A stretch of 64,000 nt of DNA, taken from Neelides folsomi (taxonomy: Eukaryota > Arthropoda > Collembola > Neelipleona > Neelidae). The notes under the pieces are model-generated. The model was given only the letters and a program-made list of their open reading frames with translations. It made no database searches and was not told the origin of the DNA. Location of the stretch: positions 56,321-120,320 of the forward strand of contig JAQGBZ010000192.1 of assembly GCA_034687125.1 (NCBI GenBank), given 5' to 3'. Positions 1-64,000 of the stretch are shown one piece after another; the stretch's first letter is position 1; each line of letters opens with the position of its first letter. A program made the translations under genes and the position numbers.

Positions 1-326
1 TAAAGACAATTATGGTTTCAAAGATGGCAAGGAACAAAAATAATGAGTTTGACATTTGACACCTTTTGATAATAATAAATTAACAAAATATTCAAATGTC
101 ACAAATGCATGTACGAAATTAAATTACTGTATTTAGTGTATACTGTTAAATATAATTGGAATAAAAACATACCAAATATGTATTGTAATTGGAATGTCAA
201 GATGGGATGAATGGGATGCGGATGTGTCAAACTTCAATTCTGATCGTCTCTGTAAATTGAAATCACAATTTGTTGAGTGAGGTATGAAATCGGATAATTG
301 ATTATATAATTTGTGTATTATTCCAG

Positions 327-428
327 GTGTCTTACCGTGAGTGTCGTCGATTCAGAACTGATATTAAAAACTCGGAACACCGAAGACCAACACTTGGATT
401 CATCTACGTGGATTTTCGAATTTTCTAG
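327..428 (+). CDS. Possible terminal exon of an upstream gene (partial, unidentified)
   Basis: A good splice acceptor (TTATTCCAG) ends at 326. In phase 0 the following 33 codons are open and end at TAG 426-428; the peptide is basic and ends in FIYVDFRIF. One base later a second frame stays open to about 519. A run of AT-rich DNA with ATAAA-like motifs follows. I recognise neither reading and found no convincing upstream exon between 1 and 300, so this could be a 3' UTR or chance. It is listed because it is the only exon-like signal before 1.9 kb. Confidence 0.22.
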   Translation: MSYRECRRFRTDIKNSEHRRPTLGFIYVDFRIF

Positions 429-1860
429 ATCGTGCTACGCGAGTCCTTACATTTCCTTTTTACCACTATCACGCTGCTTTGTTATGCAAACCCATGCAAT
501 GCAGACACTTTTATTTTAAACATAAAATACTTTTTTAATCTCAGTTAACTCATTTATAAAGATGAACATGTTGAATCGTTGAATGCAACAGCAGAATCAT
601 TTTTTGTTAATGTATTTGTTAATAGCAAATACATGTATTTGCTCCATCATCCCATATGAACGTTTACGTTTAATTTCATCTTAGGATTAAGATTGCAGCT
701 AAACACAATGTTTCTGATTTTAACGTTTGTAAGGTTTATACGTAGAGTATTAGTTGTTGGTTTAAAATTAAATTACAATGACAGTTAATCATTATAAGGA
801 TTGATTAATTAATGTGTGGGTCATATACAATTATACTATACACACTCCCATTTTAAATACTAGGTATGTATGTAGTAGATTGAGTATTTGTTATGTATAA
901 TTTGGGACTAAAGTTTATTCTAACGTTACCTATAAGTATATTATGTAAAACTGCTCGAATACAATTATACAAAATACATATAAGTAAAAATACAAATGAT
1001 TTAAAATATAAAGCAATATAAAATTCTCTACAAATGTAAAATTATAATGCTTAAAGTTAAATTTAAACGCGTCCTTTAAATAAAACGTAAAATTTCATCT
1101 GTGGAAGTGTAAACTATGCCTTAATCATATTCAAAATTCATCTATTAAGTATGTATACCTATGTATAAGAAGTAATTTAATGATTTATTAACTTATATGA
1201 TGATTCTAGTTCAAATACACGTCGTGTATTTCAAATAAATACATAAAAACTTATCAATCAATATCCTATGAATAAATGATACAAATCGACTTATAAACTT
1301 ATACATTAAACAAAACTTATCTATACTGATGTGAATATGAATATATCATATTTGATAATAGTAGATTTGCTGGCTAAGCTGACTACCAAGATGTCGCCAA
1401 TTTGAAATATGATCTAATATTTCATGTCAACGAAAGAGTGAAGGGTTTGCTAATATTAAGACACGAAGTGTGTACGTTTTGTACAAACCTATTCAAATCT
1501 CTATTTCCAAAGATCCTGGAAGTTTAGTGAAATATTGATTAAAAGTTATTACTATGAAAATTTAAACCATGGCTGGTAAAAGTTGTAAACAAAAAATAAA
1601 CAAAATGAAGAAGATGAAACAAATTTGTTATTTATTCTCCGCTTCGCAAGGAATGTTTTATCTTATAAACAACCTTATAAAAACCTATAATGCAAAAATA
1701 CCTTTAATACATACAACTGGTTATATATACAAATATATAACAATATATGTTATAATTATAATATAGTGTACTGTATACTGTATAATGCAAGTTGTTCATC
1801 TTAAGATTGAATCCTTTCCATTTTAACATTGACTGAAAGTGAGTGAGAATTAATGGAGTT
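429..1860. other. AT-rich intergenic DNA
   Basis: About 1.4 kb of AT-rich sequence with many short TA-rich runs. No coding exon, RNA gene or repeat family was recognised. Composition becomes much more GC-rich from about 1870, where the 5' end of the TLCD3A-like gene probably begins. Confidence 0.6.
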
Positions 1861-2133
1861 TATCTCGTATTTCCCCCCTTTGAACCCTGTAGATGGAAGA
1901 GGTCATAGGTGGTAATGGTGCTCTCGTTGGGTCCGAGCTGTGACCTGGGAGGGTGGGAAAGTGGATCAATGGTCCACGGCGGCGCAATTGGGTCCGGAAG
2001 AACAGAGCCCGACTTGGCCTCCTGAGCCAGTCCGTGTCCGGAGCGAGGGAGCCACGGAGCCGTTCGCTGGCGAACGACCATCTGCAGTCCCCGAAATGCA
2101 GAGACGAGGGCGGGGAGGTCCCTGACCCACCTC

Positions 2134-3718
2134 ATGGGAATCCATTACCTCCCGTTGACGACGGCCGGCGGCCTCTTCCTCGCCGGCGTCCTCATCTATC
2201 CCGCTCTCTTTCTCCTCCTCCGGAGGCTGTGGGCCAACACAGCCCTTGGCCAGAGGATCCGACAAAAATATGCTTTCTCCGACCGAGAGGTCGCCGACAT
2301 CTCCAACAAGTGACTCCTCACTCTTTGACTCTCTTTGACCTTTCCCCTTCCCCGCTAATCAGGATTGGGTTGGTTGTAGGATCGTCTCGGCCTTCCAGGC
2401 AGTCATGGCCGGCGTGTCGGGCATTGTCATCGTCCACGCCTGTCTCAACGATGTGCTGCGGGAAAAGAACCCGATGAGTGTCATCTACGGATGGTTTGGA
2501 ATTCCCTACTTCGTCTACGACACCTTCTGCATGTTCTATGTCTATCGGCTCGAGCAGAAGGGGAAGTCGTTGGTGGGGACGTTTTTCAATTTCGTATGGC
2601 GAAATCCAGTCATCGTCACTCATCACATCATCATGGCTCCCATCGGATTTACACTCATCCTTGTAAGAAAATATTAAGTCCATATACATACATATACACA
2701 TTCTCATTTATACACAATACATATTGAAAACCCAATGCTTTTTATGAATCTTCGATCACGAGCCTATCTCAAAAAGTGCAATATATAAGTACATACTCTA
2801 GATACGGTATAGGAAATACCTATATATACAAATGCCAATAGTCATTGCAAGACATCTTCGACTTATGTAACAGAATACTTGCGGAGTACTTACATTGCAT
2901 TCATATATAATATAGGAATCGAATCACCATTTTAATTCGATTCTCTATTTTAGCACTTGTAAAGTACTTGTACCATTCAAGTTGGAATTTGATCATTTTA
3001 AAATCTATTTTAGTTCTATCGGGACGAAGTGAAATGCGGGGATTTCTTTGTCGGGATTCTGTACATGATGGAAGTGTCGACTCCGTTCGTTTCTCTTCGG
3101 TTTATCCTAAGCAAGATGAAGTTGAAGCGATCTTTGCTCTACACCATCAACGGTCTTTTTATGCTCCTCACCTTCCCCGTCTTCCGAATAGCGAGTGTTT
3201 TATGGGCCACGTACCTCTACACCTCCCAAAACTCACAGTCATACCTAACCGTAAGATTCTTCTCTTCTAAAATGTCAAATAAGCTAATTTTACATGTCAC
3301 ATAGGGATTTATCCCTGTGTCAACTTTTACAAGTCTGTATGATTCTTTTGTTAACAAGTCTGTATGATTCTTATGCTTACAAGTCTGTATGATTCTTATG
3401 TTTACAAGTCTGTCTGTATGAGATATGAATGAACTGATGTTGTAAATGCAGGATTGGTTTAATATTTACAAATTCTGTAATTTTACATTTAGTGGCAATT
3501 TATATTCAAGATAATTCAAGATAATTTCGATAATTTAGTGATAATATAATCTGATTGATTTGTGAGTTTACGTTTTTTTAAATAAGGGAATGTTGGAAGT
3601 TCCGATTTTGTGGCTGGGTCTTCTGGGCGCCTCCCTCGCTCCCCAGATCTACTGGTTTGTTCTCATGGCACGAGGGCTGGTCCAGATCTTGAGGAAACAG
3701 CCGGTGAAGGAGGAATGA
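2134..3718 (+). CDS. TLCD3A: TLC domain-containing protein 3A-like (FAM57/CT120 family)
   Basis: Four exons, 2134-2309, 2380-2662, 3014-3250 and 3587-3718, join in phase to 275 aa. The protein is a multi-pass membrane protein of the TRAM-LAG1-CLN8 (TLC) family. Residues 9-32 form a hydrophobic segment (GGLFLAGVLIYPALFLLL), and the TLC domain follows from about residue 60. Family landmarks include GSGIVIV-like (here SGIVIVHAC), IPYFVYD, VTHHIIM, GDFFVG, EVSTPFVSL and the last-helix motif APQIYWF, which match vertebrate TLCD3A/B rather than TLCD4. Family members are linked to ceramide and membrane-lipid homeostasis in ER or plasma membrane; the reaction here is inferred only from family. The ATG at 2134 is chosen because the hydrophobic N-terminus begins there. 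It is convergent with SNRPD3. Confidence 0.93.
3329..3422. repeat. 25-bp tandem repeat, about 3.5 units, in TLCD3A intron 3
   Basis: Units start at 3329, 3354, 3379 and 3404. Each begins ACAAGTCTGTATGATTCTT, and the last is truncated. The array lies wholly inside the third intron (3251-3586). It is a local minisatellite with no coding role visible. Confidence 0.9.
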
Positions 3719-4074
3719 GAGTACAAATGTCCAGCCAGAGGAGCGTAGTGAGGAGCTACGTAGCCTAGACAAGAGCCGACCAAGCTCGCCTTGCTCAGTT
3801 GTTAGAGATCCTGTCTCCCCGAATTCCGAGGAGCATATCACGTACCTCCCACAATGCCTCGCCGATAGACGCCCACAATCCCTCAATAAATCTTTTTACT
3901 TCTCACCAACAATGTCCAATTATTTACAATTATTTGTAATTATTTATTAGTAGTAATTATCTATGATTATTTAACATTAGAAAAAGGAATATAGGGAAGT
4001 AACTTAGCCAATAAACTTAATCTAATTAGTATTAGCTTAAATAGCATAATATATATTAACATTATTTATAAAAA
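3719..4074. other. Convergent 3' intergenic gap between TLCD3A and SNRPD3
   Basis: About 356 bp between two stop codons. CAATAAA at 3884-3890 follows the TLCD3A stop at about 170 bp and is a plausible polyadenylation signal for it. The AT-rich remainder probably carries the SNRPD3 3' UTR on the other strand. No other gene is seen. Confidence 0.5.
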
Positions 4075-4654
4075 CTATTGTCCGCGGCCTCCACGAGACC
4101 CGCCGGGTGTTGGCCACGACCCGCCACCCCCGCCGCCGCCTCTAGAAGAGCCGCCGCCTTTATTCGGCGTCGATGGAATTCCGCCCCTCATTCCTCCTCT
4201 CGATCCTCCTCTCGCTACAAATAAATAAACCTTTTCAAAAAACTCCAAATCACTTTGGTCACTCCATTAAGGAGATCGACGATGTAAATAGTACCATTTT
4301 ATTTTATTGGAAAAATATAAATTTTAACTTACTTGCTCCTCGCATCATGGCAGCTTTTCCGCGGGCGCCGGCTCCAATACCGGCGCCCTTTTGCCCGACT
4401 CTCTTAAACATTGGAGCATTTTTTAACATGTCGGGCAATATCATGAAACGAATCTTGGACCCCCGAACAAAGACAAGTTCCAGATGGGAATTTCTTCCGT
4501 CTCGGTAGGTCACATTTACATTTGTCATTTGACAATTCATGTTGTCTTCGGCTTCGATCAATTTTCCACGAAATACTTCTCCAGTGGTCGTTTCAAGGGT
4601 GACTATGTGACCTTCTGCTTCATGTAAAACTTTTATAGGAACACCGATCGACAT
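4075..4654 (-). CDS. SNRPD3: Small nuclear ribonucleoprotein Sm D3
   Basis: Two exons, 4333-4654 and 4075-4214, join in phase to 153 aa. SmD3 is a core subunit of the heptameric Sm ring on U1, U2, U4 and U5 snRNAs. Residues 1-85 form the Sm fold: [16 protein letters not shown] opens Sm1, EDNMNCQM is the conserved loop before Sm2, and [21 protein letters not shown] is typical of SmD3. Exon 2 encodes a Gly/Arg tail with repeated RGG units; symmetric dimethylation of such tails for SMN binding is known for the family and inferred here. The tail is longer and richer in RGG than the human one. The start at 4654 is the canonical MSIGVP start. Confidence 0.97.
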
Positions 4655-5755
4655 TCTAAAGGCTAAACAACAAAAATTTAATTAATTTTTACCATTTATG
4701 ACAATTTTTAAAATAACTTAATGTTAGGCTAAAATAAAGTGTAAATATTATTTTCTAAGATAGGTAACTTTGACCTCTCTTTTAAATTTGTTTACAAAAC
4801 AAATCATTGAAATAATACTTATACTCGTTTTATTTTAGCCTAAATTTTCTATTTAAATTAGTCTGTATATTAACAAATACATAATTAATATTTCATAATT
4901 GTTTAATAACAATCATTTGTTATTAAAATGAATATACAAACAATAGAATCGAGAGAGATAAAACTAAAACTAAGATTTTTTAATAAATAACATTGAAAAT
5001 AAATAAAAGGATGATTTAAATAATAGATGTAACATCTTATGAAGGGGTTAAAAGTGTATCAGGGGTTAAAATAAATTTGAAAGTCAATTAACCTTTTGCT
5101 TTATTTATATTCAAAAATCAAATTCGATTTCTGCCTTAAGAGGCTTCTTCTTAACTGAAGCGATTTGAGAAGCCGCAGTTTGGAGAAAGCGCGGAGATAG
5201 TTCCAATTTAAATCCGTCAAATGGCGCTATCTACATTGGCCAAAAATCCAAATTCTCTCTTTTCCCAAATAAACAACGCACCGTTACATTTTTGCAAAAG
5301 TTAGCTAATATGAATAATATGTACCTAAGACATATCATGAAAAATAAATGCATTAGTATTGATTTGGTAATAAAACACGTTCAAATATGGGATTTATAAA
5401 ATTATTTAATTTTTAGATACATTTCATATAATTTTGATAATAGCCTCTAATCATAACATCAAATTTTGTCCGAATATAAAAATTATTTATGGGCAAATTA
5501 AAAGGTTTAATTACTATAATTTTGGTGAATTTTGAATATGAAAATCTTATAATTATACATATCGAATGAGCCGTTGATATTTTTAAAATTAATAGATAGG
5601 AGCTCTATTTAGAAGTTATTCTGAAAATTTTAGTAAATGAGATGAAAAATTTTTGAAAATAGGGCCATAATGATAGTAAAGTTGAGAAAAGAAATTTTTA
5701 AGATTTTGTAGATATCGCATGTTGGTTTGTAAGCTCGTAAGGTCGGCAGGTCGGG
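4655..5755. other. Intergenic DNA: SNRPD3 upstream and TTLL2 downstream
   Basis: About 1.1 kb, mostly AT-rich. A GC-richer block at about 5140-5290 has promoter-like composition and may serve SNRPD3, but no specific motif was assigned. The part next to 5755 probably includes the TTLL2 3' UTR. No exon or RNA gene was recognised. Confidence 0.45.
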
Positions 5756-8700
5756 TCACTGATAGAATCTACCACGATTCAGGAAAGTCATCGCTCGATC
5801 GATGCTTCTGGGTCCCATTCGTCTCATGTCCTCCGGTCCGGGTGGATGCCAAGATGGTCCAAAAAAGGTACTGTCATTTTCGAGGGCTTTGTCGTAAAAC
5901 GCGTCACTCATCCGTTTGTTGGCTCTGAACACTTTGGAAGCCTTTTTAAGGACGTTGCCGCACTAAAGTTAAAAGATCATTCAATTAGTAAATTATAAAT
6001 TAGGATCAATAATGGAATAAATTGTAAATCAATTTTGATTACCTGGTTGATTAAAATCTTGATGTCCTTTTCGGGGATGAATCCCTTGGCGATTTCCTTC
6101 GTGGTGTTGTTGAAGGGAAAGATTTTTACCCAATTGCCACAAGTGTCAGGGGCGGCTCCGTACCAGTCGCGATCAGCATATTTCATTCCTCCCGTTGAGC
6201 CTTTTCGGACTTCAGCCTTTCTCGCCTTTTGCTCTGTAAAAATAATTAAACATATTTTATTAAATAATTAAATATAAAGATAATTTATGAGCTGAAAAAG
6301 ATAAACAATTACGCATTGTTAATTTGGGAACGATTGCTTCAGTGCACGTTGATGTTGTGAGTGGCACCTTCTTTTTGGCTTCCTTTCCCTTTCGTGGTTT
6401 GTCGTGGTGATGCAGAATGATTCCACCTGGTCTGATATCTTCTGGACCGCTATAAGGACGCTGTGGATAATCTATAAAAACCCAAAAAATTTGCAATGAT
6501 TATTAATAAACAATTATTAAAACAAATTGAATTTATTATATTATTCTACGTCTCATGGTGTTTGCTTGGACAATATTCCCATAATGAATGTCGATCTGAC
6601 GACCATCGGGGAGCAAGATAAGGTCAAAGAGGTCGTGAAGCAAGTCCTTCTTGACAATTCTGTCCACATCGCAGTCGTTATTGAGCCCTGGGTTTACATT
6701 CACCTAATAAAGCATAAATGAACCAGGTGAGTTGATTATTTAAATAATGAATCCCAATAAATTTAAAAATTAATGAAAGTTAAAAATTAATAAATTTAAT
6801 TTTTCCACTTTAAATTATCATACTTCAAGAAGTGTCGGACGAAGTCTTTTGTCCACCATGATGTCGAAGCCCAGGAACTCAAATGAAGATCCAGCATTTA
6901 GATTAGAGATGTTGTTTCCATCTCCGATGATTGTGAGCACAAGGATTGAGCAGATTTTCTGCCACATGAACCAGTCTGAAGTTCCAATTTCGGCCAAATA
7001 GTTCCTCAAATGTCGCAAGGACCATTTGCACCCTACAAAAGCAATTTATTTTCCAAATGTCATTTTTAAGTCAAAGACGAACCTGGGCCAACTATATCCT
7101 TGCATGTGTTGTAGTTTGGGCCTCCTTTGTTCAGCGACGAGTTGGTCAAATGAGAGTATGGATTGTGGAGCCGGTTAAGGTCAAATTTCTCAGTCGCGAA
7201 ACGAGTGAGCCCCTCACGATATGCATAAATGGTCAACGGCTTTACACAAGTGATGACAACGTAAATCCGGAGGTCCCTATATAAAAGAAATTGGAAATAA
7301 ACTTTTTTGTTCCATAATAACACCTAATACCGTTCCATCTTTATTTATCTATATATTATATATATAATACATATATTATTAGTATTCAAGGCCCACCATG
7401 GAAAATTCCATTCTTAAAAATACAATGAATCAATTGAGTTAAAATTCAAAAATGTTATTAAATTTACAAAAGGAACTCAAATTGCTTTTCACTTATTTCT
7501 AAAAAATGGTAATGTATGTATTATCATATTTAATATACCATTTGTAGCCGCCGATGAGATAAGGTCGGTGGAGATATTCCTGAACGACGGACGAGTTGTC
7601 GTATACAAGTTCGGTGATCTTCTACATATATAAAAAGAATATATGGATTAAAATAAATGTTTTTAATGTGTGAATATAAAAAAAAAGTCTTTACATGTAT
7701 TGTAGATTTGGGCACATAGGACTTTTTGTTCAGAAATAAGTCGGAAAAACGGAAGTTTCCTACCGCTCTTTACTTTTTTCCTTAACCAAGGTGGTGGAGG
7801 GTCAAGGAAGGATTGTGAAAAGAAAATAGGTGGTGTGCCAAATTCGTCTCCTTGAATGTGCTTAAAGGTGTGCGATTAAAAAAATTCATGCGAAAACAAA
7901 TGATACATAAGGATCAATAGCAACGGACTATCAACTTACATTGAACAGAATTATCCCCTTTCCTTGGCTTTTTCCCACCGGTTTGCAGATCCAGATCGGC
8001 GCTTTGGGAATCTCTTTGATCGAGTAGTCGATACCCTTTTCTTCTAAATATGTCAGACGTTGGTGGCGTTGTGAGTGCTCATTGCAGAGTCTCACGTAGT
8101 CCAAAGGAAGATTGAATGACATAGGACTTGAAACAAAAAATAATTATATTTAATATAATTTTTTGAAAGTTCATGAAAATATTTCATTTGTCCTTATAAA
8201 TGAGAAATCATTTATAAGGATCATTTTCAGTATTTGTAATTTCCATTCATGTTTATGTATAATATAAATATGTACCATACATATTTAGTCTATACTCTAT
8301 ATAGAGTTGGTATGTGTTATCAATAATAACTTATCATGTTACAAATATGTTAATCAATAACAATGATTTGCTTTTGTCTTTTTCACACAGAGAAACTTTT
8401 GTCGTGTTTAAAGAACAAAGACATTGATATTGAAAACTGATATTTGAAGAAACAAATAAATACTACACATGGATGCTAATATTCCACTACATGTATAAAG
8501 GACTGTACATAGTACATCTATGTACAGTAAATGTATAGATCATATCTGTAGTATGAGAATGAAAGGAATAGAAAAAGCCACATGGAAATGGTGAAACAGA
8601 GCCGTGAAACTTTGTGTTTCCTTCATTCCATGTTAAGGCGTTTATGGTAAAAGGAAATCGATATCAATTAATCTCAACTTTTTTCAAATACCTTCAATGC

Positions 8701-9812
8701 ATTATCTAATGAACTAGATTACACCCATTAGCTAATTGATTAATCATAAATTAATAACTTTTAAAATAAATATTGAAATTGAAGAATTAATCACATTAAG
8801 TGTGAAAATAATTTGATTTCCATTTAAAGTATAAAATTGGTAAGAAAAAATGGTGTTAATAATTATATTAAATCAATTTCTTTGAATAATTTCCCTATGC
8901 AAGGAGTTTTTCCTGTTTTAAGTCCTCATTTTTCCTATGGGGTCTGTAGGTGAAAAGAGTTGGTGAGATGAATGATGGGAGGAGGGACAGTTGGATAATT
9001 GTCATTAGGAAGACACGCTCTGCGTGACACGGCACCTGTCAAACTGACTAATGGGCAAAGTGCATTAGGACCATTACCTAAAATTATACAGAGGTCCGTT
9101 GCAGGTGGATAGCCTCCGAAGGTATCTAACTAGACTATCTTTCCGGCAAAACACATTCGCACACCCGGGAATGTGATTGGAGATCTGGTAAGGTGCGAGG
9201 AATTTCGACTGTTGAATCGACGTCGTCCACCAGAGGTTATAGGCAGTGTGGTATTTCCGGCTCTTGTCAATAGGGTCCGATTCAATCCATCCACGTTCCT
9301 TGCACACCTGAAAACAAATATTAAATAAGCCAACGTTAGGTCATAAGCCATTCCTTGAGATCATAGGCCATTTCTTGAAGTCGCTTGGATTACCTGTTGT
9401 AGTAGCGATGGTCCGCCTCCAGGTTGACTGTCGTAAATGCGATAGACCATGGGGAACTTATCCCATATTCTGTACAGGGTCTCGATATCGCCGGGTTTGA
9501 GGTCGACTTTGATAATTTCCTTTTCTTCCTGGGTCAAAGGGTCCTTCTAGAAAATTTCAAGATGGCGTCAAACAAAGGAATTAGGGTGATGACTCATAAT
9601 GTCAATTTTTAATCATGGGATCCTCAAATTGACAATGGATTTAAAGTTAGAGTGGGAATTACGTTCGTGATCGAACTCGGTGGTTTCGAGCATTCTCGGA
9701 TTGACCTCGGCCAGAATACTGAATCGGCGGTCATTGAGCTATTGGCCGACCATTGCCTTGTTGAGTAGCCGTAGCCGTAAGCGCTACCGGAAGTGCCAGG
9801 GTTGTTAGACAT
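5756..9812 (-). CDS. TTLL2: TTLL2-like tubulin polyglutamylase (tubulin-tyrosine ligase-like)
   Basis: Eleven exons (9663-9812, 9394-9546, 9078-9307, 7940-8126, 7539-7621, 7083-7276, 6824-7032, 6550-6703, 6313-6471, 6043-6233, 5756-5962) join to 638 aa. TTLL enzymes are ATP-grasp ligases that add glutamates to tubulin tails, often in axonemes. The catalytic core carries ICKPVGKSQGKGIILF (about residues 226-240, ATP binding), DLRIYV (about 269), ATEKFDLNRL, SHLTNSSLNK and LLEVNVNPGL (about 400, metal and substrate site). The segment NHIPGCANVFCRKDSLVRYL and the KPLTIYAYREGL stretch match TTLL2 better than TTLL1 or TTLL9. The start at 9812 is the only frame joining exon 2 in phase; the first 50 residues are Ser-rich and not conserved. 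The C-terminal 200 residues are not recognised. Confidence 0.9.
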
Positions 9813-12800
9813 GTCGATGAAGGTGCCAATGGAAGAAGAGATAAGAAGAGAAGAAAAGATAAGAAAGAATAAAATATTAGTTTAACTACAATTAACAGGA
9901 TTTAACTAAAGGCCCTACTGGCACCTAAAATTCTAAAGCTAGAAGAGGAAGAATCTAGAAGAAGAAAGAAGAAAGAAAGAAGAATGGGGAAGCCAATGGG
10001 AGAACAAAGGGGAAAGAAAGGATTTGCGGAATTTTTGCGAGTAATTAGATTAAAAGTCTCATTTCCCCCTAATGATTTTTTGTACATTTCATTTACCCTT
10101 TACCTCATATGATAGAGGTAAATATATAATTTAATAAAGTTGATTACTTTGTTTTCTACAGATTTTATTTATAATTTGTGAGACTTGAATTATAATTATA
10201 ATACTAAAATCGTAATTGTTTGTTAAAAGTTCTCACGTGGAATCGGGGTCTTTTTGGCATCCTGAAGCGGAGTTGATGATATCCCAAAGAATTGATTTCT
10301 CCTTTCTCTGTTTATGCGTGAAGTTAAATGAAATAATGCGGTGTGTAATTTGAGAGGAAAACCATTTGGGCCCTGAGTGAACCGGTGCAGAGCCCGAACT
10401 GGGGAACTCCGCCTTCCATTCCCCGGGTTTATCAACTTACACATTGCGCGAGGGAGATCCGACGTAGAACGCCGTTTGATTCGGTTGAGACAAAGACGTG
10501 CGGGTAGTTGGAATCCGAGATTTCATGTTTTGTGCCAGACGGATCTCGCCAAAGGTTTGACGATGATGAGCCGAGAGGAAATCGATGTCGGAGCGGCCGG
10601 GGGTGGCCCAGTTCCCACTCCATCATTCGGACACAAAAGAGACGGACAATGGGCCAAAGTGGAATTTAAAGAATGGAACTGCTCGTCTCTCCTCTTCTTT
10701 ATATATGTGGACACTCTCCATCTCTTTAAGCACATTACTCTGGTCGATTACTTATTTACCCTCTTCATGTAATTGACATCGTTTTCTCAAATTACAAAAC
10801 TTGCAAACATCCCCTGCTTGGAATCCACTTTGTTTTAGACAATGTCAGACACTGGATACAATTTATGTAATATTTTTTATTTATTTTTGATTGTTGTTCA
10901 ATTATTTTAATTATTTAACCAGGCAATAAAAATATAGGTGAAGGATGATGTCTGAGCGAATAATAGAAATTTTACCAGTCCAAACAAAAAACATGTTTTA
11001 TCGTTAAACTTTCTCTCATGCACTTCCGCCACTAAAACAAATAAGTATATGAGTAATATGCAGAAAGAAATTAAGGATTAATGGCAAGAATTTTTTATTA
11101 ATTGGTCGTTGCAGACGATGAGATTGTCATTGTAATGGATCTGGCGAGTCATTGTGAAGAAGGAAAATTTGAGAATGAGCGAAAAGATGGGAAAGCTTGA
11201 ATTAATTGGAAGTTTGGTATTGGTGGAAAGTGTGTTGTTGTAATTTATTTTTTCTTTCCTCAGCCTCACGACGTCTCTTTGGAGTGGTAAGAAAGGGAGG
11301 AAGTTCCAATGGGACGGAGGAATGTGGGGAAATGTTTGGGGATCCCTGCGGTGGACGAGGACTCTGAATGACACAATGGCACCTCTTCCTCTGGGAGCGT
11401 CCCCAGGGTACCCGCCGACTCTGTGGGTCAACCGCTCGAGTTCCTCCATCATGACTTCGGACATTCCTCGCCCAGCTCCCACCATTCACATCATTAATCC
11501 ATTCACATTCACAACATCAGGATTCTAACTTGGCCTCTAAATATACAACTCATCTAGTACTACATCTTGTAATCTACAAGTATGATACATGTATCGTACT
11601 TGTAAAGCTTGTATGTATACTTCCCATAACGAACATAAATACCTATACTGTACCATACATAAAATATAATAGTATAATACTAATTAAATATAATAGTAGT
11701 AGTATTTATATTAGTAGTAGTATATAATATATTATATATAGTTATGTTAAATAGTTAGGTAGCTAAATATAAATATTATGAACATTATTTTATTTGTGGC
11801 ATAATACAAAATTATATTTATTTTAAATTGAGGTCTCTGTCATTTGGGCACGTCGAGTTAAATACGAGGTTTCCACACATAAATAGAAAACCTTTTACAT
11901 TTTAAATGATCTGTGATTCGAAGGTCCAAATACCTACTTTAACTTTATTTAAGTTATTTATTTTAGTGCTGAAGGATTAATACTAATAATAAATTTATCC
12001 TTTGTAAGATACCCCGTCGAAAGAATAATAGTAATGCACTAATATACAAATATGTAATATTAGTAGTCTGTTTATGTTATGTGCCTTGAGTGTTTTTGTA
12101 GAGGTACTAGTACGAGCCATTTCACGAATGGCTTTGGTGATATTTGATTGCAAAATTTACAATTTCACTTTATTTCACTGCCGGACAAATATACCTATGT
12201 ATATATTGAATTTGTAGGCTTTACATCTTACATGAAGCATAGTTCAGTATATACTATAGGTAGTACGTAAAAATTAGTATGCGTGTGGAAATGAATAGCT
12301 AAGCTATAGCAATTTAAAGACTTTGGATAAAAAAAATGTTTTTCATATATTACACATGCACAGGTGAGTAAGATACCTGTAGTGTCCCATATAATAGTAT
12401 TAAATTCTGTAGATGATAAATGTAGCCAAGAGAGATTAGGAGATTATTATTAGGTTTGTGTGTGAATTTTAAGTATAAAATTTGTGGTGATGATGATAAC
12501 ATCTGTCATAAAATTGTAAGTTTTTCCCATTCAGGATCATCCCATAAATTGTATTAATGTAGGAGTGAAACAGGGCCGGTTCGCAGTGAGAAGGGCAAAT
12601 AAGACTAAAAAACCTGAGCATCTTGTTTAATTTGTTGTCCGTAAATAGAGTTGAGGGTTTAATTACAATAGCAGGGAGGATGATGCGGCTTGAACTCATT
12701 GAGAGCCTGACACGAGAGAAGCGGAGGGTAAAAGAAGGGCCAGCAGGTAATTACACCACGGAGGTGGCTACTGTACAACGCCGAGTAATTAATTGGGAAC

Positions 12801-14862
12801 CTCGAAGATCTCTTTTTGCTTCGGAGATGAGTCAAAATGAAAGCCACAGCTGTGGGGCCTTCCCATATTTATTTATAAATCTTGGCCGACCTGAAGACCC
12901 ACCAAATCGAGATTCATATAAACTATACACTCTTCATATTACTATATAAACTAAATATGTATCATATATTACATATATGACCCCTTCCCACTCCCTGATA
13001 GTGGAACAAGGAGACGCCGCGGGTGTTTTGTCGGTCGGATCTGCGGAGGCATATTTGGGTCGGTGTGAGTCGTGAAGTTGTTAATTGAAGGAATCAGAGG
13101 TGAATCGATCTCATTTCCCTGATTGAGTCACGCAAAGGAGCCTTCACAGTCAAGATCAATAATTCCAACTGACAGCGACAAATGTCTTCTAATAATATCT
13201 CTTTTACCAATTTCAGAGAAATTACTTCATTGCATTACCAATAACTTTCAATGTTCAAGAAAACATAGGATTTTAAAATATGTAAAATTTTAATATAAAT
13301 GTCGATTGCTTAAATTAATCAATCAACTTTTATTATTATTTACATTGTTATGCTTATATAGTCAAAATTGATGTTTATTATAATGTTTAAATCAATAATT
13401 TAACATTTTATTAAATATTTCCCTCCTCTTTAATGTATATTTAAGTAGAGAGGAATTGTAATCATGATACATTTACTCCCTGGTCTATAATTTCCTAATT
13501 GCACTTTACTCTCACGTATTTGAAATTCGAAAATAATTGTCATTAAAGGAAAAGAAAAGTCGTTTGTTTAAATGCCTTATGGCTTCCAAGCACGCGAGTC
13601 TTTTATAAGTATGCATTATAAGTCATTATTCCCACATTATTCTATTCCCGTGAAGTCAGAGATGCCTCGCACATATGAACCTATACTGTGTACATATACC
13701 ATATGTATACCTATGTACGTATGTATGTACTATTTATGTGTATACTATACTTTATACTCAAACCCTGTCACATTCATATGTGAACAAAAAATAGATCGTG
13801 TGTACTTTACATATCTATCTTACATATGTCATAATTAGCTTGAAATATTGGACATTGAAATATATAAAGTACATTTATTAATCAAATACTTATAAGGATC
13901 AAGAATAATAATGATAAGTATATATCTTAGAATATTACCTACAAATGGTAATAAATATAATATTTGTACATACTGATATTTACTAATTTTATACTATTCC
14001 TGATAGATAGAATTGTTTACAAATGTTTAAGCTAAACTTACATATAGAAATCATTTAAATGTTTTTAATATAGGTAATCCAATCTACAAAGTTTGTAGTT
14101 CAAAACTGCTCTCTTTCTCAATTGAATGTTTGTAAGTGAATTTGTGAGATCTCTCTTGTTCGCCGATAGAGAGATTGTGAGTCTTTGATGCGTGGACATT
14201 GCGTCACTTCACCCATGAGAGAGATGCGTTGTGAAAGCTGAGGCTGTCAATTTCCCTTTCAATTTTCCTACACATTCTAGAAGGAAGGGATCAAGTGCCT
14301 CTTTGCACACGGCACATTTCCCCCCAAACTCTCTTGGCAAGAGTTGGCCCATCGACCACCCACCATCTAAAATAATCATGGCCCATTGCTCGACAATTGA
14401 CATTACAAGAATAGTTGGTCGGCTCATTGCATCACGGTTTGTAAAATACTCAAAACTTGAATCGGTTACTTCATCCTCCCATTTTGATTGCCCATTTTCA
14501 ATTAAACCCAATTTGATTAATTTAAATGTATTAATGAAAAAATTTAGGTATATTTACATAAGATATATTGAATGTTTAATAATGTAAATAGAGTTATATA
14601 TTAGTTTTTTGTACCAAGGATGGGTTGACTTGTAATCTGATAGTATTTATGATAGTGGGGCTGGATGGCCTGAGGGTGAGGCTATTGGCAAAAAGTGATC
14701 CAAGTGAATGAAAAGTGAGTCTAAGAGAATCTGTGTATGTAGAGATAGATGATGTAGTGATAATATGTATAGGATAGAGAATTACAGGTAAAAACGAGAG
14801 ACGGCGACGAGGATCAGTTCACGGCGGATGAAAAATAAGTTCGCCGCAGGAACTCAATAACC
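9813..14862. promoter_or_regulatory. Non-coding block downstream of Pax3/7 copy 1 with GC-rich islands
   Basis: Five kb without a recognised exon. GC-richer islands stand out at about 10220-10690, 11110-11520, 12480-13170 and 14110-14510, separated by AT-rich DNA with TATGTA-type runs. The islands hold several open frames on both strands, none with a family match, acceptor/donor support or a homologue in the other Pax3/7 unit. TAATTA-type homeodomain cores occur within the 12.7-kb island. I interpret the islands as candidate cis-regulatory DNA by composition and context only. Confidence 0.4.
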
Positions 14863-14972
14863 CATTAGCGTTCCTCTGTAATTATCCATAATCATGTGAG
14901 ACTGAAATCATCATAAATTCGAGTTTTTCATTTTTATATCAAGTCTCATTAGATCCGCATGATCTTTGGATT
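14863..14972. promoter_or_regulatory. Duplicated non-coding element A, copy 1
   Basis: A 110-bp segment starting CATTAGCGTTCCTCTGTAAT and ending with GATCCGCATGATCTTTGGAT. It matches 28275-28384 end to end on the same strand, with long shared blocks at both ends and a more divergent middle. It contains TAATTA and TAATC cores typical of homeodomain sites. It lies 2.4 kb beyond the stop codon of Pax3/7 copy 1, the same side as copy 2 of the element relative to its gene. Retention with non-coding changes suggests an enhancer; this is inference. Confidence 0.75.
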
Positions 14973-15212
14973 TATCGAGTCTCGGCGACACCTCGATCCA
15001 ATTTCCCATCGCCAGCGAGGAAGGATGGGAAAGAGGGCTATTATTGTGGGGCTCATTATTATGATTGCCGGAGAGTCTTATAGTACGTCGACAATGGCGG
15101 AGCCTCGAGGGTTTATCACACTTAACGTCCGTGGTTCCTGGTCCTGTCCCGCCCGGTCCCGGCCCGCCACTCACTTCGGAACGATCCAAGAACCCAACTT
15201 GGGCCGAGGGAG
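14973..15212. other. Spacer between elements A1 and B1
   Basis: About 240 bp of moderately GC-rich DNA. Apparent open frames here run on both strands and are not supported by splice sites. No clear counterpart was found in the corresponding 1.8-kb spacer of the other unit. Confidence 0.4.
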
Positions 15213-15328
15213 GCTAATGGGCATAGAGAATGGGCATGCAGAAATGGTTTAATCGACTCCTTTCGCACTCATTATTCGCCTCGCGTCTCTAATCCCCTTG
15301 AAATCCCCATTCTTCTCTTCTTAATCAG
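15213..15328. promoter_or_regulatory. Duplicated non-coding element B, copy 1
   Basis: A roughly 115-bp segment that begins GCTAATGGGCATAGAGAA and matches 30171-30310 on the same strand. The strongest block is TGGTTTAATCGACTCCTTTC followed by GCACTCATT; GCGTCTCTAATCCC and a terminal TCTTAATCA-like block are also shared. Copy 2 has two short insertions. TAAT cores recur throughout. It is 1.9 kb 3' of Pax3/7 copy 1. An enhancer role is inferred from paired retention. Confidence 0.75.
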
Positions 15329-17345
15329 TCGAAGGAAGATCGGAGGTTGGGGGAGGTTGGTAGTGGACACGCTGTCCCGCGTTCCCACAAACACCAGCTG
15401 CCTCATAAATCCACCCGGGGCGGACACATGTCTCGCTCCAAATCGCCCGTCACTTCCGACCCCGCACACGTGCCGGCTCAAATTCCACCGAAACAACATA
15501 TCGGAATACCCGCGGACAAATTTTTTGACAACATGATTTGTAAACAGAGGTCAATTTTATGTTTATCTTATTACAATACCGAAAGATTACATCCATGTAA
15601 TACTACATGTTGTTCCTACATACTTTTCTTTATTGGAACAGAAAACAATTAAGGTATATACCTAATATAATATAAGTACACATATCTGTACTTTATGTAT
15701 ACAAATATTGTAAAGTATTCATAAATATATATACCTATGTATATTACTTGTAGTTCAATTTCTGTATGCATTGAGATCTAGTCTCGAAATTATCCATAGA
15801 AGTGCAAATAGATACTATATGTATTTATATACAGTATGGTATGTATGTATACAATATGGTATTAGAGTTTTGATTTTTGTAGGATGTAATTTATGGTTCT
15901 CTTTGAAAGAAATATAAAAAATGGTTAGTACTATAAGTAATAGTACAATTGAGAAATATTCATACTCCTACACTACTACATATATCCACATATACCTATA
16001 GTTCATGGTTCAGTTCCACTCATAATGATGTGGGAGAATGACGTGAGCAAAGGAAGAGATATTAGAGCACAGAGATGCATATACTTAATATTATATATTA
16101 TGGTAGTTCCATTATAATAATAATGTACGTTAAGTATATTTAGTATACTAAGTATATTTCCCCACGGAATGGAGCAACAGGTGCAGTGATCCATAATGGC
16201 GTAGGTTGGAATTGGTTCTGAGGAGGGCGTCCATTGTCGCGACTGGCCCAAGAGGAAACGGCTCCCACAATGGGGAATGATAAAGGGGATATGAGGATGG
16301 AAAGTATCGGACACGCCTGAGGAGTCGCCCGGTTGTCTTCATGGAAGCTTCACCGCATTTCTCATCCAGCGATCCGGAGGAAGAGCCTTCTGTCCCACGA
16401 CCAACCTCCACTCGTGGGATCCTCTCAAAAACATCCACCCAACCCAATTGAGCCTTCACCAAAAAATCCACAATTGGCTTGACCATCGATGGCTAAAAGC
16501 GTCTGACACAGTTGGGCCAACATCTCAATTGAACCTCCAAGCGCCACACGTCGCTTCCTCGGCCGCATTCGCACATGAAATAAGGAGGAAACATTTTCTG
16601 CTTTCTTAACATGTAATAATGAAAACCAATTTCACCTCGCTCGCTCCAAAATTCTTTAGAATAAAATGACATTGGGGAGGAGTTGAAGACGATTTATTTC
16701 ATTTCGACCAACACACCAAGTAAGAGTTAGAATGAAAGTCTTAGACGCACTTGGGAAGAAAACAATTTAAAAGAGAAGGAGGAAGCTAAAACACTAAATA
16801 CATATAAAACAAAGGGAGATTCCAAATATTCAAAATTATTTCTCCGACGAGAGAAATTGTAAACTTAAGATAAATTAATGCTTTAACGACGATAAAATTT
16901 ACACCACTACAACATACACGTTTTAAGTAATATATATTAAACACACACATTTTAAGTAATATATAGTAAACATATATCTTATGTATTACACCTATTTATA
17001 TAGTACTTTGCACATTTTTATAAACATTTTTCATATAGCATTCTAAGCTTCTAAACACAACTCGAGTCAATATACAAATGGTAGGAACAATATTTAGAAT
17101 ATTTTTATGTGAATATGAAAAAGAATTCACTCATTCTGCACAGGTTATGTCCGTTTACTGGTAAAGTTACGAAGCTAATAATACGTTAAATTTACAAATA
17201 CTGTAGGTGTATTTACCTTAACTATAATACATACATAGGTATTAGGAAAACATTATATTATGATGAAAACATTATATTAATGATGAAAACAGTATTATAT
17301 TTATTAGTATGAAAACACGTAAATATATATAACGAGATTGTGCCC
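15329..17345. promoter_or_regulatory. Non-coding DNA immediately 3' of Pax3/7 copy 1
   Basis: Contains a GC-rich tract to about 15510, an AT-rich stretch at 15520-16140, an island at about 16150-16800 and an AT-rich segment up to the stop codon. The last several hundred bases probably hold the 3' UTR. No exon was recognised. Confidence 0.35.
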
Positions 17346-20300
17346 TTAATACCAAGAGTAGAACTGATGATGACGCGGTCCCACAGGTCCCATTAGTCCG
17401 GAAGAGGAATACGAGGGCGGAGCGAGGGCTGAGGTCATCGACGGCCGGGAAGCGAGAGTTCCCCAAGACTCGTCTTGGATCGGTTGGTGATTTGGAACTC
17501 CATACCCGCCCACTTGTGCATTTCCGACCTGAGAACGAAAAGGAGTTTGACCTCAGTTTGGAATAACTCCCACTCTGGCTCCGATTCTCGGAAAAGGGCA
17601 AATTTCCAGCCCTCGTGGTAGGAGAGAAATTTGCCCATTGATGGGGGAGAGTCTCCACAGGTAAATGGGCGGAACATGGTGGAATAATTGAGCGAGGGAG
17701 GGAGAAGACAAAAGGGAAAGTGGAGTGTGTGGCAAGAGGTTGGCTCCCTCGACAGCTCCAAGGAATCGGGTTGTAAGAGGAATTGAAATTCGTGTCGCCA
17801 CACCGAATCAATCCTTTTCTCAATGGGATTTAGCCGTAATTTGAGGATGAGGGGCGGAAGAATGAAACCATGCAGTTTCGGCAGAATCCAACTCTCAACA
17901 TCCATTTACCAAACCGGTCCGTGAGTCGGAAGAAGAGGAAAAACATACATTCTCTGAAACGTCGTGGCTCACCTGTGGCGATAGGAGGGACCCTGGTGAA
18001 GACGAGTATGCGGAACTCATAAGGGAATTCCCGAGGCTCACGTACGAAGCGGGACTGCTGGTTACTGGTGGAGATCCCATTCCGTTCCCTCCATTCCGAC
18101 CCATGTCAACGGGCATTGACATGGAGGCCATGGAGGAAGAAATGGCTGAAGACACGGTCGGAGGCCCAGAAGGAGATGAGCTATACAGCGATCCGCCTTC
18201 TCCTGGACAACCAAAAATATTCAGTTCCAAACAAATATCATCAAATTTGCAAAATACCAAAAATGAACTGAACAGTTAAATTCTTTTATAGAAGGAAACT
18301 GGCAGGAAATGTTAATCAAAAAATAAGCATGAAGGAAAATGTCATTTCAAAAATGATTGAATGACTCACCTTGTGCTGTGGATCCGAAGTGAGATTCCGG
18401 GAGACTGTGGTGATGCGGATGGTGTGGGATAACTCCATAGGAAGATGTGGAGGCGGGATAAACTGGAAGCCCCATTCCAAGACCGTTATTATTCCCATAG
18501 CTTCCTCCTCCACTTGAGATCTGTTTCCGAAGACGAGCTCTCCGATTACTGAACCAAACCTATTTAAATATAAATTCATTTAATATTTATCTTTATCCCT
18601 TATACTCAAAAGATAAAAGTATGAATCCAGAACGATGATTTACATATGCGTTTAAACTACAATATGATAAATATGATATACCTAACTGTACACGATAAAT
18701 GATAAGTATGGTATATATCCTACATATGATAAACTGAGTAGTATATGCCTGTTAAAAGACGATGATTTTATAATTTTGGAATTTTAGTACTAACCATTTC
18801 AATTGAACAACTTATGAATATCCCCTACCAGCTAAACGCCCTATTTATGTGTGATCGATTAATGGAGGGATTTGATCATCCCACGTGTTGTAATAGAGGT
18901 GTGATGAGTAATTGAGTCGGTGAGGAGTATTGATGTCTTGAGGAGTGTGGGAATCAATTGTCATTGTTTGGAGTCAAATTCCATTTAAAGGCCTGGGGAG
19001 GTGGTGTCTATTGAGGCAGCCACCAGCAGCTCACCGAGTCGACGGGCCAATCTCGGAAACAACGGAGGAGGAGGCCCATTCACTCGGCCCCTTTGTCGTC
19101 GACTGTGAGAACTCGCACAGTGGGAAAAGGGACCTGGGGAATGCGAAACTCAAGTTGAGTCATCATACTCATTACCCGGGCCTTCGCCAACAGACCCATT
19201 TACTAAGTCTTACATACTACATATGTCTGTATGTATTATATAAATGTATGTAATATAGTTTGGTGTTGTGATGGTATTGGATGAATCCCAGGTTCCTCAT
19301 TTTCCTCATTAAAAGGACAACAATGACTTGCAAGTGGAAGACGGCTGGCCTAAACTCACCCACACCATTGGAGTCATAGGTGCTCCGATGAGCCTCGCAG
19401 CCTTTTCCCACAAAAGAACAAAGAAGGGGTGCTACCTGAATTCGGGCCTCGGTGAGCTTCGTCCGTTGAGCCAACTCCTCGCGGGTGTAAATGTCTGGAT
19501 ACTGAGTCCGCTCAAAAGCCTTCTCCAACTCGTCCAGCTGGTGGGCTGTGAAAGTGGTCCGACTCCGTCTCTGCTTCCGTTTCAGCGGAATCCCGGGTTC
19601 GGATTCGCAATCGCTCCCTTCGCTACTCTTATCTCCTACCATATTAGACATCCATCGGGTGTTATTAATTCCATAATTCCAGGTACTTTAGTATATGGGT
19701 GGGAGTTGGCTAACAGGATGGGATGTTTGGAGTCTCGATGTCGACCGCCCCTTCACTTTATTTACAGAAGTGACAACGAATGGATTTCCCACCAGAGACG
19801 GAGGGAGGAATGCGCGGCGGAGGCTGACGGGTACAAATGCGAGTTGGCCCTTTCCCAGCCCATTGGGTTCGTTCTCATGAAAGGCCGCCGCCGTGGAGCG
19901 GCTCTTGTAATTATCAAACCTGGCAAACTCTCCTTCCTTCAAATTTATTATTTGGGGGAAAAAGTGGATTTAATATACAAGGTCTGTATGTGGGGGATTG
20001 GATGATGTTACGTATATGGGCTTCCTCGTACCTCATAATTGAAATCTCATTAGATCGCTCGATCGCATGATCAACATTCATTTAACAAAATCATCTCTAA
20101 ATTGTAACCTGTCTTCTTCGTATTACATCAAGGGCTCGGGGATAATCACTAAAGGTTTTTTACAACTCTTCTCACATCATACACAAGAGGAGCCTTGGAG
20201 GACTTGTGATCTTTTAATACGAGCATTTGTTATATTCTATGCCTCAGTGGATCTGTGCGAACGTTATGGAAAGCTTCCACCTGAATTCCGACGGATCTTT

Positions 20301-22946
20301 ATGGGAATTGCAAAAGGGGAAATTTTCATTTTTAGAAAGCGAGGTCCATTGACAAATCCTCTATTAGCAATAATGCCATTGCCTCATTGTATTTTGAGAA
20401 AGCAGGGAGCAATCTTTAGTGAATACATAATTGGGAATTATCAACAAGGTTCTCATTTCAATTGAATGGACGTCCTGTGAGGATGTAAATGGTTCTTACC
20501 GTCAAGAACTTTCTTGTCCTCGTCGCCCTCTCGACCCCGAAGGAGGCGGGAAATGGCCGAGACAGAAGGAGCCGTCGTTCGGTCGCAAATGCCTTCTTTG
20601 ACCAGCCTGCAGGAGAAACGAGACTTCATCACCCCTTCCTCTACTCTATGAGACCAATTGAGAAACGGAGCCATTGAAACCCAAGTAATTGTAATTATAT
20701 TATCCTACTATTCAGCAGCGACCCTTGCTCCAATATAGAATAGGGCTAATCCACCATAACCCAATGGAATAATCCTTTTATGAAGCAGAGGAGCAGTAAA
20801 GTTTTCAATCACAGCATAAAGATCATTAGCGCTCAATCACCCTGTCGTAAGCAAATTATCTAATATGTTGGGTGGAAACCAGACCTGTCTCGAATTTCCC
20901 ATGAAAAGATTTCCGGATTTTCCCCTTTGTATTCTTCGATTCTTTTTTCCACATCGGGAGTTGCGACCTTCGGCTTGGAACCGCCGATGACCCCCGGTCG
21001 GATGCTCCCCGTTTCCTGATATCGGTTCAGGATTTTTGAGACGCAGCCGTGGGAGACGCGGAGTTGGCGGGAAATAACGCACGGTCGGACTCCCGCCGCG
21101 GCCATTTCTACAATCTTGAGCCGGATGTGATTTGGCAAAGGGCGGCCGTTTATGAACACGCCGCCGAGTTGATTCACTCGTCCCTGACCTGTTGGAAAGA
21201 ATCTTGTAACTATTTGGTAAATGATGGCAAAAACATGAACCGAAAGGTTATCAAGGAGATAAGAAGAAAGTGTCGAACAAATGACTTTGTAAGAGAAACA
21301 AAAGAGAGTGAGGTGGAGATGAGGGCAAAGGTCAAGAGTCGATTCTCCTCCTCTTCAACCCTTGTCAATCCCTCCTTCTTCACAGTTATTTACAACCGAG
21401 AGTTGATAATTTTTACGGCACTAAACTTTACTCCTCTCTCCATTCATTTTGACCTTTAGAGTTCCTCGTGTTTCTTCGAGCTTCTCGACCTCTTTGAAAG
21501 AAACCCTACGCATTTCTCAATTTGCTGTGACAATTAAATGGCTCTTTCACTCAATCATCGAAGCCCATTAAGATTCATTTAATTATGACATGTTTCTTCA
21601 AATCCCAAATCATATTTCATACTTGTCAGCTTCACTCTTTCCAACTATGTATTTGTATAGATAAATATGTAAAAGAGCTTTTATCTTTCGAGCCAAATAA
21701 TGTAAACATATCCCATTGCTTTTAATGATGATTTGTTAATTATTATCTCAATAATCATCATAAGAACTAGATATTCTTACATATTCTAGTATTGTACTAC
21801 CCTATAGATTTAATATACAATCATAAAGATAAAAATTCCTACTTGTTTAAATTCACTTATTCTTGTAGTAAAAATCTACTTTTAAGTTCAAATTTCCTAA
21901 ATGGATACTTAACATTAACATGAAAGTCAATAACTAAATAAATAAATGTATTAACAGCTCCAGTTTACACATCGTTATTATGAATGGGAAACGCTGACTG
22001 ATATTTTCCAAAATGTTGAATAAAAAATTATTTTGTGTACGAGTACATCATGTGCTTGTTCTGAACAAGTGTTGATTGTGAGTTCCCTCTGATCTTCCTC
22101 CAAGTGTATAGACCATTGTGTTGAGTCTGGGTATAGGGATTTGAAAGGGATCAGACGGTGGAACGTGAGAGAGAGTTCTGACTCACAACTTCTGACGTCT
22201 CTCTCAAAGGCTCGAAAAGAGAGTTTCATTTACAACCCGGGTCCCTTTTTATTGCACCCAATTTGGTCTGAGTGTCCGAGCGGAGATAGCTGACCGTCGT
22301 TTCCAAATTCCCTCTCTTTCCTTTTCCTATTAAACCCTCATGACCCGTGAAATCCTCGTTTACGGCTCTCAATAAATCAATGGCTCGTTATTGTTCCACC
22401 TTCTTCGCTTGTCAACCCTTCCTTTGACCTCTGAGCGCCTCATCGTCTTCCTACTAATGTCCCAATTACTCTCTCATCACTCACTCACCCATTCTAATTA
22501 TTCAGAGGACCTGTTGCTCTCTTAAACTTCCCAGCCTTAAACATTCCATACAAATTACATATTACACCAATATTACACCAATGTACAAATGTACACTTCT
22601 AAAAGTAAATATGCAAAACACTACACTAAATATAAAAAACAAAATATTAAATATATATAAAACTAATACTGAATGTGAATATATAAAATTACTAAATATA
22701 CAAAACACAATATTACTAAATAGAATATCTTTTATATATAATTGTAAAAATAATTGTAAAATACAATTTGAGTCTTTAAATAAGAAAAACATTAAATTCA
22801 ATAGAACAGAAAACTCTGATTATTATAATTATTTTAAATATTGTAGAATTGTGAGGGAAAAAAGGGAAAGTGAATGTTTTAATTTTACCTTGAAATGGAT
22901 ATCCAGCAAAACAGGGCCTCATCATGGCGATATTGGTGACTGTCAT
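17346..22946 (-). CDS. Pax3/7: Pax3/7 transcription factor (gooseberry/pairberry type), copy 1
   Basis: Seven exons (22889-22946, 20885-21188, 20500-20606, 19436-19635, 18370-18559, 17973-18202, 17346-17528) give 423 aa. Residues 1-19 are [19 protein letters not shown]. The paired domain spans about 20-147 ([19 protein letters not shown] at the start). A paired-class homeodomain spans 178-237 with Ser at position 50 (residue 227) and the usual intron between homeodomain residues 46 and 47. The C-terminus is Ser/Gly/Pro-rich and ends QFYSWY. In arthropods these nuclear DNA-binding factors pattern segments and neuroectoderm. No recognisable octapeptide lies in the short linker. The exon 2 donor is a weak GTCTGG. 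Tandem paralogue lies 9 kb further right, upstream on this strand. Confidence 0.97.
18560..19435. other. Intron 4 of Pax3/7 copy 1, with an internal GC-rich island
   Basis: An 876-bp intron splitting the homeodomain. In the paralogue the same intron is only 63 bp (33320-33382). A GC-richer block lies at about 18830-19200. The size difference means the block was gained here or lost in copy 2; an intronic regulatory element is possible. Confidence 0.4.
20045..20072. promoter_or_regulatory. Partial third copy of an element A motif in intron 3 of Pax3/7 copy 1
   Basis: The sequence TCTCATTAGATC, seven extra bases, then CGCATGATC resembles TCTCATTAGATCCGCATGATC in element A1 (14944-14964). It lies in intron 3 (19636-20499) on the same strand. 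The match is short, so chance or a shared factor-binding grammar are both possible. Confidence 0.35.
21189..22888. other. Intron 1 of Pax3/7 copy 1
   Basis: A 1.7-kb intron with a GC-richer part near exon 2 and at about 22080-22500, and AT-rich DNA elsewhere, including 22560-22850. No exon was recognised. Intron 1 of copy 2 has a similar length (1624 bp) but no long matching block was noticed. Confidence 0.4.
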
Positions 22947-25900
22947 TTCTGTCGTCTCCAGGGCGGTAGTTTTATCCGGGAGCGGAGTGAGAACAGTCCG
23001 GTCAGATTAGTGACGGAATTGGAAGTGAGGCTGCGGGTGTTGCTTTCCTCAAGAGCGAGGAGGCTGCGAGGGCGTCTCCGTCTCTCCTCGGCCCCATCGT
23101 CATTGGAGAAGGGCGGTGGGAGGAGGAGAGTCGGCCCCATAGGCTTCACACCCTGTCATTACAACCATTCCTGATGGACACTCTCTCCAACGCGGAGTGC
23201 CAGGTGCCGAGGATGATGACAGCCGTGACTTACCCCTTCCTCTAGCAAAAATAATCACCCATTCGATTCGCCCGCCACCCGGGGAGACCCGCTAACTCCC
23301 GCCTTACACACTCTCACTTCCTAACTCACTGCCTCACTTATTCAAATATCTGCTACATGATGTTACATAGGCTACATACATCGAGTAACATATCCGTATA
23401 CTCTTTGTATCCATATACTCTCTGTATCCATATGGATACATTCCCAGGTATCTTACATGACATTTAATCCTGAGAATTTCTTGGGATTGGGAATTTTTCT
23501 TTCCCTTTTGTATACCTTAAGAGAGACCATGGGATTTATGGGATATTTAAATGAGACTGGGATATCGGATAGGAGACTGAGAACATCTCATGGGTAGATG
23601 ATTTTTTGGCGAGGAAGAAGTGTTTATCAGAGCAGAAGGTGAGGTGAATGGATGGGAGTGGTCGAACTGGTGGTCGAACCAGAGAGCGTAAAGACGTGAG
23701 TTCCCGGCTGAAGAGTTCGGGTCGGTTTATGGGGTCTGGTCAGCAAGAGGGTGAGGCATAGCAATTGTTCAGTCATGGATTTCTCATGGTAGCGATAGTC
23801 GGAAAGAGAGAGAGAACGAGTCATTTTTTCCTTTGGGATCGCCAGAGCGTGGCGAGTCTTTCTCATTCCCTGCCTCAGACTCACTCCAGGGATGCAAATT
23901 ATCCCACAATTTGCATCTTCCTTCCTTTTGTCCTTCAGTGGCGAGGGAAGTTGTTCGTGGTCGGAGGTAAGGTGCGAAGCCCCCCGTGGGCTACCTTTCC
24001 CGACGCGCCAACACGGGCTCGGCAAACAACCCGGGAGTGGAGGAATTAATTAGCAGACTTGCGAAAGGCCGCTTCACCCTCGGCACAGATTGATGGCCCC
24101 GACCAGGAAGATAAATGAACTGCATTGTGTGGGGTGAATTTCGGTCCTTTTGAGGAGAATCTTCCCCAATTCCTCATTTTTTCTCCAACCAACAAATGAA
24201 GTCCTGACGCCCCTCTGTTTTTGAATCTCATGACTTGCCACTTGGCTCTATTCGATCCCCTGGTGGAACCTTGGGCCTCTTTCGACCGAGTTTCATTTTG
24301 GGCCGATATGAGGGTCTTTTGTTTAAATTCACCCTCCTCCGACTCATCCACTTTCAATATGTATCACTTCCCAACCTCTTTTATTACATCGCTTTTATAG
24401 ATAAGGATAATTAGATTTACACAATGTGGTGGAAAAGGCCGAGGAGGGAAGGGATGGAGAAAACAATAAGATGAACTAATGGTTTCTCACTTCAGCCTGT
24501 CACTACAAATAACTATTAGCTCACAATTCCCGAAACCCAAATTTGGAAGTCTAAAGGGATTCTGACTCTACGGGTTACAAAGTTAGAATGTTAGGACCAG
24601 GAGCTCATAAAGGAAATTTACTCGTGAAACCAGAATTTGACAGCCTTTGAAGAGGAAACACAATTTGAAACATTCACTTTCATAAACATCCCAAATAATC
24701 ACAAACTTCACCATCTAACCAACACTCACAAACATTTTAAATTAAAAACAAACTCAACCTAATATAGGAATCTATTCAAATTCAATACAAAGTTAAAGCT
24801 AAAATCATCAGTATGGAGCTATAAGGCAGTAAATGCATTTGAACATTAATCCATAAAATTGACAATATTATATTTAAGAACCACGAGTAATAATGAGAAA
24901 TTATTTAATCCGCTTACATAGGCTTGGAAATACCAATAGGAATATAAGACATACAATTGACCTTATAATAATACAGATATAAGAAATATATAGGTAGAAT
25001 ATTAGTATATTATGTAGTTTAGTTATAACACTTGGTTCGTGTTGGAAAGGTTCTTATTCCAACCCTTTTATTACTGTTAGCTTCCAAAGATTTACGATGT
25101 TTTTCTTTTTGACGGGGGAAGTTAGACGGTCATTCATTGATTGACAAGAAGAGATCTCCTGTGGGTTTATGAGCCATCGGCTGTTTCTTTTCCTCTGTCT
25201 CCGCCCGATCCTCGGAGTTCATTGATGAAGAAGGGCGAGATGCGTAGGGAGACCATTCATTAAGTTGATTCAAATGAGAAACAAAAGAGTCAAAGGTGTA
25301 GGAGGGAGGGCTGATGAGGGGCGAAGTTAATTACCCTCGGCTTATTGAGGATATGAAGGGACGATCGGGACAAAAAAGGTGAATTGGGGCGATTTCCGGC
25401 CTCATGCAATTATGAGAGGAGGTGAGAAAAGTGGGAGAGGATCATGTTCATGATGAGACCCCCCGGGGCTCCTCTCATTCATAAATAGGGGAATGAGAAA
25501 GGAATAAAAAATCGGAAACGAGGAGTCGAGGAGTCAGTTGAGAGAGACAATGACTCCCTCCTATTATTTATTACCTCTACGACGTCCATGGACCAATAGG
25601 AGTCGATATTAAATACACCTGGAAATGATTCACATTCCTCTTTCATACTCGTCATGAAGGCAATGAGAGAAACACTTTCATTGTCTCTCCCATTCACCTA
25701 TCTCTCCCATGTTCACTCCCATGTTCACTCATTGTTCCAAACCGCAATTTTCATTACAAGTGGAAATTAGTAATTCGAGTTCAGCAAAATGTCGTCAATT
25801 GGAGTGGCGAATGTCATTAGTTAAACAATTGTACCACTAGGCATTAATTGGTATTATAAGTATTATTATAAGTAATGTATTATAACTCCACTGGGAGGAT

Positions 25901-28274
25901 TTAACAAATATGGGATTTGATGATTAATTAGAGTTAGAAATTGATTTGAGTGGTTTTCTCCCCTGGGGCCTCATAATTGTGGTCCTTGACGTTTGGGTTA
26001 AAAGAATGGTTATACGGAGAGAATGAGTCAGAAATGGGGATTTTATGGAGTGAAAGGTTCGGCTCGGCTGTTGGAGTCGTGAAATTCCAATTCGGTGTAG
26101 TGGTGTCGTCGAAGATCTCTCCCTGGCTGGAGGGGACGGGAAGCACGGGCCCGGGGTGTCCTAATTGCTCTCCTCTTCCAGCCCGCCAATTAATTCCTCT
26201 TCCCCCATTCTGTAGACATTAGGAGGTTCTGTAGACATTCGGAGGTTGTGTAGACATTCGGAACAATCCTCCGCCCAGAGCCAGGAGGAAGTCGGGTCGA
26301 ATCAAGAATTTGGGGATAAATTTAGCGTCGGCCCTTTTGAGAACCTCAAGACTTCTCGAGTCCCGTGAAATTGTTGGCTAATGAGATGCCCGGGATCTCC
26401 AACCAGACCAGTTTAATTCTCTCGATCCCACATCTGCGGTGCTCATTCCCATTCCTTCCACATAAATCAATGTGCCACTTTGTCCCTAACCCCAAACAAC
26501 AAGATCGGCAAACAGGCTGTGCAACAGTTTGGAATTCCGGTAAAACAAATAACCATTCAACAGTTAGGGCTCCAATCTGTAGATCCGCTCAGGAAGCGCG
26601 ACAATAGAACAAGATTCCATTTGAAGGACTCTCGCCTATTTACATATTATTATTACACACTCAAGTCCTATGGGACTCAAAAGCACGCATTGCGCAATTT
26701 GGCTCCCACGCAAAGTCAAAAATCCCAATTTGCTAAATAAAATCTAAAATGTAATCTAAATTGAATCTCTTGGGTTCGTTCCTTCAATGGAACATCAAAA
26801 CAATTCTCACATTGACTCAGAGGAGAAAAAAGTTTTTTGTTTCAGCACTTGGGTGCTCTATTGTGTTCCCACTCTTCCAGGTGAGTGGCGGTTTCTTGAT
26901 GGAGGGAAATGAGCTCTTGGAACCATTTCCGACTTTCTTGGTAAAAAAACTGGGTCTTGATGAGAGTGAGTTTCGGAAACAGGTGTCCAAGTTCCATGAG
27001 ACATTTGGGAAACATGATCTTGGGTACACATGCGTTGAATTTATCTTGGGGCTCATAGCGCAGAGCCGACAAAGGGCCGATGTGAACTCTGACATCCCCG
27101 AGTCGAAAGGAGCGACAAGCAGTCTGGGCGAACCAGTGGAGGAAACGGAAGGGCACACACTCGGATGTGCCCATAATTGAGATCCCTCCGTTCCGACTGA
27201 GAGAGGCTTAAATGAGGGTCAGAGGTCAGAAGGCAAGGAGTAAACAAGTATAGAGTTAAATTATACTAGTTAAGCTCACCCATGCGAGTGGGTGAGTTGG
27301 TGCGAGGGAATTGGGGAGAATCTCCAGGAATTTGTGAAGGAATCAAAGGTGTGTGGTCCTTCCCCAACAATGAGATGATTCAGGATTACTCCCGAAAGGT
27401 TCCAGAATGAGGACCATTTGGGAGTCTTTGGGTGTCTTCAGGGAGCTGTGTGTGTCTATGGGTGTGTGAAGGGGCGGAGTGTCACGGTTCTTGTAAAGGG
27501 ACCAGGCTTCGCATGGGCAATTAAAGTTCATCCATGGCAAAGGATCCTTCTGCTAATAAAGACGCGATTTTGGCAAAGAACCCCAAGCTTAACGACCCTT
27601 GGGAGTCGAGGGCTTCTTTGAGGACCACCCAGGTCAACCCGTGTGTGTGTAGTCAATCAGCCTTGGGTCACAATGAGAGTCTCATCATTACACAACCCAC
27701 CTTTGGTTTCCTCCAATTGAGCGTGCTTTCCTAATTCTCTCTTTGTTCCCATCAACTCGGGCGAAGGGGGCTCACTCCCGGACCCGGTTTGGAATCTTCC
27801 AAATCCTGCCATGTGCTCAATCCTTCTCTTTTTACAATCCGACAGGATCCAAAAACATGAGCAAAAACAATGTCGAACCGCTCGAAACTAAATTTAATGG
27901 CGAACCTCGATTTGGATCTAATGGCGATTTCATCCGATTGCGGCCCAACAATCCGCTATGCACTCCGTGTCTCTTTATCTTCCCTCTTTTAAAAGAAGGA
28001 GTTTAAGGAAAAACCTTAGGGTTTAGAAAAAAATTAGGTTTTGTGTTAAAAAACCTGGACATGGGAAAAAGATGGCTCCTGTCGTCACTCCACTGACTCC
28101 CCATTGATTTATGATGGAATTGACGGGATTCGAAACATCCCGTGGCTCAATTCCAAATATGTACCATTAAGTAGGAGTGACAATGGGGGAGGTCAGACCC
28201 AGTTTGGACCGTTCGGATTAATGAGGGGCGTAATGACGGTAGCTCTCAAAGAAGGCTCGGTGGACCAAATTCAT
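22947..28274. promoter_or_regulatory. Upstream region of Pax3/7 copy 1 and downstream region of copy 2
   Basis: About 5.3 kb without recognised exons. GC-rich tracts lie at 22950-23330, 23620-24360, 25060-25740 and 25920-28010. The first adjoins the start codon and is a likely 5' UTR/promoter. Open frames exist on both strands, the longest a 139-codon + frame at 26761-27180, but none has a recognised domain. A TATA box or initiator could not be assigned. Composition is like the islands around both Pax3/7 genes. Confidence 0.4.
26209..26265. repeat. 19-bp tandem repeat, three units
   Basis: Units start at 26209, 26228 and 26247, each built on TGTAGACATT followed by CGGAGGT or AGGAGGT. The array lies in the non-coding region between the two Pax3/7 genes. 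Its function is unknown. Confidence 0.85.
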
Positions 28275-28384
28275 CATTAGCGTTCCTCCGTAATTACCCG
28301 TAATCAACTGAGCGTCATAATAAATCCGGGAGTTTTTTCCTCGTTTCATATCGAGTTGAATTGGATCCGCATGATCTCGGGATT
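28275..28384. promoter_or_regulatory. Duplicated non-coding element A, copy 2
   Basis: Matches element A1 (14863-14972) on the same strand over the same 110-bp length. Shared blocks are CATTAGCGTTCCTC, GTAATTA and GTAATCA-like cores, a GGAGTTTTT-like run and GGATCCGCATGATCT. It lies 3.5 kb beyond the stop of Pax3/7 copy 2 and 5.3 kb upstream of the copy 1 start codon, so it could act on either gene; matched order suggests copy 2. Confidence 0.75.
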
Positions 28385-30170
28385 GGAGCGGAGGGACGGC
28401 GGTGGACAGCGGAGAAGCTCCTTGCCCCACTTAAAGAGATAGCCTACCGCCAAAGGCAGATCTATCATCTTAACATCCATGTTTCCTCCCTTGAGATGCG
28501 GAACGACTGACGTGACTCTCCACGCTCTCAGCTCCCAGACCAACCTAAAAAACATTCTCATTTACACCCCAAATCCCATCCAATAGACACTTCGACGAGG
28601 ACGGAGTCGATTCCTTCAACGACAAAAGAAGTCAAACATTTCCTCACCCTTGCAGTTTCTCAGTTTCTCTTAAGGATTCATGAAAGCGGAGGTTGGAAGG
28701 AATTTCACGACCTCCCACGCCTCTCACTCTGCTAAATTCCACTTCCTTGGGTTGAGTGGAACAATGGGCATTATTGCAAAACAGAATCCTTCGCCGGACT
28801 TACAACTCGATTTCTCTCCCAATACTTCTTAAACCAATTTCGCAAAGGTCCAAATTGTTCAATTCCAATAAATATCCCTATTATACACATCCTGATTTGA
28901 GGCTATGTATTGAATCCCACGTGTAGTCTCATTGTCAAGAAGCAAAGTCGATTGATATTAAGTTATTCGGATAATGTACAAATATAGTAAATTAACACTT
29001 TTAATAAAATTGAAGCTGATGGGAATGAATAATAATAATTTTTTATTATAATTTTCCCATTCATTCAATTCCTTAATGAAGTTCATTTCTGGGTAAAAAG
29101 GAGTGGGAGATGGGTCATAATGAGAAGTTGGAATTGTGGAGAGGAAGGTGAGTCCCTGGCAGGGTCTCCCATTGAGAGCACTTGAGCCCAGCAGGACCCA
29201 GCCCGGGTGACAGGCCTTGACAACAATGGTCTTTTTCTCGCTCGCTGCTTATCGCCGTCTCCTCCTCCTACATTGATTGTCCTTGTCAACACGGGTGAGA
29301 GAAGATAAAAAGGCATTCCTCACTTTCCCCCCGGTATAACCATAAATGAATGGACTAGATCGACGAAGGTCTGGGAGAAAAAAATAGTTCTCAACCTTCT
29401 CGCATTTCCACGTACCGTTGAATCAAAATGTTTAATGTTTCTCACTCTTTATTATTACTTGAAGGACAAAGGGCGGTTGAAAGGGACCCTTTATTTTCTT
29501 CACATTCATTATCAACCCAAATTGGTTGGGAAGCCATTTTCACATCCAAGGATCAGATTAATAAATATTATATCATATTTTGTATTGTATCAAATTGGTA
29601 TACTTGTAACTATTATTATTATGTCAACCTATTCTGAATTCTGACTTTATAGATTTGGCCTTTTTCGCTCAATTCTACTAAATGACCGTCTATAAGAGTC
29701 CTTCCCATTTTAGAAACAAGGATTCATAATCGATGTCAATTCCTATAATAATAATGTAATAATAATAATACATTTGGCTACCTATAGTTAATAAATGGTA
29801 ATTTTCATATGACCAAAATAAAAGACATTTAACGGGTCGAAGGGAAAAGTTTAATAGAAAAAAGTTTAGTAAATTAATAACCACAAGGTTTCAATTTGAC
29901 CATAACCCGTTGTAGTGATCAAAGTGTGTTTGAGGTGAAGGTCGGAAAGGATTTGATTGTTGAGATTCTCGACCCTCCGGAAGTGTTCATTGGACTAATG
30001 AGGATCCGAGACTCTCGTAAATGAATGAGGTGCAGTGAAGACATTAGACCAGGATGGCATAAAATTGAAATTGTAACGCAGAGTGACGTGCTCGTTTCGA
30101 TTGTTATGGAGAAGGAGTGCGTAATTGACACGTAAAGGTGTGTGTAATTAAGGCGAGTCGACATATAAAT
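28385..30170. other. Spacer between elements A2 and B2
   Basis: About 1.8 kb versus 240 bp in the other unit. It has a GC-rich tract at 28385-28800, a second at 29080-29330, and AT-rich DNA at 29430-29900 that includes an imperfect (TAA)n run near 29745-29773. No exon was recognised. The extra length implies insertion here or deletion in unit 1. Confidence 0.4.
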
Positions 30171-30310
30171 GCTAATGGGCATAGAGAATTCCCATTATTC
30201 ACCATGCAAAAATGGTTTAATGGACTCCTTTCGCACTCATTTCTTCGCTTCCTTCTCCCTCCCGAGCGTCTCTAATCCCTTCGAGATCTCATCTATTTCT
30301 TCTAATCACT
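30171..30310. promoter_or_regulatory. Duplicated non-coding element B, copy 2
   Basis: Matches element B1 (15213-15328) on the same strand: GCTAATGGGCATAGAGAA, TGGTTTAATGGACTCCTTTC then GCACTCATT, and GCGTCTCTAATCCC. Two insertions, after the first block and in the middle, make it longer than B1. It is 1.6 kb 3' of the Pax3/7 copy 2 stop, close to the 1.9 kb seen for B1. Confidence 0.75.
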
Positions 30311-31926
30311 CCCTCACCCTACAAACCCCATCACCCTTCCCGGCTGCTCCAACGGATCCAACCCCATAAATCACACGCTCGTTCCTTTCCCCCATGTCCG
30401 GAAATGACACTTTGTTTCCCTTCCAGCCAGGTAATAGATTTATAATACACTCAATCCATTTAGGATACAAACCCACACAGTCCATTTGGAAACACTTGGA
30501 GGAAATATGGGGCGATAAATCTTGGGCCCCCACGTGCTAATTCTCCTCCTCTGGGAGATGACTAGGATTGGTATTAATATACGAGTACTGGTATATTATA
30601 TTATTATGGGAAGAGGCATCCCGTGCAAGATGTCCATTTGTAACCGCGGATAGTTTCTGGACCTTTTCCCAAACACCGCCCCTCATCATCATTTGGGAGG
30701 CTGGGCGAGATTGGTCGTCACGCGTCACGTCTCCTCATTTCGATTTCCTCCTGCAAATCTGTGGGCTAAAACGAGGAGGATCAGTTCCCATCATGCCCAC
30801 CTGGGCTCCGTCGCAGTGGACTTCCTCATTAGGCCACCTCCGTTGCCAAGACATGAACGCCCCATTTCCTACCTGCATAATGAGGGAGGGACCGGGAGAG
30901 GCAACAGGTGCGCGCCCGGGTAGGCCAATTAAACCCCCTCCCATTGTCCTCTGTCCCGGAGACAAAAGACCCCGGATCCTCCATTCCGGTAGCCGGCCGG
31001 CCCAAAAGCCATTTCGGTAGCGAGAACCTCACGAGCAAATTCCCTCCACACAATGGAGGGAGTAATGGGAAGAATGGTGGAGGGATGAAGGCATTCGCCA
31101 CGCCTGACAATTCACTCCTCCACTTTTTCCTCAAGAGTGACTCCACTTGGAAACCAATCTTGAGAATCCTCAAAAAACCTCCTTGGAGTAAATTGGAAAT
31201 TGGACTACCCCGACCCGACCGCAACCTCCGCTCACACGTAAACAAACGAGGGCCGATGGAGGAGAACGGAGCCACGGGGAATTATGCATTTATCCTAGCA
31301 AATACTCGGCTCGCTCCAATGCATCTCGCCATCTGCGACGCCTTAACGACATGCAAATCTCCGAAAAGAATAACATCTCAAAATATAAAAGTTTAATAGG
31401 AAGCGGATAATGCTTCACACTAAATTACACAATTACATATATCCCACACGATATCCAACAGTACTACATTTATCCATGCCTCATTCTAACATGTATTAAA
31501 TATATTCTCAATTTGTATTTATTTCCATATGAGCTATACAAAGATAAAAAGTAATGGTATTAAGTATTATATAGATACATTTGATACACACACTTATGTA
31601 CAAGTAAATAAAGTAAATGCTGTTGTAAATATTTACATAGTTATTATATGTAAAATATTGTAAACTTATTCCAGATTGGGATCATTGGTCAAAATCCCCT
31701 CGATTTAAATTTAATCTCTAAGAATATTAAGTAAGTTTTAATGTTGATATTAGTATCCTAGCCGCAAAGACATCCATATTTACAATTTAAAATACATATA
31801 ATTATCATGGTTGCGAGACGCAGAGATGAATTCAGATAACAGCCAGATAAGAAAGACTCCGAAGGATTCTTGTTGATTGGCAAACATCATTGGTGTGCCA
31901 ATTGTGTTTTTCCCCGAGGGTGGAGT
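30311..31926. promoter_or_regulatory. Non-coding DNA immediately 3' of Pax3/7 copy 2
   Basis: A GC-rich tract at 30600-31390 is open in several frames on both strands, but no frame shows a known domain. AT-rich DNA from 31400 to the stop codon probably includes the 3' UTR. The tract is a candidate regulatory island by composition. Confidence 0.35.
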
Positions 31927-34900
31927 TTAATACCAGCTGTAGAATGCCTGATGTCGCGGCGGGCCCATGAGAGGCGGAGCCGTCGAATACGAAGTGGGAG
32001 TTAAACAACCCGTCATTCCCGCCCGACCTCCCCAGGTTTCCTCCCCTTGCCCTGGAGATCCGTAGCCTCCGAGTCCACCCGGCGGAGTCCCGTTCCCCAC
32101 CTGCCAAAACCCAAACCATTACTCATCCTTTACACTTAATTGAATTGAACCAATTGAAACAAAAAGGTAATTGAAATCAATAGTTCATTTATTTATCTCC
32201 TCAACTTATCTCCATTTAAGAGATTGATGTTCTATCATATTTATATTATCATGATATCATTTATATCATATTTATCATGTATCATTATCCTAATACCTAT
32301 TAATATCTTGACTCGTTTCAACCTTCTCTGACAAGAACCGCAAAAGAATGTAAAGGATATGAATTTATAGGCTTTTTACATCATATTTTTGTTATGTGAT
32401 GTCGAGTGTTTGAGGAAACTCTCTGAAAGGTTTTCCTTATTTTCTCATTGTAATTTCAATCGTTGTTTTCCTTGGGTGTTTTTATAATAGAAATGCCTTT
32501 GAGCCGTCGTGTTGGCTGCAAAGGCCTGGTTCCCATTTTCTGCTCGCCCACTCTCACTCTCACATCCTATTCTCTGTAAATGGGCCATGGAAGATTTGTC
32601 TTCAGCCCTTCCGTTGGGACTATTTACAAATGGAGTTGAATCCATTAATCCATATTGGTACCTTTGATTGAACTTACATTGATGCCTTAATGTTAATAAC
32701 ACTGTAGTTAATAAAATAGGATAATAAAACCAAGACTCCCAATGTTCACTCCTCAGCGACCCGGAATTGAAGGAAAAGAGTCAAATAATGGGTTTGGTCG
32801 CATAACGAACGCCACTTGGGAATACATGAATAGGAAATGGAGACAGTTTCCCCGAATCGTGCCTCACCTGTGGAGTTATGAGGGACGATGAGGAGGCGTA
32901 GGGCGACCCCATGAGGGAGTTCCCGAGCACACCAGCGTAGCCAGAGCTGTTGGACGTGGTGGGTGAACCCATGGAGCCGGATGACCCAGGGCCGTTGGCG
33001 GGACCGTAGGAGATCCCATCTCCGCCTAAAACACAAACCGTCACGACCCGCCTCCTTTGGCCGCATTGGGAACGGAAGGGAATTGGACACGAGAAAGTGT
33101 GAAAGGGTGTTTAAAGGCGTTGGCGAGTGTCCTCGTACAAAGACACACCCAACACCCGTCCAACCATGGCCCACCATTACCTGAGAACTGGGGCTCCTGA
33201 TGTTGGACCGAGTAGGAGGACGAGGAAGAAGGATAAAGCCCCATCCCCACACTACTGTAACTGCTCCCTCCGCTAGAGATCTGCTTACGGAGACGAGCAC
33301 GACGATTGCTGAACCACACCTGAAAGGTTACAATTGGAACGATGCATCGTTTTCTCCCATCGTGACGGGACAATTTACATACCTGAATTCGGGCCTCGGT
33401 TAATTTCGTCCGTTGGGCCAACTCTTCCCGGGTGTAAATGTCTGGATATTGAGTGCGTTCGAAAGCCTTTTCCAACTCGTCTAATTGATGTGCCGTGAAA
33501 GTTGTTCGACTTCGGCGCTGCTTACGCTTAAGAGGAATTCCAGGCTCCGATTCGCAATCTGAACCATCGCTGCTTTTTTCTCCTAGAGAGAAAATTAAAA
33601 TTAACTAAAATCAATAAATAAATTTAAGCTTAAATGTAAATATTTGTATATCAGAAACCCCCATACTAAAAACTAATCCAAATAAATAACAAATTGCTTA
33701 ATCAACTAAATCAATCTAATCTTAAGAGTGGCAAAACAAAGTTTCTTTATCTTCTAAATGTTTATTTCTGCAAACATTGTATTTACTCTAATTATCCACA
33801 CGAGTTTGTTTATGAAGTTCATATAAGGATTTATTCGTGTTATTTGAAAGCAATGAAATTGAATCCGATCTGCTTTTTTCTAAATTTCTTATCTCCAACA
33901 CAACTCATAATTTAACGTGTACTAATATTAAGTATCTGTACACCATATCTATACCATTTATATTCCTACAGTGAAACTATACATACCTACCTAATGTGAT
34001 GTTATATTATTTATTGAGTATGGGAAAAGATAGGAATTGTAGTAGTCATCAAATAAATTCCATTTTTTCCATCCAATAAAACAGAATTATTTCCTGTGGG
34101 GGATTGGCTTTGACCTTTCGCCGAGGAAGGAGCGTAAACAGATCCGTGTCGTTTGGAGAATAATGAGTCCCACTCCAAATATTTGTCTCTGAATAATTCA
34201 TGGGGAGCTGATTAGGCCCCTCCACACTTCACTCTCTCCGTCCGCATCAAGTCGGATCAAGTGTCTCATTCGCGAAAAGAGGGGCGGGGGAATAAGTGAG
34301 GGAGCTCAAAGACACCGCCGGATCGACTTCCTCCTCCCAATCCCCTCCCTCCGTTCCCACATGTGCATGTGAAGAGATAATAAGCGGAGCTCTCCCATAA
34401 CTCATCTCGGCCCCATTAAGGACGGATGAAGAACAACCGGGAGATCTCTGTGTACTTTGTCTCGCTAATGCCCAGACTCGAGGAGGGTAATGAAATTAAG
34501 GGAGGTCGTGTGAGAAGAAGGATGGGCAAAGATGGGTCCCCTGCGGGACGACCCTTCAACCGAACCTCCTCCGTTCCTCACATTACTCTTTGGTGGCTTT
34601 GAAGGCGGCCACCGCTCGAGAGGCCCCGCAGGTCGGAGGGCCATTGCGTGTCATCCGCACATTGCTCATTTCTTTGCCACCTCTCAGCCGCCGAGGGGAA
34701 ACTTACCGTTGGGGGAGTCGAGAAGCTTCTTGTCCTCGACATCACATTCCCGCCCGCGGAGGAGGCGGGAAATAGCTGACACCGAAGGGGCGCTAGTCCG
34801 ATCGCACAAACCTTCTTTGATCAACCTGGAAATCACACAAAGGGATTTGAGTACAAATACAAGTACAAATACAATATTTGTACTAACCAAGGTAAATTTC

Positions 34901-37496
34901 ACATTACATTATTGTAGTAAATTTAGGGTTGTGGAAGAAAACTCTGATAAATCTCTTTATTTAGTTAAAGGAAAATGACAGACGTTTGGATTGTTGGACA
35001 AGGCTTTTGTTAAATGAGTTAAATGAGAAATCAACTTGGGTTAGAAGAATTAATTGGTCTTTTTGTGGATGGGAGCACATGAGATTTGTTAAGTTGATCT
35101 TAAATTCCTTCCCTTAATCCTTCAGAGAATGAAACGGAGGTTCTTAATTTGTAAATGTAAATACAAAACCCGACTGACACTTTCTCCTCCTTCAATCGCC
35201 GCTGGAGTCCGCCCAATTAGTGAATGAACATCTTTTTTTCCTCCGCATCCTCTTTACACATCTCAATGCTCTGTCGGAATCTCATTTGCTTAATCAAATG
35301 GCTCTAATTACATCTAGAATCTCGATACATATCTAGATATATATCTCGATATACTCTCCAATGTTAAACGGGGGCAAATATGAAAATAATTAAAAACCAC
35401 GGGATCTTTATATCAATTAAGTCCATGATGCTTAAAAGTTCCAAGACAAAAAAACTCTGCATATCTCCTGCCTATAAAACTTCTATTCTCCGACTAGAAA
35501 TTTTTTTTACCGGTCTCGAATTTCCCATGAGAAAATTCCAGGGTTTTCGCCTTTGTAGTCTTCGATTCTTTTTTCCACATCAGGAGTTGCGACCTTGGGC
35601 TTGGAACCGCCAATGACCCCCGGTCGGATGCTCCCCGTTTCCTGATATCGGTTCAGGATTTTTGAGACGCAGCCGTGGGAGACGCGGAGTTGGCGGGAAA
35701 TAACGCACGGTCGGACTCCCGCCGCGGCCATTTCTACAATCTTGAGCCGGATGTGATTTGGCAAAGGGCGGCCGTTTATGAACACGCCGCCGAGTTGATT
35801 CACTCGTCCTTGACCTAACCACAAATAAATATTTTATTAACACTGAACTTGAATTTGGAATCGGCTTAATTCTGTCACTGTACTTATACATACTTATAAC
35901 TAGAAGAAATCTACAAGCAAGAATGTTAAAGGTATTTATGCCCATCATAACAAATCAATCTTCGTTCTAATTTTGCTAATAAATGAATCATCATTATTAC
36001 CATTATTATTGGTATAAGTACTCATTGTACCTAACAAGTACACAACACACAATATACAAATACATCTTACTGAGATAGTTAATAAAATTCAACTTGTTAG
36101 CATAATACTTTTATATGGAATATGTAACATACATACATACAATATACAAATACAAATCTGTTCTATAATAGTACATATACATTATGTATATTACAATAAT
36201 CGAAAATATTTATTACTAACTATATAAAGAGATATATGATATATGGAAGCACAGCTTAAGTATACTCTTATTATTAGTTATAAGTACATAGCTAAATAGT
36301 TTTATATGTGTAATAATAAGGCATCAACAAGACTCTTGGATTCTTTGTGTTGGTTATTCATAATTTGATAACTTGCAAAAATTTTATTAAATAGGAAGCT
36401 CATATTCTTGAGAAATTTACTGATAAGAAATTTAATTGGCAAATTTGTAATAATGCGACTTTGTGCGAGATCCTGATGGTGGAAATTTAGAATTATTGGC
36501 TCAATTGTTTAGTTTTATAAATTTTATATATAAATTTATATTTATTCCTCCTCCTTCAACAGAGGACGATAGAAATAGAACAAGTGATGTGAATTTGTAA
36601 GATTTGATCTCGGCAAACCCTTGGCGACACTAGTCTTTAAATCTACAATTATCTCGATTGTGTGTGGACGGATGGACTGGGAGAATTTCATGGCTCATTC
36701 CATCAATGAGTGTTTGGTTGTAAACGAAGAAGGAGCCTTGAGGGCCATTTGGGACAATCGGAGATTAGAAGCTTGAAATTTGGTCCCACCGTAAAAACCT
36801 CTTCATTCATCATTTCTTGGTGTTCCAGTCAAAGAGGCACTTTGATTCTTTACACCCCTGAACTTGACGACTCTCTCAGGTCCCAACATACAAGGGCCTT
36901 TTAAGAAAACAATTGTAAACAGATGGGGGTTAAATGTTCGGGGATTACAACCTTCAACATATTACACAACATGGGAGATTTGTTGGACAAATTTGGGCTC
37001 ACATATTTATACTGTGGTGAGTATTAGTAGTGCCACAACACGTTCAGAGAACCCGAATATGAATACCAAAATGGTATTTTGTCCATACAATATCACAATG
37101 TATGTATTTAATTTAAAACTTACTTAACACTTAAAAGTTAATATTCAACACTTAAGTTTACAATATACTTAAAAAACTAAACTCGGTATTTATATGAATT
37201 CATACAATTACATATATAAATAATAAAATTTCCCTTCCTTGTCTTATTGAGATAAAACTCCTACATATAGTTATGGTAGATACATATGTATTTGTTAGGA
37301 GAATCTGAATCTGAAACTCGGGAATTTAAAAAATGTAAAATAATGATCCCTCATGTAACGTTTATTGTAAATTAGCTCTTCTCTCACAAACATAATAGTA
37401 TTTATACAAGGTGAATGATTTTTAATATAGAAACTTACCTTGGAAAGGATATCCTGCAAAACACGGTCGCATCATGGCGATATTCGTAACAGTCAT
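31927..37496 (-). CDS. Pax3/7: Pax3/7 transcription factor (gooseberry/pairberry type), copy 2
   Basis: Seven exons (37439-37496, 35511-35814, 34707-34825, 33383-33582, 33181-33319, 32868-33025, 31927-32100) give 383 aa. Exons 1, 2 and 4 have the same lengths as in copy 1 (58, 304, 200 nt) and all phases agree. Residues 1-19 are identical to copy 1, the paired domain covers about 20-147, and the homeodomain is 182-241 with Ser50 at residue 231. The tail after the homeodomain is shorter than in copy 1 and ends FYSWY. As in copy 1, no octapeptide is visible between the domains. It is a nuclear DNA-binding regulator; overlapping patterning or neural roles with copy 1 are expected from the family. 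The exon 2 donor is GTAAAA, better than in copy 1. Confidence 0.97.
35815..37438. other. Intron 1 of Pax3/7 copy 2
   Basis: A 1.6-kb intron, AT-rich except for a GC-richer block at about 36580-36910. That block has no recognised coding content and is a possible intronic regulatory element. Confidence 0.4.
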
Positions 37497-39292
37497 GTCG
37501 GGCGGGTCCAGGTTGTTTTCAATTATTTTTAATTTGCCAAATAGAAAATCTATTGGCAAATCCGAGTGAACCAAAACAAAATCTCCTAAAATCCGGAGTT
37601 GTAGAAGAAACTTAAATAACTTTGTTTAAAAGAACGTTGTTTAAAAAGAACGTTTTTGAAAAAGCTTGGTTTTTTGACTGGTTTGGATCAACAGGTTGAG
37701 GATTGGAGGGAGTCTGATCTTGATGCGGTTTGGGGAGAGGGCCAACGTCGAGTGGGAAGAGGCCATAGAGCTTCGCTCCTGCTTGGGACCTCATTGGGCC
37801 AAAGGAGGAGTTTTCTCATCCCTTTATGAAACGATGTAGTAAATGGAATTGGTAGTTTTGGGGTGCAGAATCCGCAAACGGCAGCTGCGGCCCCCGGAGA
37901 GTCCGTCAAAGCAATTAAAAGGGCAGAAAGACAATGGGAACTTCCGCCGCCGATCCAACCCGCCTCTTTATTTCCCATCCTGCTTGGTCATCTTCTCTGA
38001 AGAGGCGCCCGGGACAAAGGGACCATCTGGGATCTTCTCAATTGACCTCATGAAATTGCCAAAGTGGTGTAATTAATTAATTGAATCCTCACTTCCTCTT
38101 AATCATCTCCTTGTGAAAGAGTCTCGGTGTTTGAACTCGATCTTTACACCAATTGAATCTATAATCCCCATTGATCATCTTTGCCCTTTGAGACACCATT
38201 TGACTCATTTTCTCACCTCTGTTTCTCCGTCTCATCCCCTTGAATAGGAAAACCCCATGTGCGTGCCTTCTTCGCCCTCATCCAAATCTCATTCCAAAGT
38301 TCAACCGACCTCAAATCTCCACTCAAACAAAAATACAATTTACAATCACGTTAAACCAATTTGACTATTTATCCATTTAAACCATACGTATCTCGTTTGA
38401 AATAAATTCAATTGGAATATACCATACCTGGTTAGTTACAATACCTGCCAATTATAAAACTTATACTCTATGTATTGTACTATACAGTCATCTTTGAAAC
38501 TTTGAATGAATAAGTAGTGTAATGTATTAATTATGGTATATTTATGTAGTATATGTATATGGTACACATAATTTGGTACACTCGAATTCTTTTTATTTAT
38601 AAACATTAAATATGTATTGATTAAATAGCTTCTGTGGTCTTTTTCACATTCAATTCACATAAGAAGTGTAAATTTATTGATTGATAATTTTATCATTGTT
38701 CTTAATGTAATCCCATGCTAAATCAAGTATTTAGGCATAGATATGTATTATATCAATGAATAATTGTAAGAATAGTAATTTTGGGTTTTTATTTGAATGA
38801 ATAAACTTAATTATAATATGCAATATCAGCAATATGTATCATAAGTATGTATTACTAATAAGTAAGTATGTTATAGATGCAAACTTGTAATTAAGTATTT
38901 AAAATATACTGAATAAATATATATGCAGAATATTAGATATTTTAAATAAAAATAGTATTTTAAATAAAATGAACTTCACATTAAAAATGTATTGATTTTA
39001 ATTCTTCTTCGTTCAAATTTTGTATTAGATATTTAAACATACCTACATATATTAAAGAATGTGTAAGTAGAGAGAAAGCATTGGTGAAGGTATCTTGAAT
39101 ATATCTGTATTTAAGAACTTCGCATTTAAAACATCATCAATTATAACAAATCAAATTTAATGTCTAACAGTCTAAAAGCAGATTAACTTAGATTTCAGCC
39201 AAGCCAAGATAAAAGATTAGAGATTTTTAAAAGCAATAAATCCTATTGCGTCCAAAAATATGAATTTTGCAATAGTAGTCGTTTGGAGGAAT
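37497..39292. promoter_or_regulatory. Upstream region of Pax3/7 copy 2
   Basis: GC-rich from about 37640 to 38330, then AT-rich up to the IGBP1 stop codon. The GC-rich part is the likely promoter-proximal region of copy 2. No exon or core promoter motif was assigned. Confidence 0.4.
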
Positions 39293-40748
39293 TTAACTCC
39301 TATTGGCTCGATTTCCCCACCCGGCTCTGTGCGTGTCCTTGTAGTCGTCTTTAGCTCTTTGTCTCGAGAGATATTCTGGGTCATCGGTTTCTTCCAGCAA
39401 GTCTTTGTCCTCTGCAGGAGGCGGCGGGGCCGAGGGCGTTTTTGAGGTGGGCCATTCTCCGCTCTCCTCCCGCTGCTTTCGCATCTCCTCTACGGTGTAA
39501 ATGGGGAGCGAAGGATACCCGGCTCCGAAGATCTTCTTTTGAGTGGCATTTCGGGTAATGATGAAAGTTTGGATTGGTTTCCTCGCGGATGGTTTCGCGT
39601 CTCCAGCTCCTCTGTTCCGCTCTCCGAAGTCGACCATTTCCAATTCTCGGAAAACACCTTCGAGATCGGCCTCTGCTCCATTACATGCCCTTCGCAGGGT
39701 GGTAAGGTAGAGCTCTTGAATGATTTCTGGATCCATGACATGACCTGCCTAAAATTATAAAAACATCATTATTTAAAATATTTATCCAATATAGCTGTAA
39801 TAACTATTATAACAGTAATAATATGTTAATTAATAAATATTAAAATTTTAATGTTTAAAATATTTTTAATTAAAGTTCAAAATAACTGTTGAGTTTAAAA
39901 TAAAAGTAAAAATTATTAATAACAAAATAATGTTATTGACTGTTGAATTTAAAATGTATAAATAATGTTTATTGAGAACTCACCCCTTGAATTTCTTGGC
40001 ATCGTTTGATCTGAGCCTCAAGAAGTTTGTTCTCTTTGAGCTTTGCAATTTTGTAAGCTCTGTTCTCTTGAGGAGTTCTAGGAATCGCATCTTCGTGGAT
40101 GATTTTGGGAGAGGCGGAAATGATCCCATAGTCGGCCAGACGTTGGATGTAATCTTGAAAATACGTTTGAGCTACTTGACATACTTGTCGTCGATCTTCG
40201 GTGATCTTTAGTAGCCACAGCGTTCCGAGCATGTATGGGAGAAGGAGAAATTTCAATTCTTCGGGATTCACTTCTTCGTACGACTCGTTTACGCTGAACA
40301 TGTCAAGGGCCGAAATAGTCTCTGTGAGCTCTTCGAGAGTCTTAATACATGAGTCAATCCTCCCCTATACAAATAAATAATGGTTGAATTATGAAATGGA
40401 ATTAAATAGATTAAATAATTGACTACGATTACACACATAAAGATATAGGACAGTTTAGAAATTGAAAGTGGTTCAATGAGCTGGAGGAAAAAATCGATCA
40501 AAAGTAATATACATACCAGAGTTATTAAAATATTAATAAAAATATAAAAGAGTTTAAGTTTAAAGAAATTATATAAATGAGGAATGGGCGTTTATATTAT
40601 AAACTTGCAATTTAATTAAGATTGAGTAACTTCTGACCTGGATTGTAGGAGTTGAGTCTGAGTCGACAATGGAGTGGAAATCTTCGCACGTTCGATCAAA
40701 TCGATTTGAAAGCGTCTCCAGACGCTTCTCTCCATCAGTGATCGACAT
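39293..40748 (-). CDS. IGBP1: Immunoglobulin-binding protein 1 / Tap42 (alpha4), PP2A regulator
   Basis: Three exons (40638-40748, 39984-40364, 39293-39748), all phase 0, give 315 aa; human IGBP1 is 339. Tap42/alpha4 binds free catalytic subunits of PP2A, PP4 and PP6 in the cytosol and is a TOR-pathway effector in yeast. The N-terminal two thirds is helical (FLLLPYMLGTLWL, RRQVCQVAQTYFQDYIQRL, LLEAQIKRCQEIQG), matching the TPR-like domain. The C-terminal landmark FGAGYPSLPIYTVEE follows an IITRN stretch, as in animal IGBP1. The end is acidic then basic (DDPEYLSRQRAKDDYKDTH). The start at 40748 (MSITDGEK) is the only ATG in an open frame. Confidence 0.95.
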
Positions 40749-41750
40749 AGCTTAATTAATTATTGGGAAAATTGACTCGTAAATTTACAAATAACGACCA
40801 ATTAAAATTGAAATAGTTATTGAAGGCTGTTTTCGATAAATCCCGCCTTCCTGAAAGATGCTCACCAGAATTTATTCCATCCTATTTCAAATGTCTCATT
40901 TGACCCCGTTGAGAATAGAAATTGAGAATTTATAGAATATTTAAGGTTAAGTTAGGTTTTAATTATTTTAAAAGTTTATTAGCCGAATTGTAATTAAAAT
41001 AAAATCTCATAGCTAAACAAATAATGGTTTAAATACGGATATAAAAATGCATTTGTATATAAGAATCCATATGATTTATTTTAAAAAGTTCGTAACAATC
41101 TCACAAACAGGAATTCAAATTAGTTAATCAATTTTATGCATCGTAAGGTATAAATACCTGAAAATATATATTTAAGAATTTAATATAATTTTTAGTACTT
41201 ATTTATATATCGTAAATGTAACTTAATTAAGATAAGGATTAACTTATCCTAATGACAATATTAGCAACGTAGTAAGGATAAGAACAAGAAAACATTTAAC
41301 AAACAACTTTAAATTTTCGAACATGTATAAATATAAATATATTAGTTATCAATCACAGTAGCACAGTATATCCAATCAAACACAGTTAAATTACACATTT
41401 ATGATTAATTATGATAATTCAATAACTTGAAATCAATTCAGCTTACATCATTTCACACAATACTTAATAATATTTATCTAATTTTCATTGATGAAGACTT
41501 GTATGTGAACATTTAATAATATTAGTATTATACAATATATTATTTTTTTATATTAAAAGAAATCGAATCATATGATTTGAAATTAAGTATATTAAAAAGA
41601 TCCGAGATGTTTCGTTAAAATATTTTTACACGAATACAATTTCTCAAAGTGGGTCTAATAGACAATTTATTCTATATCTGATATAGGCATATAAATGTTT
41701 AGTTGTGTGGTTCGCAAAAGACTTCATCTTGAGAAATCTCATTGGCACTT
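40749..41750. other. AT-rich intergenic DNA between IGBP1 and LAMTOR1
   Basis: About 1 kb. A modestly GC-richer segment at 40840-40900 lies just upstream of IGBP1 and could be promoter. No other exon or repeat family was recognised. Confidence 0.5.
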
Positions 41751-42521
41751 TCAGTCTGAAACGGCAGCGACGGCCTGTTGGCCGCCAAAACGAACAACAA
41801 GATCTTCGCTGTGTTCAACAGCAATGGACTGAAGGGATTTTTCCACTTCTTCCATGGCCCATTCCATCTATTTAAATCGGGCATTAATTAAAATCATTAC
41901 AAGTAATTTACAACTATCCCAGAGATGTCAAAATCCTATTTTACCAATTTGACATCTTCGGCGGAGATGTCAGGTGCTGACAAGTGTTTTTCGGGATGGG
42001 GCACGTCCATGAGGAGATGACTCGGGAGTCTCAACAAGCTTGGCGAAAGATTCTGGACTTTTTGAAGATAATGTCTGGTCCTCTCTTGGAACTCTCTCTG
42101 GTCCAGTGAGTGAGAGCCTGAGCCGGAGACGTCAATCATGGCCGATGCCGTTTCCTGAAGGATTCTCGCCAATTCGTCTTCTTGGCCTCGGCCAGTCGTT
42201 TGCTCGCCCGTTGGGCTTGTTACTTCAAACTCACTATATGAAATCATTTATTATTAAATATGAGTAAATATAAATAGTCGTTATATACAAGTAGTAATAG
42301 TTAATGTATAATTTAAACAGTTTTATTTAAATGCAAACCTGTTTGGAATTCTGATAACTGGAGTTGAATTGCTGACAGGATCACGAAGTAATTGTGTTCT
42401 CTCGCTCGAATCCCCAACCTAAAAATTATCAAGAAATTAAAATTAAAATATTAGAATTTTAATAGAGAATTGAATGGCCAACCTGGTCATCGTCATCATT
42501 GCAGCTAAAGCAGCACCCCAT
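41751..42521 (-). CDS. LAMTOR1: Ragulator complex protein LAMTOR1 (p18)
   Basis: Four exons (42483-42521, 42339-42418, 41945-42233, 41751-41867) give 174 aa; human LAMTOR1 is 161. LAMTOR1 anchors the Ragulator complex to late endosomes and lysosomes, where Ragulator recruits Rag GTPases and mTORC1. MGCC at the N-terminus is the myristoylation/palmitoylation anchor. SERTQLL is the acidic-dileucine-type sorting region. The helical wrap around other subunits includes ELARILQETASAMIDV, SHSLDQREFQERTRHYLQK, and the final EDLVVRFG close to the end. A second in-frame ATG lies two codons upstream (42525-42527); the downstream ATG is chosen because Gly2 is required for myristoylation. About ten residues extend past VVRFG compared with the family. 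Confidence 0.93.
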
Positions 42522-42527
42522 TTTCAT

Positions 42528-43667
42528 GGTGTGGTTAATAAATTAAAGATTAAAGACGATGACACAATTCATGGGCCCAACATTTAAAGGAGTAAATATA
42601 AATCCTCAACTTATTTTGAAACTCCTCTTTACAAGGAGGAAGAATGCAAGGTGGAGCCACAGACTTCTTTCGCAATTCACATCTAAATCTATATAAAATC
42701 AAAATGCAATGCATTCTTCTGTCCACACTCAATTTAATCTTTAATTAAACATCTTGACTTCATTGTTTAAATAATTGGCTTTTTATTCATTATGATCAAT
42801 TAGATAATATATTTGCAATTAACCAACTCAGGATTTTGAAAAAAAAGAGTGATGGAGATCATTTATTGGCTTGGCCTATCTGCTTCTGCTCATACCGAAT
42901 ACATTTCCTATTTATGTGTGTATGTAATATAATATAAGAGAAAAAACAAAACAAGTAAACGTTACAAGTAAACGTTAGCTATTTAAATCCATTTAAAATA
43001 TTAACATTAAGTTAGTTAGTCATTAACTCCAACTTATGAAAATTTACTCTTATCAAATTACAGGTCAAACAAATGTGTTTAATACTTACAATTTATTCTA
43101 TATTTGTAATTCACGAAGGAAATAAAAAAATTAATCGGTCATCGCTTCATAAGGTCATTTCAATCTACAAGTGAGATACGAACTAAAAAAATTATATTTT
43201 TACTATACATTCCAATTACTAAATATACCATATTTTATATAACTTAATAAATACACAATGATACTTATTATGATTCTTTGAGAGTAATTATGACTTATTG
43301 TTAATGGTATTATATTAATAATTCTATTTAAGGTTACCTGGGTCAAAAATCATAGACATTGGTGATACTCCTGAAGTTCCTATTTACCTTCTACATCAAA
43401 TCAGCCTGGTTTTTCTTCACATGAGAAAGAGTTGACATTCTTGACACACTTCCTTGACTTCTTGCCTCGTGTCGACTGGTTGCCAACAGGTTATACATTT
43501 AACAATTCAATTGTACTCTTAGCTTACACTAACTAACTACCAACTGAATAAAATGATAAGAATTTCCTATTTAGGATTAATTCTATCTTTAGGGGAACCT
43601 TAGCTTTTAATTAACAGAATATTTAGTGTGATTTGATTCATAATATTTGATTTTTAATTTATAGAAA
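42528..43667. promoter_or_regulatory. Divergent intergenic region LAMTOR1 / PRODH2-like
   Basis: The start codons point away from each other, so both promoters lie in this 1.1 kb. Sequence is AT-rich with slightly GC-richer parts at 42540-42720 and 43330-43490. No core promoter motif was assigned confidently. Confidence 0.45.
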
Positions 43668-46019
43668 ATGAGTTTTCTTTTGGTGCAAAGAAGTGTTCTT
43701 CATTCAATTAGAATTCCAAGTAGAAACTTGATGGTTACTCCAATTGCAATTGTTTCTTCAAGTTCAAATGAAATTCGAAGACCGATAAGTTCAGATAGGA
43801 AGAAACTTCCTGGTTCTTGGATCCGTATTGGAGAATATTACCCTCATCTTTTAAAACATCTAACGACATTCCAAATTATCCGTGCTTTTCTCGTTCTCCG
43901 TTTATGCTCCTCAAATTTCATTGTGGATAACAGTTTAAAAGTAACATATATGGATAAATCTTTTAAGATTTTAATATTTGTAAATATTAAATGCAAAATA
44001 TATTTTGGAATTAATTTTTTTAATTTTAGCTATTCAATCTATCAAAGAAGTTTGGAATTTTTGGAACATGGATAGTTCGTAAAACGTTCTTTGATCAATT
44101 TGTTGGCGGCGACAATCTCCAACGAATGTCACAAGTTGTACTTGGCATGCAGAAAAGGAATCTCCAACTCATGGTGGCTCCTGTTCTGGAAGAAGATGTA
44201 AATGATAAGAAATCACTAAAGTAATGTACTTATTAGATATTTAATACTTAATTAACTAATTACTAATTTTCTTTCAATTGAGAATATACCAACAATTTAG
44301 AACATAAATATCATGAAAACATTTTATATACAGATATACCAATATGTATTTATCATAAAATTTTAAAATTTTTTTTAATTGCAGAACTAAATATGATGAT
44401 AACATGAATTCTTTTCTTAAACTAGCTGATATGACAGCTTCTTTAGAAAATAATAGACCAATTTTACAATTGAAAATTTCAGCTCTTATTCCACCAGCGG
44501 TTTTGGTATGAAAATCTTATGACCTTTAAGAAATACGGATAAAACGATATCTTATAAATAAAATATCTAATTGTATGTATTATAATACCGTAATGATATT
44601 TGTATATAAAGGAAGAAGTGTCCATTGTAATTTCCAGAAACTTGACCAATGGGAAAAACGAGAAAGAAGAACATGCCAAAATAATTGAATCAGTTTGCAA
44701 TTCAATAGAGAATCAAAATGCCTTGAAGCTTCAATTAACTGACGAATACACAAATTACTTTTTTGATGGACTTATTCGAGCTGAGGAAATTGGTAAAACA
44801 TCATTTTAACATTAATTATAATTATTCACAATACATTATATATTAAAATGTACAAAGATAAATTAATTAAGATAAGATATGAAATATATTAATTTGGTAT
44901 TGATATTATCTTTGATAGCCAAACGAGCCAGATCACTAAATCTGTATATTCTTGTTGATGCGGAATTTTGGTCTTGCAGGCTCGCAATTTCCCTCATTGC
45001 ACAAGTCCTTATGTCTCGGCATAACAGAGGAAACGATGGTTTATTTGGAAATACAATTCAGGCTTATCTAAAGGTGTCACTATTGTTATCCTAATTCATT
45101 TATCATATTATTTAATTAATGTTCATCAGGGTGCACCAGAGCGAGTTGAAGATGAATTTGACATTATCACTCGACTTCTTGGTGCTAATTGGTTTGGAAA
45201 AATTGTAAGACATTTTAATTTAAAACAAGAGTTTGTACCGTGTTAAGTTATATCACCCATATACATACTTAGAACGTGTATAAATTAATTTAATTAAATT
45301 TATCTAATTAAAATAATCTAATTAAGTTAATCTAATTAAATTATAAAATGTTATTAATTACAATATTAGGTAATAATTTTAAAGGTTCGGGGAGCATATC
45401 TTGACCAAGAACGTGATCTTGCTTTACAACGCAGATACTCAGACCCAACATGCTCAAATTATACAGAAACAAATTCATCTTACGACAAGTTGAATAGAAA
45501 TTAATGTAAAACTCAAATTTAAATGTTTATTTTATTTTTAGGGCCGTTATAAAAATCCTTCATCGTTTGCCTCAATCTTCTTCTCATCTCGTTGTTGCAA
45601 CCCACAATGAATGGTCAATTAGAAGTGCAGCAGATTGCATGAAAAATCTATCACTCACAAACCAACACGTTTCATTTGCCCAAATTTATGGAATGGCGGA
45701 TTATCTTTCTGGGCCGTTGGTTGACGCGGGTTATTCGGTTTATAAATCAACACCTTATGGAAATCTTGAATCGGCGATGCCATGTAATTTCACCTTAAAA
45801 CTAACCTTCACTTTTTATTTAATTAAGCTAAGCTTACTTGCTCACTTTACTTACTGTATTATTTTAATATAAATTAAAATTTAATTTTGAAAATGACTTC
45901 TTAAAATTTTTCCAGATCTCTCAAGACGTGCTTCTGAAAATAAATCAGTTCTGAGTGGTGCTCGAGAAGAACGAAAAATGCTTTCAAATGAACTTTCAGC
46001 TCGATTGCTTAAGAAATGA
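43668..46019 (+). CDS. PRODH2: Proline dehydrogenase family, PRODH2-like (hydroxyproline dehydrogenase)
   Basis: Nine exons (43668-43940, 44030-44220, 44385-44505, 44612-44792, 44919-45073, 45130-45204, 45385-45488, 45542-45783, 45916-46019) give 481 aa. These mitochondrial FAD enzymes oxidise proline or trans-4-hydroxyproline to a pyrroline carboxylate. The first 45 residues are rich in Ser and Arg and lack acidic residues until Glu35, like a mitochondrial presequence. TIM-barrel landmarks are LYILVDAEFW, VRGAYLDQERDLA, VVATHNEWS, FAQIYGMADYLS and the substrate-site region VYKSTPYGNLESAMPYLSRR. The stretch SVLSGAREERKMLSNEL matches PRODH2 better than PRODH1. It converges with PRODH1. Exon 7 uses an unusual donor (GTTGAA). 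Substrate choice is inferred by similarity. Confidence 0.9.
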
Positions 46020-48103
46020 ATGAAATTCAAGACGTTGAATCGATCACAGATTTATTGTCACCTTGCCATTGAACAAAAGTCATTAGGAGACAACTGGTTG
46101 CAATTTACACACACTTGATATAATAATGACATTTAAAATCACTCAAAGGTTAAAATTATATACACAATGAAAAGTGAGTTACATTTCATATTTTAGACTT
46201 TTACATCTCCTATATTGAAAGTTACTTTATGAAAGAAAGAATGTTCAAACAAGGGGAAAAAGCCAGAAATGAATTTAAACACATTTAATTGTCAAGACTT
46301 TTCTTGTGCAAAAGGCAAGACCGTTGCTAACATGATAAAAACTTCGACTTGATTGACATTAAAGCCAGAATTCAATTATTTTTTATATTAAAACATGCAA
46401 GGCGTTAGGTACAATTTGAACGGACTCGCTTTCACATTAAAACATGATTTGTAAATGACAAAATAGCACACGAAGGAAATATGTAATTTTTTATCATAAA
46501 ACATTTCATTCTTACATTAATTATAAATAAAGTATTTAAGTAATAATTTTAATACTCAAGGTATATTGATTAGAAGTTAAGGCAACATTCAGTCACTAAT
46601 CGTAAATAATTAACTAATTTATTTACCTAATAATAATTTCTATAACATAACTACAATTTGGCTCAATCGTTCAACCACTTAATGTTATTTAAATTAATAA
46701 ACGCGATTAAAATTTATAGGCCTCGAAGAACCTTGATAAAATATAGACATAAGGATTAAAATACATCGAAGGTACGAGATTCCGTGAAGCATTTTACAGA
46801 TCTAACAAATTGACACAGTTTGAATACTTTTGTAATATTCTAATAATTCCTAACAACTTAATACTATTTATAAGCGTTCTCAATCTCATCTATAAATTAT
46901 ATTTTATAATATTTCAAAATTGCATGACAAGTTTCATATTTTGTGCTAATTGTAAATACGAGTACATTTATGTATCGCAATTAATGATGTAATACATGAG
47001 TAATATAATTTACAAATTAAATTGATATCGTTTTTTAAAAGGGATCTATTTAGTAGATCTATCTATCTTCTATTAAGTACACCTTCAATTTTATATTAAA
47101 AGGGAAAACTCCTACAAAAGTATTATAATTAAAATCCTCATCTATACAATTAGAATCATTTACTAAAAGAGCATCAAGTGTAATATCGAAATTAACGATA
47201 ATCAGTTGCTTTGTTCACTTATAATTTCCGTCGTACATTATTCTTAGAATAAAACAAGTCAAGTTTAAAAAGGAAACAAACGGAAAACGACTATTAAGTA
47301 GAATTTTAAATAATAATTTCATTTTTAAGGAAATGAGATTAAAAAGAATTCAAATTCTAACTTAATACTTTCCTTAAGCTAATAAGATTTAGGTTAAAAG
47401 AGTCGTAAATAAGAAATGATTTAAAATAAGTCTTGTTTAAAATACTACAAGGGTTAGGTTAGTACCTAAGTTGCAATCAAAATACTATGCACATACATAT
47501 TTCTAACATTCATTAGCAAGCATACAAATTTATATTCTTTCATTTGAGAATTAAATTCACTTCGTTTTGATAACTATCTAATGCATATAATTACAATTAC
47601 ATATTTGTATATATCTTACATTTAATCCTTTTATAATCTAATTTCACTATTTTAAGTTTCAACTAATAGGAGTTTCATCAAATATGAATTCAATTCCAAC
47701 ACTAAATAGATTGGGATTCTCCAATTCGGGTCACTGAAGTTTTGAACCAACACATGCATGTCATTTTTTTAAAACACATGTAAATTGCGTTAAAAGTTAA
47801 ATGGCACGAATTGGTTTTATTATAGTTATATTAATTGTAATGGTTTCATTACATGCAATTTGAAGGAGGGTTTGCAAAATTGCCACTAGATTTTTTATAT
47901 AGAAAGACTTTCTATTTTTGAGATTAAGAAGATATATTCCCCCTTTATCTAATCGAGATTCGAATCACGAGAAAATAATAAATTGTGAGAAAAGAAATAA
48001 TTGTAGAATAGATATAATATGATAGGCACCTGATTTAATAAAATATTGTTTCCCGGAAGAATAATTTTGTGGAAACTAATTTCATAATTTCATAATTGGA
48101 AAG
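46020..48103. other. AT-rich convergent gap between PRODH2-like and PRODH1
   Basis: About 2.1 kb between two stop codons. It is AT-rich throughout, probably including both 3' UTRs, with no recognised exon, RNA gene or repeat. AATAAA-like motifs are too common here to be assigned. Confidence 0.5.
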
Positions 48104-51100
48104 TTATATTGGTTCATATGTCCCTTTGGGTTTGTAAAAGATGTTCCCTGTGACTATTCTTCGAACGAGTTCTTTTAAAAGGAGTTGTCGCTCCTTTTCA
48201 ATCTTACCAAAAAACCCGCGATTCTCTTGAGCCCTTCGAGACAAATAAGGAAGAACTTCTCCGACCGGTCCATAAGGAACGTATTTGTAGACTGAAAATC
48301 CAGATTGACCTTAAAGAATAAAAACGGTGTTTATTATTTAAATCTCAAATGAATATTTAATATATAATGTACATAGGTATATTTAATAATATTAGTAGTA
48401 CTTTTTAGTACATTAAGATTTTTAAAATTACCCAGAGGAAATGAAACTTGGTCACACATTCCATAAAGTTGACCAAAACAAATAACTCGGTCTTTTGGTT
48501 CAATTCCAAATTCTTTCATCCTTTAAAAATAATTCAATTTAACAATTACAACTTCTTAAAATAACAATTAACATGAAATTGTGAAAAATTCAACTTACTG
48601 TTTAAGAGCGAATCTAACCGTGTCTTCGTTATGAGTTGCGGCCATAATTGAAATTCTTTTTGGGTGTTCGGTTTTCTTCAATCTTGCAATTCTTGTGAGA
48701 CCTTCGACCAGACATTTTTCGTACATTTTTGTTGTAGCTTCGTAATTTGGATTGATTGGATCTTCGTAGCCAAGTCCTTCAGCTCTGATTCTTTCCTATT
48801 TTACAAACAAATGATTAATTGAAATTTCAATCAGATCTATGCAAATAAAAATGGAAATGAGATTTTTATGAATTTAATAAATCTATAATAATATGTTACC
48901 TGATCCATGTACGCTCCTCTGACAAGTTTTGCCCCAAAGTGAAATCCGAGTCTCTCTGTTTGTTCAAGATCTGCATGAAGATAACGATGAGCCTTTTTGA
49001 GATAACACTGATATGTGTTAAACACGATGGCTTTTTCTTGATTGTAAATTCTCATCATTTCCATTGCTATCCGAGAAATAGCAGGTTGGAAATAAGACTG
49101 TTCTGCATCGACCATCACACGAACGTCCAATTTGGTTGCAACCTGATTCAAACACAGTTAAATTATATTTAAATTAAATATATTTATAATAATTAATCTT
49201 CATAAATGTGATGTTGATAATTATAATGTAAGCTTTCCATTAAATAATTTTAAATAGAATTAATTATTAAGAATCGTACTTTGAAAATTGTGTGAAGTCT
49301 TCTCATCATGTTTCTAAACATTTCCTCTTCTTGATCGCTCAGAGGAGGAATGAGATTTTCCATTTTACCAGTTTTCAAATCGGCCAATTTGAGGGCATCT
49401 CGAAGATTCTCTTGAGCTTCAACTACCCCTTTCCATGGAAGAAGATGAATTAACCTGGAAATTGCAATTTTAATTAAACAATATGATCCATAAAAATAAC
49501 ACTTGTTAAAATAAAGTAAATTAAAGTAAGTGTAATTTATGAAACATGTTACACTTTTTCCCAATATTTAATAATTAAAGTACTTATTATAGTTTATAAG
49601 TAAGTTATAAAGACAAATACATTCAATTACCCGGAAGAGTCATAGGTCATGTTATCCAGCCATGAACGGACAGTTGGATCGGACTCGGCCGCTTTGTCCA
49701 ACCGTTTCTTCAGATCCTCTGGCTTCAATCCAGTTTCCAACACTTGGCCGTCTTTCCCAGTAATCGTTTTCACATACCGCTGAACTCGAGCAATGGCTTC
49801 GGATAATTGGAGCTAAATTTTCACAAGAAATTGATGAAAAACATATGTTTACAAAATAACTAGATAAAATATTATTATTATTTATTCGATCTTACAAGTA
49901 ATTGAGGTCTTCCAAGAGCTGTAACTTTTATTGCAGCAAACCCCGTGCCTTTGGTCGCACCTATCCAATTGTTGAAAAGATAATTATTAAATACATGTAA
50001 TTTTTTTAATATTAATAAAAGCTATGTATGACTTTAATTGAAATTAATTGAAAAATAATAATACCCGACACAGCTTCAATTGACCGGATAAAAATTTCCA
50101 TATTTTTTTCACATTGAGCTTCGTTCATGTAAAAGAAAGTCCTCGCGGCTTGAACCCCCGTTCTTCGGTCAGCAAATTCCTTATGAGCATGGTACTGTGT
50201 GTAGGTGTCTAAAATGGAATATTGACATTTGAGTAAATTAAACATAATTATTATAATTTTATAATCTGTAATTAAGTAAGACGAGAAAATTCAAAAACCT
50301 ACCAACTCTCCGAATAGGAACTTTAGTTGCATGAAAATACAACGATTTTAATTTAATGTATATATTTAGTTGAAAAATATTAATAAGATTGAGTAATATT
50401 ATAAATATATTAAAATTAAAAAGTGAATAAAAATAACGATTATAAAAACAAGTAAAAGATTATATTCATATCCTATATAATAATTAAAGTAAATAAACAT
50501 GGAGCTGTTATCAACCAAGATAAGATAGTATAGCAATTAAGCTTTTTTTAAAATAGTATCGGGTTTAGAAAAGGATATAAGAGTAAACTTATTATTATTA
50601 GTTAAATATTAAAAATATTATGGAGGGTTTAAGTAAAGATAAGATACCATTTTCACTTTCTCCGGACGAAGGAACACACGAGCTGAAAAGTAAATAAAGA
50701 TAAAACTTAATGGTTGTTAAAATTTAATATTGGTTAAATGCATAATATTGTAATTGAAAAGAGATGCATTTTTAATAAATTTGTAGTTAAATATAAATAG
50801 GATTCCAACACATGAGTGTAATTATTTTGTAAATTGCTTACTCCATTTCGATCTTGGCAGCTGCTTCTTCGGAAATGTCTTCTTCGGCCGAATAATCGAG
50901 AATGGCTTTGACCCCAAATGCCCTGAGTCTCTCGATCTTCGGTTGGATGGCAACTTGATTTTCTCCAGCAACAAAATGACCATAAAAGGTCATTTTCATT
51001 ACGGATTCAAATAACCTCGTTCCTAATACTGATTTCCCGAGTTTCATAAGCTATCGAAAAAGAAATTATATTAAAATACTTAATTAAATCTTAATTTAAC

Positions 51101-52127
51101 AGCTTAAAGTATTAATTAAACAATTCATCATCGGTTCATTAATCATTGGAAAATCAGTAATGGAAGCTAATTAGAGACTTATTTCAACATAAGGCTAAAG
51201 TGTTAAATGTTCCTATTTAAGGATGTTTAAAACCAGCGTGAAAAACATTAGCTTGATTACCATTTACAACTCAACTACGAGCCAATGGAGTGAGGAGTAT
51301 AATTAGTGAAAAGGATTAGATCCATTAGATTAAAATTCATGAATATATTTCCAACTGCGCATAAGGCATTTCCCTCGATCTGCTTTATCGCCAAATCTTT
51401 CTCCCAGACAGAAAAATTAAATGTTATATAATTATAATTGGATGTTAAATGTTATCACATCACTAACTTCTCACATCCTTCGTCAGCTTGTAATAACCAG
51501 TACAAACCGACTAATTTTACACTCGAGAGAAATACAATAATCTTATACTTATTGTTAATGTTAGTTAGGATGTACAAATAGAGCATAATTATAAATGTAC
51601 GATATTTTTAATTAATTAAACCCAAATCCCAAATGGATGCAAATGTTAGCTTTTAACTATGATTAACATTATTTGTATCTTGTGTACATAACTGATTTAA
51701 TACGAACATAAATTCTCAATCCTTAAACATAAATATTGGTTTAAGGATTTAAGAGATAAAGATATTTTATCTAAAGATAATAAAATGTAAAATGACCTAC
51801 CTTCATATTGTTGTCGACGAGATAGTCGACCGAACATAGTTTAAAGACCAGAAGAGCCCTAAACACTTCCCAGGTCGATTTTGACCGAAATGCGGCCTTT
51901 GCATCGTTGAATGTGAGATCCAATTCATCCTTTGAAACCACCGAAACGTTTACACTTGACCTGTCCCCTTCATGTCGAGTAGAAATATTTTTCCTTTCGG
52001 GGTTCCCGGAGATCTTCCCTCCGCGGGAGGAATAGCAGGTGAAGGGAATGAAGGAACTTGACTTCGACGACGGAAACTTCCACGTTGCATCCAAAAAGAA
52101 GTTTCTATGGACTCGGAATACTGCCAT
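48104..52127 (-). CDS. PRODH: Proline dehydrogenase 1, mitochondrial (sluggish-A orthologue)
   Basis: Twelve exons (51801-52127, 50842-51050, 50646-50680, 50303-50320, 50065-50208, 49896-49960, 49631-49812, 49280-49454, 48900-49142, 48599-48795, 48432-48520, 48104-48309) give 629 aa. It catalyses the first step of proline breakdown, proline to pyrroline-5-carboxylate, with FAD in the mitochondrial matrix. Residues 1-40 look like a presequence ([18 protein letters not shown]). Landmarks are [92 protein letters not shown] and [20 protein letters not shown]. Two tiny exons (35 and 18 nt) encode the variable insert before [11 protein letters not shown]; the 18-nt one keeps phase and could be skipped. 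It shares a 588-bp divergent region with TVP23. Confidence 0.96.
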
Positions 52128-52715
52128 GAGACGGACAAGTAATTGTCGTCTCTGAGGACTCAGGAGTGGAGTTTAATTAAAATTAAGAATAGATAAAACG
52201 GAGATTGATGGGACGGTTGGGACGATTGGGAAAAAGTGATCAGTTCTTATTCTTCTCCACCTCGTTCGTCACCACTGCTCCCAAACACTCCCGCTCCAAT
52301 CGACAATATTTTAGTCTCGTGGTCACGTTCATTTTAACAACGTTTAACAGAATTTAAATCCTTTATTAGATATATAGAACTCCAAATTAAACAATTCATA
52401 TCAATATAGTGCTAACTATAGTTAAGCTTATAATGGTGAATTCATTTAAATCATGAATTTATGGAATTTATAAATGCAAAGAGGTTTTTATAAAAATATA
52501 TAGGTAAGATAAGATGTAATTGAGGAAAAATCGAGACATTGGAACTTGGGTCTATATCACGAGACAATGCCACACTATTTATGAATAGTGCGAATATAAA
52601 ATATGCTCATTTTCAATTTGACATTTTGACTTTTGAATTTTGAGTGACAAGACAAGTCGGACGACCTTAATTAAACCGAAGTTAAAATTCATAAACTAGG
52701 AGTTTAAAATATAAA
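52128..52715. promoter_or_regulatory. Divergent promoter region of PRODH1 and TVP23
   Basis: Only 588 bp separates the two start codons, which face away from each other. A GC-richer part (52200-52330) adjoins PRODH1; the rest is AT-rich. A short palindrome (CACTATTTATGAATAGTG) is at 52572-52589. Joint regulation is possible but not shown. Confidence 0.5.
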
Positions 52716-53863
52716 ATGGAGGACAGAGAGGTATGGATAAATATGAATATGAAATCCTAAAATCTAATCTATCCTTATCATATCTTCATATCCTCTATAT
52801 TTTTTTATATTTAATGTAATTAACCATTTCCATATTTCCAGGCTCTCCTAATTAGCGATGACGATGAAGGTTTGGGATTTGGCGAAGAAGGACCTGAGGC
52901 GAAAAATCGTTTAAGGTTTCAATTTCATACTTTTCTCCTTCAAATTTGTACAATAAATACAATTTATTATTTAATTATTATAAATGCGAGATCGAATATA
53001 ATAATTAATAATTTAATTAATAATTTAACAGACATCCAGTGGTCGCCTTCTTCCATGTCGCATTTCGAGTAGCAGCTCTAGTCGTTTACATATTTTGTGG
53101 AGCATTCGGCGCTGACTTTATTCCAAGTTTTGTTACTGTTGTGATACTTCTTTCCTTAGATTTTTGGACTGTAAAAAATATCACTGGTAAGATTTCTCTA
53201 GGTATATTTTCTTAAACTTATCAATCTTTATTATTTTATTTAATAGGAAGGATTTTGGTTGGTCTTCGGTGGTGGAATTACGTCGACGACGACGGTGAAA
53301 GCCATTGGGTTTTTGAGAGTCGTAAAGGAGTTCGTGCAGGAGGAAGACCACCAGAGAAAAGAATATTTTGGACAGCGTTAATTGCAACTCCCATTGTTTG
53401 GCTGCTTCTCTTTTTCTCTAGCTTTATAACTCTTCGTCTCCAATGGACTGTATGACTATAAACTTAATTTCAATGTCTCAATTATTCTAATCTTATTCCA
53501 ATCTCAGTAAATTAATTTTATATGGTTTTGTTTAAAATAAAGATTCTGGTCATCCTCGCTCTTCTTCTCAATGGTGCGAATCTTTATGGATATATTCGCT
53601 GCAAGTTGGGACACAAACCAGGGATTTCTGATGCTACGGGAATTCTTCATCAAGGAGTAAAGCAATCTTAACAGCAATGAGAAAATGCTAATAATTATAA
53701 TTAAATAATCATTATTTAATTATAATCATTGATTGATTGATATGATTCTTAATCCGTTTAAATCTATTTGATCTTTCCAAAGTTATCGTCGATGATTATT
53801 CGAGGAGCTACAGGGACTTCGAGAGAGACTGGCGAGAATACCTTTACAACACAGACAGTTTAA
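52716..53863 (+). CDS. TVP23B: Golgi apparatus membrane protein TVP23 homologue (FAM18B)
   Basis: Six exons (52716-52730, 52842-52915, 53032-53186, 53247-53449, 53543-53656, 53783-53863) give 213 aa; animal TVP23B is about 205. TVP23 is a four-pass membrane protein of late Golgi vesicles with a general trafficking role. After an acidic cytosolic N-terminus, [20 protein letters not shown] starts the first membrane segments, followed by [38 protein letters not shown] (the family signature), [19 protein letters not shown] and a last hydrophobic helix ending NLYGYIRCK. The first exon holds only five codons. The last exon encodes a Ser/Thr-rich tail ending TTQTV, which is not typical of the family. 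Confidence 0.94.
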
Positions 53864-54566
53864 AGCCACCAGGAATGAAAAACATTAATTTATTTACACA
53901 TTATTTATTCATTGCTATAAATTGGGTTTAATACCAAAGTACTTTTAAATTGCAAGTATTATGTCTATTAATTTCACATATTAATATATGATTCTTAATT
54001 ACCGATTTTCTTTATAATTACAATTGGGAATTTTACCATAATTTTTGATCATTATGTTACTTAAATTTGAGTGACCTTTGTTCATTATCATTACGAATTA
54101 CAATACCATGTTATTTTATTACAAATATTTTACTACATGTTTGATTATAAACGGGGTTTTAAGTCATTTGATTTTCATTTTATTTTACACAATTAAACTT
54201 TTAGGGTTCGACCCCTAACCTTTACTTTAGACTCATTTGAATAAAAATTAAAAGAATAATTATCTAAATCATGTTTACTTAGGTTTTAGAACTGAATTTA
54301 TATTAATTTCATCAGTTTTATGAAAAATGGTTTGTTCAATTGAACAGTAAAAATGCGCATTACAAACTATTTTTAAATATTGACAATCAAAATATTTGAC
54401 AAATGTTTTGCACTCTTCACACGGGCTTCAATTCAGCGTTTAAAAGATTTGTTTTTCGCAAATTAAATTAAACTAGAAAAATTCACAGTAGAATACTATT
54501 AAGTTGATTATGACTTTTAAGGTACAAGAGAGAAAGTCTTGAGTATTTGTCTTGTTGGCATTATTT
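53864..54566. other. Convergent gap between TVP23 and KLHL18
   Basis: About 700 bp of AT-rich DNA between two stop codons. It likely holds both 3' UTRs. No exon or repeat was recognised. Confidence 0.5.
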
Positions 54567-57500
54567 TTAAGGTTGCCATTCCTCCATCGGGATTACGCCC
54601 ACACCGACGCCTCCTTCATGAGCACCCATCGAAGCCACAGACTTCCATTGATTTTTTAAAGGATCGTATACTTCCACACTCGACAAGTTTGTAACTCCAT
54701 CATAACCTAATTATGTATCATTCCAATATATATGTATTTAAATATTGATTTAGTGAGTGTTTGTTGAATACCTCCAATCGCCCACAATTTCCCCATGTTT
54801 GCAACAAGGGAAACTCTGCTTCTCATTAAACTCATTTGAGCAACTTTTGTCCATCTAAAATCATAAAAATATTAATACAGTACTAACAAAAATATATTGA
54901 CAGATTCGATATTGCTTGTAATTAATAAGTATTGATAGTAATATTAATATTCATACAATGAATCAAATAAAAATCTAAACAATGGATATTTTGTGATACT
55001 TACACATTTGTGATAGGATCATAAACTTCTACACATCGCAAAAAGGTTTGGCCATCATATCTGTAAATCGTCAAAATGGTTAAATGTGCAATAAATATAA
55101 GGTAATTAAATTTAAATTTCATATATTTTTACCCTCCACAGACGTAAAGTTTGCCATTAAGGGCAGCCGCCCCGAGCCTGCATCTTTTTGTGAGCATTGC
55201 ACTCACTTCAGTCCATTGACCTGTTTGGGGATCAAAACGCTCCACCTGGGTCAAGATAATATTAAATGTAATTTTATAAATAATAATATATAAATAAAGT
55301 ATTTTGAGCAGATATTTAAATTTAAATTACCGAATCAAATATAGACAATCCATCATGTCCCCCAATGGCAAAAATGTATCCTTGGAACGCGACAACTCCA
55401 GCGGCGCTTCTATGTCTTGTCATGGGAGTTGTCATGATCCAGCAATTCTTCTCAGGATGAAAACATTCGACTGTATTGAGCGAACTCGTCCCATCATATC
55501 CCCCGCAAACATAAAGCCGATCGTTAAGTGCAGAAGCTCCAACGGCACTAAATGTTGAAACATTTTAAAGTTTCTGAAGAGTATGATGGAATTGCAATTA
55601 TTATTAATTTGTTAAAATTGCATTATGAATTTATTAATTACCTTCGTTTAAAGTTCATAGAAGCGACTTTACTCCACATCTTCAATGCAGAATCGTATTC
55701 TTCAACAGTTGAAAGACGCTCTACACCCATCACATAATTTTAATTTTTTAATAAACGACAATATAAAATGGTTAAAACGAAGATTTAATTATTAATTTAA
55801 TTATTAGTTGTAATTTATAATTAAATGTTTACCAGTTCCATTGAATCCACCAATGGCATAAAGTCTGTTTCGCATGACTGCAACACCAACACGAGATCGG
55901 AGCATTTTCATGGCTTCAGTCATTTTCCAAACTTCCAACAATGGATCAAAATATTCCACAGTGCTAATTGAATCACCTATTCATTTTGAACATAAGTTAA
56001 TTCAAATTCAACTATTAACAATGCTTAATATTTGACAATTGAAAAAAAAAGAAATTTCATTTACCAGATTTGGTCAAACCGCCTACAACATAAATGAACC
56101 CAATAACGTCGTCACAACATCTTGGTCTTGTTCGGAATGTCGTATGGAATTGTCTTCGTTCTGGCATCAAATAATAATCTCTTGCTTCATCCAGCAAATC
56201 CCTAAAAATAAAAAATATAACATTTAACTTGAATGATTTAAGTGATTTATGCCCAACGTTACCAAACTTTTTTAATCGCCGCTTAAATTAATCAAAGCTT
56301 AGGCTTAAGTAATGATTAGCTAATCACTACTTAAATTGGCCTGCGGTACCAACCTAACAGAATAGATTTTAAGCGTTGATTAGTTAATCACAACTTAAAA
56401 GGTTGCCGATTCCTCACTTTGATTCTCATTGGCTCAAATTTTCCCTCCACGAGTTCAAATTAATTGTTCCTTCTGTGATTTTTCAATTTGTTTTGCAATT
56501 TTGCAATGAATAATTGAAAATTGAAAAACAATGATCGTACAAGAGGTTCTAATTACAAATTAAGCGAGAAGTTTGGTAACGTTGGGCATTAGAGTCTTAA
56601 AATTTAAAAATATATCAAATTACAATAATGAGTATTAGAGTATTTAATGTAATGTTATTATGTAATTAGGGATTTGAACTATATTTAAATTTACCTGCAT
56701 TGAAGTGAGGTTTTAACCAGCGGTTCAGTGGCAATGTTATCTGATATAAAATGTGGTGTAAGTAACGGCATTCGAATGCATTTCAGAAGCTGTGGGAGAT
56801 GAACACTTCGAAGCTCAGGGTCCTTCATGATCCAACTCATCATGACGTGATAAACCTGCAAATATTTGACATACATGTTGAACCATAATTCATTTTCACG
56901 AATTGAACCTAAAATGAAAGTTTAAAGTTGTTCAACCTGTTCTTCAGTGTCAACATGAAGCTCGTCTCTACTAAGAATATCCATAATATCACTAAGGTTG
57001 AGCTGAAGAAATTCCTCGCCTTTGGACACTTTAAGAAATTGCTTTTGAATAAATTTCTCGGCTTCCTGCACAACAGAACAACAATCGAGAGTGTCGGAGA
57101 ACGCTCGAATTCCAACTACATTTTCTGGTTGAAGTCTAAAAATGAAAAACAAATTAAATATAATCATAATAACACAATAATTAAAAAATTAAAAAAATAT
57201 AGTCAAGGTTAGTTTTAAAATTTATAAATTATCCTATATGTGCAGAATAGTTTATAAATGAATATTAAAAATTTGAACCTTCTTGTTAGAAATTTTGCAC
57301 AAGCTTCTTTAACTTGAACAAGTTGTAGGAACGATGCGCACATCATAACACTCTGTACATTGCTCACGTTGATCATCACTTTCCCTGTGTAAGCGAAATT
57401 GACCAGAGCTTCAAGGGCCCTACGAATAATTAAATCAGATAATAATTTAAACATCAACATGAAAGTGAAACAGAGATGAATTTTTTAGATAAAAGATTAA

Positions 57501-60091
57501 TGTAAGATTAAGATCTTTACTCTGCTTCAAGTCCCTGGAGTGTGATTTCATTCTGTTTTGACTCGAGCATATCTGAAGTGAACATTGCATGGAAGTAGGG
57601 AATTGCTGAAGCAAGGACAATTCGATGAGCTTGGATTATGCTATCTTCAACCTGTACAATTAGTTAATAAGATAAAATCACATTCAAAGAAATTTATTAA
57701 TCTTGGTTAATACAAGAGATTTTGATTGAAAGCTTTTTCCGATTCTTAATTTCTTTATATAAGTAATATATTCTATGTATGGTATACATGCATTGCTAAG
57801 ATTAAAAAGTTTGGCAAGTTAAAGATGTGTAAAATTGACTGCATATTTAAAGCCCGATTGGAATGAACATTGAATTAAACAATAATTTGGAGACATTGGC
57901 AAGGTTAGCGCGTGTTGTTGGAAAACAAGTTTTTATGAAGGAGGAACAGTCGAGAGAAAAATGATCTTTGGATTCTTCCCTTATCACATTCCCATTCAAT
58001 ACGGTCTCAATAACTGGCAATTAAATGGAAAATAACATTCATTCAATGGATACATTATATAAATATTGACCTTTAATAGCCTTCCTTTATTTTCAGTAAA
58101 AACATACCAATTGGTCTCGTACGTTCAATTTAACAGATATTCCTAGGTTTAGAAATTTTATATTTAATTACACAACTAATAGATTTAAATCATTATTAGA
58201 TTTAAATCGTTATAGTGTCAATGAGGATTGTAAATAATTACCAACGATGATAATTTTAATATAAACCAATTTACTTTTCTATTGATGGGTTCAATGTCAG
58301 AAAGAGTCAACCAGTTTTTTTTCCTGGTTGACCTTTTGGTTACATAGAAATTGTGTCAGTGGGGCGGACCAAACTCATCACCTTTGATATTTTACCTTCC
58401 TTTCTAAGCGTACTTGGACATTTTATAGAATTCAAGGGATAGCTTACAATTATCATCCAATGGTCTTTAACTTCAATTTAAGAATATTAATTAATAAATA
58501 TTGCACAATAAGGAAATGTATTTAGAAACTCGATTTAATTAATTGTTCTTTTAATATACATAATTGTTATAATTATTGTTCTTACAATAATTTTGTAAAT
58601 TTACAATTAATTATTTTAATAAGAATACCTATAATATGCAGTTCCATGAGTGTATAAAAGACATGTTTCCTATTTACACACTACATACAACATTATTATA
58701 TCTATAGATGTATGTATTATGTATATAAAACATGTAGTTCTTCCTTTCAAAAAATTTCTATTAATTCTCGAATGGGAAAATGAATGAGAAAGCTGATATG
58801 CATTTAATGCCCTGAAAAATGGTATGAATGAACTCTAGAGAGACGTGTCATAATGTTCATACGATTTATACCTTAATGTGCTTATACACATGTGTGAAAA
58901 TGATGTATGGGGAAAAAGAATGAGCTTTCTCATTTTTCGCTCGAAAGCCCAGCAATAATAATTTATAAATTGTATGTGAGCCGGAAGCCTTCCTTATTCT
59001 TAAAAACATTGAACTTTAACTCACTCAATACAAAGGTCCATACTTATGAAACTCTCATTTAAGTATCAACTTCTCTCGATAATCTACGCCAATTTTCCTT
59101 TAATGAATAATAATCATCACGTCCAAGGCATTAACCTGAACATCAATTTTTTGCAAAATTGAAACCTGTGTTTATGATCTCAAGTATGATTGCATTATTT
59201 ATACATATCTATATTATGTATGTTTTAATAATAATTTCGGCGTTTAATGAACTTAGAATAAACTGACAATAAACTTGTGAGTGATTAAATTATAAATGGA
59301 TTAAATCCGAGTTGATTGTACCTTTAATTTAATGTCGCAGAGAAGGCCGTTGCTTCGTATTTGTTCCATGAGTGGAAAAGCTTCAAGAGGGAGATCTTGT
59401 TGATGGAAAAATTCTCTGTCTGGAATCTCAGTTGAGGAAAGTTCAACTTCTTCTTCTTCGCACTAAAAAAGGCCAAAACGAGTTATTGACTCATTTATTA
59501 AACATTGGAAGACAAAAAATGATAATTTACTGTTTTTCGTATAAAATTGACTGAATTGAAAGAATCAACTTACAGGAATTCAACGAGTTTCCTTTCTTAG
59601 AAAAACATTTTATATTACTTTATGGCGATAATGTATTTATCAAATAAGATATGATATTTATTTCCATTGCAACAAAATATTCATTTCACTCAAATAAAAT
59701 ACAGATATGAACTGATATGTTGATATAAACTGAATATTAAATATATATGTAAATATACAAGTAATTTATAAGCCAATATACATAATCGTCAAAATCAAAT
59801 CGTCAGGAATGGATTTATGGTACGGAATGGATAAAATTACATACAGTGTGTATTATATGTAAGAAAATACTTTAAAGATAAACATTAAATATGTTTACAA
59901 ATAGAGTTTAATGGTAATTTAAAATTTGATATCGGTAAACATAATGTTTATCAATAGAATATCGATAAAATCGAAGGTTTGGTTTCAAAAGTTAACATAA
60001 CTCGAAAAACGTAAATATGTCATTTAAATGATTGTTAATGACAATTAAAAACTGAAAAATGTCTTACCGCAGTCCCAAGTTTGAATCTCAT
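54567..60091 (-). CDS. KLHL18: Kelch-like protein 18 (BTB-BACK-Kelch CUL3 adaptor)
   Basis: Fourteen exons (60068-60091, 59322-59462, 57521-57651, 57279-57419, 56937-57135, 56695-56855, 56065-56201, 55833-55976, 55642-55720, 55331-55547, 55133-55245, 55004-55060, 54772-54854, 54567-54706) give 588 aa; human KLHL18 is 574. It is a substrate adaptor of CUL3-RING ubiquitin ligases; the human protein acts on Aurora A in mitotic entry. The BTB domain covers about 40-145 ([29 protein letters not shown]), the BACK domain about 146-270, and six Kelch blades about 295-580, each with GG followed by a Y/W pair (YVVGG, YAIGG, YVCGG, FAIGG, YVCGG, WAIGG). DYYLMPERR before the blades is diagnostic for KLHL18. 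A MITE sits in intron 6. Intron 2 is 1.7 kb. Confidence 0.96.
56250..56588. mobile_element. MITE, PIF/Harbinger-like, in KLHL18 intron 6
   Basis: A 339-bp element with perfect 20-bp terminal inverted repeats: TGCCCAACGTTACCAAACTT at 56250-56269 and its reverse complement at 56569-56588. TTA flanks both ends (56247-56249 and 56589-56591), matching the TWA target duplication of PIF/Harbinger elements. It has no open frame for a transposase, so it is non-autonomous. The inside has partial inverted repeats (GCTTAA / TTAAGC). Superfamily assignment rests on target-site length only. Confidence 0.85.
57652..59321. other. Large intron 2 of KLHL18
   Basis: A 1.67-kb intron between the first BTB exons. 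It is AT-rich with several slightly GC-richer parts (57890-58020, 58290-58400, 58780-59000). No exon or element was recognised. Confidence 0.5.
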
Positions 60092-60805
60092 ATTGAATAG
60101 TAAATCAGAGTTGACGGAGGAATTTGTAGTTGTGGTATGCATAATAATAATACACACTTTGTTAACTACCAATTAGAGGAAATTGACTGGAACGGGGAAG
60201 GTCCGACTGAACCAAGTTGTACACAAGGAGTTGGCCATGAAACTGGTTCCTGGAAATTAGATTTTTGTTGACTCGTGGGTTAATTATTTAATCACCTGAG
60301 AGAGATGTTCTCTCCTTGGGCTCTTGGAGGTGAGTGAGCAGCTGAGCGCCGATGTCGGACCTTTGCCAAAGTTCTTCGTACTCAACGGGGGTCAGGAGGA
60401 TTTGGGAAAACAATAACAGCAAAACACGTTGATTACCATCATCATAGGAAAAGAAATTTCAATACACTGATATAAGTAATGATGGCTACTTATTTGTAAC
60501 ATGGTAATAATAATATGAAATATGATATAAAATAAATGGATATGACGATATGAGAATATCAGTATAGCAATTATATAAAGATTATTTTTTATTTAAAATG
60601 GTTTTTATTAAAATAAAATTATGATTAAACAATTGGGTATCGCAATCGAGTTTCTTCATATTTACAACTCATGTAATTCAAATGTGATACTTCAAAAGTC
60701 ATTAGAGAATTAATACACAAATGAAAAGACTAAATGGGTTTCTGCGCAAATTATTACAATTTGCCTTCCAGCCTATTTTATACAAATATTAAATATATAT
60801 TCAAA
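60092..60805. promoter_or_regulatory. KLHL18 upstream region
   Basis: The first 330 bp, to about 60420, is GC-richer and adjoins the KLHL18 start codon, so it probably contains the 5' UTR and promoter. The remainder is AT-rich with no recognised feature. Confidence 0.4.
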
Positions 60806-60809
60806 TTAA

Positions 60810-61255
60810 CAATATGAATCAATTTGACTCGCGAGATCAATTTTATTTTTTTACCGTTACTAGAGATTTTCCAAATTAATCAATTACTTAATTTATTATT
60901 AAGATTTTATAATTGAACTTATCACAAATATTGGGGCAAAATGAGTAATGTAATTTTGAAGACCAATACATATTGCAACTCATTATCTTTGTACTTTCAA
61001 AGAAAAACGTTGAAATTTTCTCAAACATTTAATTTTTGTTAATTAAGGAAGCTTTAATAATTAATAAAATAATTAACAAATTAAGTCTTTATTTCAATAT
61101 GAATAAGATTGAGTTGTCATTAAAGAGTATACAGAATAGAAATTATACTATCATTAAAACATTTTAAAAGATACACTTCATAAATTAAAAATAATTTGAA
61201 TCTCTAGAAATGTTTAAAATAAAATTGATCTCGCGAGTCAAATTGATTCATATTG
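60810..61255. mobile_element. Non-autonomous inverted-repeat element flanked by TTAA
   Basis: A 446-bp element with about 40-bp terminal inverted repeats that begin CAATATGAATCAATTTGACT and include the palindrome CTCGCGAG. TTAA flanks both ends (60806-60809 and 61256-61259), the piggyBac target site. The ends do not begin with CCY as in typical piggyBac elements, so the family is uncertain. The interior is AT-rich with no transposase frame. Confidence 0.8.
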
Positions 61256-61265
61256 TTAATTCCCA

Positions 61266-61287
61266 TATATATATATATATATATATA
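61266..61287. repeat. (AT)n microsatellite
   Basis: Eleven or so AT units directly right of the TTAA-flanked element. It is a simple repeat with no other signal. Confidence 0.9.
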
Positions 61288-61587
61288 GGAAGTCCACTTA
61301 TCCATACGTAGATACAGATCTGTGCATCCTTAGATAGAATGTATTTAAGTAGGTACAATAGAATTATAATAGAACAAATAAATGTCGAAAGTTAAGTAAG
61401 ATTAATTAAGATTCTTAATTGTTTACTATACAGACTCCACATTCCTGGTAAGTAAATTAAAATAATGTAAAGGTTAAATTACCTAGAAGGAATGTGTGTA
61501 TACAAAATGCATTCTCTGGCCCGACAAAGTAATTTTGCAGCATCAACAAAACCACGTGGTGAATGTCTTTTAAATAATTTTAAACTA

Positions 61588-61757
61588 GGGCTAATCCACG
61601 GTGAATATAAAATGTGAATAGCGAGAAACTCTTGAGGTTCTCTCAATATGCCCCATAAGTCATATACTTGTAACACGCGTTTATGACTTTGGGGCATAAT
61701 GAGGGAACCTCAAGGATTTCTCACTGTTTATATTTTACATTCACCGTGGATTAGCCC
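61588..61757. repeat. 170-bp near-palindrome (foldback element)
   Basis: Two arms of about 76 bases, starting GGGCTAATCCACGGTGAAT on each strand, flank a loop of about 17 bases near 61665-61681. The arms match with about a dozen mismatches and small gaps. A transcript would form a long hairpin. No clear target duplication is visible. It could be a foldback MITE or a hairpin RNA locus; the open frame across it (61479-61697, - strand) is considered spurious. Confidence 0.85.
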
Positions 61758-63693
61758 ATTATTAATTCCATCATTGTCATTACATAATTAAAATAATTAC
61801 ATCACTGGATGTTGACATGTCAATTTTACTGGCAATTGGAATTATTTAAAAAGACATACGACCCGGGGTTCATTTTGGCATACATAATTACAATTCTATT
61901 CTATTTATCATAACTAATATTAATAATTAAGTTCCGAGCATTTGAAAAACTTTAAGTAGTAGCAATAAGGATTATAAAGTAAATATAAAATATATAAAAT
62001 AATATGTACAATAGTAGATACAAACAATTCTATGCAACTTTAAGCGTGCCTATCACTTTCTACAATTTTTTAAACTCCAAAAATTGTCCTGAATTTATTA
62101 AAACACAGGCCAATTGTAGTCGAATGGAAATAACCACAACGCCTTTTATAAAAGCGTATCAAGGAATGAAATTTCTTAACTAAAATCAATTTGTTTTATC
62201 AAACAATTGATTAAAGATTAATTAAATATGCTATAAGATAAATACTAAAAAAACTAATTTCCTACCTTAATAAGTTTTATGTAAATAATCTTAATAATAA
62301 TGTCTATTCTAATATTGTAAGTATAATCATATAAAAGGAAGAATACAATATATTCATTATATTCTAAATAAAGTAGGATATATTTAAAACAAGAGCTGAA
62401 GAGATATAAAACTAATTTAATAGTTCAGTGTTCATATTCTCTCCCAAAATGAAATTAAATAAAAAATAACTCTTTAATAATCACTTGAATATTCAATACT
62501 CATTCATACACATAATTAATTATTTTAATTGCCTATTCATAAGTCGCGTTGTTAAAAATGTTTTTGATTTCGGTCTATAGTAAAGAGTTAACTAACAGTT
62601 AACTATTAATGTAGTTTTTCATATCATAGTGAACGTCTTATGGATAATTTAAGATTTGTTTTTATATAAATTGCACAAAGGTTGTATTTGAGAAATTGTA
62701 AGAGCTGTATACAAATTATTGAAATAAATAAAACATGTAAGCATCTGAGGCATGTGTATCAAGAGATTTACATAAAATATAATTGTAATATCTGATACAT
62801 AGCCTACATGGTTTAATAGCTGTTCTAATATTACAGAATCTGGAAAAATCTTTTAAAGGTTGACTCAACATACACAGATATACAGATAAATATTAAGTAG
62901 ATTGGTAAAAATGGTCAAACTAATTGTTTACTAATATAAACAGATACACTAAAAGTATAATTATATTTAAGTATGGTATATAGTACACATGTATATTTGT
63001 GAATAGATTAATTCATTATAAAATATACATGATTTAAAAACAAGTGAAAAATATTTTAGAGTGATTGCAAGTTACAGTATTGAAAATTCGTTTAGAATAA
63101 AATAGGCCCACAACAATCTTACTTTGAGTAGATGCATGCGGAATTAAAATAAATGTAAGTTCAGCGTTCAAGAAAGTATAAAATAGATAAAATTCAAGAA
63201 AAATTAATTAACGCAAACCTATCAAGGTTAAAAACAAATTTAAAATACTATTAGCCGCTTGAAAAATTCGTGAAAATTTGAATATTAGCAGAGTATTGTA
63301 ATTAATATTTAAATAAATTGCAAAAAGTAAAAATAATAAAAATAAGATTTTATAAAAAAATAATTAGGTAATATCGAAATGACTCTTTAGCTATGACATA
63401 GTAAATAATAAAATTAAGGTTTAGATTAAAATTCTTATTAACCTTAACAATAATTTAAAATATTTATAACCTCGACAAAAATCTCAAAAAAGAGAAATAT
63501 TTTTAAAAAAATCCTAATTATTGGATGAGTAAATTCTTATACGGGAAAAATGTTTAAGTTCAAAATTGCACCGAAGAAATAAAAAAAACTCTGGATAGTG
63601 GTGACTAATTAGAGTTCATTATTGTGTTAAATCTTAATACAAATATTTGGCATCAAGAATGGTCACAGTGGTAAAAAGGCCGAGAGAGATTCC
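61758..63693. other. AT-rich intergenic DNA
   Basis: About 1.9 kb, very AT-rich, with no recognised exon, RNA gene or repeat. The right end may include the 3' UTR of the gene whose last exon is at 63694-63822. Confidence 0.5.
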
Positions 63694-63822
63694 TTAAATG
63701 AGGAAAGTCATAACGGCCCAAAGCAAAAGGATTGAAGAAAGATTGTGGGAGATTCCTGAGCACTCAAGCGAATCCTTAGGATATTCCTCAACCTCGTAGC
63801 TCGACGTCACTCCGTTGCAGTC
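63694..63822 (-). CDS. Terminal exon of a probable GPI-anchored Ly6-type protein (partial)
   Basis: A clean acceptor (GATTACAG) precedes 63822 and an open frame of 42 codons ends at TAA 63694-63696. The exon begins DCNG, which resembles the closing Cys-Asn of a Ly6/uPAR or quiver-like three-finger domain. A polar stretch with small residues (SGIS) follows, and it ends in the hydrophobic tail SSILLLWAVMTFLI, the form of a GPI-anchor signal. Arthropod genes such as quiver/sleepless have this layout. Upstream exons are beyond the window or not recognised, so the domain call is an inference from the last 42 residues. Confidence 0.55.
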   Translation of the reverse strand, partial: DCNGVTSSYEVEEYPKDSLECSGISHNLSSILLLWAVMTFLI

Positions 63823-64000
63823 CTGTAATCAAAAAAACACATTTTAATAAGTATATTGAATAAGTAATATAAGCCCCTGTCCAACTAGCAAGTGCCCAGA
63901 TAGCTCAGATGTCCAGAAAACATAAGAGATTCTCATTTCCCCTCGATTTATCAATACTCACATAAAAGATATCACAATTGATTTAGGTTTTTTGTGTCTA
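63823..64000. other. Probable intron at window edge
   Basis: Sequence upstream of the terminal exon on the minus strand. A donor-like ATGTGAGTATT lies near 63950, but the frame leading to it contains a stop and has no acceptor, so no further exon is called. Confidence 0.3.

Follow-up and report, generated by a model that had tools for sequence, protein, structure and literature searches.

The window, that is, the whole 64,000-base stretch of DNA that we have analysed (35.5% GC, 0 N), carries two genes, A and B. Both lie on the minus strand as a head-to-tail tandem about 14.6 kb apart, and they have at least five matching coding exons in identical order. Their parts are as follows, with the exon borders of both genes being predicted from the sequence.

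About 22946 down to 17346, minus strand: gene A overall
22889-22946, minus strand: gene A exon 1, with the start codon at 22946
20885-21188, minus strand: gene A exon 2, encoding the paired domain up to position ~102 from position 1
20500-20606, minus strand: gene A exon 3, remainder of the paired domain
19436-19635, minus strand: gene A exon 4, encoding the greater part of the homeodomain
18500-18559, minus strand: gene A exon 5, homeodomain end, restricted to the part that can be aligned (the exon runs from 18559 onward)
17346-17378, minus strand: probable C-terminal end of gene A, a tblastx match of 11 residues to 31927-31959 with a common stop codon
About 37496 down to 31927, minus strand: gene B overall
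37439-37496, minus strand: gene B exon 1, with the start codon at 37496
35511-35814, minus strand: gene B exon 2, encoding the paired domain up to position ~102 from position 1
34707-34825, minus strand: gene B exon 3, remainder of the paired domain
33383-33582, minus strand: gene B exon 4, encoding the greater part of the homeodomain
33260-33319, minus strand: gene B exon 5, homeodomain end, restricted to the part that can be aligned (the exon runs from 33319 onward)
31927-31959, minus strand: probable C-terminal end of gene B, the tblastx match to 17346-17378

The joined products of A and B each matched the complete PF00292 (1-125 of 125) and the complete PF00046 (1-57 of 57). As judged from their predicted products, A and B are tandem Pax genes with a paired box and a homeodomain. 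Among the 4 distinct sequences listed as solved relatives of the gene A paired domain, the best was Drosophila Prd (1pdn), with Pax6 scoring lower than Prd and Pax5. This match, together with what we recall of the family, suggests that the pair is Pax3/7-like. The genes gsb and gsb-n are tightly linked in insects according to the extract of PMC9632033, and we treat a gooseberry/gooseberry-neuro identity of A and B as a lead only. The second intron of gene A starts with GTCTGG (20879-20884) and that of gene B with GTAAAA, the A donor being the weaker-looking of the two in their letters.

Within exon 2, the two genes share the following tract.

20987-21183, minus strand: identical tract in gene A exon 2 (paired box), with 0/197 bases and 0/64 degenerate codons differing
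35613-35809, minus strand: identical tract in gene B exon 2, equal to 20987-21183

The initial annotation had reported these segments to be equal at every base, silent sites included, and this proved exact: the tract and its copy 14626 bases further on are identical at 197/197 positions, with mismatches at 20986 and 21184 bounding the match. The counts given there for the neighbouring sequence were also reproduced, 11/102 bases differing in 20885-20986 and 38/200 in the homeodomain exon (19436-19635 vs 33383-33582). Over exon 2 as modelled (20885-21188 vs 35511-35814) the difference amounts to 12/304 bases. The 11 differences of 20885-20986 are unevenly spread, with 4 in the 61 bases of 20926-20986 and 7 in the 41 bases of 20885-20925. 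Just outside the exon, 22/32 and 24/30 bases differ between A and B. The introns upstream of exon 2 yielded a single, non-collinear match of 31 bases (E 0.097), and comparison of the introns downstream of it yielded no match; judged by these alignments, the introns flanking exon 2 show no similarity that would speak for homology between A and B. The background identity of the other conserved exons is ~75-82%.

Silent-site divergence was calculated from an alignment of 243 codons over the five exons, with 227 codons comparable (same amino acid, not Met or Trp) and 16 dropped. Altogether, 78/227 comparable codons differ. Synonymous divergence (dS), obtained by the Nei-Gojobori method with Jukes-Cantor correction and rough at values near saturation, was 1.6 for exon 1, 1.8 for exon 3, 1.9 for exon 4, beyond correction for exon 5 and 2.07 for these four exons pooled. 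The tract gave a dS of 0 over 53.3 synonymous sites, with a 95% upper limit of 0.057. The scan of A vs B therefore revealed a sharp local fall to zero in a pair otherwise near saturation, the kind of drop that the initial annotation had named as a sign of conversion.

The same picture was obtained from the codon counts. Degenerate codons differ at 0/64 positions in the tract vs 68/130 in exons 1, 3, 4 and 5 (Fisher p = 7.5e-16), the latter exons being homogeneous among themselves in silent differences (p = 0.67). A single exon 2 codon upstream of the tract is comparable, and it differs between A and B. In the downstream rest of the exon (20885-20986), 9/32 degenerate codons differ vs 68/130 in the other four exons (p = 0.018), a lower divergence that is explained by a longer block of 258 bp, described below. 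In permutations, a test of the GENECONV type which like the codon tests takes codons as independent, a run of 64 identical codons among the 227 comparable ones occurred in 0/200,000 cases (longest run, 38); permutation within exon 2 alone produced the 197-base run in 6/200,000 and the 64-codon run in 15/200,000 cases.

The exon 4 homeodomain segment is identical in protein, yet 31/64 of its degenerate codons differ, and this bore out the earlier argument that protein constraint alone is insufficient to account for silent identity. Codon choice in the tract is mixed, with several codons used for most amino acids and at matching positions in A and B, and codon bias was rejected as the cause of the identity on this ground. 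If silent sites were saturated and followed the codon use of the two genes, the full tract would be identical with a probability of ~1e-31.

A change-point fit placed the edges of low divergence partly outside the identical tract.

20926-21183, minus strand: best-fit low-divergence block in gene A, 258 bp with 4 base differences
35552-35809, minus strand: matching low-divergence block in gene B, from the same fit
20885-20925, minus strand: end of gene A exon 2 at background divergence, with 7/41 bases differing

With two edges, the comparable codons that differ were 9/18 before 21183, 3/84 in 21183-20926 and 66/125 after. Both edges are sharp, and the one at 20926 lies inside a homologous stretch, the remaining 20885-20925 being at about the exon 4 level. 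The fit with two change points had a BIC of 250.9 vs 252.7 with three, the third splitting off the perfect core. Regarding the tract limits first proposed, the 197 bp stand as a perfect core, and ~258 bp (20926-21183) is a better estimate of the low-divergence block; these 258 bp are the probable extent of the homogenised DNA. A single conversion of ~260 bp with a small number of subsequent mutations would be sufficient to produce such a block. Against a single event, all three silent differences fall at its downstream end, within the final 20 of its 84 comparable codons, which is not expected with even later mutation (0.012 under one even block). For this reason, a younger conversion nested inside an older one is hinted at.

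Taken as a whole, recent non-allelic gene conversion between A and B is very probably the best explanation of the tract. The earlier proposal of such an event in exon 2 was supported by the silent differences (0/64 degenerate codons in the tract vs 68/130 in exons 1, 3, 4 and 5), by the change points at 21183 and 20926 and by the tandem position of the two genes. The conversion would be recent relative to the duplication, with a dS below 0.057 (95%) in the tract vs ~2 elsewhere. In the course of events that we propose, an old tandem duplication would have given rise to the Pax3/7-like pair, whose silent sites would have diverged to near saturation before part of exon 2 in one gene was replaced with its counterpart from the other, presumably through repair of a break with the paralogue as template. 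The replaced part would span no less than the 197-bp core, its most likely length being ~258 bp. One edge would lie near the exon 2 start, because homology ends there and the introns share none, and the other inside the exon near 20926. Exon 2 would be the likeliest template since no other conserved block of the pair is as long.

In a donor test, the codon use of the tract fitted gene A better by 5.6 log units, a value reached or exceeded in 45% of 5000 random label swaps. The GC3 of the tract is 0.656, near the upper limit of the values in the other exons (0.29 to 0.67). This is no clear excess of the kind that might suggest GC-biased conversion, which may nonetheless have acted. The extract of PMC3924818 places gene conversion mainly above 80% identity; because the background exon identity of ~75-82% is near this limit, it would be a little out of the ordinary for a fully diverged exon to be converted. 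Exon 2 may have stayed convertible through earlier events that kept its similarity. We see some room, short of an even chance, for a further reading in which exon 2 is an island left over from concerted evolution that was repeatedly re-homogenised, with an older event of ~258 bp or more and a younger one corresponding to the 197-bp core, whereas conversion no longer reached the introns and the other exons. Under such a history, exon 2 alone of the five compared exons would still be long and similar enough for conversion, and escape from gene conversion would be seen here mid-process, exon by exon.

An alternative to conversion is that the silent sites in the 5' two thirds of exon 2 are held constant in both genes by an additional role of the sequence, as enhancer, splicing signal, RNA structure or overlapping frame. 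We consider this very unlikely. The restriction of the identity to an exon is compatible with it, and an upstream edge near the exon start, which would also be given by exon constraint, counts against conversion. However, the other four exons of the same genes, with similar protein conservation, are near silent saturation. One other frame (+3) is open across the tract and is part of longer open frames in A and B, but it was also open in 31% of 1000 synonymous shuffles, leaving an overlapping reading frame unsupported. The RNA fold of the tract is mildly more stable than those of synonymous shuffles (z = -1.6, 400 shuffles); with this weak z, and with a scan of 14500-38000 that gave no Rfam match at the gathering score, RNA structure was likewise unsupported. 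Some probably non-coding DNA downstream of A and B is also conserved between the copies, at a level (86/115 and 100/143 aligned columns) far below the 197/197 of the tract. A search for orthologues in viral and prokaryotic contig collections returned 7 and 161 pattern matches, with 0 confirmed, and has little weight given the viral and prokaryotic nature of the collections.

The conserved downstream segments are in the same orientation in both copies and can be listed as follows.

14863-14972 and 28275-28384: conserved downstream of A and of B, respectively, 86/115 aligned columns
15213-15330 and 30171-30311: conserved downstream of A and of B, respectively, 100/143 aligned columns

With their coding status judged by tblastx only, they are probably non-coding elements duplicated along with the genes.

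An assembly or polishing error, in which one locus was given the exon 2 sequence of the other, would be another source of identity and appears highly improbable. Errors of this kind arise in near-identical short stretches. Such an error would nevertheless need two switches within ~300 bp, with flanks, frame and locus-specific introns all correct. The window being free of N also speaks against it, as do the four differences left in the downstream part of the low-divergence block, as from later mutation or an older event. That a spliced cDNA of one gene, instead of the genomic copy, served as the conversion template is barely credible: identity limited to exon sequence is what it would produce, but the low-divergence block stops short of exons 1 and 3, both at background divergence, each locus retains its own introns, and the non-homologous introns already bound a genomic tract.

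Conversion between paralogues is already known, and what is sharper here is that it would be restricted to a single exon in a pair otherwise close to saturation. Like A and B, the hexapod genes engrailed and invected are linked homeobox paralogues of old origin that belong to the segmentation system, with ongoing gene conversion being reported in the extract of PMC6444547, which cites Peel et al. 2006; they are arranged tail-to-tail, whereas A and B are head-to-tail on the same strand.

Closest in gene family are amphioxus Pax3/7a and Pax3/7b, which resemble A and B in that they are tandem Pax3/7 duplicates with DNA-binding domains very similar in nucleotides and the rest diverged, and in which conversion has been suspected (PMC6010424, partial text). 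In our search of the open-licence PMC literature on gooseberry or the paired domain with gene conversion or concerted evolution, this paper was, within the text portions retrieved, alone in suggesting Pax3/7 conversion. According to the same portions of PMC6010424, the amphioxus similarity spans the paired domain, octapeptide and homeodomain; in A and B, it is limited to one stretch of one exon, with the homeodomain exon at silent background. The amphioxus duplication is a chordate one and independent, as stated there for amphioxus, and we infer the same independence for A and B. The extracts of PMC5132259 and PMC3359188 mention conversion for other homeobox genes, not Pax3/7.

Further likenesses come from papers represented by partial text. 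The Dlx pair of Capitella teleta also consists of linked homeobox paralogues with reported conversion, but the pair is inverted and the tract takes in intron sequence (PMC3199776), whereas the A/B block is exonic only. Mammalian TPRX1 and TPRX2, PRD-class homeobox paralogues, have undergone repeated successive conversions that are commoner in the upstream region with the homeobox (PMC8208926); these were shown over many species, whereas A and B are one pair in one genome and the paired-box exon is involved. The GOT1 paralogues of Tigriopus californicus are, like A and B, a conversion mosaic of regions of low and high divergence (PMC3728101), differing in being crustacean metabolic genes with population data.

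The locus would be a clear example of a gene pair near saturation with a single exon still being exchanged, and it bears on the timing of the duplicates' escape from conversion. The paired box is often used for classifying Pax genes; conversion in one DNA-binding exon of an old pair would mislead paired-box trees and age estimates.

Elsewhere in the window, an open frame on the minus strand (4304-4681) presumably resembles the small nuclear ribonucleoprotein Sm D3. Long inverted repeats with imperfect arms were seen at two places, 61588-61757 (arms of 68 nt, 34 nt between) and 60779-61287 (arms of 60 nt, 366 nt between), and a short tandem array with a 25-base unit lies at 3327-3416.
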